Translations under genes and position numbers: made by a program
Part shown: in pieces, positions 1 to 64,000 of the stretch
Position numbering within the stretch: the stretch's first letter is position 1
How the letters are laid out: the number at the start of each line of letters is the position of its first letter
Assembly (NCBI GenBank): GCA_021793235.1
Contig: JAJYTD010000002.1
Span: 124,001 to 188,000, forward strand
Reading direction: 5' to 3'
DNA: 64,000 nt
Origin: Actinomycetes bacterium
GTDB taxonomy: Bacteria; Actinomycetota; Actinomycetes; Streptosporangiales; Streptosporangiaceae
The notes under the pieces: model-generated
What the model saw: the letters and a program-made list of their open reading frames with translations, nothing else
The model's database searches: none
Told to the model about the DNA's origin: nothing

Positions 1-1351
1 CTCCGTCGGAATCGCCGTCCTGGGGGTCGCTGCCTCGCTCGGTGTCGTCGTCGACGGAATCGCCGCCCTCGGTTTCGGCGTCCTCGGAGAGGTCCTCGGC
101 GACCCAGAGATTACCGTAACCGTCCCAGGACAGTGCGGTGTAATCGCCTCCGGACAGCACAGTGGAGTACTGGCTGCCCTCGTTCGTTTCGGCGTGGACG
201 ATTTTCTTCCCCTCGGCCGTGATCCCGGCGACACGGTCCTCGTCGAGGGAGACCGCGTGCTGCTCCAGCAGGGTGGCTCCGGCACCGGGGGCGCCTTGGA
301 CGCGTGACTCACTCGGCTGCTGACCCTGGTCACTGCTGTCCAGCGACCAGAGCTGGCCGTCGCGGACGAAGTAGGCGTCCAGTTCCCTGGTCACCCCGGC
401 GGGATTGACCGATTCCCAATCCCCGTTGCTCAGCAGGTTCTCGCCCGCGTCACCGGAGATGTCGACCTCCTCCCCGCCGACGCGCAGGGCGAGCTCTTCG
501 ACCTCGGGCAGCTGCTTGAGGGTCCAGACGAGTTGTGCGCCCATACCGAAGTGGTCCTTGGCGCTTTTACCCGCGGAGTTCAGCTCGACCGTCACCGTGC
601 CCGAGCCGTAGTCCACGTTGGCCCTCGTACCAGCGGAGAAGGAGGTGTCCACGGCGGGCGCCAGCCAATCGGTCGGTCCTTTGACCAGCATCGTTACCAG
701 CCGGGTGGCCACGTTCTCCGTACCGACGGGCAGGAACACCGGGTCGGGCACCAGAGTGCTGTGATCGTGGTTGAAGTAGTAGAGGTTCAGCGGTCGGTAG
801 GCCAGATCCACGTCGCTGCGGCTGAGGATCAGTTCGTCAGGGAGTTCGGCGATTCGCCACTCGCCCTCCCCGTCGCGGGCGAGTTCGAACGTGGCGTCGA
901 TCAGCTCCCCCTCCTTTGCGGGGAGGTACTGACCGCTCTGGTCGATCGTGGCCACCCGGTTGCTGCGCATACGCACTGTGGCAGCGGTGTCGTCCTCGTT
1001 CGTCCGGGTGTCGAGGACGACGGCGTCCATGTCCTCATAGACCAGGACAGTGCCGTTGGGCGACCAGTCCGACTGCCGCGCGGGCGTGAGGTACTCCCGT
1101 GCCACGCCGTGGTCTTCCGCGAAGCTACCCACACCCTTGAGGAAGCCCCTGACCAGCCCTTCCTCGCCGACTCCCGGCTGCGGGCCGTCCGGCAGCATGC
1201 GGACATAGCTGCCGTAGAGGTCGCTGGCGTTGTTCCCGCCGGCCCCCTGGACCACAGGGCCGCCGCTGGGGACGGACGCGCACGCTGACAGGCTGACGGC
1301 CAGCAGTGCGGCCGCCGCCGACGCACCGGCCCGCGCTATTCCGCCGGTCAT
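1..1351 (-). CDS. lpqB: Lipoprotein LpqB, MtrAB-associated (3' end beyond window)
   Basis: Secreted lipoprotein that in actinobacteria works with the MtrB sensor kinase at the cell surface. Reading from ATG at 1351, the first about 24 residues form a signal peptide ending in lipobox Leu-Ser-Ala-Cys (Cys24). A conserved LpqB N-terminal region follows, then a GerMN-like segment around residues 190-300. The frame stays open to base 1, so the propeller-like C-terminus is missing. An acidic low-complexity stretch rich in Glu, Asp and Gly is being read as the window ends. The ATG overlaps the mtrB stop by 4 nt (ATGA), which indicates translational coupling in a mtrA-mtrB-lpqB operon. Assignment rests on the lipobox, the sequence character and the synteny. 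Confidence 0.93.
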   Translation of the reverse strand, partial: MTGGIARAGASAAAALLAVSLSACASVPSGGPVVQGAGGNNASDLYGSYVRMLPDGPQPGVGEEGLVRGFLKGVGSFAEDHGVAREYLTPARQSDWSPNGTVLVYEDMDAVVLDTRTNEDDTAATVRMRSNRVATIDQSGQYLPAKEGELIDATFELARDGEGEWRIAELPDELILSRSDVDLAYRPLNLYYFNHDHSTLVPDPVFLPVGTENVATRLVTMLVKGPTDWLAPAVDTSFSAGTRANVDYGSGTVTVELNSAGKSAKDHFGMGAQLVWTLKQLPEVEELALRVGGEEVDISGDAGENLLSNGDWESVNPAGVTRELDAYFVRDGQLWSLDSSDQGQQPSESRVQGAPGAGATLLEQHAVSLDEDRVAGITAEGKKIVHAETNEGSQYSTVLSGGDYTALSWDGYGNLWVAEDLSEDAETEGGDSVDDDTERGSDPQDGDSDG

Positions 1352-3081
1352 GATGCCTCCCCCGTTCCTGCGGCGTGGGCCGGGTCCCGGTCTCCAGCAG
1401 CTGCGGAGAGACCGGGGCGTGCCCGCCCGATCGCCATCTCCGGCGGGGCCAACGGCAGCGGAGAGCCCCTCAGCTCCTTGCCTGCCTTGCGCGGCAGGGA
1501 CAACCGGAACTGCGATCCCTTACCGGGCCTGCCCCAGGCCTGCAGCCAACCGCCGTGGAGAAGCGCATCCTCCTTGGCGATGGGCAGGCCGAGCCCCGTC
1601 CCGCCGGTGGTGCGGGCCCGTGCGGGATCGGCACGCCAGAAGCGGTCGAAACACAGGTGCTCCTCCCCCTCCTTGAGGCCGACGCCGAAATCCCGTACTG
1701 CCACGGCCACCGCGTCGCGGTCCCCCGCCGCGGTCACAGTGACGTCCTTGCCTTCACTGTGCTCGATCGCGTTGACCACCAGATTGCGCAGGATGCGGTT
1801 GATCCGGCGGGCATCGACCTCGGCGGTACAGGGCTCGGCCGGCAGCCGCATCACCACCTTGATCCCCCGCTTCTCAGCGATCTGTTCCGAGTCGCCGACC
1901 GCCTTCATCACCGCGTCGCGGATGTCCACCGACTCCAGCGAGAGCGTGGCCGCTCCCGCGTCGTGCCTGCTGATCTCCAACAGGTCGGCGAGCAGTTCCT
2001 CGAACCGCTCCAGTTGGTTGTGCAGCAGTTCCACAGAGCGGCTCATAGTGGGATCGAGGTCGCCGCGGTCCTCGTAGAGCAGGTCGCCGGCCATGCGAAT
2101 AGTGGTCAACGGGGTGCGCAGCTCGTGGGAGACGTCCGAGACGAACTGGCGCTGCACCTTTGACAGCTCCTCCAGCTCGTGGATCTTCTCCTGCAGGTTG
2201 CCCGCCATGTCGTTGAACGACATGGCCAGTCGGGCGAGATCATCCTCGCCGCGCACCTTCATGCGTTCGGAGAGGTCGCCGGCCGCGAGCCGCTCGGCGG
2301 AACCGGCGGCCAGCCGCACCGGATTCACCACCTGGCGCGTCACCAGGTAGGCGAGCACGGCGAGCAGGATGATCAGCGCTGTTCCCACGAAGAACACGGT
2401 GTTCTGCACCAGGTCCAGCATCTGCTGTTCATGGTCCAGGGGGAACAGGTAGTACAGCTCGTAGGCGTGGGTCATGCGCGCCCCCACGGCCAGTCCCGGC
2501 TCCCGGACATCATCTCGGATGATCTCGGTGTAGGTGACGTACTGCTGCTCCAGCTCGCTGCTTTGGCCGACCTCGTCGCGCAACCGCTTGGGCACGCTCT
2601 CCGCGTCCACCGTGGCGTAGCCGCTGAGCCCGCGGATGTCGGGCAGAATCACCACCTCGTACAGCCCGGTGGTGCCGCTGCTCTTGCCGAGCTCCTCGGT
2701 GATCTGCGCCAGTTGGCCGTCCGGATCGGTGGACTGGTCGCCGTCCTGCATCATGTTGAGGGCCTTGGACAGCCCGGCCTTGTGGTCGTTGAGCGCCGCT
2801 GTCCGCTTGGCGTCGATCAGACCGGTCAGTACCTGCTGTACCAGGAAGAATCCGAGAACGGCAGTGATCACCGCAGAGATCACCAAGGTGGTGCTGACCA
2901 CCCGGAGCTGCAGCGAACGGCGCCAGCGGGTGTGCACACCGCGTACCAGCCCCCTGGCCGAGCGTTGAGCCAGCAGATAGCAGCGCAGCAGCAGGCCGAC
3001 CACTTTCTGCCAACGCGACGAAGCGACGCCCTCTCCCTCGGGAGGGTTCGCCGCGCTCACGCCGTTTCCGTTGGCCGCCAC
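1348..3081 (-). CDS. mtrB: Sensor histidine kinase MtrB
   Basis: Membrane histidine kinase that phosphorylates MtrA; the pair controls envelope and cell-division genes. In order: an N-terminal membrane segment (a hydrophobic stretch ending in VLGFFLVQQV), an extracytoplasmic sensor region, a second membrane segment, HAMP, a HisKA domain with the phospho-acceptor box SHELRTP, and a HATPase with N-box and DFGVGL G-box. I prefer GTG at 3081 (about 577 aa), 20 nt after the mtrA stop with GGGAA about 8 nt upstream. GTG at 3060 is nearly as good. The frame is open to 3243, but that longer start would overlap mtrA by about 140 nt. It lies between mtrA and lpqB in one operon. Confidence 0.93.
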   Translation of the reverse strand: MAANGNGVSAANPPEGEGVASSRWQKVVGLLLRCYLLAQRSARGLVRGVHTRWRRSLQLRVVSTTLVISAVITAVLGFFLVQQVLTGLIDAKRTAALNDHKAGLSKALNMMQDGDQSTDPDGQLAQITEELGKSSGTTGLYEVVILPDIRGLSGYATVDAESVPKRLRDEVGQSSELEQQYVTYTEIIRDDVREPGLAVGARMTHAYELYYLFPLDHEQQMLDLVQNTVFFVGTALIILLAVLAYLVTRQVVNPVRLAAGSAERLAAGDLSERMKVRGEDDLARLAMSFNDMAGNLQEKIHELEELSKVQRQFVSDVSHELRTPLTTIRMAGDLLYEDRGDLDPTMSRSVELLHNQLERFEELLADLLEISRHDAGAATLSLESVDIRDAVMKAVGDSEQIAEKRGIKVVMRLPAEPCTAEVDARRINRILRNLVVNAIEHSEGKDVTVTAAGDRDAVAVAVRDFGVGLKEGEEHLCFDRFWRADPARARTTGGTGLGLPIAKEDALLHGGWLQAWGRPGKGSQFRLSLPRKAGKELRGSPLPLAPPEMAIGRARPGLSAAAGDRDPAHAAGTGEAS

Positions 3082-3101
3082 GTGTGCCGTTCCCGCGCCG
3101 A

Positions 3102-3779
3102 TCAGGCGGTGCCGGCCTTGTATCCGACCCCCCTCACGGTCACGACGACCTCGGGGTGCTCGGGGTCCTTCTCGATCTTCGCGCGCAGCCGCTGCACGTG
3201 CACGTTGACCAGCCGTGTGTCCGCGGCGTGACGGTAACCCCACACCTGCTCCAGCAGCACCTCACGGGTGAAGACCTGACGCGGCTTGCGAGCCAGCGCG
3301 ACCAGCAGATCGAACTCCAGAGGGGTGAGGCTGATCGGTTCGCCGCCGCGGCGCACGGAGTGGCCCGCGACGTCGATGGTGATGTCGCCGATCTGCAGAA
3401 CTTCCGGCGCGGGCTCCTCGGTGCGGCGCAGCCGCACACGGACCCGCGCCACGAGCTCCTTGGGTTTGAACGGTTTGACGATGTAGTCGTCGGCGCCGGA
3501 TTCCAGCCCGAGCACGACGTCCACCGTGTCGCTCTTCGCGGTGAGCATCACGATCGGCACACCGGACTCAGCACGGATCTGGCGGCAGACGTCGATACCG
3601 TCCGCACCAGGCAGCATGAGGTCCAGCAGCACGAGATCAGGTTTGGTCTCGCGGAACGCCTCCAGTGCCTTGTCCCCATCGTGCACGAACGATGGTTCGA
3701 AGCCTTCGCCTCTGAGGACGATGCCCAACATTTCGGCGAGAGCGAGGTCGTCATCGACGACCAGTACGCGTCCCTTCAT
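3102..3779 (-). CDS. mtrA: Response regulator MtrA (OmpR family)
   Basis: DNA-binding response regulator partnered with MtrB. An N-terminal receiver domain begins at the start, with the acidic pair in VVDDD, the phospho-acceptor Asp in LVLLDLMLPG and the Lys in VKPF. A C-terminal winged helix with the OmpR signature (LTPLEFDLL, ending VRGVGYKAG) follows. I chose ATG at 3779 (225 aa) because the receiver domain starts immediately after it and family members are 225-230 aa. The frame is open further, to 3860, but the extra N-terminus is Arg/Pro-rich and unlike the family. First gene of mtrA-mtrB-lpqB; its promoter must lie in 3780-4231, shared with the divergent membrane-protein operon. Confidence 0.95.
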   Translation of the reverse strand: MKGRVLVVDDDLALAEMLGIVLRGEGFEPSFVHDGDKALEAFRETKPDLVLLDLMLPGADGIDVCRQIRAESGVPIVMLTAKSDTVDVVLGLESGADDYIVKPFKPKELVARVRVRLRRTEEPAPEVLQIGDITIDVAGHSVRRGGEPISLTPLEFDLLVALARKPRQVFTREVLLEQVWGYRHAADTRLVNVHVQRLRAKIEKDPEHPEVVVTVRGVGYKAGTA

Positions 3780-4231
3780 CGATGATTCCGGCACCCGGAC
3801 CACGTCCCCGGCGGGATGCGGCGCCCGGTGCCTTCTCCTTTCTGGACACTCAAGCGGCAAAACTTCGATCTCTTCTGCCGGGTCCCCTCAAGGGAGCCGT
3901 CCTGCCCACCCAACCTTGCCATGTTCCAGGAAGACGGGTCAGAGTTCACCGGCCGCGACCAGGGTGGGGTGCGCGGCCCATCTCCCATCCCACATCCGCC
4001 GTCCCCGAAAGGACGCCCCGCGCTCAACCCGCCGCCTTTCAGAACGGGTGCTCACTCGGCGCCTCCAACTTGGCCGGTAGATAACGGAAAGCATACAAAA
4101 GGAATGGAGGGTATCGGTTGCCTGATGGGAGACCAAATATGGCGCGCGTCCGGGACCGCCCGCCACTACGTTGATCTCGCATAGCGTAGAGAACACCACG
4201 CTTTGGACCAGATCCCCGCATTGGAGGGCCG
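3780..4231. other. Intergenic region between mtrA and the divergent moxR-type operon
   Basis: About 450 bases without a convincing gene; all open frames here read as Arg/Pro/Ser-rich shadows. It must carry the promoters for mtrA (minus) and for the gene at 4232 (plus). A GGAGGG Shine-Dalgarno lies just before 4232. I could not assign -35/-10 boxes or an MtrA box with confidence. Confidence 0.6.
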
Positions 4232-5518
4232 ATGACGCACGAGGACGGCCAGGCTTGGCGGGCGCCCGATACCCCCCCGGAACCGGGCGGGGGCGGTGCC
4301 CCTGGCCCGCCGCCGGTCCCGCAGACGCCATGGGCCGCTCCCGGCGGGAGCCCACCGGCTCCGGCGTGGTCGGCTCCCGGCAGCGGGGTGCCCGCCGCCG
4401 GCCCCGCATCCCATGGTGCACACGGTCCGCCGCCGCCCGGATACGGGCGCCCTTGGGCACCGCGCCCCGGGGTCGTCTCGCTGCGCCCGCTGACGCTTGG
4501 CGACATCTTCAATGGCGCGTTCGGCTACGTCCGCGACAATCCCAAGGCGACGCTCGGGCTGACGGCGATCATCATGGCGGTCGTCAGCCTTCTTCCGGCC
4601 GTCGGGTCGACCACCATGCTCAACGACATAACCGCGTGGAGCGAACGCCTGGAGGATCCGGGCAGCAGAGCCGAACTGGAGTTCCCCTTTTCCCCCTTCA
4701 CTCTGCTGGCCCAGTTCGGCGGCCTGGTCGTCGACTTCGTCGGCTCGGCGATCCTGACCGGGCTGCTGGCCGCCGTCGTAGGACTCGCCGTCCTCGGCAG
4801 GAAGCTGTCCATGCGCGGCGCGTGGTCGGCCGTGGTACCGCGGCTGGGCGGGGTGTTCGGAGTCGCCGGCCTGTACCTGGTGTACAGCGGAGCGGTGGTG
4901 CTGGCCTTCGGGGTGGGCGTGGTGCTGATCGCCACCGCAGCGGCCGCCGGGGCCGGTGCCTGGGTGACCGCCGCGCTCACCATCGCCCTCCTGGCCGGGT
5001 GGGCCGCGCTCTCCGCGTGGGTCTATGTCCGGATCTCCATGGCCATGCCGATCACCGTTCTGGAACGCACCGGGCCGGGACGCTCCCTGGCCCGCTCCTG
5101 GCGGCTGACCCAGGGAAGCTGGTGGCGGGTGTTCGCCATCCTGCTGGTCGCCTCCTTCCTCGGCTCCATGGTGGCAAGCATGCTCTCCGGCCCGTTCTCA
5201 CTGATCGGTGCTTTCTCGGACCTGCTGCTGGAGAACCGGACGGTGGCCAACGTCGTCTACGCCGCCATGCTCTTCCTGGCAACGGTGCTCGGCGGGATCA
5301 TCACCGCGCCCTTCGTCACCGGCATCACCACCCTGCTCTATATCGATCTGCGCATGCGCCGCGAGGGTCTGGACCTGAAGCTCCAAGCGGCGGCGCAGTC
5401 CGGAGAGGCGATCGACTCCGATATCTACCTGCCGGAGTCATCTTCGACCGGATCCGCGACCGGACCCGGGTATCCCGTGCCCGGTCGCCCCGGCGGACAG
5501 CCCGGGACCCCGGTTTGA
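4232..5518 (+). CDS. Proline-rich multi-pass membrane protein (GPDPase-membrane-domain-like)
   Basis: The first about 85 residues are a cytoplasmic Pro/Gly/Ala-rich tail. A conserved start of the membrane domain (LRPLTLGDIFNGAFGYVRDN) follows, then about six hydrophobic segments up to residue 390. This layout matches actinobacterial proteins annotated as having a glycerophosphoryl diester phosphodiesterase membrane domain; no catalytic phosphodiesterase domain is present. The ATG has a strong GGAGGG ribosome site. It heads an operon with the DUF4129 and DUF4350 genes (overlapping stop/start codons), and then MoxR and DUF58. The same order is found beside mtrAB in Streptomyces. The biochemical role is unknown; a part in envelope homeostasis is inference from context. 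Confidence 0.85.
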   Translation: MTHEDGQAWRAPDTPPEPGGGGAPGPPPVPQTPWAAPGGSPPAPAWSAPGSGVPAAGPASHGAHGPPPPGYGRPWAPRPGVVSLRPLTLGDIFNGAFGYVRDNPKATLGLTAIIMAVVSLLPAVGSTTMLNDITAWSERLEDPGSRAELEFPFSPFTLLAQFGGLVVDFVGSAILTGLLAAVVGLAVLGRKLSMRGAWSAVVPRLGGVFGVAGLYLVYSGAVVLAFGVGVVLIATAAAAGAGAWVTAALTIALLAGWAALSAWVYVRISMAMPITVLERTGPGRSLARSWRLTQGSWWRVFAILLVASFLGSMVASMLSGPFSLIGAFSDLLLENRTVANVVYAAMLFLATVLGGIITAPFVTGITTLLYIDLRMRREGLDLKLQAAAQSGEAIDSDIYLPESSSTGSATGPGYPVPGRPGGQPGTPV

Positions 5519-6180
5519 CGGCGGCGCACGCGGGCGCCGCGCCCCTCGCGTTCGCCGCCTCCGCCGAAGTCGGGCGGGACGAGGGCGCGCGGATCGCCCG
5601 CGACGAACTCTCCGAACCGATCTACGACGAGGCCGAGCCCAGTCTGCTCGATATCATCTACACACGGGTCACGGAGTGGTTCTATGCTCTCGCGGAACGT
5701 GCGGGCACAGCGTTTCCCAACGGGTGGTGGGTCCTCTTGCTGCTGCTCGCCGTACTCGCCGCTTCGGCGGCCGCGCTGATCGTCTATCTGCGGCCGGGAC
5801 GCCAGACCCGGTGGCGCGGCGCCGTCATCGACCCGGGCGAGGTATTGAGCGCCACTGACCACCGCGCCGCATCGGAACGCCGCGCCACCGCGGGAGATTA
5901 CGCCGCCGCTGTGCGAGAACGCCTTCGGGCCATCACCCGTGATCTGGAGGAGCGCGCCATCATCACCCCGCGGCCGGGACGGACCGCGACCGAGTTCGCG
6001 GCCGAGGCCTCAGCGGCGCTACCGAATCTGCGCGACGCGCTGCACCAGGCCGCCCACCTGTTCAACGGCATCGTCTACGGCGAGCGGACCGCCACTCCTG
6101 ACAGCTACCGGCTGATGCGCGAACTGGACGAACAGCTCCGGGCGAGCCGGCCCGTACAGAAAGCGGAGTCCGCCGGATGA
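5515..6180 (+). CDS. DUF4129 domain membrane protein
   Basis: 221 aa, beginning with TTG at 5515, which overlaps the TGA of the upstream gene (TTGA). This short start is far better than the frame's upstream extension, which is the shadow of the preceding gene. It has an amphipathic region around residues 40-60 (LLDIIYTRVTEWFYALAER), one membrane segment (WWVLLLLLAVLAASAAALIV) and a C-terminal cytoplasmic DUF4129 domain with the family's helical RATAGDYAAAVRERLRAITR region. DUF4129 proteins accompany MoxR/DUF58 genes and often transglutaminase-like partners. Function is unknown. Its stop overlaps the next start (ATGA), so it is a coupled operon member. Confidence 0.87.
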   Translation: MTAAHAGAAPLAFAASAEVGRDEGARIARDELSEPIYDEAEPSLLDIIYTRVTEWFYALAERAGTAFPNGWWVLLLLLAVLAASAAALIVYLRPGRQTRWRGAVIDPGEVLSATDHRAASERRATAGDYAAAVRERLRAITRDLEERAIITPRPGRTATEFAAEASAALPNLRDALHQAAHLFNGIVYGERTATPDSYRLMRELDEQLRASRPVQKAESAG

Positions 6181-7394
6181 CCGCCATCGGCACCGCCCCG
6201 TCAGCCCCGCCCAGTGAGACGGCCCCGACATCGGTCGGCCCTGCCGACCTCTGGCGCCGCATCCGCGGCCCGGTCGGATTCGTCAGCGCCCTCGTCGCCC
6301 TTGCTGTGCTGGTCTCGCTGGGCGCCGAACGCCCGCCGGAAGGGCTCCTCGAACCCGAAGGCCCCAACCCGGAGGGAACACGTGCCCTGGTGCAGGTCCT
6401 ACAGCAGCGCGGGAGCAACGTCACCGTCGCACGCGGCACCGACGACGCGGTGGCGGCGATGTCGGGGAAATCCGTGCTCGTACTGGCCGGCTCCCACCGG
6501 CTCCGCCCCGAAGAACTCGACCGTATCTCCGCGGCATCCGGCGACCGGGTGCTCATCCAACCCACGGGCCCGGCGTTGCAGGCCCTGGCCCCCGGCTTGG
6601 AGATGACCGGACGCACCGACGCGGACACGCTGGAGCCACAATGCGGCCTGCCCGCGGCACAGGCGGCCGGCTCCGCGGACATGGGAGGCGAACTGTACAC
6701 GCTCGCCTCGGAGCGGCAGGCGGCCGACCCCGCGGAGAAGTCCGCCGGCTGCTACCCGGGACAAGGCGGGGCAGGAGACGCCCTGGTCCAGCTCGACGGC
6801 GGCACGGGAACCACCACCGTGCTGGGCACCGGGGAACCGCTGACCAACGCCCGGCTCGCGCATGAGGGAAACGCGGCGCTGGCGCTCAACCTCATCGGGG
6901 ACCGGGACGTCGTGTGGCTCCTGCCCGACCCGCACGTGGAGAACGGTCAGGCGAGCCTGGTGGAGCTGCTGCCGCGTTCCGTCCGCATGGCGGCGGTACC
7001 ACTGGCGGTGGCTCTTGTCCTGCTGGCCCTGTGGCAGGGGCGCCGCCTGGGACCGTTGGTGATCGAGCGCCTGCCCGTCGTTGTGCGCGCCTCGGAGACG
7101 GCGGAGGGCCGCGCCGGGCTGTACGCTTCACGGCGCGCCCGCGACCGTGCCGCCGCGGCTCTCCGCGCCGGGCTGATCAGTCGGCTCCGCCCCTTGCTGG
7201 GGTTGGGGCCGGACGCCACGCCCGGGGCGGTTGTGGCGGCCGTCGCCTCCCGCACCGGCGAGGACCCGGTGTCGGTGCGCGCACTGCTGTACGGTCCCGA
7301 CTCCACAACAGGAGCCGACCGGTTCAGCGCGGATGACGCAGGCCTGGTCCGCCTCGCCGACGAACTCGACCGGCTCGATGGGCACCTCCGGTGA
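6177..7394 (+). CDS. DUF4350 domain-containing membrane protein
   Basis: 405 aa with a membrane segment near residues 33-50, an extracytoplasmic DUF4350 domain (the family's RPPEGLLEPEGPNPEGTRAL region at about residues 55-75) and a second membrane segment near residue 270 (MAAVPLAVALVLLALWQGRR). A cytoplasmic helical tail follows. DUF4350 is a recurrent companion of MoxR ATPases and DUF58 proteins and resembles glutamine-amidotransferase-like folds; no catalytic role is established. The ATG overlaps the preceding stop by 4 nt. The gap to the MoxR gene is 72 nt, with no terminator seen, so co-transcription is likely. Confidence 0.87.
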   Translation: MTAIGTAPSAPPSETAPTSVGPADLWRRIRGPVGFVSALVALAVLVSLGAERPPEGLLEPEGPNPEGTRALVQVLQQRGSNVTVARGTDDAVAAMSGKSVLVLAGSHRLRPEELDRISAASGDRVLIQPTGPALQALAPGLEMTGRTDADTLEPQCGLPAAQAAGSADMGGELYTLASERQAADPAEKSAGCYPGQGGAGDALVQLDGGTGTTTVLGTGEPLTNARLAHEGNAALALNLIGDRDVVWLLPDPHVENGQASLVELLPRSVRMAAVPLAVALVLLALWQGRRLGPLVIERLPVVVRASETAEGRAGLYASRRARDRAAAALRAGLISRLRPLLGLGPDATPGAVVAAVASRTGEDPVSVRALLYGPDSTTGADRFSADDAGLVRLADELDRLDGHLR

Positions 7395-7466
7395 CGCCGG
7401 CCAGACACGCACCAGGGGTACCTGCGACCTCGCCCAACGAAGATCTTCGAAAGAGGTAGTTCTGAC

Positions 7467-8447
<981 letters not shown>

Positions 8448-8539
8448 CGGACGCGGCGGCAGCGCGCTTCGCCCACGCGGAGCCGCCCGGATACAGTTGC
8501 CGGCCCCGTACCGGGGCATAGTCGAGACGGGGTCAACGG

Positions 8540-9841
8540 ATGGCGATCACAGGCAAGGCGGTCCTCGCCGCCTTCACCGGCACACTCGTCGTACTCATCG
8601 CCGGTTCGGTCGGCACGTGGCTGCTGTGGACCGTGCTGATCGCGCTCGCCGCAGCCATTGTGCTGGACCTGGTGCTCGCGCCCAGCGCACGCAAGGTCGT
8701 CTTCGAGCGCGACGGCGACAGTTCGATCCGGCTGGGCGAGACCGCGTCCGTCACGCTTCTGGTCGCCAATCCGAGCCGGCGGACCCTACGCGGCCGGGTC
8801 CGCGACGCATGGGCGCCCAGCGCAGGTGCCGCCCCGCGCGCTCACACCGTCCGCATCCCGGCGGGCGAACGCCGACGGTTCACCACCACCCTCACCCCGC
8901 AGCGCCGGGGCGACCAGCGGGCCGCCGGAGTGACGGTGCGCAGCGTCGGCCCGCTCGGCTTGGCGGCCCGCCAGTGCACGCACGCCGTGCCGTGGAGCGT
9001 CCGGGCACTGCCCCCGTTCCACAGCCGTCGGCACCTGCCCGGCAAACTCGCGCGGCTACGCGAACTCGACGGCCGGCACAGCGCGCTGGTGCGTGGTCAG
9101 GGCAGTGAGTTCGACTCGCTGCGCGAATACGTACCCGGTGACGATGTCCGGTCGATCGACTGGCGCGCCACCGCCCGCCGCGACGGCGTGGTAGTGCGTA
9201 CCTGGCGCCCGGAACGGGACCGCAGAATCCTGCTGGTACTCGACACGAGCCGTACTTCGGCCGGCCGCGTCGGCGACACCCCGCGACTGGACCATGCGAT
9301 GGACGCCGGGCTGCTGCTCGCGGCGCTCGCCGCGAAAGCCGGCGACCGTGTTGATCTACTCGCCTACGACCGGCGTGTGCGCGCTCAGGTCCGCACGCAC
9401 GGCCGCGGTAGCCGTATCCCGGCGATCGTACAGGCCATGGCCCCTCTGGAGGCCGAACTGGTGGAGTCCGACCCCACCGGCCTTGTCGCGACGATCCTCG
9501 GCGGCCACAGCCGCACCCGCCAACTCGTGGTGCTGCTGACCGACCTCAACGCGCCGGCCATGGAGGAAGGGCTCCTGCCTCTCCTGCCTGCTCTGACCTC
9601 CCGCCACCTCGTCATGGTCGCGGCCGTCAACGATCCGCGCATCACCGAAATGGCCGCCGGACGCGGCACCGCCCGCGCCGTCTACACCGCGGCCGCGGCC
9701 GAACGCGCCCTCACCGACCGCCGCCGTATCACCGCCGAACTCCGCCGCCACGGCGTCGAGGTCGTCGACGCCGACCCCGACCACATCGCCCCCGCCCTCG
9801 CCGACGCCTACATCGCCCTCAAGGCCCAAGGACGGCTCTGA
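8540..9841 (+). CDS. DUF58 domain protein (MoxR partner)
   Basis: 433 aa. Two closely spaced N-terminal membrane segments (residues about 8-50) precede an extended beta-rich region. The DUF58 hallmark follows at about residues 196-215 (YVPGDDVRSIDWRATARR), then a vWA-like fold beginning ILLVLDTSR, whose DTSRTS resembles a MIDAS motif. DUF58 proteins are the usual clients or partners of MoxR ATPases. The 92-nt gap from moxR is short and I expect co-transcription. A strong hairpin 17 nt after the stop (9859-9916) probably ends the transcript. Confidence 0.92.
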   Translation: MAITGKAVLAAFTGTLVVLIAGSVGTWLLWTVLIALAAAIVLDLVLAPSARKVVFERDGDSSIRLGETASVTLLVANPSRRTLRGRVRDAWAPSAGAAPRAHTVRIPAGERRRFTTTLTPQRRGDQRAAGVTVRSVGPLGLAARQCTHAVPWSVRALPPFHSRRHLPGKLARLRELDGRHSALVRGQGSEFDSLREYVPGDDVRSIDWRATARRDGVVVRTWRPERDRRILLVLDTSRTSAGRVGDTPRLDHAMDAGLLLAALAAKAGDRVDLLAYDRRVRAQVRTHGRGSRIPAIVQAMAPLEAELVESDPTGLVATILGGHSRTRQLVVLLTDLNAPAMEEGLLPLLPALTSRHLVMVAAVNDPRITEMAAGRGTARAVYTAAAAERALTDRRRITAELRRHGVEVVDADPDHIAPALADAYIALKAQGRL

Positions 9842-9858
9842 ACGCGCTAATCACCAAT

Positions 9859-9916
9859 CGATCTTGACGCTGTGCACGTGTGAGTCGCGGCTCACACGTG
9901 CACAGCGTCAAGATCG
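9859..9916. repeat. Perfect inverted repeat, 26-bp stem with 6-nt loop
   Basis: Bases 9859-9884 are the exact reverse complement of 9891-9916; the loop is TCGCGG. No mismatches. It lies between the DUF58 stop and the SPFH gene. It could serve as a transcription terminator although no T-run follows on the plus strand. The core contains CACGTG-type palindromic sequence. The length and perfection of the stem exceed the other hairpins in this window, so a dispersed palindromic repeat family is also possible. Confidence 0.8.
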
Positions 9917-10075
9917 GCGCGAGGACCGATGGAACCTTCTGGTCGCTAGCATGCTCTAATCGTCTGTATGGGCGCATTGTCACTGCTCACGGCATGTGTT
10001 CGAAGCGATGCACCCCGGAAACCGGGTGGATGCGGTGCGGGCCGGGTCTGCTCACTGAAAAGACAAGGAGCCGGT

Positions 10076-11227
10076 GTGGGACTGTTCGACGCCATCCGAA
10101 ATGAACTCATCGACATCATCGAGTGGCTAGACGACAGCCGCGACACCATCGTCTGGCGCTTCCCGCGCCACGACAACGAGATCAAGATGGGCGCCAAGCT
10201 CATCGTGCGCGAGTCACAGGTCGCCGTCTTCGTCAACGAGGGCAACATCGCCGATGTCTACCCTCCCGGAACCCACACGCTCGTTACCCGGAACATGCCG
10301 GTCCTGTCGACCCTGAAGGGGTGGAAGTACGGCTTCGACTCCCCCTTCAAGGCTGAGGTGTACTTCGTCAGCACCCGGCAGTTCACCGACATGAAGTGGG
10401 GCACGCAGAACCCGGTCATCGTCCGGGACTCCGAATTCGGCATGGTGCGGTTGCGCGCGTTCGGCGGCTACGCCGCCCGGGTCGTCGACGCTGCCAGTCT
10501 GATCAGGGAGCTTGCTGGAACCGACCCGCAGTTCCGCACTGAGGAGGTGGAGGAGTACCTGCGGCAGATGATCGTGGGCCGGCTGGGCAGCGCGCTGGGC
10601 ACGGCCGCCGCTGACATTCCGGTGATCGACCTGGCGGCGAACCAGCACATCATCGGCGAGCGCCTGGCCAATGTCCTCAGCAGTGACCTCGCCGACGTCG
10701 GCATCCACATTCCGCGCTTCATCATCGAGAACATCTCGCTGCCCCCCGAGGTGGAAAAGGCCATCGACAAGCGCTCGCAGATGGGCATCGTGGGCGACAT
10801 GGGCCAGTACAGCCGGTTCCAGGCAGCCAACGCGATCGAGGACGCGGCCCGCAACCCCGGGGGAGGTGCGGGCGAAGGACTCGGGCTGGGGATGGGGATC
10901 GCGGCCGGCCAGCAGATGGCCGCGGGCTTTGGGGTCGGAGCACAGCAACCCCAGCAGCCCCAGCAGTCCGCGCCCCCGGGACCGCACGCGGGCGGCCCGG
11001 CCGGGCCGCCGCCGCTGCCGCCCCAGGAGCAGTGGTACCTGGGCGTCAACGGTCAGCAGCTCGGCCCGTTCGATCAGACCGGGATTTCCGCCCAGATCGG
11101 CAACGGCACGCTCACCCGCACCACGCTCGTATGGAAGGCCGGCATGGACCAGTGGACCCCGGCACAGCAGGTACCCGAACTGGCCCGCCTCTTCGACGGC
11201 ACTCCTCCGCCGCTGCCGCCCCAGTGA
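10076..11227 (+). CDS. SPFH-domain protein with C-terminal GYF_2 domain (YdjI-like)
   Basis: 383 aa. I start at GTG 10076, seven nt after AAGGAG; the frame extends to 9968 but that part is junk-like. It opens with an amphipathic segment (GLFDAIRNELIDIIEWLDD), then an SPFH/band-7-type domain of the virion-core or YdjI kind (residues about 20-265). A Gly/Gln/Pro-rich linker and a C-terminal GYF_2 domain follow (WYLGVNGQQLGPFDQTGI onward). No transmembrane helix is seen, so membrane binding is probably peripheral. The next gene encodes a zinc-ribbon membrane protein. In Bacillus, YdjI (SPFH) and YdjG (zinc ribbon) form a complex that recruits a PspA homologue; no pspA is present in this window. 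Function here is inference from that pairing. Confidence 0.88.
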   Translation: MGLFDAIRNELIDIIEWLDDSRDTIVWRFPRHDNEIKMGAKLIVRESQVAVFVNEGNIADVYPPGTHTLVTRNMPVLSTLKGWKYGFDSPFKAEVYFVSTRQFTDMKWGTQNPVIVRDSEFGMVRLRAFGGYAARVVDAASLIRELAGTDPQFRTEEVEEYLRQMIVGRLGSALGTAAADIPVIDLAANQHIIGERLANVLSSDLADVGIHIPRFIIENISLPPEVEKAIDKRSQMGIVGDMGQYSRFQAANAIEDAARNPGGGAGEGLGLGMGIAAGQQMAAGFGVGAQQPQQPQQSAPPGPHAGGPAGPPPLPPQEQWYLGVNGQQLGPFDQTGISAQIGNGTLTRTTLVWKAGMDQWTPAQQVPELARLFDGTPPPLPPQ

Positions 11228-11272
11228 TCCGCCCGCCGCTCCCTTCCTCCCTTCGATCCTGTAAGGGCAGCC

Positions 11273-12385
11273 ATGTCCGATCACTCATTCTCCGCCGCTG
11301 ATCCCTCCGCCCAGAACTCCCTCCCCTGCACCGGCTGCGGAGCCCGCCTGCACTACGCGCCCGGGACCCACAATCTGAGCTGCCCGTACTGCGGACAGCA
11401 GCAGAAGATCGCCGCACCAACCCGCGCGGTTCGGGAGCACTCCTATGAATCGCTGCTCACCAAGCAGGCCAAACCGGCCGGGGAGATCGCCGCCTACCGC
11501 TTCACCTGCAATGGCTGCGGAGCCCACGTCCAGGGCGATAACGAGCTGTCGAGCACCTGCCAGTTCTGCGCTTCTCCCCTGGTCGCCGACACCGCCGCCG
11601 ATCACCAGATCGAGCCGGAGGCGGTGCTGCCATTCGAGCTCGACCGCAAGGCCACTAGTGAAGCGCTGCGTGAATGGGTGAAGAGCCGCTGGTTCGCCCC
11701 GAATCGCCTGAAGCAGGTCACCACGGCGGAATCAATGAAGAGCACCTACCTGCCGCACTGGACCTTCGACGCGAAGACCGCCTCGAAGTACACCGGTCAG
11801 CGCGGGGAGTACTACTACGTGACCGAGACCTACACGGCCACGGTGAACGGCAAACGGGAGCAGCGTACCCGTCGGGTGCGCAAGACCCGCTGGTATCCCG
11901 CCCGTGGCAAGGTCACCCGCAGCTTCGATGACGTCCTGGTCGCCGCGACCACCAGGGTCACCCCGGACCAGCTCGACAAATTGGAACCGTGGCCCCTGGC
12001 CAGAGCGCGGCCCTACCGGCCGGACTACCTGGCCGGCCACGAGACGCTGCGCTATGACGTAGAACCCGGGAGCGGGCTCGCCGAAGCCAAAAAGGAAATG
12101 GCCGCCGCCATCGAAAAGGACTGCCGGAGGGACATCGGGGGTGACACGCAGAGAGTCCACTCGATCAACACCAGTTACTCTGATATCACCGGCAAGCTCA
12201 TGCTGCTGCCGGTGTGGATCGGCAGCTACCTGTACAACGGGAAGCCCTGGCAGGTCCTGATCAACGGATGCACCGGCGAGGTCCAGGGCGACCGTCCCTA
12301 CAGCGCCGTTAAGATCATCTCCGCGGTCGTGGCCGCCCTTGTCGTTCTCGCTCTGGTGGTCGCCGTGGCCCAGTACACCCGCTAA
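11273..12385 (+). CDS. Double zinc-ribbon membrane protein (YdjG-like)
   Basis: 370 aa. Two zinc ribbons in the first about 105 residues: CTGCG...CPYCG and CNGCG...CQFC. A beta-rich region with YLPHWTFDAK, characteristic of this family, comes next, and a single C-terminal membrane helix (IISAVVAALVVLALVVAVAQ) ends the chain, giving a tail-anchored cytoplasmic protein. It lies 45 nt downstream of the SPFH-GYF2 gene in the same direction. This pair matches the SPFH plus TFIIB-type zinc-ribbon pair known from Bacillus ydjGHI, where it is linked to membrane stress. Families of this kind are often mislabelled as primosomal or helicase-like because of the zinc ribbons; no helicase motif is present. 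Confidence 0.85.
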   Translation: MSDHSFSAADPSAQNSLPCTGCGARLHYAPGTHNLSCPYCGQQQKIAAPTRAVREHSYESLLTKQAKPAGEIAAYRFTCNGCGAHVQGDNELSSTCQFCASPLVADTAADHQIEPEAVLPFELDRKATSEALREWVKSRWFAPNRLKQVTTAESMKSTYLPHWTFDAKTASKYTGQRGEYYYVTETYTATVNGKREQRTRRVRKTRWYPARGKVTRSFDDVLVAATTRVTPDQLDKLEPWPLARARPYRPDYLAGHETLRYDVEPGSGLAEAKKEMAAAIEKDCRRDIGGDTQRVHSINTSYSDITGKLMLLPVWIGSYLYNGKPWQVLINGCTGEVQGDRPYSAVKIISAVVAALVVLALVVAVAQYTR

Positions 12386-12426
12386 ACGGCCCGATACGGC
12401 GATCCGTCGCCCTGTGGCGGTGTGTG

Positions 12427-13422
12427 TCAGCCTGCCACGGGGGCGGCGGCGGGGCGGCCGGCGATGTCGCCGGTCTCGCCTTCCCGGTGGGCCTTGCGGC
12501 CGAGAGTGTAGACATAGGCGAGGAAGACCAGTTCCGCGAGCACGCCGATGCCTACGCGCAGCCAGGTGGTGTGCACCCACCCTGTTACCAGTCCCTCGAT
12601 GAGGCCGGAGACGAAGAGGACCAGCACCAGCCCCAGGGCGACCGCGATGGCCGGCCGGGCCTCCTCACCCAGGGCCTGGAGCCGGGGCCGGGTGCCCGGG
12701 GCAATGACGGTCCACCCGAGTTTGAGGCCGACACCGGCCGCCACGAACACGGCGGTCAGTTCGAGTAGACCGTGCGGGATGATCAGGCCGAAGAAGATAT
12801 CCCCCTTACCGTGGGCGAACATCAACCCGGCGGCCACACCCAGGTTCGCTCCGTTCAGCGCAAGGACATAGACGGTAGGCAGGCAGAGGAAGACTCCGAA
12901 GATCAGCGCCTGCGCCGCGGCCCAGGCGTTGTTCGTCCAGACTTGCGCGGCAAACGATGCACCGGGGTGCTCCACGTAGTAGTTGGCGAAGTCGTTCTCC
13001 ACATAGGCGCGGATCTCATCAGGGGTCCCTATGGCGGTCTGCACGGCGGGATCAACGACCACCCACACCGCCAGGCCGGCCGAGAACGCGAGGGTGCCCA
13101 GCGACGCCGCGATCCACCACCACCGCAACCGGTAGACAACGGCAGGAAAGGTCCGGATGAAAAAGGAGGCCATGTCCTGCCACGCCGGCTCGTGCGCCCC
13201 GGTGACCGCGGAGCGGGCCCGCGCCACCACGCCCGACAGCCAGCCCGTCAGAGCCGGATCCTGCCCGGAAGAGCGGACAACGGACAGGTGCGTGGAGACC
13301 CGCTGGTAGAGCTCGACGAGTTCATCGATTTCCGGGCCGGTGAGCTTGCGGCGCCTGCGCACCAACTGTTCCAGGCGTTCCCAGTCGGGCCGGTGCACGG
13401 AGGCGAAGACATCGAGTTCCAC
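12427..13422 (-). CDS. Stage II sporulation protein M-like (SpoIIM/DUF95) membrane protein
   Basis: 331 aa from GTG 13422 with a GAGG just upstream; the longer frame to 13503 lacks homology-like sequence. It begins VELDVFASVHRPDWERLEQL, an N-terminal cytoplasmic helical domain of about 90 residues typical of actinobacterial DUF95 proteins. Five or six membrane helices follow. The SpoIIM signature region with NNAWAAAQALIFGVF and ILPHGLLEL-like (here IIPHGLLELTAVF) is present. In Bacillus SpoIIM belongs to a complex acting on peptidoglycan during engulfment; actinobacterial versions sit with MoxR/DUF58/RDD genes, as here. It is divergent from the RDD gene (160-nt gap). Confidence 0.9.
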   Translation of the reverse strand: MELDVFASVHRPDWERLEQLVRRRRKLTGPEIDELVELYQRVSTHLSVVRSSGQDPALTGWLSGVVARARSAVTGAHEPAWQDMASFFIRTFPAVVYRLRWWWIAASLGTLAFSAGLAVWVVVDPAVQTAIGTPDEIRAYVENDFANYYVEHPGASFAAQVWTNNAWAAAQALIFGVFLCLPTVYVLALNGANLGVAAGLMFAHGKGDIFFGLIIPHGLLELTAVFVAAGVGLKLGWTVIAPGTRPRLQALGEEARPAIAVALGLVLVLFVSGLIEGLVTGWVHTTWLRVGIGVLAELVFLAYVYTLGRKAHREGETGDIAGRPAAAPVAG

Positions 13423-13582
13423 GCCTCGGATGCTATCGGCACGGCCGGTTGTCGACTTCCGGTTGTTGCTCTCCTCCCCACGGCTCGCTTCACGCAGCGC
13501 CACCGGCCCGGCCTCTCCTCTACTCCTGCCAAACTGTGCAGAGGCGGTGTTGAGACGCGGGCGGCCAGGGAGTGAGGCAACG

Positions 13583-14383
13583 ATGGCTTATCCGGACAGT
13601 GGAGGCGGTTTCGAGCGGTCCTCTCTGGTCACTGGCGACGCCGTAGTGCTCGATCTCCGTCCGGCGGGATTCGCCACGCGCATGGTCGCGCTGATCGTGG
13701 ACGGGCTCGTGCAGGGGCTCGTCCTGGCCGGGTTGATCATCCTGGCCATGCAGGTCTGGGCGGGGATCGATCCCGCCGCCGCGGCCGCTGTCTACCTCGG
13801 CGCGACCGTTCTGGTCCTGGTCGGCTACCCCACCGCGTTCGAGACCCTCACGCGCGGCCGGTCCCTGGGCAAGATGGCTCTGGGGCTGCGGGTGGTGGGC
13901 ACGGACGGTTCCCCCGAACGCTTCCGCCAAGCGCTCGCGCGGGCCCTGTGCGGTGCCGTTGAAATATGGTCGTTCTCGGTCATCGCCCTGATCTCCTCGC
14001 TGCTCAACCGCGACGGCCGACGGATCGGCGATTTCGTCGCGGGAACCCTGGTGGTGCAGGAACGCGCCGGCCGCAACCGCGACGAGGCCATCCCGATGCC
14101 TCCCCATCTCGCCCAATGGGCCTCGGTCGCGGAACTGTCCGGGCTCGCTCCCGAAACGGCCGCCATGGCCCGCCAGTACCTGCTGCGCCGCAACGAACTG
14201 ACCGAGGAAGCCCACCACCGTATGGGCACCCGACTCGCCAACCTGGTCGCGGAGTCGGTCAGTCCGCCCCCTCCCCCCGGCACCACACCACCGGCCTACC
14301 TCTCCGCCGTCCTCGCCGAGCGCCGCAACCGCGAAGAGCGGAGACTCGCTGAGCGCAGGGCGAGCGGACAGTCCTGGAACTGA
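13583..14383 (+). CDS. RDD family membrane protein
   Basis: 266 aa from ATG 13583, preceded by GTGAGG; the open frame upstream to 13340 is a shadow of the divergent gene. The RDD domain (residues about 25-165) has the hallmark Arg in AGFATRMVALIVDGL and the GRSLGKMALGLRVV motif, with about three membrane helices. A cytoplasmic helical tail follows (ETAAMARQYLLRRNELTEEA). RDD proteins are small membrane proteins of uncertain, possibly transport, role. It is part of the conserved MoxR/DUF58/SpoIIM/RDD neighbourhood. Confidence 0.9.
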   Translation: MAYPDSGGGFERSSLVTGDAVVLDLRPAGFATRMVALIVDGLVQGLVLAGLIILAMQVWAGIDPAAAAAVYLGATVLVLVGYPTAFETLTRGRSLGKMALGLRVVGTDGSPERFRQALARALCGAVEIWSFSVIALISSLLNRDGRRIGDFVAGTLVVQERAGRNRDEAIPMPPHLAQWASVAELSGLAPETAAMARQYLLRRNELTEEAHHRMGTRLANLVAESVSPPPPPGTTPPAYLSAVLAERRNREERRLAERRASGQSWN

Positions 14384-14388
14384 CCCCC

Positions 14389-14407
14389 AAGCGCCGTCCG
14401 GGCGCTT
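14389..14407. terminator. Short hairpin between convergent genes
   Basis: AAGCGCC / GGCGCTT (7-bp stem, 5-nt loop) followed by T on the plus strand. It fills the 24-nt gap between the RDD gene and the convergent SAH hydrolase gene and would serve both. Confidence 0.5.
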
Positions 14408-15670
14408 TCAGGCCCGCCAGGAATTGAGGTAGTCCTCCTGGTCCGGGGTGAGGCGGTCGATGTCGATACCGAGGGCTTCGAGTTCCAGCCGGGCGACCTC
14501 GGTGTCGATGCCGACAGGGACGTCCAGGACATCGGGCACGAGGGTGGCGTGGTGCTCGGCCAGCCAGGCGACCGTGAGCGCCTGAACGGAGAAGGACATG
14601 TCCATGACGGCCGCTGGGTGTCCCTCCGCGGCTCCCAGGTTGACCAGGCGCCCCTCGGCGAGGAGTACGATGCGGCGGCCGTCAGCGAGAACGTACTCGT
14701 CGGCCTGGGGCCGTACCTCGCGGCGGATCTCCACGGCGAGCGATTCCAGGGCGGGAAGGTCGATCTCGACGTCGAAGTGGCCGGAGTTCGCCAGTACCGC
14801 ACCGTCTTTGAGGGAGGCGATGTGTTCGAGGCGGATCACGTCGCGGTTACCGGTGGCCGTTACCAGCACGTCGCCCACCTGGGCGGCTTCGTCCATGGGG
14901 AGCACCGTGTACCCCTGCATCGCCGCGTCCAGGGCCTTGACGGGATCGACCTCGGTGACGATGACCCTGGCGCCCATGCCGCGGGCCCGTTCGGCCAGGC
15001 CGCGCCCGCAGTAGCCGAATCCGGCGACGACGACCGTACGCCCTGCCAGCATGGCGTTGGTGGCGCGCATGATGCCGTCGATCGTGGACTGCCCGGTCCC
15101 GTAGCGGTTGTCGAACATCCGCTTGGTGGCGGTGTCGTTGACCGCGACCATCGGCAGCTTCAGAGCGCCTTCGGCGCTCATCCGGTGCAACCGGATCACC
15201 CCCGTGGTGGTCTGCTCGCAGCCGCCGATGGTCTCATCGAGCAGTTCCGGACGCTCCAGGTGGGCGATGTTGACCAGGTCGCAGCCGTCATCGAGGAGCA
15301 TGTGCGGCCGATGCTCCAAGACGGTGGCGAGGTTGCGGTCGTAGGCGGCGGCGTCTATCCCGGCCCGCGCGTACACGGCTATGCCGTACTCGGCCACGAG
15401 CGCGGCCGCCGTGTCGTCCTGGGTGGACAGCGGGTTGGAGGCGGCCAACGCGATCTCGGCACCGCCGGCGCGCAGCGCGCGCAGGATATTGGCGGTCTCG
15501 GCCGTCACGTGCATGCACGCCGCGATACGGAGGCCTTCCAGAGGCCTTTCTTCGGCGAACCGGTCGCGGACCCGGCGCAGTACCGGCATCGCGCGTTCGG
15601 CCCATTCCACGCGGCGGACCCCGGCCTGGGCCAGGCCGAGGTCCGCGACGTCATGCTGTGGTACTGCCAT
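14408..15670 (-). CDS. Second S-adenosylhomocysteine hydrolase, short archaeal/Thermotoga-type
   Basis: 420 aa. Hydrolyses S-adenosylhomocysteine (or a related nucleoside-homocysteine) using bound NAD. Catalytic features are retained: ASNPLSTQDD, EQTTTGV, VNDTATKRMFDNRYG (Lys, Asp, Asn), the NAD loop GFGYCGRG and NSGHFDVEID. Compared with its neighbour at 15691 it lacks the roughly 40-residue insertion and the C-terminal tail with the Lys/Tyr that closes the neighbouring subunit's NAD site; it ends YLNSWRA. This is the short form typical of archaea and Thermotoga, where some members prefer other cofactors or S-inosylhomocysteine. It lies 20 nt after the canonical enzyme in an apparent operon. 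Substrate preference cannot be read from sequence. Confidence 0.88.
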   Translation of the reverse strand: MAVPQHDVADLGLAQAGVRRVEWAERAMPVLRRVRDRFAEERPLEGLRIAACMHVTAETANILRALRAGGAEIALAASNPLSTQDDTAAALVAEYGIAVYARAGIDAAAYDRNLATVLEHRPHMLLDDGCDLVNIAHLERPELLDETIGGCEQTTTGVIRLHRMSAEGALKLPMVAVNDTATKRMFDNRYGTGQSTIDGIMRATNAMLAGRTVVVAGFGYCGRGLAERARGMGARVIVTEVDPVKALDAAMQGYTVLPMDEAAQVGDVLVTATGNRDVIRLEHIASLKDGAVLANSGHFDVEIDLPALESLAVEIRREVRPQADEYVLADGRRIVLLAEGRLVNLGAAEGHPAAVMDMSFSVQALTVAWLAEHHATLVPDVLDVPVGIDTEVARLELEALGIDIDRLTPDQEDYLNSWRA

Positions 15671-15690
15671 ACGAGACGGTGCCCGCGGAT

Positions 15691-17127
<1,437 letters not shown>

Positions 17128-17206
17128 GCGTGTCTACTCCTCCTGGTGGATGCAGGCCGAGTCTACGGCCGCTTCAGCGGCGGGGGAACCGCAAGCAAGG
17201 TTAAAT

Positions 17207-17222
17207 TGACACTGATTTGTCA
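17207..17222. promoter_or_regulatory. Inverted repeat overlapping a TTGACA box, upstream of MerR-like gene
   Basis: TGACA-N6-TGTCA at 17207-17222 lies in the divergent ahcY/merR-like region. TTGACA at 17206-17211 may be the -35 of the plus-strand gene. A dyad over a -35 element suits autoregulation by the MerR-like protein, but this is inference. Confidence 0.35.
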
Positions 17223-17264
17223 GATTTACTAAAGGACGGCAGATCATCAGCTAGGGTCGGTTCC

Positions 17265-17696
17265 ATGGCCGATGGCGAGCGTCCCGCACCCTTTCCCGCC
17301 CCGGGTTCCGCCGACGATTCCGACAACGGGCGCATCCCTATCTCGGCCGCTGCCGAGCGGCTCGACACCAGCCCGCGCATGCTGCGCTATCGGGAGAGTC
17401 TGGGCCTGCTGCCCGTAACCAAGGAGCAGCCCACGGGCCGCGGGCATCGGCACCGCAGATTCTCTGAGGCGGACCTGCGGGTGGTGGCGGCCGGACTGGA
17501 ATTGGAGCGCCTCTACGACATCACGCCTGCGGCACTGTCGTTCGCCCTGCGCATGCTCGCCGAGCCGGCCGTCCTGGCCCGGGTCCGGGCCTATGGTGAG
17601 CGCCTCGGACGCCTCGCCCCGCCTCCGGCACGAGCTTTGGATTTCGAGAAGCAGAAAGCCCTCCGCCTCCTTCAACAGCGGGGGCGAGGGCGTTGA
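17265..17696 (+). CDS. MerR-family HTH transcriptional regulator (small)
   Basis: 143 aa from ATG 17265. The frame also opens at TTG 17217, but AGGG upstream of 17265 and the sequence favour the shorter form. A MerR-type winged helix lies at residues about 22-90 (ISAAAERLDTSPRMLRYRESLGLL, shown here as two parts: ISAAAERLDTSP and RMLRYRESLGLL). A short helix follows with no recognised ligand domain and no Cys cluster. It ends in an Arg-rich tail. Divergent from ahcY, so control of SAH recycling is possible but unproven. Confidence 0.8.
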   Translation: MADGERPAPFPAPGSADDSDNGRIPISAAAERLDTSPRMLRYRESLGLLPVTKEQPTGRGHRHRRFSEADLRVVAAGLELERLYDITPAALSFALRMLAEPAVLARVRAYGERLGRLAPPPARALDFEKQKALRLLQQRGRGR

Positions 17697-17703
17697 CCAC
17701 GAA

Positions 17704-17733
17704 GGGCGGGGACGGCACCATCCGTCCCCGCCC
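17704..17733. terminator. Bidirectional hairpin terminator
   Basis: GGGCGGGGACGG / CCGTCCCCGCCC, a perfect 12-bp stem with loop CACCAT, between the MerR-like gene (plus) and the LPXTG protein gene (minus). Confidence 0.8.
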
Positions 17734-17768
17734 TCGATGTGTGGAGGCTCATCCCGTCAGCGCGGGTT

Positions 17769-18692
17769 TCACCGCCGCCGCATCAGCCGCATGAGGCCCG
17801 CTCCCGCAGCGGTCGCCGCTCCGCCGACCATACCCAGCAGCGCCACAGGTCCACCGGTGACAGGAAGCATGCCCGCCTCGTTCGGTGCTTCCGGCGTCAC
17901 CTGATCGTCGCTGGTGCCGCTGTTGTCACCGTTGTCGCCGTTCTCGTCGGCATCGTCGTTTCCGTTGTCACCGTTGTCGCCGTTCCCGTTGTCGCCGTTC
18001 CCGTTGTCACCGTTCCCGTTGTCGTCGCCCTTGCAGTCCTTGCCGTGGCCGTCGCAGTCCTTGCCGTGCTTGCCGTGGCCGTGGCCGTGGCCGTCGCAGT
18101 CCTTGCCGTGCTTACCGTGACCGTGGCCGTGGCCATCGCAGTCCTTGCCGTGCTCACCGTGACCGCCCTTGCCGTGCTTACCGTGGCCGTGGCCGTCGCA
18201 GTCCTTGCCGTGCTCACCGTGACCGCCCTTGCCGTGCTTACCGTGGCCGTGGCCGTCGCAGTCCTTGTCGTGTTTGCCGTGGCCGTGGCCGTGGCCGTCG
18301 TCGTCGCAGTCCTTGTCGTGCTTACCGTGACCGCCCTTGCAGTCTTTGTGGCCGTGGCCGTGGCCATGGCCGTCGCAGTCCTTGTCCTCCTTGCCGTTCT
18401 CCTCGTCCTTGCCGTGCTTGCCGTGCCCGTCCTCGTCACTGTCGTCATCGTGGCCGCCGGACTTCCACGACCCGTCCCCGTCGTCGTGACCATGGGTATT
18501 GGGCACCCGCACCTGCGTGCTATCCGGTCCTTCGAGCTCCGCTGGCGCCTGCGGAGCGGTCTCCGTCTGCACCGCCGCTTCGGGCGCGTCCAGCGCGGCC
18601 CCCTCCTCATTGGCCAGCGCGGGCGACGCGCAGATCAGGATCAGCGCCGCCGTGACCCCCGTGACAGTGACTCCCGCTTTATAGCGTGGCAT
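17769..18692 (-). CDS. LPXTG-anchored surface protein with His/Cys/Asp-rich repeats
   Basis: 307 aa. Signal peptide (residues 1-27, ...ILICASPALA). A short linker rich in Ala, Glu and Pro precedes residues about 75-225, built almost entirely of His, Gly, Lys, Asp and Cys in imperfect repeats such as KDCDGHGHGKHGKGGHGEHG, with nine Cys each in a KDC context. A GDNGNGDN-type acidic spacer comes next. The C-terminus is a sortase signal: LPVTGG at 276-281, hydrophobic segment, RMRRR-like basic tail (RLMRRR). It should be covalently attached to peptidoglycan. The composition suggests binding of transition metals (Zn, Ni, Cu), which is inference. No sortase gene is in this window. The DNA repeats make expansion or contraction between strains likely. 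Confidence 0.85.
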   Translation of the reverse strand: MPRYKAGVTVTGVTAALILICASPALANEEGAALDAPEAAVQTETAPQAPAELEGPDSTQVRVPNTHGHDDGDGSWKSGGHDDDSDEDGHGKHGKDEENGKEDKDCDGHGHGHGHKDCKGGHGKHDKDCDDDGHGHGHGKHDKDCDGHGHGKHGKGGHGEHGKDCDGHGHGKHGKGGHGEHGKDCDGHGHGHGKHGKDCDGHGHGHGKHGKDCDGHGKDCKGDDNGNGDNGNGDNGNGDNGDNGNDDADENGDNGDNSGTSDDQVTPEAPNEAGMLPVTGGPVALLGMVGGAATAAGAGLMRLMRRR

Positions 18693-18962
18693 GACAATCC
18701 CCCCTAAACAGACAGATCGGCGCCTCCGAAACCAAGGACCAGAGGCAATGTCGGGAGGCCACCGAATTCAGGGACAGTCAAGCATGTATCGTTACAGCAG
18801 CAGGACAGCGCGGCCCAAAATCAACATCTCTTTGCTTATATTTTCACCGCGGATCCAGTGTTATCCCCATCTTCCGGAATTGCGTCCGCCAGTACCGCTT
18901 CTCCCGGCATAGGAAGCCTTTCGCCCACGGACCGCACGCGACTCATGCTCGGTGAGCAGCGG

Positions 18963-21053
18963 TTACCAGCCAGTGGCCGCCTTCAGCCGCTGTTCCAGTA
19001 CCGGTGCGAGGGTGCGCATATAGGTGGTGGTGAAATGACTGCCGTCCCAATAAACGAGAACGTTGCCGATGACCGACGGACACTCCTCACCCCTGCACAC
19101 GTAGTCGGTGAAATCCAAAAACGATACGTTGCCCGGCACTTCCTCCACTGTGCCCAGATTCTCCAGCGGTGAGGCCTCGGCCAGGGAGTCGGATCGGTCG
19201 CCGGTGCACTCATCCGCGGTCTCCGTGGCCACGCATTCCGCGGAGTCGAAGCCCAGCCGAGGGGTGTCCCGAACCGCTATGACGTCGATACCGAGCTCCT
19301 CCAGCTCACGCCACCGTTCGACATAGCCTTCCACCACGACCTCTCCACCGAAGCCCGCGTCGGGGTCGATACTGCTGCTGGTCGCGGTTGTGAACACGGC
19401 ATCGGGAGGCGATTCGGCGAGTTCCGCGAGCACCCCCGCATTCCACTCCGAGCAGGAGGGGTAAGCCTCACCCTTGTATCTCTGCGGAAGGTCGGTGAAC
19501 AGACACGCACCTTTGATGATGTTGATGATGCGCCAGTCGTTGTCCTCGGCGACGCGTTCCAGCGCTGGGAACCAATGGGCCGCGTGGGACCCGCCCACCA
19601 GCGCGATGGTGCGCTCGGGTTCGTCGGATCCGTAGACGCAGGTGAGCACCTCCGATGATCGGGTGCCTTGATTGCAGCCGTCCTCGTAGGTGACGGGAAT
19701 GTCGTCGGCGGCCTCAGACGGAGGCGGGTACACCGGAAGTTCCCGATCGGCCTCGCCCGTCCCACCGTCGGCGAGCGACGCCGCCCCAGGGTAGTTGGCC
19801 GGGTCGGAGACGAACGCCTCGCGCTGCTGCTGCTGCACGGTCAAGTAGACCGACCAGCCTCCGGCCGCGGTGAGCACCGGTAACAGAAAGGCCATCCCCA
19901 GTGCCACGGACCGCAGTCGAGTGGCGCTGGCGCGGGTGAACCGGTCGACACCGTCCTCGGTGAGCCATTTCGTCGCGGCGGCCAGCACCAGCGACAAAGC
20001 CAGGATGTAGCCCCCTCCGAGCAGGCTGGGCACCGTACGTCCAGTGACCGCGAGGTAGCAGATCAGCACTGGCCAGTGCCACAAGTACAGGGCGTAGGAG
20101 ATATCCCCGATGTAGTGCAGCGGCTTCCAGGTGAGCAACCGGTCGGCACCCACGGCGGAACCGGTCGTGCCCGCGATGATGACCGCCACGGCGGAAAGCG
20201 TCGGCCACAGCGCCACATACCCCGGGAACATGGTCGACACCTGGAGCAGCATGCCGCAGGAGACCAGCGCTGCCAGACCGAGCCACCCCAAGGCGATCCG
20301 CACGGGCCGGGGAATCCGCAGATGCTGCGGCAGCAGTGCCACAATCCCACCCAACGCCAGCTCCCACAGCCGGGTCCCGGTGTCGAAGTACGCCCACTGC
20401 TGCTGAGTCGCCGTCGTCACCACCGAGTAGCAGAAGGAGGCCGCGAGCACTGCGGCGAGCGCCCCCGCCACCACTGTGCGAACCCTCCACCGCCGCCGCG
20501 CCGCGATCCAGGCGGCAAAAGCCACCAACAGCACCCACAGCACGTAGAACTGGCCCTGGATGGACAGTGACCAGAAGTGCTGCACTGGGCTCGCCGCGGT
20601 GCTCTGCGCGAGGTAGTCGACGGAGTTGACGGCCAGCCGCCAGTTCCCGTAGTAGAGCGCGGCGGCGGCCACATCACCGATCGTGTCCTTCCAGCGGTCC
20701 TCCGGCAGGAACAGGTAGGTACAGGCGAGCACTCCGCCCAGTACCACGGCCGCCGCGGGGAGGAGGCGCCTGGCCAGTCGGGCCCCGAACGCGGCGGCGT
20801 CCACTCTGCCGCGCCGCTCCGCCATCCGCACCAGCGAACCGGTGATCAGGAAACCTGTGAGCAGCAGGAATACGTCCACGCCGCCGGATACGCGGCCGAA
20901 CCAGATGTGGTAGACGGCCACGAGAAGGATGGCGACGGCCCGCAGTCCTTGGATCTCGGGACGGTACCTGCCCTGCGCGGCGGTTGTGCGGGTACCGGCA
21001 CCCGCAATGGCGCCGGCCGCCGTTGGGGACTCGGTGGACAACGGAGACGGCAC
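18963..21053 (-). CDS. OafA/YrhL-type membrane acyltransferase with C-terminal SGNH domain
   Basis: 696 aa. N-terminal acyltransferase-3 domain (residues about 28-400) of about ten membrane helices, with RPEIQGLRAVAILLVAVYH carrying the conserved Arg and His, and GGVDVFLLLTGFLI. After one more membrane segment there is an extracytoplasmic SGNH-like domain (about 450-696) with block I ALVGGSHAAHW and the C-terminal YWDGSHFTTTYM Asp/His block. Such fusions O-acetylate cell-surface or secreted glycans. Block I reads GGSH rather than the usual GDSH. No other glycan gene adjoins it, so the acceptor is unknown. It faces away from the gene at 21327. Confidence 0.92.
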   Translation of the reverse strand: MPSPLSTESPTAAGAIAGAGTRTTAAQGRYRPEIQGLRAVAILLVAVYHIWFGRVSGGVDVFLLLTGFLITGSLVRMAERRGRVDAAAFGARLARRLLPAAAVVLGGVLACTYLFLPEDRWKDTIGDVAAAALYYGNWRLAVNSVDYLAQSTAASPVQHFWSLSIQGQFYVLWVLLVAFAAWIAARRRWRVRTVVAGALAAVLAASFCYSVVTTATQQQWAYFDTGTRLWELALGGIVALLPQHLRIPRPVRIALGWLGLAALVSCGMLLQVSTMFPGYVALWPTLSAVAVIIAGTTGSAVGADRLLTWKPLHYIGDISYALYLWHWPVLICYLAVTGRTVPSLLGGGYILALSLVLAAATKWLTEDGVDRFTRASATRLRSVALGMAFLLPVLTAAGGWSVYLTVQQQQREAFVSDPANYPGAASLADGGTGEADRELPVYPPPSEAADDIPVTYEDGCNQGTRSSEVLTCVYGSDEPERTIALVGGSHAAHWFPALERVAEDNDWRIINIIKGACLFTDLPQRYKGEAYPSCSEWNAGVLAELAESPPDAVFTTATSSSIDPDAGFGGEVVVEGYVERWRELEELGIDVIAVRDTPRLGFDSAECVATETADECTGDRSDSLAEASPLENLGTVEEVPGNVSFLDFTDYVCRGEECPSVIGNVLVYWDGSHFTTTYMRTLAPVLEQRLKAATGW

Positions 21054-21326
21054 GGGGACGACTACCTCAAGAGCGACGACAGGGTTCCCACTGGTCGGTG
21101 CGGGAGGAACCGCCCGCCGCAGTGGGCGGAGCGCACATGGCTACAGAGATCGGTGCCCGGCGCCGAGCCACTGACGGACCATGTTCTTCCATCGCCGTGG
21201 CGCGTGGGGATACCGCGGTTGAACCAGAAGCCACAAAGGCATGACTCCTGGAGTGTTTTCCGAGGAATTCGGACCTATCCCCCGGGACGGGTTTTGCCGA
21301 CCTCCTGGCTGGCTACTGTCACAGTC

Positions 21327-22508
21327 GTGGACTTCCGACGTGGTCACGATCCCGACCTGGCACGCTTGTCCGGCTCTGTACACCGCAGGCTGGCGGAGTT
21401 GGACCGACTCCGGGAGGTGCTGGCCGAACGGCGGGGATACCGGTTCGGTACCCTCGCAGAAGACGCCCAGCGGGCCGTCTTCCGGCGACACGTCAACGAA
21501 TTACGGGCATTGGCCGGGCAGAGCCAGGCCACCGCGAAGCGACAGGAAGCAGAGGTCGAAGCGCTCGTCGCCATGGCGGCCGAATACCGGTCGGGGCAGC
21601 CGATCACGGCGGAGTACCTCGGCGAGCTGGCCCGGCGCCTCCCGGATTTCGACCCGCCCATGGCCCTACCCGACGATATGGCGGGGGTTCTCGCCGCCGC
21701 GGCCGTGGAGGCGCATCCCGTTGTCCGCGCCGCTCACCTACTGCTCACCTGCGCGGACGCACTGCACCGGGCCGGTGCCCCTACTGCCGGCCCGCCTCCG
21801 TTCCTGCGCCCACTGCCTTGGGCCCTCGCGTCACTCTCGCTGATGCGTTCCTGCTATCCGCCGCCGGCCCTGGACCGGCGGCTGGACGTGTCGGCCCATG
21901 CCACGGCGCTGGGGGAGCCAAAGGACCGCCTGACCGCTTCCGTGCTGCTTCTCGCTGACCTGGTGACCGTCTCGCTACGCGCGGACCTGAGCCGCCCCGC
22001 CCACGGAAGCGGAGCGCCTCCGCCCCGCTCCGCTCCCTTGGCGGCCTCACTGCACCGGCGGATCCTGGGATACCTTCGCGAACGGCGTGGACCGCTCAGT
22101 CTGGTCCTGCGCGAACTGGACCCGGACGCCCGGGCGGAGGTCGGCACGGGAAGCTCCGACGACAGCCCTTCACGCGATCGGTGCGAGACCGCGGCCGCCC
22201 GCGCCCTGTTCACCGCCGGCCCCGGGTGCTGGTGGTCCTCCGTCGATCTCGACTTCAGCGGAGGGGCGCTGCGGCTGCTCATCCTCGTGCAGGACGTGGG
22301 CTCACCGCCCACCGGCGTGCTCGCCGTGACCGCTGACGCGTGGCTGACGACCGCGGAAGGCGCCGCGGACGTCCTCGACCTCGCCTGCACCGACTCGGTG
22401 ACCCTGGCCCCCACAGATTCCGTGGGAGAGCGCTGGCCCCGAGTGGAGACGTTCGTGGACGACATCGTGGCCCGCGCCGTCGGCCACCTGACCCGGGCAC
22501 TGCACTAG
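21327..22508 (+). CDS. Unrecognised cytoplasmic protein
   Basis: 393 aa from GTG 21327; the frame is open much further upstream (to 20577) but that part lies antisense to the acyltransferase. I do not recognise the family. Residues about 10-95 are strongly helical and charged (LAELDRLREVLAERRGYRFG), possibly coiled coil. Residues about 110-230 are helical and Ala/Leu/Pro-rich, with no convincing membrane helix. The last about 130 residues look alpha/beta (DLDFSGGALRLLILVQDVG), containing VLDLACTDSVTLAP. No signal peptide and no Cys cluster. It is convergent with the kinase gene. The coding call rests on long uninterrupted frame and third-position GC bias. Confidence 0.7.
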   Translation: MDFRRGHDPDLARLSGSVHRRLAELDRLREVLAERRGYRFGTLAEDAQRAVFRRHVNELRALAGQSQATAKRQEAEVEALVAMAAEYRSGQPITAEYLGELARRLPDFDPPMALPDDMAGVLAAAAVEAHPVVRAAHLLLTCADALHRAGAPTAGPPPFLRPLPWALASLSLMRSCYPPPALDRRLDVSAHATALGEPKDRLTASVLLLADLVTVSLRADLSRPAHGSGAPPPRSAPLAASLHRRILGYLRERRGPLSLVLRELDPDARAEVGTGSSDDSPSRDRCETAAARALFTAGPGCWWSSVDLDFSGGALRLLILVQDVGSPPTGVLAVTADAWLTTAEGAADVLDLACTDSVTLAPTDSVGERWPRVETFVDDIVARAVGHLTRALH

Positions 22509-22586
22509 CAACCACTTGAGCCTGGCCATGGCGCCGACCGGGGCCGCGGAGTGCGGGGACCTCGGTCGTCAAGACCACCGCGGCCG

Positions 22587-23849
22587 TCAACCGCCCAGGG
22601 AGACCAGGACCAGCAGCAGGACCAGGATGATGATGGCGATGAGCACCGCGGGAATGACCCAGCCCTGGGAAAGGAGCGGGTCCTCCTGATGGGGCACCTG
22701 CTGGGGCGGCATCGACGGCTGGTGCGGGGCTGGCATCCCCCCGTACATGGTATTGGGCCCGCTCGTTGGCAGTCCGGCCATGCCGGGACGCCCGCCGACG
22801 GGGTTCGGCCCGGGCATCTGCGGACTCACCGGCGCAGGCCGCGGCGGGAATCCCCCCTGTTGCGGGCCGGTCATGGGATGGCCGCCACCCTGCTGGTACG
22901 GCGGGAACGGCGTCTGCGGGCCGCTCGGCGTCATCGGACCGGGCACTACCGGAGGCGGTGTCTGCGGACCGCTGGGCGCTCCCGCCTCAGCGATCCGCTC
23001 GCCCTCCCGGACGACATCGTCGGTCGAGGCGGAGTCGGCGGTGTCATGACCGAGCAGGCGCATCAGCAGGGCCTGGGCCGTGGGCCGCTTGGCGGGATCC
23101 TTGTCCAGGCAGGACTGGACGATGGGAAGCAGCGAGGGGGGCACCCCATCGAGATTCGGCGGCGCGCTCACCACACGGTGCACGACCGCCGGAACACTGT
23201 CGGTGCCGAAGGGAGCGTTGCCGGTGGAGGCGAACGCGATCACACAGCCCCAGGCGAAGATGTCGACCTTGTCGGTGATCCCCTGGCCCTCGATCTGCTC
23301 CGGTGCCATGTAGGACGGCGTACCGACGATCGAGTTGGTCATGGTGGCGGTGCCGTCGGCCACACGGGCGATGCCGAAGTCGATCACGCGCGGCCCGTCC
23401 GGGCCGAGGAGGACGTTACCGGGCTTGAAATCCCGGTGCACGATGCCCGCCTGGTGGATCGCGACGAGAGCGGTCGCGGTCGACACGGCGAGACGCTGCA
23501 GGGACGCGCCTTTGTGCGGCCCTTTCTCGACGACGGACTCCTGCAGCGACGGCCCCGGCACGTACTCGCTGACGACGTAGGGGGGATCCTGGTCGAGGTT
23601 GGCCTCGTGAATGGCCGAAGTGCAGAAGGAGGCGACCTTCTGCGCGGCCCGGACCTCTTTCTCGAAGCGTTTGCGGAGATCGTCGTCCTGCGACCACTGA
23701 TCGTTGAGGACTTTGATCGCGTACTCTTCGCCTTCACCATCGCGGCCGAGATAGACCACACCCTGGCCGCCCTTTCCCAGGCGTCCGACCACGCTGTAGT
23801 CGCCGAATGCGGTGGGATCGCTCGGCGACAGCGACTCGGGACCGGGCAT
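22587..23849 (-). CDS. Hanks-type Ser/Thr protein kinase with C-terminal membrane tail
   Basis: 420 aa. The kinase domain occupies residues about 17-275: Gly loop GRLGKGGQGVVYLG, catalytic Lys in YAIKVL, alphaC Glu in FEKEVRAAQ, catalytic loop VHRDFKPGNVLL, metal-binding DFGIAR and P+1 region GTPSYMAPEQ. All catalytic residues are present, so it should be active. A Pro/Gly/Gln-rich segment of about 120 residues leads to a single membrane helix at the extreme C-terminus (VIPAVLIAIIILVLLLVLVS), leaving almost nothing outside the cell. So it has no PASTA or other extracellular sensor. It is 29 nt from the downstream SIS gene's end and could be near the end of its own unit. Confidence 0.95.
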   Translation of the reverse strand: MPGPESLSPSDPTAFGDYSVVGRLGKGGQGVVYLGRDGEGEEYAIKVLNDQWSQDDDLRKRFEKEVRAAQKVASFCTSAIHEANLDQDPPYVVSEYVPGPSLQESVVEKGPHKGASLQRLAVSTATALVAIHQAGIVHRDFKPGNVLLGPDGPRVIDFGIARVADGTATMTNSIVGTPSYMAPEQIEGQGITDKVDIFAWGCVIAFASTGNAPFGTDSVPAVVHRVVSAPPNLDGVPPSLLPIVQSCLDKDPAKRPTAQALLMRLLGHDTADSASTDDVVREGERIAEAGAPSGPQTPPPVVPGPMTPSGPQTPFPPYQQGGGHPMTGPQQGGFPPRPAPVSPQMPGPNPVGGRPGMAGLPTSGPNTMYGGMPAPHQPSMPPQQVPHQEDPLLSQGWVIPAVLIAIIILVLLLVLVSLGG

Positions 23850-23878
23850 CGATCTCCTCCAGAGTGGTCGTATTCGCG

Positions 23879-24979
23879 CTAGCGCACGACCAGGTTATGA
23901 GTTAGCGGATCCAAGCCGTACGCAACGGCTAGATATACAGTGACGTAATCGGTTAGAGCGATCAAACCGGCCAAACGTTCCATCGAGTGTCCCGGATCCG
24001 CAACGATCTCGTTCACCGCCACACCGCGGGTACGGGCGGCCTCTGCGACCGCCTCCACATCGCGTGCCGTCTCCGGAGGCTCCTCCGCATCGCGCAGTAG
24101 AACCAGCCGGATCCGGGTATCCCCGTCCTCGACGGGGTCGTCGAAGATGGAGCGTTGACCGGCTCCGCCGAACGGCCCACCGGCGGTGGCGGCCTGGTCG
24201 TACAGAACATCGGGGAGTCGACCGCAAAGAGCAGGGTAACCGGCGACCGCCGCCATTCGGGAGACCCAGTACTCCGCCGCGGTACCCGACACCGGTGTCG
24301 TGCCCCATACCGCGGGCAGTGCTCCCGCGAGGTCCAGCACCATCGACTTGGCGGGATTATCCCATGTCTCGGCGGCCGGCCGACAGCGCTGCGCCATCGA
24401 TTCCAGCCGGGTCGCGGCGGCCTCGTACACCTCATCGGACAGTGGCCGCAGCCCCGCCTTCTCCACGGCAGTAAGCAGTGCAACGGTCGGGCCCCATGGG
24501 GAGCCCAGCGGATCGGTGGATGCCGGCAGCGTGATGTACGGCGCGCGGGCCTGCTCGGCGAGTGGCGTGATCTCGCTGCCGGAGGGACCGATCGCCAGGA
24601 AGCGGCAGCCCCGGCGCACCGCTTCGGCCGCGACTCGTGTCCGTCCGTCTTCGTCGTGACCGGATGTGGACGCGATTGCGACGACGAGGTCATGGCCCGC
24701 CACCCATCCGGGAAGCCGATAGCCGCGCACGGTGACGACCGGGATGGGGCACCCGACGCCGAGGACCGCGTTCAGCAGGTCGCCGGCGAAGGCACCGGTT
24801 CCGGAACCCACGACCACGATGAAACGCGGCCGCCCCTCCTCGCCCAGACGGTCCAGTTCCGCCTCCAGCGCGGCCCAGCGCGCTGACCGGACCTGGGCCG
24901 CCGCCGAAGCGACCCCGCGGAGCGGGTCGACGCCCGCAGCAGGGTCGTCGATCCGGGTCTCATCGAACACCAGCGGCAT
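23879..24979 (-). CDS. SIS-domain protein (TobH/Rv3256c-like)
   Basis: 366 aa from ATG 24979, which has AAGGGGG at good spacing; an in-frame ATG at 24994 has no such site. A sugar-isomerase (SIS) fold is indicated by VVVGSGTGAFAGDLLNAVLG and VVTVRGYRLPGW near residues 60-105, and a second alpha/beta half with EYWVSRMAAVAGYPALCGR. Orthologues lie immediately downstream of manB in mycobacteria and streptomycetes, here separated only by the Trm112 gene. The family resembles phosphoglucose/phosphomannose isomerase C-terminal regions, but no enzyme activity is established. A role in GDP-mannose supply is inferred from context. Confidence 0.87.
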   Translation of the reverse strand: MPLVFDETRIDDPAAGVDPLRGVASAAAQVRSARWAALEAELDRLGEEGRPRFIVVVGSGTGAFAGDLLNAVLGVGCPIPVVTVRGYRLPGWVAGHDLVVAIASTSGHDEDGRTRVAAEAVRRGCRFLAIGPSGSEITPLAEQARAPYITLPASTDPLGSPWGPTVALLTAVEKAGLRPLSDEVYEAAATRLESMAQRCRPAAETWDNPAKSMVLDLAGALPAVWGTTPVSGTAAEYWVSRMAAVAGYPALCGRLPDVLYDQAATAGGPFGGAGQRSIFDDPVEDGDTRIRLVLLRDAEEPPETARDVEAVAEAARTRGVAVNEIVADPGHSMERLAGLIALTDYVTVYLAVAYGLDPLTHNLVVR

Positions 24980-25018
24980 GGACGCCCCCTTCATTCGCGG
25001 CCGGTACCGACCGTGCGA

Positions 25019-25195
25019 TCAGCCGATCCTGCGCGCCTCGTCGACGAGGAGCACCGGAATACCGTCGCGGATCGGGTAGGCCAGCCCGCTCTCGTCGCAG
25101 ACCAGCTCATCGTTTTCCGCGTCGAATCGCAATGGGGCCTTACTCTTCGGGCAGGCCAGGATCTCCAGCAGCCAGTCGTCGATCTTCGCGCTCAT
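25019..25195 (-). CDS. Trm112 family protein (58 aa)
   Basis: Short gene between manB and the SIS gene: ATG at 25195, TGA at 25019-25021. The product begins MSAKIDDWLLEILACPKSKA and ends GLAYPIRDGIPVLLVDEAR, the Trm112/YcaR pattern of a small zinc-ribbon-like fold. Only one Cys of each usual CxxC pair is left (CPKS and CDES), so zinc binding is likely weakened or lost, as in other actinobacterial members. Trm112 proteins serve as activators of methyltransferases in eukaryotes and are unassigned in bacteria. Its conserved position in the mannose operon supports it as real. Confidence 0.88.
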   Translation of the reverse strand: MSAKIDDWLLEILACPKSKAPLRFDAENDELVCDESGLAYPIRDGIPVLLVDEARRIG

Positions 25196-25243
25196 TACCG
25201 TCTCTTCGTGTCTCGAATGGGTGCAGGGGCCTCGGCCGTCGGC

Positions 25244-26608
25244 TCAGGCGCGGACGATGCCGAGTACGTCGTCGCGCAGTTTCGCCATGGTCGCGGTGTC
25301 CGGCGCCTCCACATTGAGCCGGAGCAGCGGCTCGGTGTTGGAAGCCCTCAGGTTGAACCAACTGCCGTCCGCGAAGGACACGGTCAACCCGTCGAGATGG
25401 TCGGTCCGGGCGTCCTCGCGGCCGGAGTAGGCGGCCGCCACCGCCGCCATGCGCTCCTCTTGGCTCCGGACCTCGGAATTGATCTCGCCTGAGGCAGCGT
25501 AGCGCGAGTACTCCGCGGTGATCTCGGACAACGGACGGGAGTCGGCGCCGAGCACCGCCAGCACGTGCATCGCCGCGAGCATACCGGTGTCGGCGCGCCA
25601 GAAGTCGCGGAAGTAGTAGTGCGCCGAGTGCTCACCGCCGAAGATCGCCTCGGTCTCGGCCATGGTGGCCTTGATGAAGGAGTGGCCGACACGGGTCCGC
25701 ACGGGGACGCCGCCGTGCTCGCGCACGATCTCTGGGACAGCGGCCGAGGCGATCAGGTTGTGAATGATCGTCGCGCCCGGTTCCTTGGCCAGTTCCTGGA
25801 CCGCGACCAGCGCGGTGATGGCCGACGGCGGAACAGGCTCGCCGCGCTCGTCGACCACGAAGCAGCGGTCGGCGTCGCCATCGAAGGCCAGACCGATGTC
25901 GGCGCCGACCTCGCGCACTTTGGCCTGTAGGTCCACCAGGTTCGCCGGATCGAGCGGGTTGGCGGGGTGGTTGGGGAAGGTTCCGTCGAGTTCGAAATAG
26001 AGCGGTTCGATCCGCAGCGGGAGGGCGTCCAGCAACCGGTCGCCGAGCACGGCCGGAACCGTGTAGCCGCCCATGCCGTTGCCCGCGTCGACGACGACCG
26101 TCAGCGGCCGGGATCCCGAAAGGTCCACCAAGGAGCGCAGATAGGCCGCGTAGTCGGCGAGCAGATCACGTTCGGTCACGCTTCCGCGGGGGCCCTCGTG
26201 CTCGCTCACCCCTTGCTCGGCAAGCCTTCGGACTTCCCGCAGCCCGGTGTCGGAGCTCATGGGTGCGGCGCCGCTACGGCACAGCTTGATGCCGTTGTAC
26301 TGGGCCGGGTTGTGGCTCGCGGTGAACATCGCCCCGGGCATGCCGAGGTATCCGGAGGCGAAATAGAGGAGGTCGGTAGAGCCCAGCCCCGCGGAGATCA
26401 CGTCAACGCCCTGGCCGGTGACCCCTTCCGAGAAGGCCGCGGCGAGCTCCGGCGAAGAGGGGCGCATGTCGTGGGCCACCACGACGGCTGGTTCTCCCGC
26501 CACACGCGCGAAGCCGGCGCCGACCGCACGTGCGACATCGGCGTCGAATGTCTTGGGGACAACGCCCCGGATGTCGTAGGCCTTGAAGATCTGGCCGAGG
26601 TCACCCAT
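25244..26608 (-). CDS. manB: Phosphomannomutase/phosphoglucomutase ManB
   Basis: 454 aa from ATG 26608 (the upstream open frame to 26815 is not conserved-looking). Interconverts mannose-6-phosphate and mannose-1-phosphate for GDP-mannose, feeding glycolipid and protein mannosylation. The four alpha-D-phosphohexomutase motifs are intact: phosphoserine loop TASHNPAQYNG, Mg loop DGDADRCF, sugar loop GGEHSAHYY and phosphate site RASNTEPLLRLN. Length matches the family. It stands upstream of the Trm112 and SIS genes (49- and 40-nt gaps), so an operon is likely. Confidence 0.95.
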   Translation of the reverse strand: MGDLGQIFKAYDIRGVVPKTFDADVARAVGAGFARVAGEPAVVVAHDMRPSSPELAAAFSEGVTGQGVDVISAGLGSTDLLYFASGYLGMPGAMFTASHNPAQYNGIKLCRSGAAPMSSDTGLREVRRLAEQGVSEHEGPRGSVTERDLLADYAAYLRSLVDLSGSRPLTVVVDAGNGMGGYTVPAVLGDRLLDALPLRIEPLYFELDGTFPNHPANPLDPANLVDLQAKVREVGADIGLAFDGDADRCFVVDERGEPVPPSAITALVAVQELAKEPGATIIHNLIASAAVPEIVREHGGVPVRTRVGHSFIKATMAETEAIFGGEHSAHYYFRDFWRADTGMLAAMHVLAVLGADSRPLSEITAEYSRYAASGEINSEVRSQEERMAAVAAAYSGREDARTDHLDGLTVSFADGSWFNLRASNTEPLLRLNVEAPDTATMAKLRDDVLGIVRA

Positions 26609-26811
26609 TGTCTGCTCCGAGCGGGTCGAGGTGAAATCTGCGGAGGCTGCGACGAACCCGCGTTGCACGGCTCGCGTCCTATCAACGTACAAGACCTCGC
26701 TGTGCCCCTGAGGACCGGCCGCTTCGCCGACGCGGCGGCCAAGACGGACAGGAGGAAGCGGACACCGGGCAGCGTGCCCGAAACCCTGCCTATACGCCTC
26801 CGGGTACGCCC

Positions 26812-27213
26812 TCAAGCGTCACGCGGAGGACGGTGGACCGGAGGCGATGCGGGGTCACGGCGCTGCGGTTCGGATTTGACCACACGCAGATGGCCGCGCC
26901 GGTGGGTCTCCACGCCCTGCCCGACAGGGTTGTTCGCGGCCGGGGGCCGAGCCGCCTCGCGGACGGCGTTGGCCAGCGCCTCCAGGTCGTCACTGCCCGG
27001 GCCGCCGGTGTTGTCGGCCGGCAACCGGACGACCTCCCAGCCACGGGGAGCGGTGAGGCGCTCGGCGTGCATGGCACACAGGTCGTAGCAGTGCGGTTCG
27101 ACGTAGGCCGCCAGCGGCCCCAGCACGGCCGTGGAGTCAGCGTAGACATAGGTGAGCGTAAAGACTGCTGGCTGCCTGCACGCGGTACGCGAGCAGCGTC
27201 GGACAACGCTCAC
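26812..27213 (-). CDS. DUF3499 family protein
   Basis: 133 aa from GTG 27213, with AAGG about 9 nt upstream; another GTG lies at 27219. The conserved region is at the N-terminus: RRCSRTACRQPAVFTLTYVY, then YVEPHCYDLCAMHAERLTAP. The Cys residues and the following His suggest a small metal-binding fold. The C-terminal third is Arg/Pro-rich and poorly conserved in style. It matches Rv3258c in position, between manB and a divergent zincin-like gene. Function is unknown. Confidence 0.85.
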   Translation of the reverse strand: MSVVRRCSRTACRQPAVFTLTYVYADSTAVLGPLAAYVEPHCYDLCAMHAERLTAPRGWEVVRLPADNTGGPGSDDLEALANAVREAARPPAANNPVGQGVETHRRGHLRVVKSEPQRRDPASPPVHRPPRDA

Positions 27214-27376
27214 GAGCACAGACCTTATGCCCTTCCTCGGCGCGGCGCCAGCATCGCCCCGCTGTATCCGCGCTGTATCCGCATCGCCGCCCCGGATTCC
27301 ACTCCCCACGCCCGGCAACGCCGACAAGTGGCCGCGCCGGGCTGCATGAAACCGGCGGATGGCATAGTCTCGAATC

Positions 27377-27811
27377 GTGCGACGAGTGCACCATTCTAGG
27401 GCGCAAGCCGACCGAGTACGGCGCCGAGACCGCCGCGGACGTGGGATCCGCGGCCCCCTGGCGCCGCCACAGCTCCCCATTGCCCGCAGCCGGGCACAGA
27501 TCTTCGACGATCTCGTTCTCGACGCCGTCGAGCGCCTGGAGCGGGTCTGGGCCCGCGAACTCGCCAACGTGGAGTTCCTGGTCGAAGATGTCCCCCACGT
27601 CCCGAAAGGCGTGACAGCAGACGACGGTATCCCGTTCTCCCGCCTGGAGTCCGCCGGAGCCGGACAGGCGCGGATCATCGTCTACCGCAGGCCGGTGGAG
27701 ATCCGCACCAAGGAACCGGAGGAGATGGCGTTCCTGGTCTATGACACCGTCGTCGAAGAGGTGGCCAACCTCCTCGGCCTGGAACCGGAGACCATCGACC
27801 CCGAGACCTGA
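27377..27811 (+). CDS. Zincin-like metallopeptidase family protein with lost active site
   Basis: 144 aa from GTG 27377. It matches the small metallopeptidase family (Zincin_1) found beside DUF3499 in actinobacteria. The Arg-rich first about 35 residues precede the fold (IFDDLVLDAVERLERVW). The active-site helix, which in catalytic members reads HExxHxxG, here reads E127-E-V-A-N-L-L-G134. The two His ligands are replaced by Glu127 and Asn131, so peptidase activity is very unlikely. IVYRRPVEIR is the conserved strand before it. It is divergent from DUF3499 across 163 nt and convergent with the DUF5719 gene (11 nt). Confidence 0.88.
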   Translation: MRRVHHSRAQADRVRRRDRRGRGIRGPLAPPQLPIARSRAQIFDDLVLDAVERLERVWARELANVEFLVEDVPHVPKGVTADDGIPFSRLESAGAGQARIIVYRRPVEIRTKEPEEMAFLVYDTVVEEVANLLGLEPETIDPET

Positions 27812-27822
27812 GACCGGCGTTT

Positions 27823-29265
27823 TCAGGGCACGACACTCGTCAGGGTGTCGCTTACCGGGGGCAGGGCGACCTGGTCCAGGGCAGGCATGACCGGATGGGC
27901 CGCTGTCGCCCGTCCTCCGCCGGACCCCTGGGTGAGAACCTGGCCGGCGTATACAGGATCGGAGTCGTCGGGAACCTCGACCAGGAGGGCATAGGGCTCG
28001 CCAGGGTTTTCCATCTCCTGTGTTGCGGTCGTGCCCGCAGGGACCTCCACTTTGACCGGGTCACCGTTCTCCCCATCGGCGAAAACGGGGGTGATGACCG
28101 CTGTAGCGTCACCGTCCAGCGCGCCGAAGACCAGTTCGGTCGCAGTGTCGGCGGGATTGCCGGGCAGCACCGCGGTGTTGTGCGCCGAGCTCCCCAGGGA
28201 GGGTGCGGTAGCCGCGTAGGCGGTGTCTTCTCCTGAGGAGCGGTCCATCGCCACCCCCACGACCACCGGCCGGTCCGCCTCCACCACCACGGTTCCCGGC
28301 TCCTTGCCCAACGCCCCCTCCAGGCTGAGAGTGGCCGAGGCGGCCGGGGGCACACTCAGCCCCTCGAGTCCGTCGAGCTCGGCCTCGCCGTCAGGGGTGT
28401 ACACCTTCACATCAGCCGTCGCCGGCTCGTCTCCGGGAGTAGCGACGATGAGCCTCCGCACGCCCTTCCCCTTCGGAACACCGGCAATGACCTGCTTTTT
28501 CGCGGGACGGTCCGTAGGCGGCACCCAGTCGGATCCGGCCCCCGTCCGCTCCGCGAACAGCGACGAAGCGACCCTTCCGGCGTTCGTCCGTACGTGGACC
28601 GCGACGGCTCCGGTCGACTCGATCAGTTCGGTCAGGTCGACCTCGGCCTCGCCGTGCGCGTCCACGGAGATTCCCCGTGTGTCCGAGGAGAACGCGGGCC
28701 CGTCGGTCGCGTAGAGGTCGACGTTGACGGTGGCGGCGGCATCGTCGACATTGGCCAGCAGCAGCCGCAGCTCCTCCAGGTCGTCGCCCCCCGGCGCGGC
28801 GAACCAGGTGCTGACCCCCGGCTCGGTGCAGCGCACCATCGTGGCATAGGGGTCATCCGCGCCAATGGTGGTCTGTGTGACGTCGAGCCCGGCGGCCAGC
28901 GTCCCATCGGCCCGCACCACCGTGTGCCGTTCGGCCTCGCCCACATCGGTGCTCCACAGCCGCCCGGTCTTCTCGCCCTTACCGCCCACGGGCGCCGCTG
29001 CAGCGGTGTTCTCCTCTGCGATCAGTGTCCCTTCGTCCTCCTTGGCACTCAGGGTGAAGGCACCGATGTCGCTCACCCGGTCATCGCCCTGCGGCGGAGG
29101 ACAGACCCGCAGCGCGGACTCCACCTGCGCCGCCACTGGGTCGCGCTCCAGCGCGCCCGCGTCGGTACCCGCGGAGCGCGTGGCAAAGGCCACGCCGAAC
29201 AGCGCGGTCAGCGCGACCATGACCAAACCCAAGAGGGCGAAGCGGCTCTCGACGATCAGCTTCAC
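27823..29265 (-). CDS. DUF5719 family secreted/membrane-anchored protein
   Basis: 480 aa. An N-terminal hydrophobic segment (FALLGLVMVALTALFGVAFA, residues about 9-28) serves as a signal or anchor. The rest is an extracytoplasmic beta-rich chain of repeating sandwich-like segments (for example VNVDLYATDGP and VKVYTPDGEA) with acidic bias. DUF5719 proteins in actinobacteria are found next to the large family-2 glycosyltransferase, as here (3-nt gap upstream). A joint role in a surface glycan is inference. No catalytic motif is seen. Confidence 0.87.
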   Translation of the reverse strand: MKLIVESRFALLGLVMVALTALFGVAFATRSAGTDAGALERDPVAAQVESALRVCPPPQGDDRVSDIGAFTLSAKEDEGTLIAEENTAAAAPVGGKGEKTGRLWSTDVGEAERHTVVRADGTLAAGLDVTQTTIGADDPYATMVRCTEPGVSTWFAAPGGDDLEELRLLLANVDDAAATVNVDLYATDGPAFSSDTRGISVDAHGEAEVDLTELIESTGAVAVHVRTNAGRVASSLFAERTGAGSDWVPPTDRPAKKQVIAGVPKGKGVRRLIVATPGDEPATADVKVYTPDGEAELDGLEGLSVPPAASATLSLEGALGKEPGTVVVEADRPVVVGVAMDRSSGEDTAYAATAPSLGSSAHNTAVLPGNPADTATELVFGALDGDATAVITPVFADGENGDPVKVEVPAGTTATQEMENPGEPYALLVEVPDDSDPVYAGQVLTQGSGGGRATAAHPVMPALDQVALPPVSDTLTSVVP

Positions 29266-29268
29266 TGC

Positions 29269-32200
29269 TCAGTTCCTTTTCCTGCGGGCGCCGCGCCCTC
29301 GGCGGCCGTGCCTGGTCGAGTGTGTGCCGCCCGCACCGCGGCCGCGCGTGCGGAGCGGCCGGCGAGGACGCGGCACGGGCTGGGCTTCCTGTTCGCGGAT
29401 CTCCTCCTCGGTACGGACACCCGGCAGGGCCATCACCACGACGAGGCCGAGCAGTGCGCCTTGCCCCGCGAGCCAGGTCCGACGCGCCGTTTCACTCCTG
29501 GTGATCTCCACCTGTCCGCCCGAGGACGGCAGCCGGAATGTCTGCATACCGGAGTTCGGCTGCGCGGATCGCAGTTCGGCCCCGTCGAGTGTGGCGCGCC
29601 AACCGCTGTCGGCGGGTTCGGCCAGAGCAAGGACGCGTTCTCCGCTCCCTGCGGGGATGTCCACGGTGAACTCCCCCGCGGATGATTTCAGCACGGCGGG
29701 GGCGGAACCGTCGGAGGCGATACGCAGCCGACCGGTCTCCTCGTCCAGCCGCCACAGAGCGAACTCCGGGGTCAACAGGATCCTGGACAGCCCCGGTGTG
29801 CCGTCCATGGTGTCGACCATGGTGACGTCGGCGTCGGTGCCCACCTCGGGCCGCGGTACGAGGACATAGCCGATACCGAAGTCGGCGAGCGTGTCGGCTT
29901 CGTCGCCGCCGCGCCCCGCGGCGAGCCCGGCCACGGTCTCGTCCAGGATGGCGCCCGGCTCCTCTCCGGAGCGCACCTGGGCCTCACCGACCCGGGGCTC
30001 GTGCCCCCGCAACACGCTATAGCGGACGGTACCGGTGCCGTCGGGGGACAGGACGAGTGTCCGGGCCTGGGTGCCGTCGTCGCCGACGGCTTCCAGGAAG
30101 CCGGGGATCGCCGGGTCGGCGTCGCCGGTCAGGGGCCCCTGCACCCCGTTCCACATCCACACGCCCGCCGCGGACAGAGGGGTGGTCAGGGCCAGGACCG
30201 CGGCGCCGGTGACGAACACGCGCCGTTTACCGCCCAGCCTCCACATCAGACCGAAGGACTGCGCTGTGGTGGCCACCGACAGCAGCATCGCCGTCGCCGC
30301 GAACGCCAGTGCCACGCCGGGCCAGGCCGGCGCGGCCGTCCCTCCGTAGTACGGCTCGACGACCACCCGGCTGACGATAATGGCGACCAGCATCCCGAAC
30401 AGCGCGATGCACCAGCCCACCGCTACCTGCATCCGCCTGCGCAGCAGCACCAGCGCGCAGAGGGCGGCCGCGAGGAATCCGCCGGTCACCCAGATCGGCG
30501 GGTTGCCCGGACCGCCGGGGGACAGCATCAGCAGCGCCTCGGGGGTGGCGGGCGGCGCGGAGAGATCGGGCCGATGCAGTCCCGCTTCCAGGAGCCACAT
30601 CGACGGATGCAGGAACAGCTCCAGCGACCACGGAAGCAGCAGTACCAGCGGCACGGCCAGGGCGATTCCGACGCTGACATAGAGCCTGCGGCCGATGTGC
30701 CCGAACGCCGCCGCCACGAGAACGCCGATGACCAGCGCGAGCAGCCAGACGAGCGGCACGAACGCCGTGGCGATCGCGAGGAATAGCGCCAGTGCCCAGG
30801 CCGTACGGCGGGATTGCCGAGGTGTCAGGGTCAGCATCCGGGTGAGCAGGATGCCGAGTACCGGCAGCAGCGCGTGCACGAGCGCTGTCCCCAGCCGCCC
30901 CTGGGCGACCGCGCCCGTCGCCATTGGCAGCAGCGCATAGGAGCCCGCCATCCACAGCTGCGCGGGGCGGAAGTTCAGTACCCGCCGGGCCAGCAGATAG
31001 GCGGTGAATCCGGCGAGCGGCACGCAGCCCAGCAGGATGATGGTGACGGCCAGCCAGGGTTTGCCCAGTGTCAGGGTGGACAGCAGCGCGAGGATCCCTA
31101 CGTAGGGCGGCGCGGGCGCACCGGCTCCGATCCCCACTTCGGGGCGTTCGGCCAGGTAGAGGTCCCACAGGTCCGACGCTCCGCCCCACACCGGCGGCAG
31201 GGCGCCGCCGGCCAGGCCGGCGCCGACGAACAGGGAACGCTCAGCGATCAGGGTGACCACGGTCAGGGCGAGGACGAGCAGCACGCCGGGCCGGGCCATG
31301 ACACGGCGCAGCAGGCTCTGGTCGTCACGCAGCGGATCCTCGTCGTCCTCGGCCTGCGGAGCGGCGAGGACCGCCTGGTGCCGACCAGGAGTGTCCAACG
31401 CGGGCGACCCGGACAGCATGTTGGCGACCATGTCGGTGAACTGCCGCATCGCCACACCGCGAGCCAGGAACGGCCGGATCGCGCTGTAGGTGCGGCGCCG
31501 GTTTTCGCGGCGCCGGAACCGCGCCCGGATCAGCCGCACCGGTGTCACCCACACCGAGGTGATCGCCACGGCTTCGTCGTAGGCGTTCGCAGGTTGCTTG
31601 GCCACGACGTACATGAGCACACGCAGCAGCGACGCCAAGGAGTTGCGTATGAACGCGCCGACCATCCCGCCGAAGGGCAGGTTCGCCAACAGGACGAACA
31701 GGGCGTTGCGGCGGTCGAGGCGGCGCGGGTGGTCGCTCGCGGAGCTGATGCGCCGCCGACGGCGCGCGGCCGCTTCGGCGTGGTAGGCGACGGCTTCGGT
31801 CACGATGAGGACGCGGTGCCCTGCGCCGCCGACACGCCAGCAGAAGTCGATGTCGTCACGGAAGATCGGCAGGCTCGGGTCAAAGCCGCCGAGTTGGTCC
31901 CAGACGTCCCGGCGCACGAGCATCCCCGCGCTGGAGACCGCGAGGACCTGGCGGGTTCCGTCGTGCTGGCCGTGGTCGAATTCGCGGCTCTCCAGACCGG
32001 TCTCCCGGCGGCCCGCGCCGTCGATGGTCACACCGGCCTCGACCAGCAGGCGCCGGTCGAACCAGTCGCGGAGCTTGGGGCCGAGGACAGCCGCGCGGGA
32101 GTCGTCGTTGGCGGCCAGCAGCAGGTGCTGCAGGGCGTCGGGATCAGGCGTGCAGTCGTCGTGGATCAGCCAGATCCACTCGATGGCGTCCGGGGCTGCG

Positions 32201-32541
32201 CCGGGGAATTCGGCGCGGGCACGCGGCATGTCCAGGGCGGCCCGGATGGCGTCGCCGTATCCGGTGTCGCGGGGCAGTGTGGTGATCGCGTCGGCGGCGA
32301 TGAAATCGGCGAGTATACGGCCGCTGCGATCGTGGCTTCCGGTATCGACACCGATAACACGCTGCACCGGTCGTGACTGCTCACGGACGGCTTCCAGTGT
32401 CTCCGGCAGCCAGCGAGCGCCATCATGGGTGACGACGACGGCCGTGACGATGTGGCGAGCGGGGTCCAGAGGTAGCACGGCTGGGGGTTCGCTCTCGGAT
32501 GTTCTAGGTGTGGAGTCGAATCGACCATTGCGGTCGGACAC
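29269..32541 (-). CDS. Large membrane glycosyltransferase, family 2 N-terminal domain
   Basis: 1090 aa. A cytoplasmic GT2 domain occupies residues about 30-290: nucleotide-sugar region VVVTHDGARWLPETLEAV, GVDTGSHD, metal site WLIHDDCTPDP and DIDFCWRVGGAGHRV. The long middle (about 290-870) has about 12-14 membrane helices, and the C-terminus is an extracytoplasmic beta region (about 870-1040) with one final helix and an Arg-rich tail. This arrangement is typical of actinobacterial polymerising or lipid-linked glycosyltransferases beside whiB2. It uses a nucleotide sugar, probably delivering to a lipid carrier or wall glycan; donor unknown. Coupled to DUF5719 downstream. Confidence 0.92.
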   Translation of the reverse strand: MSDRNGRFDSTPRTSESEPPAVLPLDPARHIVTAVVVTHDGARWLPETLEAVREQSRPVQRVIGVDTGSHDRSGRILADFIAADAITTLPRDTGYGDAIRAALDMPRARAEFPGAAPDAIEWIWLIHDDCTPDPDALQHLLLAANDDSRAAVLGPKLRDWFDRRLLVEAGVTIDGAGRRETGLESREFDHGQHDGTRQVLAVSSAGMLVRRDVWDQLGGFDPSLPIFRDDIDFCWRVGGAGHRVLIVTEAVAYHAEAAARRRRRISSASDHPRRLDRRNALFVLLANLPFGGMVGAFIRNSLASLLRVLMYVVAKQPANAYDEAVAITSVWVTPVRLIRARFRRRENRRRTYSAIRPFLARGVAMRQFTDMVANMLSGSPALDTPGRHQAVLAAPQAEDDEDPLRDDQSLLRRVMARPGVLLVLALTVVTLIAERSLFVGAGLAGGALPPVWGGASDLWDLYLAERPEVGIGAGAPAPPYVGILALLSTLTLGKPWLAVTIILLGCVPLAGFTAYLLARRVLNFRPAQLWMAGSYALLPMATGAVAQGRLGTALVHALLPVLGILLTRMLTLTPRQSRRTAWALALFLAIATAFVPLVWLLALVIGVLVAAAFGHIGRRLYVSVGIALAVPLVLLLPWSLELFLHPSMWLLEAGLHRPDLSAPPATPEALLMLSPGGPGNPPIWVTGGFLAAALCALVLLRRRMQVAVGWCIALFGMLVAIIVSRVVVEPYYGGTAAPAWPGVALAFAATAMLLSVATTAQSFGLMWRLGGKRRVFVTGAAVLALTTPLSAAGVWMWNGVQGPLTGDADPAIPGFLEAVGDDGTQARTLVLSPDGTGTVRYSVLRGHEPRVGEAQVRSGEEPGAILDETVAGLAAGRGGDEADTLADFGIGYVLVPRPEVGTDADVTMVDTMDGTPGLSRILLTPEFALWRLDEETGRLRIASDGSAPAVLKSSAGEFTVDIPAGSGERVLALAEPADSGWRATLDGAELRSAQPNSGMQTFRLPSSGGQVEITRSETARRTWLAGQGALLGLVVVMALPGVRTEEEIREQEAQPVPRPRRPLRTRGRGAGGTHSTRHGRRGRGARRKRN

Positions 32542-32654
32542 TATCGGCAGTTCACCCTACGCCACTTCGCGGCCGGACCGAGTGGAATCCCCGGCTCCCC
32601 GACCACGGCAGGAGCCAGCGAGGCGTCTCGGCCGACCGAGCACAATCATCAGTA

Positions 32655-32702
32655 AAAAAGGGATAAAAAGCGTGTGCCCCGAGGTGAAACCCCAGGGCAC
32701 AC
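32655..32702 (-). terminator. Intrinsic terminator of the whiB gene
   Basis: On the minus strand GTGTGCCC / GGGCACAC (8-bp stem) is followed by GCTTTTTATCCCTTTTTTA, the only strong T-rich intrinsic terminator I see in this GC-rich window. It starts about 20 nt after the whiB stop. Confidence 0.8.
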
Positions 32703-32722
32703 ACTGTGTGTCAGTAGCGCGG

Positions 32723-33010
32723 TTACAGCATGTCGGCCAGGAAATCGAAATCCTGGCCAACGGCTTTCTTCAACCGTCGGCGCTCACGTTCGGAGAGTCC
32801 TCCCCAGATGCCGAAGCGTTCGTCGTGCTCCAGCGCGTATTCCAGGCACTCCGCCCGAACCTCACACGAGTGGCAGACCTTCTTCGCTTCCCGGGTCGAG
32901 CCGCCCTTCTCGGGGAAGAACGCCTCGGGATCGGTCTGCGCACACAGAGCTCGTTCTTGCCAGCCCAGATCTTCGTCTGCGCCGTGCGCCAGCGGGATGA
33001 CCTCGCTCAT
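32723..33010 (-). CDS. whiB: WhiB-family iron-sulfur regulator (WhiB2/WhmD-type)
   Basis: 95 aa from ATG 33010, chosen for the perfect AGGAGG six nt upstream; a GTG two codons earlier lacks this. Four Cys (23, 46, 49, 55) form the CxxC...C cluster-binding set with CHSCEVRAEC, and the beta-turn GIWGG lies at 67-71. The basic ERERRRLKK helix would contact DNA. This is the regulator required for septation in streptomycetes (WhiB) and essential in mycobacteria (WhiB2/WhmD). The location between the large GT2 and fbiA matches those genomes. The 5' leader contains a small hairpin (33039-33065). Confidence 0.95.
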   Translation of the reverse strand: MSEVIPLAHGADEDLGWQERALCAQTDPEAFFPEKGGSTREAKKVCHSCEVRAECLEYALEHDERFGIWGGLSERERRRLKKAVGQDFDFLADML

Positions 33011-33116
33011 GCGCACCTCCTATTGCCCCCCTAGATGTACCCTCCCATTCGACCCCCGGGAGGGTGGAATCACACCTTGAAATTACACGCGCGCGGCTTG
33101 CGTTGCGTCAAGCGCG

Positions 33117-33197
33117 TTGCGTGGTAATCCCCTGAATATCATGTAACAAACGACCAGTGGCCGTCCACCCATGCCCGTTCAGCGGATTACCACGCAA
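33117..33197. repeat. 14-bp inverted repeat, 53-nt spacer, upstream of whiB
   Basis: TTGCGTGGTAATCC at 33117-33130 and its exact complement GGATTACCACGCAA at 33184-33197. It is between the whiB start and the end of the next gene upstream on the minus strand. It could be paired regulator sites in the whiB promoter or a long terminator stem. No T-run follows. Confidence 0.6.
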
Positions 33198-33234
33198 TTA
33201 TCCCGAGTATCCAAAGCGGCGGGGGTTCGGAGGA

Positions 33235-34674
33235 TCAGCGGCGGTCGTCGTCGCGATACCAGTTCTGCTGACCGTCGGCGTAATCGGCCCCGGGCTGTCC
33301 AAGCTGGTCAGAGTCATAGGAAGAACCGGTACCGTACTGCCCCCCGTATCCGGGGTCGGGCGACTGGGGCAGGTCGGCCGCGTTCTGCTGCTCCTCTGAT
33401 GCGAAGAACGACTCCAGTGGAGCGTCCTGCCGCTGCTCCGCGTTCTGGTTCTGCGCCGGCTGCTCCGGATCGGCGGCGGGCTGCTGGTACCAGCCGTACT
33501 GGGCGGCGTCCTGCGCGGCCTGCTCTCCTTCGGTGCCGCTCTGCGGTGCATACTGCGCGGGATCATAGGCAGACCCGTACGCCTGCTGGCCACCCGTGCC
33601 ATAAGCCTGCCCGTAGGCCTGCTCCCCTCCGACGCCGCTCTGCGGTGCATACTGCGCGGGATCATAGGCAGACCCGTACGCCTGCTGACCGCCCGTGCCA
33701 TAAGCCTGCCCGTAGGCCTGCTCCCCTCCGACGCCGCCCTGCGGTGCATACTGCGCGGGATCATAGGCAGACCCGTACGCCTGCTGGCCACCCGTGCCAT
33801 AAGCCTGGGACTGCTGGGCGCCGACGGAATCGTAGCCGGGCTGCCCCGCCTGCCAGTCTTGCCCGTAGGGCTGCTGGCTCCCGCTCTGCGTGTACCCGGC
33901 CTGATAGCTCTCCTGTGCGCCGCTCTGCTGGAGATAGGCATCCTGGCCTTGCTGCCAGCTCTGGCCATAGCCCTGCTGTGCGAGGTCGGCGTAGCCCTGC
34001 TGCTGCGTCCCCCAGTCCTGCTGCGGCTGCTGGTAGGCCGACTGGGTCGGATCCGCATACCCCTGCTGCGGCTGCTGGTAGGCCGACTGGGTCGGATCCG
34101 CATACCCCTGCGCGGCGAGCGACTGCTGTGCCCCCATCTGGGGCGCAAAGGACTGCTGCGCGCCCGTCTGCGGCGCAAAAGACTGCGGCTGCCCCATGGG
34201 AGGCATCTGCGGCGGAGCCGAACGCGGCACCAGCGTCTGGTCACTGAAGACCTTCAGCAGGAACAGCCCGGCGAAGGCGATGACCGCGATCCGTCCGGCG
34301 ATGGAGAACAGCGCACTGAAACCGTTGGCCATCGCACCCTGTTCACTTGCCCAGACGAAACTCATGACCAGAGTGATCAGAGCCATGAACGCTGCGATGC
34401 CGGTGAAGATCAGCCCGATGAGCACGATCGGGAAGTTGGCAGATGACCTCTGCGGCGCGGTGATCACCAAGAAGACCGCTCCAAGGATCATCGCAATGAG
34501 AGCCGGGCTGAAGAAGAAGGCTGATCCCTCGTAGTAGAAGTTCGAGGCGACCGAACCCTGGAATCCGCCGGCCCCGAATACGTAGATCAGTCCCCCGAGC
34601 ACATGCGCGCCCACCGCACCGAGCAGCGCCCAGGCCGCGGGTACCCGCAGGCGTTGAATTGCTTCGTTGTTCAA
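33235..34674 (-). CDS. Membrane protein with long Q/Y/G-rich (prion-like) repeat tail
   Basis: 479 aa. The first about 150 residues contain four membrane helices (for example WALLGAVGAHVLGGLIYVF and IGRIAVIAFAGLFLLKVF-type segments). From about residue 165 to the end the chain is low-complexity: FAPQ-GAQQS repeats, two copies of GYADPTQSAYQQPQQ, and three consecutive 33-residue units containing QAYGTGGQQAYGSAYDPAQY. Gln, Tyr, Gly, Ala, Ser and Pro dominate with almost no Lys or Arg. The tail is predicted cytoplasmic and disordered. It is divergent from fbiA. I do not recognise a named family; function is unknown. Confidence 0.85.
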   Translation of the reverse strand: MNNEAIQRLRVPAAWALLGAVGAHVLGGLIYVFGAGGFQGSVASNFYYEGSAFFFSPALIAMILGAVFLVITAPQRSSANFPIVLIGLIFTGIAAFMALITLVMSFVWASEQGAMANGFSALFSIAGRIAVIAFAGLFLLKVFSDQTLVPRSAPPQMPPMGQPQSFAPQTGAQQSFAPQMGAQQSLAAQGYADPTQSAYQQPQQGYADPTQSAYQQPQQDWGTQQQGYADLAQQGYGQSWQQGQDAYLQQSGAQESYQAGYTQSGSQQPYGQDWQAGQPGYDSVGAQQSQAYGTGGQQAYGSAYDPAQYAPQGGVGGEQAYGQAYGTGGQQAYGSAYDPAQYAPQSGVGGEQAYGQAYGTGGQQAYGSAYDPAQYAPQSGTEGEQAAQDAAQYGWYQQPAADPEQPAQNQNAEQRQDAPLESFFASEEQQNAADLPQSPDPGYGGQYGTGSSYDSDQLGQPGADYADGQQNWYRDDDRR

Positions 34675-34956
34675 GAGAGGTTCCCCTCCGCTGCTTCGCC
34701 GTCGCGTCGGTGGAAGCTTTGCATATCGTCGGTCTATCAGGTGAATCGGTCAGGACGCGCAGAGCCGGGCGGTACATCCGTGACGGATCCCGGACAGAAC
34801 ACGATGCTCTGCGTGCGGCGTTCCAGCGGGAGCCAGGCCGTGTTGATCGGGGCGGCCCGCATCGCGCGCCGGTCCGCCCACCGTCCAAGCCCACCGCCCC
34901 GAGGAGGTGTGGGGCGCTCGGCACACACACCACAACAGCCTGCCAGACTTGGACAC

Positions 34957-35916
34957 ATGCGGATAGTCGTACCGGCTGGCGGAATTGGCGGGGCGCGGTT
35001 CCTACGCGGCCTCAAAACGACACTCGGGATCGGAGCTGACCACGATGACGGCAAGACGACCATAACGGTCATCGGCAATACCGGCGACGACATCACCTTG
35101 TTCGGACTGCGGATCTGTCCGGATCTGGACACTGTGATGTACACCTTGGGTGGCGGGATCAACGAATCCCAAGGGTGGGGCCGAACCGATGAGACCTTCG
35201 TCGTCAAGGAGGAACTCGCGGCCTATGGCATGCAGCCCACCTGGTTCGGGTTGGGCGACCGCGATGTCGCCACGCACATTGTGCGCGCGCAGATGATGGC
35301 GGCCGGCTATCCGCTGTCGGCGGTCACCGAGGCACTGTGCGACCGGTGGCGGCCGGGGGTGCGGCTGCTGCCCATGACCGATGACCGCGTCGAGACCCAC
35401 GTTCTCATCGATGATGAGAACGGCCGCCGCGCCATCCACTTCCAGGAGTGGTGGGTGCGGCACCGTGCCGCGATTCCCGCTGTGCGCATCATCGGTGTCG
35501 GAGCAGCAGACGCCGAGCCGGCCCCCGGCGTGCTGGAGGCGATCCACGAGGCCGACGCGGTACTGCTGCCGCCGTCGAACCCCGTGGTCAGCATCGGTTC
35601 GATCCTGAGCGTTCCGGGAATCCGCGAAGCCCTCACCGCTACAACCGTGGTCGGGGTCTCCCCCATCATCGGCGGCGCACCGGTCCGGGGCATGGCCGAT
35701 GCCTGCCTGTCGGCGATCGGTGTGGAGACCAGCGCTCGCGCGGTGGCCGAGCACTACGGCCCCGAACTGCTCGACGGGTGGCTGGTCGACGAGGCCGACG
35801 ACGGCGCCCATGTCGCCGGGATCGAGATCCGCTCTCGCCCGCTCTACATGAAAGACACCGAGTCGACCGCCGCGATCGCACGCGCCGCTTTGGACTTTGC
35901 GCTGGAGCTGAAATGA
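34957..35916 (+). CDS. fbiA: 2-phospho-L-lactate transferase (FbiA/CofD)
   Basis: 319 aa from ATG 34957; the open frame upstream to 34603 is not conserved in style. It transfers the phospho(enolpyruvyl/lactyl) group onto the deazaflavin Fo in coenzyme F420 biosynthesis. N-terminus [17 protein letters not shown] and [23 protein letters not shown] are diagnostic. [16 protein letters not shown] is the conserved C-terminal motif. No good ribosome site precedes the ATG, so the mRNA may be leaderless. The stop overlaps the fbiB ATG (ATGA). Confidence 0.95.
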
Positions 35917-37199
35917 CGACCGCATTGAATGTCCACGGCGTCCGGGGACTGCCGGAGGTGGGTGCAGGCGACGACCTGGTGGAACTGATCGCGGCCGCGT
36001 GCGGAACCGGATTGCGGGACGGCGACATCCTCGTCGTCACGTCCAAGATCGTCAGCAAGGCTGAAGGGCGCATGCGGCGGATGGATCGCGAGGATGCCAT
36101 CGACGCCGAAACGGTCCGGGTGGTGGCCCGCAAGGGCGCCACCCGCATCGTGCAGACACGCACCGGCCTGGTCATGGCCGCGGCCGGTGTGGACGCCTCC
36201 AACGTCGAACCCGGCCGCATACTCCTGCTTCCCGAGGATCCCGATGCCTCAGCCCGCCGACTGCGGGCGGGGCTGCGTGAACGGCTCGGTGTGCGTCTCG
36301 CCGTCATCATCAGCGACACGTTCGGCCGACCGTGGAGATCAGGGCAGACCGATATCGCGATCGGCGCGGCCGGCATCGACGCGCTGCAGGACCTGCGCGG
36401 AAGCACCGATACGCACGGCAACGTGCTCGATGTGACGCTCAATGCGGTCGCCGATGAGATCGCCGCAGCGGGCGAACTGGTCAAGGGCAAGGCGACGGGC
36501 ACACCGGTGGCGGTCGTACGCGGCCTGGCGAACCTGGTGACCGACGGGGACGGCGACGGTGCCGCGGCGCTGATCCGCCCGGCCGACGAGGACCTGTTCC
36601 GCTACGGGTCCCGCGATGTCGTTCCGGCTCGCCGGACCATCCGCGAGTTCACCGCCGAACCGGTGGATCCGGCCGCGGTCCACCGGGCGGTGGCCGCCGC
36701 GATCACGGCACCGGCCCCGCACCACACCACACCGTGGCGCTTCGTCCTGGTGGAATCGGAACGGACACGGACCCGGCTGCTGGACGAGATGCGCGCGGCC
36801 TGGATCACCGACCTGCGCCGGGACGGCTTCAGCGAGGAGTCCATCGCCAAGCGCACCCGCCGCGGCGACGTGCTGCGCAACGCCCCCTACCTGGTGGTAC
36901 CGTGCCTGGTCACCGATGGCGCGCACCCCTATCCCGACGAGCGCCGGGCCGATGCCGAACGGTCCATGTTCCTGGTCGCGATGGGTGCGGGAGTGCAGAA
37001 CTTCCTGGTCGGGCTCGCGATGGAGGGGTTGGGGTCGGCCTGGGTGTCGTCCACGATGTTCTGCCCCGATGTCGTCCGGCGGGTGCTGGAGCTGCCAGAG
37101 GACTGGCAGCCGATGGGAGCGGTCGCGGTGGGCCACGCGGCGGTGCCGCCGAAGGACCGCCCTCCGCGCAAACCCGAGGCCTTCATCGAGGTGCGCTGA
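35913..37199 (+). CDS. fbiB: Coenzyme F420:gamma-glutamyl ligase FbiB (CofE-nitroreductase fusion)
   Basis: 428 aa from ATG 35913, overlapping the fbiA stop. The N-terminal CofE domain (about 1-245) adds glutamates to F420 ([48 protein letters not shown]). The C-terminal FMN-binding nitroreductase-like domain (about 255-428; [22 protein letters not shown]) reduces dehydro-F420, as in mycobacteria. Full-length fusion with both domains complete. It converges with fbiC across 52 nt. Confidence 0.95.
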
Positions 37200-37251
37200 C
37201 CGGGCCGGCGTTCGCCCCGGCCATAGTGCCCGGCTGCCCGCACGGAGCCGC

Positions 37252-39873
37252 TCAGACCACGGGCAGCCGGGGCCGGCGGACGCTGGCGGCCACTCCGTCA
37301 TGGGCCTCGGCGACCGCGCGCCGCTCCTCGGGGACCTCGCCGTAGAGGGTGGTGCGCAGGCGCAGCGGGCGGCCGGTGGGCTCGACCAGGGCGCGGATGT
37401 CACTGATCGTCTTGAAGGACCCGTTGCCCGATCCCGCCATCCTGCTGATGGTCTCCTCCATCAGTGTCCCGCCGACGTCGTTGACCCCGCCTTCCAACAA
37501 CTGCCTGCAGGTGTCCTCGGCGAGCTTCACCCACGAGCACTGGATGTTGTCGATGGAGCCGTGCAGCAGCAGCCGGGCCAGCGCGTGCACCGCGCGGTTC
37601 TCCCGTACGGTCGGCCCCGTCCGGGCCAGGCCGGCCAGGTAGATCGGCGCGCTGGTGTGCACGAACGGCAGCAGCACGAACTCAGTGAACCCCGGGCGCC
37701 CGTTGCGCTCCATGGAGCGCTCCTGCAGTGAGCGCAGCAGCTTGATGTGCGCCACCCAGTGCTCCGGCGTATCGACATGGCCGTACATCATCGTCGATGT
37801 CGTGGGGATGCCCAGGTCGTGAGCCGTGGTGATGACGTCGATCCACTCAGCGGCGGGCAGCTTGCCCTTGGTCAGCACCCAGCGGATGTCGTCGTCCAGG
37901 ATCTCCGCCGCGGTCCCGGGGATCGAGTCCAGCCCCGCCTCGCGCGCCCGCACCAGCCACTCACCGACCGGAAGGCCGGTCCGCGACGCGCCGTTGACGA
38001 TCTCCATCGGGCTGAAAGCATGGACGTGCATTCCCGGTACGCGCTCCTTGACCGCCCGGGCGATGTCGAAATAGGCCGTGCCGGGCAGATCGGGATGGAT
38101 CCCGCCCTGCATGCACACCTCGCTCGCGCCCGCCTCCCATGCCTCAGCAGCGCGGTCGGCGACCTGGTCCAAGGACAGCGTGTAGGCGTCGGCGTCCGTG
38201 CGGCGCTGCGCAAACGCGCAGAAGCGGCATCCGGTGTAGCAGACATTGGTGAAGTTGATGTTCCGGGTGACAACGAAGGTCACGTCGTCTCCGACGGCAT
38301 CGCGCCGGAGGGCGTCGGCGAGCCGTGTCAGCTCCTCCAGTTCCGCGCCTTCCGCGTCGAGCAGCGCACGGGCCTGCGCATCGGTGAGCCCGGCGGGGTC
38401 TGTTTCGGCGCGTCGCAGCGCGTCACGGACCTCTGGGGCGGACCGGCGGGGCGCGGCGGCGGTCAAGGGGGCGGGGACACGTTCGCGCAGCAGTTCCCAA
38501 TCGCCGTAGACGGCGTCGAAATCGCCGCGGCGCTCGTCGGTGCGCCCGTCGGTGTCGATGCCGGTGTGCAGATCCGTCCGGCCTGAGGCGGTCAACTGCG
38601 GTTCCGGTTCCTGCCAGGGTCGTCCCTGGAGGACCGCGTCCTCCCGGGCCAGCCCGGTTCTCGGGTCGGCGAGCGCCCGGACGTGGCCGGCGATGCGCGG
38701 ATCGAGCCACGGCTCGCCCTGCAGTACGTAGTCGGGGTAGACGGTGAGCCGCTCACGCAGTTCGAAACCAGCGGCCGCGGTGCGTTCGGCCAGATCGTCG
38801 ATCTGCGGCCACGGCCGCTCGGGGTTGACGTGGTCGGGGGTGAGCGGGGAGACCCCGCCCCAGTCGTCGATCCCGGCCCGCACCATGAGGGCGTACTCGT
38901 CCCCGACCAGGTTGGGAGGTGCCTGCACCCGCATCTTGGCCCCCATGACCAGGCGGGTCACCGCGATGGTGGCGGCCAGTTCGGCGAGTTCGGCGTCGGG
39001 CCGGTGCATCATCGCGGTGCCGGGCTTGGCCCGAAAATTCTGCACGATGACCTCTTGGACGGCCCCGTATTCGCGTGCGACCGCGCGCATCGCGAAGATC
39101 GATTCGGCACGCTCGGTGACCGTCTCACCGATGCCGATGAGGATTCCCGTGGTGAACGGGACGCTGCACCGCCCGGCGTCCTCCAGGACGCGCAACCGCA
39201 CCGCCGGGTCCTTGTCGGGGCTTTTGTAGTGGGCCTGGCCGCGTTCGGTGAACAGCCGCTCCGACGTGGTCTCCAGCATCATGCCCATCGACGCCGCCAC
39301 CGGCTTCAGCCGCTGGAGGTCCGACCAGCTCAGCACTCCCGGGTTGAGGTGCGGGAGCAGGCCGGTCTCCTCCAGTACCAGAATCGCCATGGCGCGGACG
39401 TAGGACAGGGTGTCGTCGTAGCCGTGCTCGTGCAGCCACCGCGCGGCCGACTGCCAGCGGTCCTCGGGTCGGTCGCCGAGGGTGAACAGAGCTTCCTTGC
39501 AGCCCAGCTCGGCGCCCTGCCGCGCGATGTCCAGGACCTCATCAGGTGAGAGGAAGGGGGATTCCAGCCTGCCGGGAACCGTCGCGAAGGTGCAGTAGTG
39601 GCAGCGGTCGCGGCACAGGCGGGTCAGCGGGATGAAGACCTTGCGGCTGTAGGTGATGACGCCGGGGCGTCCGGCCGCCGCCAAGCCTGCATCGCGCACC
39701 CGCCCCGCATGTTCCAGCAGCGTGTCGAGGTCGTCGCCGCGTGCGTGCAGCAGCACTTCGGCCTCGGCGGCGTCCAGCGCCTTACCGTCGCGCGCCCGTG
39801 CGAGCGCGCGGCGCATAGCTGAGGGCGTTGGCCCCGCCGCGCGTTCCGTGTTCGCTTCTCCGGCACCACTCAT
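37252..39873 (-). CDS. fbiC: Fo synthase FbiC (CofG-CofH fusion)
   Basis: About 873 aa from ATG 39873; an in-frame GTG at 39897 is also possible, and neither has a clear ribosome site. A double radical-SAM enzyme making the F420 chromophore Fo from a ribityl-diaminouracil and tyrosine. First half (CofG): cluster motif CRDRCHYC near residue 88. Second half (CofH): CYTGCRFC near residue 560, followed by [12 protein letters not shown] linker of about 100 residues rich in Arg and Asp joins the halves. Convergent with fbiAB, so all F420-specific steps lie together. Confidence 0.96.
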
Positions 39874-39949
39874 AGGACGAACAATACGCTCTGGCACCTG
39901 TGATCAGCGGCGCAGGGCCGGGTCCGCCCGTGCGAACGCGCGGAGGCGG

Positions 39950-41140
39950 TCAGGCGGCCGCTGCCCGGCCGCGTCCCTTCGCCGTACGGCGCTCCTCCAG
40001 AAATTCCTCCCAGCGGCGGGTGATGACCGAGATGTCGTAGTCGGCGGCCGACGCGGCCGCCTCCTCTGCCATGCGCAGGCGCTCATCCCGGTCCTCGGCG
40101 AGCCGCAGCAGTCCGGCCGCGAGCGCATCGACATCCTGGTGCGGGACCAGCAGGCCGTTGCGTTCGTGGTCGATGATCTCCCGGGGGCCTCGTGGGCAGT
40201 CGAAGCTGACAACGGGCACACCGACGGAGAAGCCCTCGATGATCGTCATCCCGAACCCCTCGGTACGGGAACTGACCGCGAGGATCGACGCCTTGGCGAG
40301 TTCACCGGTAAGGTCCTTGGCCCGGCCCATGAGGGCGACCTGGTTGCTCAGGCCCGCTTCGGTGATCTTCTCGCGGAGTGCCTCGTCCCGCTTGCCGCCG
40401 CCGTAGATCCGCAGCCGCCACTGCGGGTGCGCGGCGGCGACCGCACGGAACGCCTCCAGCAGTTTCGGGTACTGCTTGGTAGGCGCCATCCGGCCCGCGG
40501 CGGCGATGATCGGGTTGTCCTGGGTTGAACGCGGATAGTTCCCGGACGGCAGCGCGTTCGGCATGGTAGCGAGCCATCCCGGCGGGATCTCCAGAAAATC
40601 CTGGTAGGCCCGCTTGTCGGCGTGGGTCAGTACCGACAGCCCGTCAAGGCCGTGGTAATGGCGGCGGATCGCCGATCGCACGTCCGGGGCGTGGTTGTCC
40701 AGGTGGACGTGCTCCTGGCCGATTCTGAGCATCCGCGTCGGCGCCCACCTGGCGACCAGCAGGTTGATGCCCGGCCGCGTCCCCATGACGACATCGGCGT
40801 CGCTGGTCTCCAAGTGGACGCGGAGCGCATGCACCTTCTCCCCGGCGTAGACGGCGTGGCTGCGCCGTGCCTCGGTCAGCGGAATGACCCCCCCGTAGCG
40901 GCGTTCCCGCCACCGGTCCAGCAGGCTGCGCTTTGGCGGGCCGGTCTCTTCTGCGTCCATGGGGCTGAGGGAGGTGAGGGTGACGTCTTTCGGCGGCGTG
41001 AAGAACGGTGTCCTCCGGTGCTGGGCGAGGCTCACGATTTCCACTTGATGCCTGGCGGCGAGGCCTTCGGCGAGGTTGAAGACGGTGCGGATGGTCCCGC
41101 CCATCCCATAGGCGTTGGCGATGACGATCATGATCCTCAT
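39950..41140 (-). CDS. Glycosyltransferase, GT4 family (GT-B fold)
   Basis: 396 aa. N-terminal Rossmann half with NAYGMGGTIRTVFNLAEGLA; C-terminal donor-binding half with IIAAAGRMAPTKQYPKLLEAF and the retaining GT4 E-x7-E motif in RTEGFGMTIIEGFSVGVPVV. No membrane helix, so cytosolic face. First-position overlap with the upstream gene (ATGA at 41137-41140) couples it to the unknown beta protein. Together with the methyltransferase, flippase-like and acyltransferase genes nearby it suggests assembly of a surface glycan or glycolipid. Donor and acceptor unknown. Confidence 0.92.
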   Translation of the reverse strand: MRIMIVIANAYGMGGTIRTVFNLAEGLAARHQVEIVSLAQHRRTPFFTPPKDVTLTSLSPMDAEETGPPKRSLLDRWRERRYGGVIPLTEARRSHAVYAGEKVHALRVHLETSDADVVMGTRPGINLLVARWAPTRMLRIGQEHVHLDNHAPDVRSAIRRHYHGLDGLSVLTHADKRAYQDFLEIPPGWLATMPNALPSGNYPRSTQDNPIIAAAGRMAPTKQYPKLLEAFRAVAAAHPQWRLRIYGGGKRDEALREKITEAGLSNQVALMGRAKDLTGELAKASILAVSSRTEGFGMTIIEGFSVGVPVVSFDCPRGPREIIDHERNGLLVPHQDVDALAAGLLRLAEDRDERLRMAEEAAASAADYDISVITRRWEEFLEERRTAKGRGRAAAA

Positions 41141-41946
41141 GTGCCCACCTCCGCTGTAGCCAGGAGGGAGAACTCGTCGTCGACGGTGTAGTACGGCAGG
41201 ATCCGCACCCCCTCGGGCAGCAGCGCGTCGGGGTAGACGAACTTCTTCTTCTTGCCCGTGATGTCGTCGGCGTGCGCCCCGAGCCGTAGTTCGTCACCGC
41301 TGCACGGGAGCCGCAGCCACAGGTCCCACTCGTTGTGGGCACGGCCGAAGTCGTGCGCCCCGGCCATGAGCGACAGCGGGATCTCGGCGCAGAAGCGCCC
41401 CTCCGCGAGCCCGGCCGGGGCCGTGAGGCTCCCGGTGCGCTCACGCTGCCGGGCGACGACACACCCTTCGGTGGTGCCACCGCCGCACGACGTGTACGCG
41501 AGCAGCCCCGAGACCGTGACCGTGTCGGCTTCTACCCCGACCCATTCCACTTCGGCGTAGGGCACGACAGCCGCCGCACGCAACCGCAACCGCCCCCGCG
41601 GATCACGGACCGTGCGCAGTTCGCGCCGCCGCGGCCGCCTGAGATAGGTGATGCGGTCGGCAAGACTGAGGCCGGAGTCCGACGTGGCGATGTGGCTGCG
41701 CCGCCCCTCCCCGTCGACCCACAGCACGTCCCAGGTACCGTCGTCCAGCGGCACATCGTGCAGGTCTGCGCGGATCCGGTCATCAGCGCCCTGAACCCCG
41801 GTGACACGCACGATCCTGTCCGCGTCCCCCCGGTACCTCAACGCAAGCGATGCGCCGTCACTTTTGCTCTGCCCTGCTGCGCCGACTCCCTGAAACCGGA
41901 GTTCGAGCACGTCAGCGGAGTCGATACGACTCAGCTCCACCTCCAT
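41137..41946 (-). CDS. Unknown beta-rich protein coupled to the GT4 glycosyltransferase
   Basis: 269 aa from ATG 41946 with GGGGG about 8 nt upstream; ATG at 41961 would add five residues. No signal peptide or membrane helix. The chain is rich in short beta segments, with ITYLRRPRRRELRTVRDP in the middle and ILPYYTVDDEFSLLA at the end. Similar endings occur in proteins associated with TagF-like and other glycan-polymer transferases of actinobacteria. On that basis I infer a carbohydrate-related accessory domain. Its stop overlaps the glycosyltransferase start, so the two are translated together. Confidence 0.72.
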   Translation of the reverse strand: MEVELSRIDSADVLELRFQGVGAAGQSKSDGASLALRYRGDADRIVRVTGVQGADDRIRADLHDVPLDDGTWDVLWVDGEGRRSHIATSDSGLSLADRITYLRRPRRRELRTVRDPRGRLRLRAAAVVPYAEVEWVGVEADTVTVSGLLAYTSCGGGTTEGCVVARQRERTGSLTAPAGLAEGRFCAEIPLSLMAGAHDFGRAHNEWDLWLRLPCSGDELRLGAHADDITGKKKKFVYPDALLPEGVRILPYYTVDDEFSLLATAEVGT

Positions 41947-42116
41947 CGGCCACACCCCCATGAACCCGAGGCAATCCGTCCCGAAGCCGCGGAAGCCACG
42001 ACCTGGGGCCGACTACCCAATAACGATGCGAATCATCGCTTCGCAGCGCAAAGTGACTGTGTCGCCCGTGACACCTGCGGGGCCGGAGTACGGTGCCGGG
42101 TCCGCTGATATCGCGA

Positions 42117-42857
42117 TCAGCGGGGGTGGTCGGCCGTGTTCTCTGCTTCCGCGTCCCGCTTGCGGGCCCGCATCAAGACGATGCTGCCGCGGGTGTTGGG
42201 GCGGCGGGCATCGCTGAAGGCGATGAGCGGAATCAGTGGAGCGGCCGCGTTGAATCCGATCCGGCCCCCGTACGCGGAAAGGGACAGGTACGTATGCTCG
42301 GCCGAACGCCCGCGGAACTGGTAGGCGTACTCGGCCACGTCCAGTCCGCAGTCGCCGAGCAGTTCGGCGAGGGCCTCGTGGGTGTAGGTGCGCTGCACGT
42401 GGTAACGCCTGCGGTGGACCTCGAACAGCTCCGGCCAGTCCGCGCTACGTGACAGGCAATCGGCCGACATCACCAGCTCACCGCCGGGTCTGAGCACCCG
42501 TGCCATCTCGCGCAGAGCGGCCGGGCCGTCGTCGAAATGCTCGATGGCGCAAATGGACAGCACCTTGTCCACCGACGCGTCGCGCATGGGCAGGCGCAGC
42601 GCGTCCCCCTCGATGAGGGCAGGGGCATGGCGCAGCCGCGCACCGCGGAGCATCTTGTGCCGCGCCAGGTCCACCGAGATCGCGCGGGCTCCGCGGCGCC
42701 GGGCCTGGCTGGCCCAGTAGCCGTCACCACCGGCGACATCGAGCACGACCTGGCCGCGAAGGTCGCGGCCGAGCCAGCGCAGCAGGGTCCCGGCCTCGCG
42801 ATAGCGACAGACATGGACCTGATGACCGGCGAAGGCGACGATATCGGGCATTCCCAC
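42117..42857 (-). CDS. Class I SAM-dependent methyltransferase
   Basis: 246 aa. Methyltransferase motif I is VVLDVAGGDGYWASQA (residues about 37-52), acidic post-I ISVDLAR, and post-motifs LPMRDASVDKVLSICAIEHFDDG with VLRPGGELVMS (Methyltransf_11 type). The C-terminal half has a family-specific HRRRYHVQRTYTHEAL segment. Start is GTG 42857, with ATG 42851 an alternative. It lies 69 nt from the divergent flippase-like gene with a small palindrome between. The acceptor is unknown; modification of a polyprenyl or glycan intermediate fits the neighbourhood. Confidence 0.88.
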   Translation of the reverse strand: MGMPDIVAFAGHQVHVCRYREAGTLLRWLGRDLRGQVVLDVAGGDGYWASQARRRGARAISVDLARHKMLRGARLRHAPALIEGDALRLPMRDASVDKVLSICAIEHFDDGPAALREMARVLRPGGELVMSADCLSRSADWPELFEVHRRRYHVQRTYTHEALAELLGDCGLDVAEYAYQFRGRSAEHTYLSLSAYGGRIGFNAAAPLIPLIAFSDARRPNTRGSIVLMRARKRDAEAENTADHPR

Positions 42858-42860
42858 GGG

Positions 42861-42874
42861 GCCACTCTAGTGGC
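42861..42874. promoter_or_regulatory. Small palindrome in divergent promoter region
   Basis: GCCACT-CT-AGTGGC (6-bp arms) sits in the 69-nt gap between the methyltransferase and UPF0104 genes. It may be an operator; nothing else supports it. Confidence 0.3.
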
Positions 42875-42926
42875 TCCTCTGCGGTCGGGGCGGGGCGACC
42901 AGTCCGCTCGCACTACGCTATGCCCC

Positions 42927-43871
42927 GTGCTGAGCCGCCTCCGCGCCAATCGATGGGTGCGCCTGACCATCATCCTGATCGTCTTGGTGTGCGCAGGTTA
43001 CGCGCTGTACAACCGTTGGGGTGAGGCACGCGACGCGCTGGCCTCCCTGTCGCCTTGGGCCGCCGCGGCCTCTGTGGCGGCGGCACTGGCGGGGCTTGGC
43101 GCGCAGATGCTGGCGTGGCGGGCGATTCTGGCCGACCTGGGCTCACCCCTGAGCGTCGGCACCGCTGCCCGGATCATGTTCGTCGGCCAGCTCGGGAAGT
43201 ACCTTCCGGGTTCGGTATGGGCCTTCGTCGCCCAAGTGGAACTCGCCCGGGACCATGAGGTGGCGCGCCAGCGCGGGGCCACGGCCACCGTGCTGGCGGT
43301 CGCGGTGACCCTGACCGTGAATCTGGCGGTCGCCGCCGCGACCCTGCCGTTCGCGTCGGAAGAGGCCGCGCGCCGATGGTGGTGGGTGCTGGCGTGTACG
43401 CCCCTCCTCCTGGCAGCGCTGCACCCGCGCGTGGTGACGCCGGTGATCCATACCGTTCTGCGCCTGGCGCGGCGCACCCGGAACGTGCCTGATCAGGAGC
43501 TGGAGCGGAGCACCGGCCGCGGCATGGCGGCCGCCGTGGCCTGGTCGGTGGCCGCGTGGCTGCCGCTGTCCCTGCACGTGTGGGTGCTCGTCGACTCCGT
43601 GGCGGGGGACGGCGGCCTCCGGGCCCTTCCCGTCTCGGCCGGCGCTTACGCACTCGCCTGGACCCTGGGGGTTCTTGTCGTACTCGCCCCGGCCGGCCTC
43701 GGTGTGCGCGAGGTGGTTCTGGTCGTCGGCCTCGCCCCGGTTCTCGACCCGGGGTCCGCCCTGATCGTGGCTGCGTTGTCGCGCCTGGTGATGACCATCG
43801 GCGATGTGCTGTGGGCCGGTACCGCGCTGCTGACGACCCGGTCCGCGATGGCGCCCCCGGACGCGGGCTGA
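42927..43871 (+). CDS. UPF0104 / LPG-synthase-TM-type membrane protein (possible flippase)
   Basis: 314 aa from GTG 42927; the larger upstream frame is the shadow of the methyltransferase gene. About eight membrane helices, with the family's FVGQLGKYLPGSVWAFVAQ signature near residue 80 and PAGLGVREVVLVVGLAP near residue 255. These are the conserved features of the lysylphosphatidylglycerol-synthase/AglD membrane family. No catalytic soluble domain is present. Members are found next to glycosyltransferases and are suspected of lipid-linked sugar translocation; this is inference. Divergent from the methyltransferase. Confidence 0.87.
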   Translation: MLSRLRANRWVRLTIILIVLVCAGYALYNRWGEARDALASLSPWAAAASVAAALAGLGAQMLAWRAILADLGSPLSVGTAARIMFVGQLGKYLPGSVWAFVAQVELARDHEVARQRGATATVLAVAVTLTVNLAVAAATLPFASEEAARRWWWVLACTPLLLAALHPRVVTPVIHTVLRLARRTRNVPDQELERSTGRGMAAAVAWSVAAWLPLSLHVWVLVDSVAGDGGLRALPVSAGAYALAWTLGVLVVLAPAGLGVREVVLVVGLAPVLDPGSALIVAALSRLVMTIGDVLWAGTALLTTRSAMAPPDAG

Positions 43872-43911
43872 TACGTGCGATTCGGTGGCCGCGCAGCGGC
43901 GAGGACACCGG

Positions 43912-44625
43912 TCAGGCCTCCGGCGGCGCCACGTTCCCTCTGTCCGGTGTGGAGGGAGCAGACCGCTCCGGCGCAGATTCGTGTGCGCCTCCCCGCAGGG
44001 GCGGCACCCAGCCGACCTGGGGGTCGTAGCGGCGCACGACCCGGCCGGGAACTCCGGCGATGACGCTGTAGTCGGGGTACTCCCCTGGGCGCACCACCGA
44101 ACTCGCGGCCACCACGCAGTTTTGCCCGAGCCGCGCTCCGGGCAGGACCACGGCGTGGGCGCCGATCCAGGTTCCCGACCCGACGCGCACCGGATCGTCG
44201 GCCGGCCATTGGCGGCCGACGGGCACGTTCAGGTCGCTGTACACGTGGTTCTGGTCGGTGATGTAGACATAGGGGCCGGTGAACACGTCGTCACCGAGCA
44301 CGATCGACCGGTGGGCGACGATGTGCGAGCCCCGTCCGATCGTGCACCCGCCGCCGATCCGGATGATCGGCTCCGCGCCCAGATCGAGGCCGGGAAGCAT
44401 ACCGGCGGTGAGCGTGATATCGGCCCCCAGCAGCGTATGGGAGCCCAGTTCGATCCACGGCTCGCCGAAGACGGTGGCCGGCGGGAACGCGATCGAGGTG
44501 CCCGTGCCGTAGGCGGCGAACCGCCGAGCGGCTCGGGACCCCGCGCGGACATCGGCGTGGCGGCGGGCCCACGCCCACACGCCACGCACCATCCAGGACA
44601 GCAGCCGTGACACCCGCACTCCCAC
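43912..44625 (-). CDS. Left-handed beta-helix acyltransferase (hexapeptide family)
   Basis: 237 aa from GTG 44625. Hexapeptide-repeat O-acyltransferase of the WcaF/maltose-acetyltransferase type. Repeats run from residue about 50 to 190 (for example IELGSHTLLGADIT, IGGGCTIGRGSHIVAH, VRVGSGTWIGAHAVVLPG). The catalytic His lies in ITDQNHVYSDLN. It ends with an Ala/Pro/Glu-rich tail. Convergent with the flippase-like gene. It probably decorates the glycan made by this cluster. A perfect 12-bp palindrome (TACCGGCCGGTA) is just upstream of the start at 44629-44640. Confidence 0.9.
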   Translation of the reverse strand: MGVRVSRLLSWMVRGVWAWARRHADVRAGSRAARRFAAYGTGTSIAFPPATVFGEPWIELGSHTLLGADITLTAGMLPGLDLGAEPIIRIGGGCTIGRGSHIVAHRSIVLGDDVFTGPYVYITDQNHVYSDLNVPVGRQWPADDPVRVGSGTWIGAHAVVLPGARLGQNCVVAASSVVRPGEYPDYSVIAGVPGRVVRRYDPQVGWVPPLRGGAHESAPERSAPSTPDRGNVAPPEA

Positions 44626-44628
44626 ATT

Positions 44629-44640
44629 TACCGGCCGGTA
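44629..44640. promoter_or_regulatory. 12-bp palindrome before acyltransferase start
   Basis: TACCGGCCGGTA, fully palindromic, four bases upstream of the GTG. A binding site overlapping the start region is possible; no second copy seen nearby. Confidence 0.3.
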
Positions 44641-44694
44641 ATGACGGGGTGAAGGGTAGTACGCTCCGCTGCTCCGCCTCGTAGCCGCCTCGGC

Positions 44695-46062
44695 TCAGCC
44701 CGACATGTGCGCCAGTAGGTCCTGGCGGGTGAGGACTCCCGCGGGCTTGCCGTCCATCAGCACCACAACGGCTCCCGACTTCTGCAGGAGCTGTACGCAG
44801 CGACTCACCGGCTCGCCGGAGCCCACCACCGGGAGCGGCCTGCTCATGTGCGCCTCCACCGGGTCGTCAAGCTGTGCCCGGGAGTTGAAGAGCTCATCGA
44901 GCACATCGCGCTCGGCGATCGCCCCGACCACCTCGGCCGCCATGACGGGGGGCTCCTCTTTCATGACCGGAAGCTGCGAGACCCCGTACTCGCGCATGAT
45001 CGCCACCGCCGTACCCACGGTCTCGTGCGGGTGGATGTGCACGAATGCCGGCAGCTCCTCCCCCTTGGCCGCGAGCACCTGCCCGGCGGTCGCCTCCGTG
45101 GTCTCAGCGGAGAGAAAGCCGTAGTCCGCCATCCACTCGTCGTTGAAGATCTTGGTGAGGTAGCCGCGCCCGCCATCGGGAAGCAGCACGACGATGACGT
45201 CGTCGGGGGAGGCGGTGGCCGCCACCCTCAGCGCCGCCACCACGGCAAGGCCGCAGGAGCCGCCGACCAGCAGCGTCTCCTCCTTGGCGAGCCGCCGTGT
45301 CATCAGGAACGAATCCTTGTCGCTGACCGCGATGATCTCGTCGCAGATGGAGGTGTCATAGGTCTGTGGCCAGATGTCCTCGCCCACGCCCTCGACCAGG
45401 TAGGGGCGCCCGGAGCCGCCGGAGTAGACCGACCCCTCGGGGTCGGCGCCGATGACTTTCACCGCGCCGTTGGAGACCTCTTTGAGGTAGCGGCCGGTGC
45501 CGGTGATCGTCCCTCCGGTACCGATACCGGCCACGAAGTGGGTGATACGGCCCTCGGTCTGCTCCCAGATCTCCGGCCCGGTGCTGTGGTAGTGCGACTC
45601 GGGGTTGTTCTGGTTGGCGTACTGGTCCGGTTTCCACGCTCCGGGGATGGTCGCCGCCAGCCGGTCGGAGACCGAGTAGTAGGAGTCGGGGTGGTCCGGC
45701 GCCACGGTCGTCGGACAGACCACGACCTCGGCCCCGTACGCCCGCAGGACGGAGAGCTTGTCGGTGCCGACCTTGTCCGGGCATACGAACACGCAACGGT
45801 AGCCCTTCTCCGCCGCGACGATGGCCAGCCCGACACCGGTGTTGCCCGATGTCGGCTCGACGATGGTCCCGCCCGGCTGGAGGAGGCCGTTCTTTTCCGC
45901 GTCCTCGACCATGCGCAGCGCGATCCGGTCCTTGACCGAACCTCCCGGATTGAAGTACTCGACCTTGGCGACCACGGTCGGCGCAAGGCCTTCGGTCACC
46001 TTGTTCAACCGCACCAGCGGAGTGTCGCCGACAAGTTCGATCAATGAGTTGTGCACCCGCAT
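44695..46062 (-). CDS. cbs: Cystathionine beta-synthase
   Basis: 455 aa. PLP enzyme joining homocysteine and serine, the first step of trans-sulfuration. The PLP Lys lies in FNPGGSVKDRIA (about residue 44), with substrate loop EPTSGNTGVGLA and phosphate loop GIGTGGTITG. Two CBS domains occupy about residues 325-455, possibly the allosteric unit. No heme-binding N-terminal extension. It begins close to the family start (MRVHNSLIELVGDTPLVRL). Functionally it connects with the two SAH hydrolases that supply homocysteine, although those are 27 kb away. Confidence 0.95.
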   Translation of the reverse strand: MRVHNSLIELVGDTPLVRLNKVTEGLAPTVVAKVEYFNPGGSVKDRIALRMVEDAEKNGLLQPGGTIVEPTSGNTGVGLAIVAAEKGYRCVFVCPDKVGTDKLSVLRAYGAEVVVCPTTVAPDHPDSYYSVSDRLAATIPGAWKPDQYANQNNPESHYHSTGPEIWEQTEGRITHFVAGIGTGGTITGTGRYLKEVSNGAVKVIGADPEGSVYSGGSGRPYLVEGVGEDIWPQTYDTSICDEIIAVSDKDSFLMTRRLAKEETLLVGGSCGLAVVAALRVAATASPDDVIVVLLPDGGRGYLTKIFNDEWMADYGFLSAETTEATAGQVLAAKGEELPAFVHIHPHETVGTAVAIMREYGVSQLPVMKEEPPVMAAEVVGAIAERDVLDELFNSRAQLDDPVEAHMSRPLPVVGSGEPVSRCVQLLQKSGAVVVLMDGKPAGVLTRQDLLAHMSG

Positions 46063-46398
46063 CAGCGGAGCCCCCCCCCTTTACCAATGCCTCCGGCGGA
46101 CGCGGGCTGCGCGCGCCGCATACGGACCGGTCAGGCCCGTGTTCCCCGACTTTAACGCGGAGGATATTCCGACAGGTAAGAGCGGTGGATAAGACCGGCG
46201 AAGAGGCATGGGGAGGCGGCCGGCCCGGCCGGTCGCGGGCACGGGAACCACGGCCTTTCGAAGAGCGTTCATAGAGCAGTTACCGATGGGTAGGACAAGA
46301 GGGTAAAAAGCCCTGGACAGGAGAAGGGGCGCCGGTCCCGAACGGAGGAGCACGCTGCCCGGCGGCGAGCGGCCAGCCCCCAGGTCAGGAGGTGGAAG
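46063..46398. other. Intergenic region between cbs and SGNH hydrolase gene
   Basis: 336 bases between divergent genes. No credible gene. AGGAGG-like purines (CAGGAGGTGG) occur before the ATG at 46399. I see no riboswitch-like or strong hairpin structure. Confidence 0.55.
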
Positions 46399-47472
46399 AT
46401 GGTACTGCGCGCCGCGAGCGCCCGGAGAATCGCCACCGCGACGGCGTTCGGCGGAGGCGGTGTGACCCTGCTGGGAGCCAGTACGGTCGGGCTCCTCTAC
46501 CTGCAGGCTCGACTGGCCCACAAAGCCGTGGGATTCACGCATTGGCAGCCGCCCCAGGTCAATGGGGTGTACGGGCACGGGTCGGGCTCGCCGATCTCGT
46601 TCGTGATGATGGGCGACTCCACCGCGGCCGGCTTCGCCGTAACCGACGGCTTGCAGACCCCCGGAAGCCTTCTCGCCTCGGGCATCTCCGCGGTGGCCGA
46701 GAGACCCGTACGGCTGCGGAGGACAGCGCGCGTGGGCGCCACCTCCAAAGACCTGGTGGACCAGATGGAGAAGATCCGCGGCCAACACGTGGACCTCGCC
46801 GTCATTTTCATCGGCGCCAACGATGTGATCCGCCGCGTCCGCCCTGCCGATTCCGTGCGGCACCTGCAGAACATCGTGCGCGAACTGGTCAGCGCGGGCA
46901 CCGCCGTCGTCGTGGGGACCTGCCCGGACCTGGGGACGGTGCAGCCCATCGGCCAGCCTCTGCGCTCCATCGCGCGACGCGCATCCCGGCAGCTCGCCGC
47001 CGCCCAGACCATAGCCGTGGTGGAGAGCGGCGGACGCACCGTATCGATGAGCAACCTGCTTGCTGACGACTTTCAGGCATACCCGGAAGAGTTGTTCGGA
47101 CCGGACCGGTTCCACCCTTCCGCACGGGGGTACGCACACGCTGCCGCGGCCGTACTGCCGTCGGCGTGCGCGGCGCTGGGCCTGCTGCCCGAGCTGGAGA
47201 CCCAGCCCGTCACCGCCCGCGGTGACGGTGTGCTGCCCGTCGACCGCGCCGCTGTCGAAGCCGCTGAAAAGGCGGGAACCGAGGTCAGCGGGGCAGAGGT
47301 CGATGGCCGCGAACGCGGCCCGCGCGGCCGCTGGGCCACGCTCATCCGGCGCCGCTTCGGCGCTCGTCCTACCGTTCCCGAGAACACGGACGAGGCGCTC
47401 ACCGGAAGCCGGAACGACACGGATCCCGGGAATCCCGCCCCAGAGGTGAGCGCCCGGACCGCGACAGGTTAA
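46399..47472 (+). CDS. SGNH/GDSL-family hydrolase, membrane-anchored
   Basis: 357 aa. One N-terminal membrane segment (ATAFGGGGVTLLGASTVGLLY) places the enzyme outside the cell. SGNH blocks: MMGDSTAAGFAV (Ser nucleophile), IGANDVIRR (block III) and GPDRFHPSARGYAHAA (Asp-His). The last about 90 residues are charged and low-complexity (Glu, Arg, Ala, Gly). Likely an esterase or lipase; substrate unknown. ATG at 46399 with CAGGAGGTGGAAG upstream. Confidence 0.92.
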   Translation: MVLRAASARRIATATAFGGGGVTLLGASTVGLLYLQARLAHKAVGFTHWQPPQVNGVYGHGSGSPISFVMMGDSTAAGFAVTDGLQTPGSLLASGISAVAERPVRLRRTARVGATSKDLVDQMEKIRGQHVDLAVIFIGANDVIRRVRPADSVRHLQNIVRELVSAGTAVVVGTCPDLGTVQPIGQPLRSIARRASRQLAAAQTIAVVESGGRTVSMSNLLADDFQAYPEELFGPDRFHPSARGYAHAAAAVLPSACAALGLLPELETQPVTARGDGVLPVDRAAVEAAEKAGTEVSGAEVDGRERGPRGRWATLIRRRFGARPTVPENTDEALTGSRNDTDPGNPAPEVSARTATG

Positions 47473-47488
47473 CGTTCGGGTAACCGCG

Positions 47489-47504
47489 GACCGACCAACC
47501 GGTC
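47489..47504. promoter_or_regulatory. Candidate TetR-type operator before thiolase
   Basis: GACCGACCAACCGGTC in the 63-nt gap before the thiolase gene. GACCG/CGGTC arms resemble ACCGACCGGTCGGT-type operators used by TetR-family regulators of fatty-acid genes, but the centre is imperfect. Confidence 0.35.
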
Positions 47505-47535
47505 TGCCAGATCGTCCGCACAGAAAGGCGCGAGT

Positions 47536-48759
47536 ATGCCTGAAGCCGTCATCGTCGCGACCGCGCGTTCGCCCATCGGGCGCGCATTCAAGGGGTCGCT
47601 GAAGGACATCCGCCCCGACGACCTAACCGCGCAGATCATCTCCGCCGCCCTTGCCAAGGTCCCCGAACTGGATCCGGCCAGTGTCGAGGACGTGCTGCTG
47701 GGCTGCGGCCTGCCTGGCGGCGAGCAGGGGTACAACATGGCCCGCACGGTCGCCGTCCAGCTCGGCTTGGACACCGTCCCCGGAACGACCGCCACCCGCT
47801 ACTGCTCCTCGTCACTGCAGACCACGCGCATGGCCTACCACGCGATCAAGGCCGGTGAAGGCGATGTCTTCATCTCCGCCGGCGTGGAGATGGTCAGCCG
47901 CTTCGTCAAGGGGAACAGCGACTCGCTGCCCGACACCAAGAACCCCCTGTTCGCCTCCGCTGAGGAGCGCACCGCCAAGCGCGCCGAGGGCGGGGCCGTC
48001 ACCTGGCACGACCCGCGCGAGGACGGGCAGGTCCCCGACGTCTACATCGCGATGGGCCAAACCGCTGAGAACGTCGCGCAGATCCGCGGCCTCTCCCGGG
48101 AACGCCAGGATGAATTCGGTGTCCGTTCGCAGAACCTCGCCGAGAAGTCCATCGACAACGGCTTCTGGGAACGCGAGATCACCCCGGTCACGCTGCCGGA
48201 CGGCACTGTGGTCAGCGCCGACGACGGTCCCCGCCGCGGTACCACCTACGAGAAGGTGTCGCGGCTCCAGCCGGTGTTCCGCCCCGACGGCACGGTCACC
48301 GCCGGCAACTGCTGCCCGCTCAACGACGGTGCCGCAGCAGTGGTCATCATGAGCGACACCAAAGCCGCGCAGTTGGGCCTCACCCCGATCGCCCGCATCG
48401 TGTCCACGGGTGTCAGCGCCCTTTCTCCGGAGATCATGGGGCTGGGGCCGGTGGAGGCGTCCCGGCAGGCGCTGGCTCGCGCCAACATGACCATCAGCGA
48501 CATCGACCTTGTCGAGATCAATGAGGCGTTCGCCGCCCAGGTGCTGCCGTCGGCCGATGACCTCGGCATCGACATCGACCGCCAGCTCAACGTCAACGGC
48601 GGCGCGATCGCGGTGGGCCACCCGTTCGGCATGACCGGTGCTCGCATCACAACGACGCTCCTCAACGGTCTGGACTTCCACGACAAGACGTTCGGTCTGG
48701 AGACCATGTGCGTGGGAGGCGGCCAAGGAATGGCCGCTATCTTCGAGCGGCTGAGCTGA
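47536..48759 (+). CDS. Acetyl-CoA acyltransferase (thiolase)
   Basis: 407 aa. Forms or cleaves beta-ketoacyl-CoA in fatty-acid degradation. N-terminal Cys in RYCSSSLQTTRMA (about residue 95), the GHPFGMTGAR His near residue 363, and the C-terminal CVGGGQGMAAIF catalytic Cys. Full length for a FadA-type thiolase. ATG has AAAGG upstream. It stands alone, without a fadB/acyl-CoA dehydrogenase gene, followed by a strong hairpin at 48811-48852. Confidence 0.95.
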   Translation: MPEAVIVATARSPIGRAFKGSLKDIRPDDLTAQIISAALAKVPELDPASVEDVLLGCGLPGGEQGYNMARTVAVQLGLDTVPGTTATRYCSSSLQTTRMAYHAIKAGEGDVFISAGVEMVSRFVKGNSDSLPDTKNPLFASAEERTAKRAEGGAVTWHDPREDGQVPDVYIAMGQTAENVAQIRGLSRERQDEFGVRSQNLAEKSIDNGFWEREITPVTLPDGTVVSADDGPRRGTTYEKVSRLQPVFRPDGTVTAGNCCPLNDGAAAVVIMSDTKAAQLGLTPIARIVSTGVSALSPEIMGLGPVEASRQALARANMTISDIDLVEINEAFAAQVLPSADDLGIDIDRQLNVNGGAIAVGHPFGMTGARITTTLLNGLDFHDKTFGLETMCVGGGQGMAAIFERLS

Positions 48760-48810
48760 GCTGCAGTGAAGGGTGGGAAGCCGACCGCACAACCACACGC
48801 TTCCCGCCTC

Positions 48811-48852
48811 CGTTTCGGGGGTGTCTGCTGCGCGGCAGGCACCCCCGAAACG
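48811..48852 (+). terminator. Hairpin after thiolase gene
   Basis: CGTTTCGGGGGTG / CACCCCCGAAACG, perfect 13-bp stem with 16-nt loop, about 50 nt after the stop. No T-run; likely terminator in this GC-rich genome. Confidence 0.7.
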
Positions 48853-49034
48853 CGGTAGCGCACCGGCGACGGGCCGGGCCGGGCCCTGCGCGCAACGGGA
48901 CGTTGAACAGCAGACGACGCGAACGTAAATATTGATCTACATGGCGCGACGTAAAAGCTTGGCCCAAAGGCTTGTCCGAACCGTAATCCTATTGCAGGGT
49001 CGCAGGTAAGTGCCGTACACATTCGGAGGTGCCT

Positions 49035-49280
49035 ATGCCGGTTACCCACTCGCCGGAGACTCACGCGCTGCTTATCGCCCGCATCCCAACCGTCACAGGC
49101 CGCGAACTCCACGAGTGGTTCGACACGCTAGAGATGGGTCCAGGGCTCACGCGCTGCTTGGAGCGCACAAACTGGCTCGCGGACGAGTACAACCTCAGTC
49201 ATGGCTACGCTCAGGCCATCGTCCATGAGTACGACCGCCGCCGCCGCAACCGCTCGTTCGTTCCGCAGCAGCGTCTTTGA
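49035..49280 (+). CDS. DUF4287 domain protein (81 aa)
   Basis: From ATG 49035 with GGAGG five nt upstream. The whole chain is the small helical DUF4287-type domain: HALLIARIPTVTGRELHEWF, then LTRCLERTNWLADEYNLSHG and AIVHEYDRRRR. Cytoplasmic, basic C-terminus. Function unknown; such proteins occur widely in actinobacteria. Preceded by about 275 nt without other genes and followed by a bidirectional terminator. Confidence 0.82.
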   Translation: MPVTHSPETHALLIARIPTVTGRELHEWFDTLEMGPGLTRCLERTNWLADEYNLSHGYAQAIVHEYDRRRRNRSFVPQQRL

Positions 49281-49321
49281 CGCTTGGTCGGCCCGCCCGC
49301 CTCGTGTGAGCACACACAAGA

Positions 49322-49359
49322 AGGAGCGCCCCGCCCGGTAAACCGGGCGGGGCGCTCCT
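49322..49359. terminator. Bidirectional hairpin terminator
   Basis: Perfect 17-bp stem (AGGAGCGCCCCGCCCGG and its complement) with TAAA loop, between the convergent DUF4287 and Bax inhibitor-1 genes. Confidence 0.85.
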
Positions 49360-49382
49360 GGGCCGCGGGGATGGTCGCCCCG

Positions 49383-50270
49383 TCACTCGCTGAATATCGC
49401 GTAGATCATCCAGACCAGGCGCAGCATCTCGATGTAGAGCCAGATCAGCGACACGGTCAGACCGAAGGCGAACTGCCAGGCGAGCTTATTGGGAACACCG
49501 GCGGCGATGCCGTCCTCGATTCCCTTGAACTCGATGGCCAGTGTGGCGCAGGCGATGACGATCATCACCAGGCAGACGGCGATGCCCAGCGGCCCGGCCT
49601 CGCGCAGGCCCAGTCCGCCGGGGATGAAGATGCTGAGCACGAAGTTGGCGAGGATCATCACGAGTGCGGCGACCAGGGCAACCGACACGACCTTGACGAA
49701 GGTGTTGGTCACTCGGATGATGCGCAGCCGGTAGAGCGCCAGCATCGTGGCGAACGCGAAGATCGTGCCGAAGACCGCCTGGGTCACCAGTTGGCCCGGG
49801 GCGGCACCGGCCATCGTCTCGAAGAAGCGGCTGATGCCACCGACGAACAGGCCCTCGAAGGCCGCGTAGGTGAGGATCAGCGCGGGGTTGGTCGACTGCT
49901 TGAAAGCGATGACCAGCCCGAGGATCAGGCCGCCGATCATGCCGGCGAACGTCAGCAGCATGCCGAGGCCGGGGGCGGCCGGGTTGAACAGGAAGAACGT
50001 CACAATGGCGGCCAGGATGACCGTGCCGATCGTCATGCCGCTGCGCATGACGACGTCGTCGATGGTCATCGCCCCGCCAGCGGGCTGCTGCGCGTAGGGG
50101 GGCATGCCGGGCTGGGGGTATCCCGGGTATCCCTGCTGCTGATAACCCTGCTGGTACGGCTGTCCGTAGGGCGCGCCCTGACCGTACGGTGCCTGATACG
50201 GGTGACCGTACCCGGCCTGGCCGGACCGCATCGCCCGTTTGAGAACGGGGTTGGAACTCCTCATCTGCAT
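49383..50270 (-). CDS. Bax inhibitor-1/YccA family membrane protein
   Basis: 295 aa from ATG 50270 (ATG at 50264 also possible); the open frame upstream to 50432 is not convincing. The N-terminal about 65 residues are a Tyr/Gln/Pro/Gly-rich cytoplasmic tail (PYGQGAPYGQPYQQGYQQQG). Seven membrane helices of the BI-1/TMBIM fold follow (TIGTVILAAIVTFFLF, LAWQFAFGLTVSLIWLYIEM). Bacterial homologues conduct Ca2+ or protons; the role here is unknown. The Q/Y-rich tail recalls the tail of the protein at 33235. Confidence 0.92.
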   Translation of the reverse strand: MQMRSSNPVLKRAMRSGQAGYGHPYQAPYGQGAPYGQPYQQGYQQQGYPGYPQPGMPPYAQQPAGGAMTIDDVVMRSGMTIGTVILAAIVTFFLFNPAAPGLGMLLTFAGMIGGLILGLVIAFKQSTNPALILTYAAFEGLFVGGISRFFETMAGAAPGQLVTQAVFGTIFAFATMLALYRLRIIRVTNTFVKVVSVALVAALVMILANFVLSIFIPGGLGLREAGPLGIAVCLVMIVIACATLAIEFKGIEDGIAAGVPNKLAWQFAFGLTVSLIWLYIEMLRLVWMIYAIFSE

Positions 50271-50399
50271 GTCTTCGCAAGCCTTTCCAGGGCATGAATT
50301 ACCTGCCCTCAACGTAACGCACCGCAGGATGCGCAGGTTCCCGCGGTCAATCGCGGGTTCGACGCACCGCCCTGGCCCCGAGTTCCCGCCCCGTGTCCC

Positions 50400-50429
50400 T
50401 TGACAATCGGGGGCGGGCATGCCCATGCT
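50400..50429 (+). promoter_or_regulatory. Candidate promoter, TTGACA-N18-CATGCT
   Basis: TTGACA at 50400-50405 and CATGCT at 50424-50429. A start 7 nt after the -10 box falls on the A of an ATG at 50436, which would make the transcript leaderless and place the leader ORF at its 5' end. It would drive the TauD gene. Confidence 0.5.
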
Positions 50430-50435
50430 CAAATC

Positions 50436-50558
50436 ATGACTACGCGGCCCCTGCTCCTCCCGGCGATCCGCCGGAGTGAATTCGTCTTCGGGATGCGCCG
50501 CACCACCACAGGCATTCTCTGCCTGCGCGGGCGCCTGGGGTCTCCGCCCCGCGCCTGA
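50436..50558 (+). CDS. Possible leader peptide upstream of tauD-like gene
   Basis: A 40-codon ORF starts exactly where the candidate promoter predicts transcription start and ends 174 nt before the dioxygenase gene. An internal ATG at 50493 gives a 21-aa version, MRRTTTGILCLRGRLGSPPR plus Ala. It has a single Cys (TGILCLRG). Short Cys-containing leaders precede sulfur-assimilation genes in actinobacteria and act by attenuation. The dioxygenase downstream may be a sulfonate enzyme, so the setting fits, but the peptide lacks the usual Cys run and the evidence is modest. Confidence 0.4.
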   Translation: MTTRPLLLPAIRRSEFVFGMRRTTTGILCLRGRLGSPPRA

Positions 50559-50732
50559 CTGTTAAGTCGTTTCTCTTTCGCCGTCTCGGCACCGCGCGAA
50601 TCCCGCGCATACGTCTGCCTGTCGAGCCGTGCCCACACCCACATATTCCGCCCGCGGACCGCATCCGCTCACGCTGCCGTCCGCTCACACTTCCGTCTGT
50701 CCGCTATCGCTCCTACAGGAAGGTAGGGAAGC

Positions 50733-51671
50733 ATGTCCGTCCTCACGTCCACACCTGCCGCGGAAGGGCTGCGAGAGGCCCGCTGTGTCGACGAGGCCGT
50801 CGTCGAAGGCCCCCGCCATCTCCGCCGACTGGCGGAATCCGCCGAGGCGCGCCCCTATACGCGCTTCGAGGTCCGTCCTCTGGGACCGCTCATCGGCGCC
50901 GAGATCCACGGCGTGGATCTGCGCGCTCCCATCAGCGAGGAACTGCGGCAGGAACTGCACCGGGCCCTGCTGGAGTTCAAGGTCATCTTCTTCCGCGACC
51001 AGCCCATCACTTCCCAGCGCCAGCAAGAGATCGCCCGGATGTGGGGTGACCTGGAGACCAACCCGTTCATCGAGCAGGGCGAGGACGCCCATATCGCCCG
51101 CTTCGCCAAGGGCGGGATGCCGCCGAGCTATGAGAACGTCTGGCACACCGATGTCACCTGGCGGGAAAAGCCCGCGCTCGGTGCGATCCTGCGTCTGGTG
51201 GAGGTACCGCCGTATGGCGGCGACACGATGTGGGCCGACATGGCCGCCGCCTACGACAACCTGCCGACCGAGGTCAAGGAGCGTATCGACGGGGCCGTCG
51301 CCGAGCACGACGTGATCCCGGGCTTCGCCCGGTTCCTCTCCGAGGAGAAACTGCGGGAGTGGCAGGACCGGTTCCCGCCGGTGCGCCACCCTGTCGTACG
51401 GACCCACCCCGAGACCGGCCGCCGGACGCTGTTCGTCAACGTCTCCTTCACCACCCGCATCCTGGGCATGGACCGCGGCGAAAGCGATGACCTGCTGCGT
51501 TACCTGTTCCAGCAGGCGCACGTGCCGGAATACCAGGTGCGGTTCCACTGGGAGCGCGATTCCATCGCTTTCTGGGACAACCGTGCGACCCAGCACTACG
51601 CCGTGAACGACTACTACCCGCACCGGCGTGTGGCCGAACGCGTCGCGATCGTCGGCGACCGGCCGTTCTGA
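50733..51671 (+). CDS. TauD/TfdA-family Fe(II)/2-oxoglutarate dioxygenase
   Basis: 312 aa. Iron/2-oxoglutarate-dependent oxygenase; family members cleave taurine, alkylsulfates or similar. The facial triad is visible: His and Asp in WHTDVTW and the distal His in NRATQHYAVNDYYPHRR, with the oxoglutarate-binding Arg in the latter. Substrate-side TRFEVRPLGPLIGAEIHGVDL is typical of the family. The N-terminal about 40 residues are an extension. ATG behind GGAAGG. It stands alone without transporter genes; substrate not predictable. A 300-nt leader region with a possible leader peptide precedes it. Confidence 0.92.
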   Translation: MSVLTSTPAAEGLREARCVDEAVVEGPRHLRRLAESAEARPYTRFEVRPLGPLIGAEIHGVDLRAPISEELRQELHRALLEFKVIFFRDQPITSQRQQEIARMWGDLETNPFIEQGEDAHIARFAKGGMPPSYENVWHTDVTWREKPALGAILRLVEVPPYGGDTMWADMAAAYDNLPTEVKERIDGAVAEHDVIPGFARFLSEEKLREWQDRFPPVRHPVVRTHPETGRRTLFVNVSFTTRILGMDRGESDDLLRYLFQQAHVPEYQVRFHWERDSIAFWDNRATQHYAVNDYYPHRRVAERVAIVGDRPF

Positions 51672-51682
51672 CCCCGCCCACC

Positions 51683-51718
51683 GCGCCCGGCCCCGCGGAG
51701 AGCGGCGGGGCCGGGCGC
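51683..51718. terminator. Bidirectional hairpin terminator
   Basis: GCGCCCGGCCCCGC / GCGGGGCCGGGCGC, perfect 14-bp stem with 8-nt loop, between the convergent dioxygenase and proline dehydrogenase genes. Confidence 0.8.
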
Positions 51719-51722
51719 CGCG

Positions 51723-52649
51723 TCAGCGCCGGCCGGCCAGCGACCGGACGAAGAACGCGATGTTGGCCGGGCGCTCGGCCAGTCGGCGCATGAAATAGCC
51801 GTACCATTCGTCGCCGTAGGGAACATAGACCCGCATCCGGTCGCCCTGCTCGGCGATCCGCACCTGTTCGCCATCGCGGATGCCGTAGAGCATCTGGTAC
51901 TCGTAGCTCTCGACCGGTCTTCTGTTCTCCTCGGCCAGCCGCCCCGCGATGGCCACCATGCGCGGATCGTGTGAGGCGATCATCGGATAACCGCTGCCGG
52001 CCATGAGGATCCTCATGCACCGCACATAGGCCCGATCCACCTCGGCCTTGTTCCGGTAGGCGACGGAGGCGGGCTCGTCGTAGGCGCCCTTGCACAGCCG
52101 CACGCGCGAACCCTCGTACTGGAGATCACGGCAGTCGGCTTCGGTCCGGCGCAGGTAGGCCTGCAGCACGGCGCCGACCCACGGAAAGTCCACGCGCAGT
52201 TCACGCAGGATGGACAGGGTGGAATCGGTGGTCGTGTGATCCTCCATGTCGAGGGTGACCGTGGTGCCGACCGCCGCGGCCGCCTCGCAGATGCGCAAGG
52301 CGTGGTCCAGGGCGATCTTGTCCCCGTCCGCAGGGAGCAGCCGCCCCAACGCCGACAGCTTCACTGACACCTCGGTCCGGTCGGCCAGCCCGGCCCGGCC
52401 CAGCTCCTTCAGTAACCGCGTATAGGCGGTGACCGCCGCCTCGGCCTGAACTGCGTCGGTGACGTCCTCGCCCAGGTGGTCCAGCGTGACCAGGCGTGTC
52501 CGGGTGAGCTCCTCGATCGTGGGCAGCGCCTGCTCCAGGGTGGATCCGGCGACAAACCTCGACACGAGTCCCCGGGTCACCGGGGCGCGTTCGACAAGAG
52601 TGCGGCAGGCAGTGGACCGCGCCGCGGCCAGAAGAGGCGTACGAAGCAT
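51723..52649 (-). CDS. putB: Proline dehydrogenase (monofunctional PutB)
   Basis: 308 aa from ATG 52649 with GAGGT five nt upstream; the much longer open frame is out of family. Oxidises proline to pyrroline-5-carboxylate with FAD. (beta/alpha)8 motifs: EVSVKLSALG, VTLDMEDHTTTD, VGAVLQAYLRRTEAD, VRLCKGAYDEPASVAY and ASHDPRMV. The last conserved block is YEYQMLYGIRDGEQ. Downstream of pruA (127-nt gap) in the same direction, so a two-gene proline catabolic operon. Confidence 0.95.
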   Translation of the reverse strand: MLRTPLLAAARSTACRTLVERAPVTRGLVSRFVAGSTLEQALPTIEELTRTRLVTLDHLGEDVTDAVQAEAAVTAYTRLLKELGRAGLADRTEVSVKLSALGRLLPADGDKIALDHALRICEAAAAVGTTVTLDMEDHTTTDSTLSILRELRVDFPWVGAVLQAYLRRTEADCRDLQYEGSRVRLCKGAYDEPASVAYRNKAEVDRAYVRCMRILMAGSGYPMIASHDPRMVAIAGRLAEENRRPVESYEYQMLYGIRDGEQVRIAEQGDRMRVYVPYGDEWYGYFMRRLAERPANIAFFVRSLAGRR

Positions 52650-52776
52650 GGTTGACCTCGTGTTCTGTGGTACGTACTGACGGCACGGGAGCCTGCCCCC
52701 CGGAAGGGGGCGGCGCGGCGTCCTGTGCCGGTACGAGCCCCGGCCAGGACGGGACCGGGGCCCTTCTCCCCGGGGC

Positions 52777-54402
52777 TCAGCCCTGGTGGGGGTAGGACGA
52801 GACCTTCGGAGCAACGAAGGTCTCCTTGATCGAACGCGGGCTGGCCCAGCGTGCCAGGTTCTGCGCGCTTCCGGCTTTGTCGTTGGTGCCGGAGGCCCGG
52901 GCGCCGCCGAAGGGCTGCTGCCCGACGACGGACCCGGTCGGCTTGTCGTTGACGTAGAAGTTGCCCGCGGCAAAGCGCAGCGCCTCGTGTGCCGCGCTGA
53001 CGGCCGCACGGTCGTTGGCGATCACCGCGCCGGTGAGGGCATAGGCCGACCCCTCGTCGACGGCCTTGAGGATGCGCTCATAGTCGCCGTCCTCGTAGAC
53101 GTGCACGGCGATGACCGGTCCGAAGTACTCGGTGCGGAAGACGTCGTTGGCCGGATCAGAGCCGAGCAGGACGGTCGGACGCACGAAGTAGCCCTGGGAG
53201 TCGTCTGCGGTACCGCCGGCCAGGACCTCCAGCGACGTGTCCGAACGCGCCCGGTCCAGGACGCCTGAGAGCCGGTCGAAGGAGCGGCGGTCGATGACGG
53301 CACCCATGAAATTGCCGAAGTCGGTGACGTCGCCCATGGGCAGCGCCTCCACCTCGGAGACGAGGTCGTCGCGCATGCGCTCCCATACCGAACGCGCGAT
53401 GAACGCACGCGAGGCGGCGGAGCACTTCTGCCCCTGGTATTCGAACGCGCCGCGGACGATGGCGGTGCGCACCACGTCGGGGTCAGCGGAGGCGTGCGCG
53501 ACGATGAAGTCCTTGCCGCCGGTCTCCCCCACGATGCGCGGGTAGGACCGGTAGCCCTCGATGTTCTCACCGATCGTGCGCCACAGGTGCCGGAAGGTGC
53601 GGGTCGATCCGGTGAAATGCACACCGGCCAGGTCAGGGTCGGCCATCGCCACATCGGAGACGGCCAGGCCGTCGCCGGTGACCATGTTGATGACGCCGGG
53701 CGGCATCCCGGCCTCTTCGAGCAGCCGCATGGTCAGATCCGCCGCGAACTGCTGTGTGGGCGAGGGCTTCCACACCACGACATTGCCCATCAGCGCCGGG
53801 GCGGTCGGCAGGTTGCCCGCGATCGCGGTGAAGTTGAAGGGGGTGATCGCGTAGACGAAGCCCTCCAGCGGCCGCTGCTCCAGACGGTTCCACTGGCCAG
53901 CGGGGCTGTAGGGCTGTTCCTGCATGAGGCGGTGCCCGTAGGAGACGTTGAAGCGCCAGAAGTCGGCCAGTTCGCAGACCGCGTCGATCTCGGCTTGGAT
54001 CGCGGTCTTGGACTGGCCGAGCATCGTCGCCGCGTTCAGCGTCTGGCGCCAGGGCCCGGCGAGCAGGTCGGCGGCGCGCAGCAGGATCGCGGCGCGTTCG
54101 TCGAACGGCATCGCACGCCAGGCGGGGGCCGCGCTCTTCGCCGCGGCGACAGCGGCACGCGCGTCGTCGTGCGTGGCGTTGGCCATGGTGCCCAGAACGG
54201 AAGCGTGCTTGTGCGGTTGGACCACGTCGATCCGCGGCCCTTGGCCCATCCGCCGTTCGCCGCCGATCGTCATCGCCAGCTCTGCCTGTCCGCTGGCGAG
54301 CACGCCGAGCCGCTCCGCCAGTTCGGCCCGCTCGGGGCTGCCGGGTTCGTAGGTGAGGACGGGCTCGTTCACCGGCGCGGGAACGTTCGTCAGGGCGTCC
54401 AT
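52777..54402 (-). CDS. pruA: L-glutamate gamma-semialdehyde (pyrroline-5-carboxylate) dehydrogenase
   Basis: 541 aa from ATG 54402 behind GGGAGG. NAD-dependent aldehyde dehydrogenase completing proline degradation to glutamate. Catalytic Cys in YQGQKCSAASR (about residue 320), general-base Glu in VGETGGKDF, NAD/phosphate region FTGSTRTFRHLW, and TPFNFTAIAGNLPTAPA. Full length for the PruA/RocA class. The 128-nt gap to putB includes G/C-rich hairpins but no clear terminator. Divergent from a PucR regulator. Confidence 0.95.
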   Translation of the reverse strand: MDALTNVPAPVNEPVLTYEPGSPERAELAERLGVLASGQAELAMTIGGERRMGQGPRIDVVQPHKHASVLGTMANATHDDARAAVAAAKSAAPAWRAMPFDERAAILLRAADLLAGPWRQTLNAATMLGQSKTAIQAEIDAVCELADFWRFNVSYGHRLMQEQPYSPAGQWNRLEQRPLEGFVYAITPFNFTAIAGNLPTAPALMGNVVVWKPSPTQQFAADLTMRLLEEAGMPPGVINMVTGDGLAVSDVAMADPDLAGVHFTGSTRTFRHLWRTIGENIEGYRSYPRIVGETGGKDFIVAHASADPDVVRTAIVRGAFEYQGQKCSAASRAFIARSVWERMRDDLVSEVEALPMGDVTDFGNFMGAVIDRRSFDRLSGVLDRARSDTSLEVLAGGTADDSQGYFVRPTVLLGSDPANDVFRTEYFGPVIAVHVYEDGDYERILKAVDEGSAYALTGAVIANDRAAVSAAHEALRFAAGNFYVNDKPTGSVVGQQPFGGARASGTNDKAGSAQNLARWASPRSIKETFVAPKVSSYPHQG

Positions 54403-54528
54403 GGGCACCTCCCTTGAGCCGGAGGAGGCGGACGGCACCGCTGGGGCGACGGCGCCCGCCCACCTGCCTCCAATGTGGTTGTCATGGCCAAACGTAGGAG
54501 AGGTGGGCGACTGTGGTCCTTGTAGCGT

Positions 54529-54545
54529 GCACCATTCTTCGGTGC
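54529..54545. promoter_or_regulatory. Candidate PucR operator in the pruA/pucR divergent region
   Basis: GCACC-N7-GGTGC centred between the two start codons. PucR regulators of proline catabolism (PutR-type) bind near divergent promoters. Only one dyad is seen, so support is modest. Confidence 0.4.
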
Positions 54546-54579
54546 GCCGCCTTGGTCTATGCGACAAACTGGAACAATC

Positions 54580-56325
54580 ATGGACTTCATGCCTGACACC
54601 GATCCCGGTTCCGCCGAGGACGCCGGTGTTCCTCTGCGTCGGCTGCTGCTCGCGGTCGGGGATCCGATGGTCGACGTCCTGGCCGCACCCGCCGGACTGG
54701 ATGTGCGGGTGGACGGCATCGTGATCGTCGATCCCGAGGACGACATCGAGGTGAGCGCCAACGATCTTGTGCTGCTGATCGGGGCGCGCGGCGCGGCGGC
54801 CCGGCATCTGGTGCGGTCGGCCGCACGCCGCGGTGCGGCGGCGGTCGCGGTCAAGGCGAGCGCCGCGGCCCGCGCCGATGAACCCTCCTACCCGCCTCCG
54901 CAGGGCTGGAGCGCGGCACGGCCCGCGACACGGCTGGTGGACGACGAACTCGGACTGCTGCGCGCCGCCGCCGGCGAATCCGGGGTGGCGCTGCTCCTCG
55001 TCCGCCCCGATGTGCGCTGGGACCAGTTGCAGTCCCTGTGCCGCACCATTGTGGACGACGCCCGGCTGACCATCGGAACCGACCTCGGTGACACCTCAGG
55101 CGATCTGTTCTCCCTGGCGCAGACCATCGCGACGCTCACCGGCGGCCTGGTCACCATCGAGGACTCCGCCAGCCGAGTGCTCGCCCACTCCAGCGGTGCG
55201 GACGCCGATGAGCTGCGCCGACTGTCCGTACTGGGCCGCCAGGGCCCCGAGCAGTACCTGTCTCTGCTGCGCGAGTGGGGCGTATTCTCCCGCCTGCGCT
55301 CCGGAGAGGAGATCGTGCGCATCGACGAGCACCCGGAACTCGGCATCCGGCGCCGCATCGCGGTGGGCGTCCATGCGGGATCGCAGCCGCTCGGGGCGAT
55401 CTGGGTGCAGGAGGGGGCGCAGCCGTTGACCGCGAGCTCCGAGGAGGCCCTGCTGGGTGCGGCGCGGATGACCGCCCTGCACATGCTTCGGCGCCGCACG
55501 GAAATGAGCGTCGGCCTGCGGCTGCGTGAGGACCTGTTGGCGAGCCTGCTCGAAGGCAGGATCGAGGCCGCTGCGCTGGCCGACACCATCGAAGTGGACG
55601 CCGACCGGCCGGCCCTGGTCGTGGCGTTCGCGCTGAGCGAGGGGCGTGCGGCCACCGCCGAGGAGCACGATCGATCCGGCCGGGAGCTGAAACGGGGCCA
55701 GATGATCGACCTTGTCTCGGTACACACCGCCGCCTACCGGCGCACCGCTCTGGTGACGGCGCTGGGCGGCCGGGTGTATGCGCTGCTGCCGGAACTGGCG
55801 CACCGCTCCGGTGTGCCGGCCGCCGAAGCGTCGATCCTCGCCCTGACCCGAAAAACCGTCGAGGCCGCGCGGGGGATGCTCGGCATGGCCGTTCAGGGCG
55901 CGATCGGGTCGCTGGTGGAGACACTCGCCGACATTCCCCATTCCCGGGTCGAGGCCGACCGCGTCCTCGACGCGATGGGACGCGACCTGGCGTGGAATGT
56001 GGCGACCATATCCGAGGTGCGCACCCAAGTGCTGATCAGCGAGACGCTCGCACACCTGCGCGGCACTCCCGCGCTGCGCGACCCGCGCGTCACACTCCTG
56101 GCCCGGCACGACGCCACCGCCGGGTCCGAGCTGGTGCACTCCCTGCTGGTGTATCTGGAGGAGTTCGGCGATGTCCGCGCGGCCGCGGCGCGGCTGCATA
56201 TCCACCCCAACACGCTGCGCTACCGGGTGCGCCGCGCGGAGTCAGTGGCCGGGATCGACCTGTCAGACCCCAACCAGCGGCTGTTCACCCACCTGCAGCT
56301 GCTGATGGAAGACGGGGAGCGCTGA
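54580..56325 (+). CDS. PucR-family transcriptional regulator (proline catabolism)
   Basis: 581 aa from ATG 54580 with GGAA six nt before; ATG 54559 also in frame. A long N-terminal sensory part (about 20-330) includes a GAF-like segment. The PucR helix-turn-helix lies at the C-terminus (VRAAAARLHIHPNTLRYRVR, about residues 525-545), the single DNA-binding domain. Divergent from pruA-putB, the layout of the PutR-type proline-responsive activators of streptomycetes and other actinobacteria. Inferred to activate proline degradation when proline or P5C is present. Confidence 0.9.
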   Translation: MDFMPDTDPGSAEDAGVPLRRLLLAVGDPMVDVLAAPAGLDVRVDGIVIVDPEDDIEVSANDLVLLIGARGAAARHLVRSAARRGAAAVAVKASAAARADEPSYPPPQGWSAARPATRLVDDELGLLRAAAGESGVALLLVRPDVRWDQLQSLCRTIVDDARLTIGTDLGDTSGDLFSLAQTIATLTGGLVTIEDSASRVLAHSSGADADELRRLSVLGRQGPEQYLSLLREWGVFSRLRSGEEIVRIDEHPELGIRRRIAVGVHAGSQPLGAIWVQEGAQPLTASSEEALLGAARMTALHMLRRRTEMSVGLRLREDLLASLLEGRIEAAALADTIEVDADRPALVVAFALSEGRAATAEEHDRSGRELKRGQMIDLVSVHTAAYRRTALVTALGGRVYALLPELAHRSGVPAAEASILALTRKTVEAARGMLGMAVQGAIGSLVETLADIPHSRVEADRVLDAMGRDLAWNVATISEVRTQVLISETLAHLRGTPALRDPRVTLLARHDATAGSELVHSLLVYLEEFGDVRAAAARLHIHPNTLRYRVRRAESVAGIDLSDPNQRLFTHLQLLMEDGER

Positions 56326-56328
56326 TCC

Positions 56329-56368
56329 TGGCACCAGCGGGGAAGCGCGGTCGGGGCCGCTGGTGCCA
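56329..56368. terminator. Bidirectional hairpin terminator
   Basis: TGGCACCAGCGG / CCGCTGGTGCCA, perfect 12-bp stem with 16-nt loop, between the pucR stop (plus) and the tRNA-like gene (minus). It can end both. Confidence 0.8.
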
Positions 56369-56393
56369 CGGTCAACAGTGGTGTAGGCACGGG

Positions 56394-56467
56394 TACCCCC
56401 GGTCGGACTCGAACCGACACTTGTGACCCTTTTAGGGGGCCTGCCTCTTCCATTGGGCTACGAGGGC
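56394..56467 (-). tRNA. tRNA-like gene with aberrant anticodon loop (UAA triplet, C33)
   Basis: 74 nt. Folding by eye: acceptor GCCCTCG/CGGGGGT (7 bp, two G-U), T8 A9, D-stem GCC/GGC, D-loop with GG, anticodon stem GGCCC/GGGTC with loop CCTAAAA, six-base variable loop, T-stem GTCGG/CCGAC with loop TTCGAGT, discriminator A. No encoded CCA (CCC follows). Positions 34-36 read UAA, which would decode UUA (Leu). However, the variable loop is class I, whereas Leu tRNAs are class II, and the invariant U33 is C. Position 21 and the 13:22 pair are also abnormal. It has a TATGAT box six nt upstream and a terminator downstream, so it is probably expressed. Isoacceptor identity cannot be assigned. Confidence 0.72.
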
Positions 56468-56473
56468 CTGACC

Positions 56474-56479
56474 ATCATA
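56474..56479 (-). promoter_or_regulatory. -10 box of the tRNA-like gene
   Basis: TATGAT on the minus strand, six nt from the predicted mature 5' end, so transcription would start at or next to the tRNA's first base. No clear -35. Confidence 0.5.
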
Positions 56480-56531
56480 CCGACTACCGTAAAATCAGCG
56501 GGCCTCGCGTTCCACGCATTCCCAAACATAC

Positions 56532-56568
56532 GAGGCGGCCGGTCCTGACCTGCAGGACCGGCCGCCTC
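56532..56568 (-). terminator. Terminator hairpin downstream of ndh
   Basis: GAGGCGGCCGGTCCTG / CAGGACCGGCCGCCTC, perfect 16-bp stem with 5-nt loop, 15 nt after the ndh stop. Confidence 0.8.
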
Positions 56569-56583
56569 CGCCGACGCGGTGGG

Positions 56584-57963
56584 TCAACTGACGCGCCGGA
56601 GCAGCTGCCCGTTCTCCACCTGCGGCCTGCTGGCATCCTCGAACGCCTGGCGCGGCTCGCCCATCTCCGGGAGCCCTGCGAAGTCGCGCCGGAGGAGGAA
56701 AGCAAGCGTCCAGTCGGCCAGTACCCGCAACTTGCGGTTGAGGGTCGGCACCGCGTACAGGTGGTAGGAGCGGTGTGCGTACCAGGCGGGCCGCCCGGTC
56801 AGCTTGACCTTGCCGAACAGCTGCGCCGCGCCCTTGTGCATTCCCAGGCCGGCGACCGCCCCCAGGTTCTCGTGCTTGTAGGCGGTCGGCTTCGTACCGC
56901 GCAGGGCCGCGATGACGTTGTCGGCCAGGACCGGGGCCTGACGCACGGCGTTCTGCGCGTTCGGCGGGTAGAAGCCGCCGTTGCCGTCAGGCACCTGAGC
57001 GTTGTCGCCGCCGGCGAACGCGCCGTCCACTCCGTTGACCGCGAGGAACTCGGTGGTGTCGATGTGGCCCTTCGGACCCAGCGGCAGATCACTGGCCTGC
57101 ACGACCGGGTTGGGCTTGACGCCGGCGGTCCATACGAGCGTACCCGCGTCGAACTCGGCACCGTCGCTGAGCTTGATGCGCTGGTCAACGGCCGATTCCA
57201 GGAAGGTGGACAGGCGCACATCAATACCGCGCAGCTTGAGCTGGTTCAGCGCCTTGCTCCCCACCTGCGGTCCGACCTCCGGAAGAATCCTGTCCGCGGC
57301 TTCGATGAGGTAGAAGTGCAGGTCGTCGACGCTGATCGACGGATAGATCCGGGTGGCGTCGCGCGCCAGGTCCTCCAATTCGGCGATCGCTTCGGCACCG
57401 GCGAACCCGCCGCCCACGAACACGAAGTTCAGCGCCTTGCGGCGGAGGTCCGGGTCGTCGGTGGAGTCGGCGATGTTGAGCTGTTCGAGGACGTGGTTGC
57501 GCAGATAGGCGGCCTCCTCGACGGTCTTGATGCCGATGCCCCACTCGGCCAGTCCGGGGATGGGCAGTGTGCGGGACACCGCACCGGCCGCCATGACGAT
57601 GTAGTCGTAGGAGATCGTGCGCGGCTCGCCGAGGTTGGGCTCGAAGTCGACCGTGCGGCCGGCGTGATCGATGCGGATGACGCGCCCGTTGAGGACGCGT
57701 GTGCGCTTGAGAACTTTGCGCAGCGGGACGACGACATTGCGCGGGGAGATGCTGCCCGCCGCGGTCTCAGGAAGAAACGGCTGGTAGGTCATGTAGGAGT
57801 TCGGGTCAACGACCGTGATCCGCGCCTCGCCCGGCCCGAGCTTCTTCTCCAGCCGCCTCGCGGTGTACATGCCCAGGTAGCCGCCGCCGACGATGAGTAC
57901 GTGCGGGATCTCCGATTCGTCACCACCGCCGTAGACCAGTCGGTAGTTCCTGCTCTCGGTCAT
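56584..57963 (-). CDS. ndh: Type II NADH dehydrogenase (NDH-2)
   Basis: 459 aa from ATG 57963; the open frame further upstream lacks conserved sequence. Membrane-surface FAD enzyme that passes electrons from NADH to quinone without proton pumping. FAD site HVLIVGGGYLGMYTARRLE near residue 20, second nucleotide site FVFVGGGFAGAEAIAELE near residue 170, and the FAD-pyrophosphate motif GVDGAFAGGDNAQVPD near residue 320. A C-terminal amphipathic region would bind the membrane. Two Rex-type operators in the upstream region point to control by the NADH/NAD ratio. Confidence 0.94.
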   Translation of the reverse strand: MTESRNYRLVYGGGDESEIPHVLIVGGGYLGMYTARRLEKKLGPGEARITVVDPNSYMTYQPFLPETAAGSISPRNVVVPLRKVLKRTRVLNGRVIRIDHAGRTVDFEPNLGEPRTISYDYIVMAAGAVSRTLPIPGLAEWGIGIKTVEEAAYLRNHVLEQLNIADSTDDPDLRRKALNFVFVGGGFAGAEAIAELEDLARDATRIYPSISVDDLHFYLIEAADRILPEVGPQVGSKALNQLKLRGIDVRLSTFLESAVDQRIKLSDGAEFDAGTLVWTAGVKPNPVVQASDLPLGPKGHIDTTEFLAVNGVDGAFAGGDNAQVPDGNGGFYPPNAQNAVRQAPVLADNVIAALRGTKPTAYKHENLGAVAGLGMHKGAAQLFGKVKLTGRPAWYAHRSYHLYAVPTLNRKLRVLADWTLAFLLRRDFAGLPEMGEPRQAFEDASRPQVENGQLLRRVS

Positions 57964-58114
57964 CGCATATCCGCCCTTGGTTCCTGTTCCGAGCCCTGAG
58001 TAAGAGCAGCAAAGGTCGGCAAGTATTTTTTGTTCAGCATGTTCAGCCTGGTTTTTCATCGAAAGAACACACTTTCTTGCCGGCGGGTCGGAGCTCGCCT
58101 TCTCCTCCCCCGCT

Positions 58115-58130
58115 TGTGCATTCTTTCACA
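58115..58130. promoter_or_regulatory. Rex operator, distal or proximal copy (one mismatch)
   Basis: TGTGCATTCTTTCACA differs at one base from the actinobacterial Rex consensus TGTGAA-N4-TTCACA. It lies about 150 bp upstream of the ndh start. Confidence 0.7.
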
Positions 58131-58218
58131 AGCCCCCGCCGTCGAGGAAGGAAGAGCAACGATCAGTTCCCCCCACCATAGAGCCGGATCAAGGGACATT
58201 TCCCCAGTTCAGGGGGCT

Positions 58219-58234
58219 TGTGAAGGCTTTCACA
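58219..58234. promoter_or_regulatory. Rex operator (perfect consensus match)
   Basis: TGTGAAGGCTTTCACA matches TGTGAA-N4-TTCACA exactly, about 255 bp upstream of ndh. Rex represses NADH-responsive genes, including ndh and cytochrome bd, in streptomycetes. No other gene shares this region. Confidence 0.75.
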
Positions 58235-58345
58235 CGGTCGATGGCCGGTGATGCGTCTCACGGGCCCACCGGTGTTGCGCAGCCGGGAAGACCCAACGAA
58301 ACCGCAGCAGGCCGAAGACCTGAATCAAGCGGCCACCGCACCGGA

Positions 58346-59326
58346 TCAGCGGGCGGCCTCCAGGCACAGGCTCCAGGCGATGCCGTCGAGGATGTCGTGC
58401 TCGCTCGCGATGAACTCCCGCCCCCCGGTCCGGGCGAGCACCCGGTCCAGGATCAGCGCACCGGCGCCGATCACATCCACGCGCCCCGGATGCATCACGC
58501 CGATCGCGGCCCGCTGCCCGTGCGGCATCGCCAGCAGTTCGTCGGCGATGACGTGCACGCGCCCCGCCGGAACCCGCGTGTGGTGGATGCGCTCGGAGTC
58601 GTATCCGGGAAGGTCCAGCGCGATCCCCGCCACCGTTGTGGCGGTCCCCGCCACGCAGACGACCGTGGACGCCTCCGCCAACGGAACCACCGAGGCGGCC
58701 TCGTCCAGCGCGGCGTCGATGTCGGCGGTGGCCGCGGCGACCTGCGCGGCCGTGGGCGGATCACCGGTGAGATGACGTTCGGTCATCCGGACACAGCCGA
58801 TGTCCACCGAACGCGCCGCACGTACCGCACCGGCCTCCTCGGCCCCGGCGTGACCCAGAACGAACTCGGTGGAGCCGCCACCGATGTCCACCACGAGGAA
58901 CGGGCGCTCGAAGCCCTCGGCCCCCTCCAGTTCGGCGGTGGCGCCGATGAAGGAGAGCTCCGCCTCCTCGTCCCCACTGACCACTTCGGGATCGACACCG
59001 ATGATCGCGCGGACGCCGTCGATGAACTCCTGGCGGTTGGCCGCGTCCCGGGTGGCGCTCGTCGCCACCATCCGCACGGCCTCGGGCCCCGGTTCGACCC
59101 CGTGCTTGCGCATCAGATCGGCGTATCCGCGCAGCGCGGCGAATGTACGCTCCAAGGCCTCAGGCGCGAACGCCCCGGTACGGTCCACTCCCTGGCCGAG
59201 CCGGACCACTTCCATACGCCGTTCGAGGTCGACCAGCTGCACCTCGTCCTCGTCCAGCGAGACGACCCTGGAGACCAGCAGCCGGATGGAGTTCGTGCCG
59301 CAGTCCACGGCAGCCACGGTGGTCAC
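58346..59326 (-). CDS. Exopolyphosphatase / Ppx-GppA family phosphatase
   Basis: 326 aa from GTG 59326, which overlaps the DUF501 stop (GTGA) and follows GGAGGAG. Hydrolyses polyphosphate or pppGpp. ASKHA-fold phosphate motifs: AAVDCGTNSIRLLV at the N-terminus and VVDIGGGSTEFVLG near residue 145. It lacks the C-terminal HD extension of longer Ppx proteins, like the short Ppx2 of mycobacteria. Last gene of eno-divIC-DUF501-ppx. Confidence 0.92.
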   Translation of the reverse strand: MTTVAAVDCGTNSIRLLVSRVVSLDEDEVQLVDLERRMEVVRLGQGVDRTGAFAPEALERTFAALRGYADLMRKHGVEPGPEAVRMVATSATRDAANRQEFIDGVRAIIGVDPEVVSGDEEAELSFIGATAELEGAEGFERPFLVVDIGGGSTEFVLGHAGAEEAGAVRAARSVDIGCVRMTERHLTGDPPTAAQVAAATADIDAALDEAASVVPLAEASTVVCVAGTATTVAGIALDLPGYDSERIHHTRVPAGRVHVIADELLAMPHGQRAAIGVMHPGRVDVIGAGALILDRVLARTGGREFIASEHDILDGIAWSLCLEAAR

Positions 59327-59904
59327 TCGGCTCCTCCTGCACTGTCCTGTCCGCTGCGCTCGCCGCCTGCCGCGCTTTCGCCCGCGCACACGCACGGCCC
59401 CTTCGCCCACCAGTCGGGGAGCGCGTCCAGCGCCTCCCGGCCGAAGGGGTTGCCGCCCGGCCTCGCGAGTTCGTGAGCGACCAGAGCATGCAGGCACTTC
59501 ACCCGGGCGGGCATGCCCCCCGCACTCTGCATCCCCTCGGGCAGCGGCTCCACGCCGTCGGCCCGCGCCTGCTCTGCACGCTCGGCGACATAGGAGTCAT
59601 GCGCCTGCTGGTAGGCCGCGCGCAGCTCCGGGTCGCCCGCCAGGCGCTCCTGCATCTCCCGCATCAGGCCGCCGGCTTCCAGCGTGCCAATGGCAGAAGC
59701 GGCGCGCGGGCAGGTGAGGTAGTAGAGCGTCGGGAACGGCGTTTCATCCTCCAGCCGCGGAGCGGTGCGCACTACGTCAGGAAGGCCGCAGGGACAGCGG
59801 TGCGCCACCGCGCGCAGCGCGCGCGGCGCGCGGCCCAACTGGAGTTCGACAGCAGCGGCGTCCTCGGCTGAGACGCGTTCTCCGGCATGATCGGTGTTGG
59901 CCAT
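59323..59904 (-). CDS. DUF501 domain protein
   Basis: 193 aa. Conserved N-terminal block VELQLGRAPRALRAVAHRCPCGLPDVV, quoted as two parts: VELQLGRAPRALRAVAHR and CPCGLPDVV. Also PFPTLYYLTCPRAASAIG and RVKCLHALVAHELARPGGNP. Several Cys and His residues (CPCG, TCP, KCLH, PCVC) suggest metal binding. A Ser/Gly/Glu tail ends the protein. Function unknown; its place between divIC and ppx is conserved in actinobacteria and its stop overlaps the ppx start. Confidence 0.9.
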   Translation of the reverse strand: MANTDHAGERVSAEDAAAVELQLGRAPRALRAVAHRCPCGLPDVVRTAPRLEDETPFPTLYYLTCPRAASAIGTLEAGGLMREMQERLAGDPELRAAYQQAHDSYVAERAEQARADGVEPLPEGMQSAGGMPARVKCLHALVAHELARPGGNPFGREALDALPDWWAKGPCVCAGESAAGGERSGQDSAGGAE

Positions 59905-60115
59905 GGCGACTTCAGCCTAGCCGCTCGGAGATCATCCCCGCGCCCATCGGCGGGCGGACGCCGAACATGGGTCCTTAACTGCGGCTAACCCGCAGGTCCG
60001 CACCCATATACGGACATGTAACCTCGCTGGATCGGTACGGCCGGGAAGAACACGCACCGGCCGTGCGGGCGCATACGCAGCGCCCGCGGGTCGATCACAG
60101 AGCGGAAGGATGCCC

Positions 60116-60901
60116 ATGGCTTTCAAACGGATACTGGCGGGGTTGGGCTTCGGCGGAGCGACGGTGGAGACCGTCCTGGCCGAGGAGAACATGTTCCCCG
60201 GGGGTGTGGTGCGCGGCCACGTGCACATCGAGGGCGGGTCGGTGGACCAGCACGTGCAGCGGTTGACGGTGGGCATGCAGGTGCGGGCCGAGGTCGAGCG
60301 GGGCGACTCCGAGTACCAGCAGGACCTCGAGTTCGCCCGGATCCAGGTCGGCGGCGAACTGCACCTGCGGCCGGGTGCGCGGCTGAGTGTGCCGTTCGAG
60401 CTGAAAGTGCCGTGGGAGGCCCCGATCAGCATGTATCGGGGCCGGTACCTGCGGGGCATGCGGGTGGGGGTGAACACCCGGTTGCACGTGGCCGCCGGCG
60501 TGGACCCCGGGGATCTGGACCCGGTGGCGGTACACGCGCTGGACACGCAGACGGCCATCATGGACGCGCTGGACAAGCTCGGGTTCTCCTTCGTCAAGGC
60601 CGATGCCGAGCGTGGGCGGATCCGCGGTGTCCGGCAGCGGCTGCCGTTCTACCAGGAGATCGAGTACCGGTCGCCGCGCCGGTACCGGGGCCTCAACGAG
60701 CTGGAGCTGACGTTCATCACCGATGAACGGGGCTGCGATGTGCTGCTGGAGATGGACAAGAAGCCGGGACTGCTGCTGGGCGAAGGGCGCGACACCTACC
60801 AGCGGTTCCGGGTGGAGCACGGCACGGCCAAGACTGAGGACTGGGCCGGGCGGCTGCACACCTGGATCGACTCGGCCGCGGGGCGGCGCGGCCTGCTCTG
60901 A
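60116..60901 (+). CDS. Spo0M-family sporulation-control protein
   Basis: 261 aa from ATG 60116 with GGAAGGA at good spacing. Arrestin-like beta-sandwich protein of the SpoOM family: ENMFPGGVVRGHVHIEGGSV, LSVPFELKVPWEAPI, and LNELELTFITDERGCDVLLE. No signal peptide or membrane helix. Affects sporulation or cell-cycle control in Bacillus; role here unknown. It lies on the opposite strand inside an otherwise conserved eno-divIC-DUF501-ppx order. Confidence 0.9.
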   Translation: MAFKRILAGLGFGGATVETVLAEENMFPGGVVRGHVHIEGGSVDQHVQRLTVGMQVRAEVERGDSEYQQDLEFARIQVGGELHLRPGARLSVPFELKVPWEAPISMYRGRYLRGMRVGVNTRLHVAAGVDPGDLDPVAVHALDTQTAIMDALDKLGFSFVKADAERGRIRGVRQRLPFYQEIEYRSPRRYRGLNELELTFITDERGCDVLLEMDKKPGLLLGEGRDTYQRFRVEHGTAKTEDWAGRLHTWIDSAAGRRGLL

Positions 60902-60971
60902 ACGCCGGTAGGCGGCGCATGCGCGCACAGTAGGCACATTCGCGGCGGCGTGCGCAGCAGGGGAAGCGGGC

Positions 60972-61574
60972 CTACCCCCGTTCGGGCGGCCGCGCCTCGG
61001 GGATCTCCTCCTGCTCCGTATCCGCGGCGTCGGCGCCCTGGACCGACTTCCACAGCCGCGTGAACCAGGGTTCGGGCTTTGCCGAGGAGTCCTCGTGGCC
61101 GCTCTCCTCGTCGTCGCCGGAGATGACGACATAGGCCTGCTCCCCGGGGTACTGGTAGTGCAGCCGAGTGCGGGCCTCACGTTCGATATAGGCCGGGTCC
61201 TGCATCTGCTCGCGGCGCTCCTCGAGATCGCTCACGTTCTCCCGGGTCTGCGCCCGCTGATCCTGGAGTCCGGCGATCTCGGCGCGCTGGGCGACATACT
61301 CGCGCAGCGGGTAGGCGAGACTGAGCGCGATCACGCAGATCACCAGGGCGAGAATCGCCGCACGGCTGGTCAGTGCGGGGCGGGTCCGCCCGGAGGGCGC
61401 AGCTGCCGACGGCCCTGAAGCCGCGCTCTTCCTGCTTCTCCCCGTGGCGGATCCGCCGCTCCTCGCCTTCGGGCCCGAGGTGCCGGAAGCGGATGGCCCC
61501 GCCCGTCCGCCCCCGCGCAGGCGGGGTTCACGCCGGGCAGGGGACCCTTTGGGCTGCTCTGGCACCTTGGACAC
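60972..61574 (-). CDS. divIC: Septum formation initiator (DivIC/FtsB) protein
   Basis: 200 aa. A long basic Ser/Ala/Gly-rich cytoplasmic tail (about 1-68), one membrane helix (AILALVICVIALSLAYPL), then a coiled coil (AEIAGLQDQRAQTRENVSDLEERREQ region) and the DivIC motif ERARTRLHYQYPGE-like (EREARTRLHYQYPGEQAYVV). A divisome scaffold acting outside the membrane. It begins 11 nt after the eno stop, so it is co-transcribed with eno. Confidence 0.92.
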   Translation of the reverse strand: MSKVPEQPKGSPARREPRLRGGGRAGPSASGTSGPKARSGGSATGRSRKSAASGPSAAAPSGRTRPALTSRAAILALVICVIALSLAYPLREYVAQRAEIAGLQDQRAQTRENVSDLEERREQMQDPAYIEREARTRLHYQYPGEQAYVVISGDDEESGHEDSSAKPEPWFTRLWKSVQGADAADTEQEEIPEARPPERG

Positions 61575-61585
61575 GGCCGTACAGC

Positions 61586-63285
<1,700 letters not shown>

Positions 63286-64000
63286 ATGGCAAGGCCCGCA
63301 CACGGCGACGGCGCATCCCGGTCGGCACGGCCGCGCAGCGCCGAACTGCTGCTGCTCCTCATCGCCCTGGGCGGCTTCGTGCTGGGTCTGAGCATGGCCG
63401 GGCTGCAGATCGACGGCCGCCTCCCGGACGACCTCCCCCTCTTCGCCGGAACCTTCACCGGCTGTGCACTCGCCCTCCATTTCGCACTGCGCTTCCTCGC
63501 ACCAGCGGCCGACCCGGTGGTCATGCCGGTCGCGGTGGCGCTCAATGGGGTGGGGCTGACCGTGATCTGGGGCCTGCACCGAGTACAGGACACCGGCTCC
63601 GCCGAGCCCGAGAAACAACTGGTGTGGACTGCGGCCGGGATGGCATTGTGCTCGGCCGTGCTCATCGCTGTCCGGCAGCCCCGGAGACTGCAGCGCTACC
63701 CCTACCTGATGGCGACCGCCGGACTGACACTGCTCCTGCTGCCCATGCTCCCGGTCATCGGCATCGAGGTGTTCGGCGCCCGCAGGTGGGTCGGCATCGG
63801 CCGCTTCACCGTACAGCCGTCGGAATTCGCCAAAATCCTGCTGATCATCTTCCTCGCCGGATACCTCGGCACAAAACGCGACGTACTATCACTGGCAGCC
63901 CGCCAACTGCGGATCGGCCCGGTCAAGGTCTTCAGCCAGCCGCGCATGCGCGATCTCGGCCCGATCACCGCAGGCTGGGGTATCGCGATCCTGCTCCTGG
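63286..64000 (+). CDS. FtsW/RodA/SpoVE-family (SEDS) glycosyltransferase, 3' end beyond window
   Basis: Open from ATG 63286 (GAGGCGGA just before) to the end, 238 codons. SEDS peptidoglycan polymerase: hydrophobic helices from residue about 20 (ELLLLLIALGGFVLGLSMAG) and the diagnostic GARRWVGIGRFTVQPSEFAK near residue 165, where the invariant Arg-Trp and Gln-Pro-Ser-Glu-Phe lie. Unlike simple FtsW it has several extra N-terminal helices before this motif. The catalytic Asp loop is outside the window. Confidence 0.9.
   Translation, partial: MARPAHGDGASRSARPRSAELLLLLIALGGFVLGLSMAGLQIDGRLPDDLPLFAGTFTGCALALHFALRFLAPAADPVVMPVAVALNGVGLTVIWGLHRVQDTGSAEPEKQLVWTAAGMALCSAVLIAVRQPRRLQRYPYLMATAGLTLLLLPMLPVIGIEVFGARRWVGIGRFTVQPSEFAKILLIIFLAGYLGTKRDVLSLAARQLRIGPVKVFSQPRMRDLGPITAGWGIAILLL

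Follow-up and report, generated by a model that had tools for sequence, protein, structure and literature searches.

A class I tRNA-Leu(UAA) with C33, very probably the working UUA reader of an actinomycete of the Streptosporangiaceae

Introduction

The U-turn of the anticodon loop is made by U33, a base that almost all elongator tRNAs share. Both the role and the near-universality are consistent with passages of two papers that deal with this position (PMC3664417; PMC9023262). What, then, is to be made of a tRNA gene that encodes another base there? Such a gene lies in a 64,000-nucleotide stretch of an assembly assigned to the Streptosporangiaceae (Actinomycetes bacterium, GCA_021793235.1, contig JAJYTD010000002.1, positions 124,001 to 188,000; referred to here as the window, in whose numbering coordinates are given). 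An original prediction, made from the letters alone, had described a solitary tRNA-like gene with a UAA triplet and C at position 33, and had offered three readings of it: a tRNA used outside translation, a UUA-responsive regulator of the kind known from bldA, or a degenerate pseudogene. Here we weigh these readings against that of a tRNA at work in translation.

Results

A tRNA gene with C33

On the minus strand ARAGORN called a tRNA-Leu(taa) at 56392-56467, and cmscan of a 301-base stretch matched the Rfam tRNA model at 56394-56467 with 43.7 bits (gathering score 29); run over the whole window with the gathering cut-off, cmscan listed nothing, presumably an effect of the speed filter. Of the 59 matches to the Rfam model genome-wide this one scores lowest, yet it lies above the cut-off. 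The two programs and the sequence agree on a real tRNA gene with a UAA triplet and a short variable loop, as predicted, and sequence and alignment alike place C at position 33 of the loop (Table 1). C74 and C75 are encoded by chance at 56393-56392, and the complete CCA is not encoded. When the 76 nt are folded in silico, acceptor, anticodon and T arms appear, and the folding weakly beats that of shuffled sequences (z -1.1; 22 of 200 shuffles were equally good). Another register of the anticodon stem, in which C31-C33 pair with G39-G41 around a 5-nt loop, was rejected because relatives with the stem GCUC/GAGC retain the canonical register and break the alternative one. The check that had been proposed with Infernal and a tRNA fold thus leaves the non-canonical loop with C33 standing; an ordinary anticodon loop was not obtained.

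Table 1. Features of the tRNA locus, in window coordinates.
Feature	Coordinates	Strand	Basis
tRNA-Leu(UAA), class I, positions 1-73	56394..56467	-	ARAGORN, Rfam, comparative alignment by position, sequence
Anticodon loop CCUAAAA (32-38), with C33 at 56435, anticodon UAA at 56434-56432 and A36-A37-A38	56430..56436	-	sequence, alignment
Leucine-type D-arm, positions 10-25	56443..56458	-	sequence, alignment, likeness to the genome's class II leucine tRNAs
Short variable loop, 6 nt, last base U48	56419..56424	-	alignment by position
-10 element TATGAT, seven bases 5' of the tRNA	56474..56479	-	conservation in 109 related loci
Inverted repeat, 18 nt, 89% complementary (56323-56340/56357-56374)	56323..56374	.	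between the convergent tRNA and pucR-like genes
Perfect 16-bp GC-rich hairpin with weak T-rich tail, between ndh and the tRNA promoter	56532..56568	-	terminator scan
Upstream neighbour ndh, type II NADH dehydrogenase	56584..58059	-	ORF; name from sequence features and the original prediction
Downstream convergent neighbour, PucR-like regulator	54559..56325	+	ORF; name from the original prediction

All 59 tRNA matches of the genome are covered by loci that were read with ARAGORN, which gave 54 distinct tRNA sequences. The U33 expected of a canonical elongator is present in 53 of these 54, and C33 occurs in tRNA-Leu(UAA) alone. ARAGORN divides the leucine tRNAs of the genome into class II molecules of 84-86 nt with a long variable arm (anticodons CAA, GAG and CAG) and class I molecules with a short variable arm (UAG, 75 nt; UAA, 76 nt). 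The tRNA-Leu(UAG) (L079:104-178; G000:C46:123253-123326) has the same D-arm as its UAA counterpart and a normal U33. No second UAA tRNA was found among the 59 matches, nor did a strict class II UAA pattern match anywhere in this genome. The assembly consists of 119 contigs and is 99.97% complete by the tool's figure, so that a second UAA tRNA could have been overlooked, though this is improbable; the gene at 56394-56467 is most likely the only tRNA-Leu(UAA) of the genome. One bacterial LeuRS scores above the curated cut-off in this genome, which also encodes miaA.

Leucine identity on a class I body

According to the passages of PMC9976931 that treat bacterial leucine tRNAs, the leucine determinants are A73, A15-U48, G18G19, A20a and U8:A14, the long variable arm is not among them, and C2-G71 acts as an element against SerRS. 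All of these bases, C2-G71 included, are present in the sequence and alignment of tRNA-Leu(UAA). Its D-arm has three pairs (GCC/GGC), C13 opposite A22, G21, A14 and A15, G18 and G19, and A20a. The original prediction had noted that positions 13:22 and 21 are off; the bases are as it described, but they belong to a leucine D-arm, the unpaired 13/22 and the three-pair stem being shared with the genome's own class II leucine tRNAs. Charging with leucine may be inferred from these identity elements together with the single LeuRS.

The body of the tRNA is that of a type spread well beyond this genome. It has the UAA anticodon, the D-arm motif GCCCAA..GG.AGAGGC and a variable loop within 5-7 nt that define the class I tRNA-Leu(UAA), and, with 6 nt in that loop and no long variable arm, it falls outside class II. 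Across 394 genomes of the class Actinomycetes the class I pattern matched in 208 and the class II, bldA-like pattern in 58; none matched both, and 128 matched neither because the patterns are strict. (A loose class II pattern allowing three mismatches gave noise, with 234 forward and reverse matches versus 133 in the control, and the strict one was used instead.) Within the family, all 41 genomes, this one included, matched class I and none class II. A similarity search found tRNA-Leu(UAA) in 72 of 100 relatives, and in 56 of 60 of the same family. The class I form also occurs in 25 phage records, the annotated ones that were opened naming it tRNA-Leu(taa), and in at least 120 stretches of viral contigs. 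The earlier view that variable loop and acceptor arm are not those of a leucine tRNA is therefore not upheld: the identity elements are present, and class I is the commoner UAA form in the class. In the open-licence literature (subscription papers lay outside the scope) we found no account of class I tRNA-Leu(UAA) being standard among Actinomycetes, nor of C33 within it; the type is known from databases, and a UAG relative is known from print, as passages of PMC6582537 describe.

Conservation of stems, promoter and surroundings

For comparison, 68 distinct C33 tRNAs were collected from 149 loci, 119 of them found by a pattern requiring C33 and the D-arm and 30 by similarity. Stem cells are 99.5% paired in these sequences, and the mismatches are due to pairs 27 and 28. 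Pair 30-40 is C-G in 35, U-A in 32 and A-U in one, and pair 6-67 is C-G in 43, U-A in 22 and U-G in three. A73, U48 and C2-G71, none of which the search pattern demanded, are each found in 68 of 68. The comparison with relatives for covariance and presence that had been proposed thus gave compensatory changes over 68 sequences and no random decay.

The original prediction had also given the gene its own -10 box and terminator. The promoter half of this claim is well founded: across 109 related loci (some genomes being present twice) the columns at the -10 element GGTATGAT, -14 to -7, show 68-94% agreement, compared with only 28-54% for columns -45 to -15. The terminator is half supported. The inverted repeat that separates the tRNA from the pucR-like gene has no T run and is a possible two-way terminator; a scan for a terminator consensus downstream of the tRNA found none, and TTTT occurs within 50 nt downstream in 4 of 109 related loci. 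On the other side, the hairpin at 56532-56568 probably ends the ndh transcript. Among the 30 closest loci, own included, tblastn placed an ndh homologue beside the tRNA in 18 and a pucR-like homologue in 9; in 6 of the 30 the retrieved stretch had a ppx homologue next to the tRNA but no ndh, and in another 6, some cut by contig ends, no neighbour-protein query matched. At one locus (L261, Actinomadura logoneensis) a tandem copy of the tRNA's 5' portion, up to and including the D-arm, lies immediately upstream of the gene.

Distribution of C33

The 30 closest loci, a set gathered by similarity search with no requirement for C33, all have the loop CCUAAAA, and a scan of named genomes yielded at least 119 C33 stretches. 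Elsewhere in the same family, for instance in Nonomuraea, the loop is CUUAAAA. A hand count among the matches listed gave at least about 35 genera with C33 and at least about 20 with U33, genus g37 appearing in both. The 80 titles among the C33 matches listed are all actinobacterial; the taxa listed include Nocardiopsis, Streptomonospora, Thermobifida, Actinomadura, Thermomonospora, Actinoallomurus and Trebonia. In other families every class I UAA sequence among the matches listed has U33 by eye, as do all 27 distinct parsed ones, and among the viral matches listed U33 is found in 107 of 108 distinct class I sequences. These counts suggest that the C33 tRNA is a clade-specific variant of class I tRNA-Leu(UAA) with a change from U33 to C33.

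Some sequences stand apart. An IMG/VR contig (L389) carries the only C33 in the at least 120 viral class I stretches listed, with the loop UCUAAAA and a different body, and at locus L340 the acceptor and anticodon stem of a C33 tRNA-Leu(UAA) are clearly different. In genus g37, genome G515 has two class I tRNA-Leu(UAA) genes, one with U33 and one with C33 (G515:C1:698439-698486 and G515:C8:478049-478099), possibly an intermediate or a regained copy; in another genome of that genus (G036) the U33 form was matched.

A LeuRS tree of 25 genomes requires two changes of the C33 label: a U33 clade separates two groups with C33, the second of which encloses a single U33 species. Two changes are likewise needed when G010 is added to give 26 rows; the 25-row tree omits G010 because its sole match is a divergent enzyme, and neither version includes G021, G026, G032 or G515. 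On a 17-row tree (of 30 rows, after a strict motif filter) C33 occupies one side of a branch, with one change. The history of C33 may accordingly comprise one gain with a reversion or two gains. Divergent LeuRS-like proteins of ~970-1000 aa were noted in three genomes (G010:C172 and C5, G031:C313, G051:C324); G031 and G051 have one besides the usual LeuRS of 830-900 aa, and G010 matched divergent forms only.

UUA codons in C33 genomes

UUA is the rarest leucine codon of the genome, with 9 of 36,662 codons in genes called by a simple rule rather than a gene finder. It lies inside ORFs that match Pfam as a tRNA pseudouridine synthase, an Mrp-type antiporter, an acyltransferase and a GAF-SpoIIE protein. 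In two further ORFs UUA is the third codon, near an uncertain start, and another two are without a Pfam match. Among 103 called ORFs UUA was thus not confined to developmental or auxiliary genes, since it is found in those for the tRNA pseudouridine synthase and the Mrp-type antiporter.

The C33 genomes supplied 67 UUA positions, of which 12 could be compared with three or more homologues; a single gene of one organism accounts for two of the 12. At these testable positions the mean share of leucine was 0.69, compared with 0.74 for CTG, 0.78 for CTA and 0.79 for TTG, and for the controls ATA, GTA and TTC the first residue was Ile, Val and Phe. It looks as if UUA is read as leucine in C33 genomes, within a small sample in which some ORFs may be spurious. 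The prediction that UAA would read UUA fits both this alignment with leucine and the lack of another UAA tRNA among those found in the genome.

A first sample of eight C33 and eight U33 genomes gave 2.09 versus 4.39 UUA per 10,000 codons at equal CUA, the latter figure being the pooled U33 line without G011 and G038, both then confirmed as U33 (Fisher p 0.0006 for UUA against CUA; Mann-Whitney p 0.005 and 0.028). Counted by group, the frequencies per 10,000 codons were 2.09 (43 of 205,560) in eight C33 genomes of the Nocardiopsis side, 3.10 (22 of 70,979) in three further C33 genomes, 4.35 (89 of 204,625) in eight U33 genomes of the same family, and 1.65 (12 of 72,753) in three from other families with U33. 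The genome that carries a U33 and a C33 copy gave 2.0, and one with a class II tRNA gave 2.3. Over all groups no consistent link between C33 and rarer UUA emerged: the first contrast was significant but nearly one of clade against clade, and it was lost with the second C33 group, the two-tRNA genome and four genomes of other families.

Discussion

Taken together, our results indicate that the gene very probably encodes a functional elongator tRNA, the sole tRNA-Leu(UAA) found in the genome, which inserts leucine at the rare UUA codons. It would be transcribed alone from its own -10 element and, after maturation and CCA addition, would be charged by LeuRS through A73 and the elbow, the long variable arm being unneeded in bacteria; MiaA, whose gene is present, may modify A37 within A36-A37-A38, and the tRNA would then decode UUA as leucine. 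C33 would remove the U-turn contact of U33, a change that is most likely tolerated, perhaps at a cost in speed that is bearable for a very rare codon, and the G+C-rich anticodon stem and A36-A37-A38 may help to tolerate it. Reduced but sufficient function is the plainest reading of C33, because a U33C change in yeast tRNA-Gln has a phenotype that passages of PMC3664417 attribute to poor decoding or charging and because eukaryotic initiator tRNA-Met naturally has C33, as noted in parts of PMC9023262; slow decoding under selection and C-to-U editing remain the alternatives to it. What counts against a functional tRNA is the lowest tRNA score of the genome, the modest fold z score and the poorer decoding or charging seen in other tRNAs when U33 is mutated.

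That same lowest score, together with C33 itself, is what a pseudogene or dying copy would lead one to expect, but we regard the chance of this as next to nil: it is disfavoured by the compensatory stem changes and the conserved promoter, and A73 is invariant and no other UAA tRNA was found. The original prediction had raised decay while remarking that the promoter argues against it, and the conservation of the -10 box in related loci and of the stems bears out the remark rather than the suggestion. Scarcely more probable is a tRNA diverted from translation to the aminoacylation of lipid, wall or peptide. The missing U33 and the solitary gene would suit such a role; a redundant isoacceptor, however, which would free a tRNA for it, was found neither among the 59 matches nor with the strict class II pattern. 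As recognisable genes contain UUA and these searches gave a single tRNA able to read it, the proposal is disfavoured. Nor was any aminoacyl-transferase-like neighbour present among the ORFs and homology matches examined.

It is unlikely, taken as a whole, that C33 is other than neutral, whether erased by C-to-U editing or selected because it brakes decoding from within the loop and so turns UUA into a slow, regulatory codon. To our knowledge C-to-U editing of tRNA has been described only from archaea and eukaryotes. Deamination of the encoded C33 to U33 after transcription, which would give a canonical mature tRNA, would be in keeping with a loop and stem otherwise conserved as in a normally working tRNA, and editing at positions 8, 32 and 34-35 is described for archaea and eukaryotes in passages of PMC6382703; those passages name no bacterial case, and we consider such editing very unlikely here. 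If it did occur at position 33 of an elongator tRNA, this would be a bacterial case of the archaeal and eukaryotic kind. Somewhat less improbable, though still unlikely, is that C33 is kept to slow or limit the decoding of UUA, in a bldA-like system with its control in the tRNA loop and not in tRNA supply. UUA is indeed the rarest leucine codon of the genome, C33 is kept across many genera, and in the first sample C33 genomes had half the UUA of U33 genomes at equal CUA. Against this, the second C33 group reached 3.10 and the other-family U33 genomes only 1.65 per 10,000, and UUA is also found in housekeeping-like genes; in addition, the developmental significance of bldA may not reach beyond Streptomycineae, according to passages of PMC4255298. 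UUA frequency does not track C33 consistently, and a bldA-like brake is therefore unproven. Of the predicted regulator what stands is the sole UUA reader found; the comparison of codon use does not show a regulatory role. If the brake were real, it would be a bldA-like switch of different make in Nocardiopsis, Thermobifida, Actinomadura and relatives.

Tolerance of C33 in a working elongator tRNA, the preferred reading, can be set beside known systems. In other Actinomycetes and in phages, class I tRNA-Leu(UAA) is alike in short variable loop, D-arm motif, A73 and UAA anticodon; it differs from the C33 tRNA described here in having U33, in every distinct sequence compared from other families and in all but one of the viral ones. 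The bldA tRNA of Streptomyces is likewise the sole UUA reader of a genome in which UUA is very rare (passages of PMC4932002), but it has a long variable arm and U33 where the tRNA described here has a 6-nt variable loop and C33, and here UUA was not seen to be restricted to auxiliary genes; the analogy with bldA holds only for the role of UUA reader. In a mycobacterial tRNA cluster a tRNA-Leu(TAG) with a short variable loop is described in parts of PMC6582537, which like the present tRNA puts a leucine anticodon on a class I body, as does the UAG tRNA of this genome; the anticodon is different, and the genome's own UAG copy has U33. Eukaryotic initiator tRNA-Met shares C33 in a natural working tRNA, but it is an initiator and not an elongator, and its body is unrelated.

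The exception to U33 described here concerns the only tRNA that the genome appears to have for a codon, with no spare copy, and the same change recurs across many genera, so that the C33 and U33 lineages offer a natural comparison for what U33 is needed for. Beyond position 33, the UUA reader of most of the sampled Actinomycetes is a class I tRNA, and the bldA tRNA of Streptomyces therefore represents the less common architecture, which bears on how UUA-based control outside Streptomyces is to be viewed.
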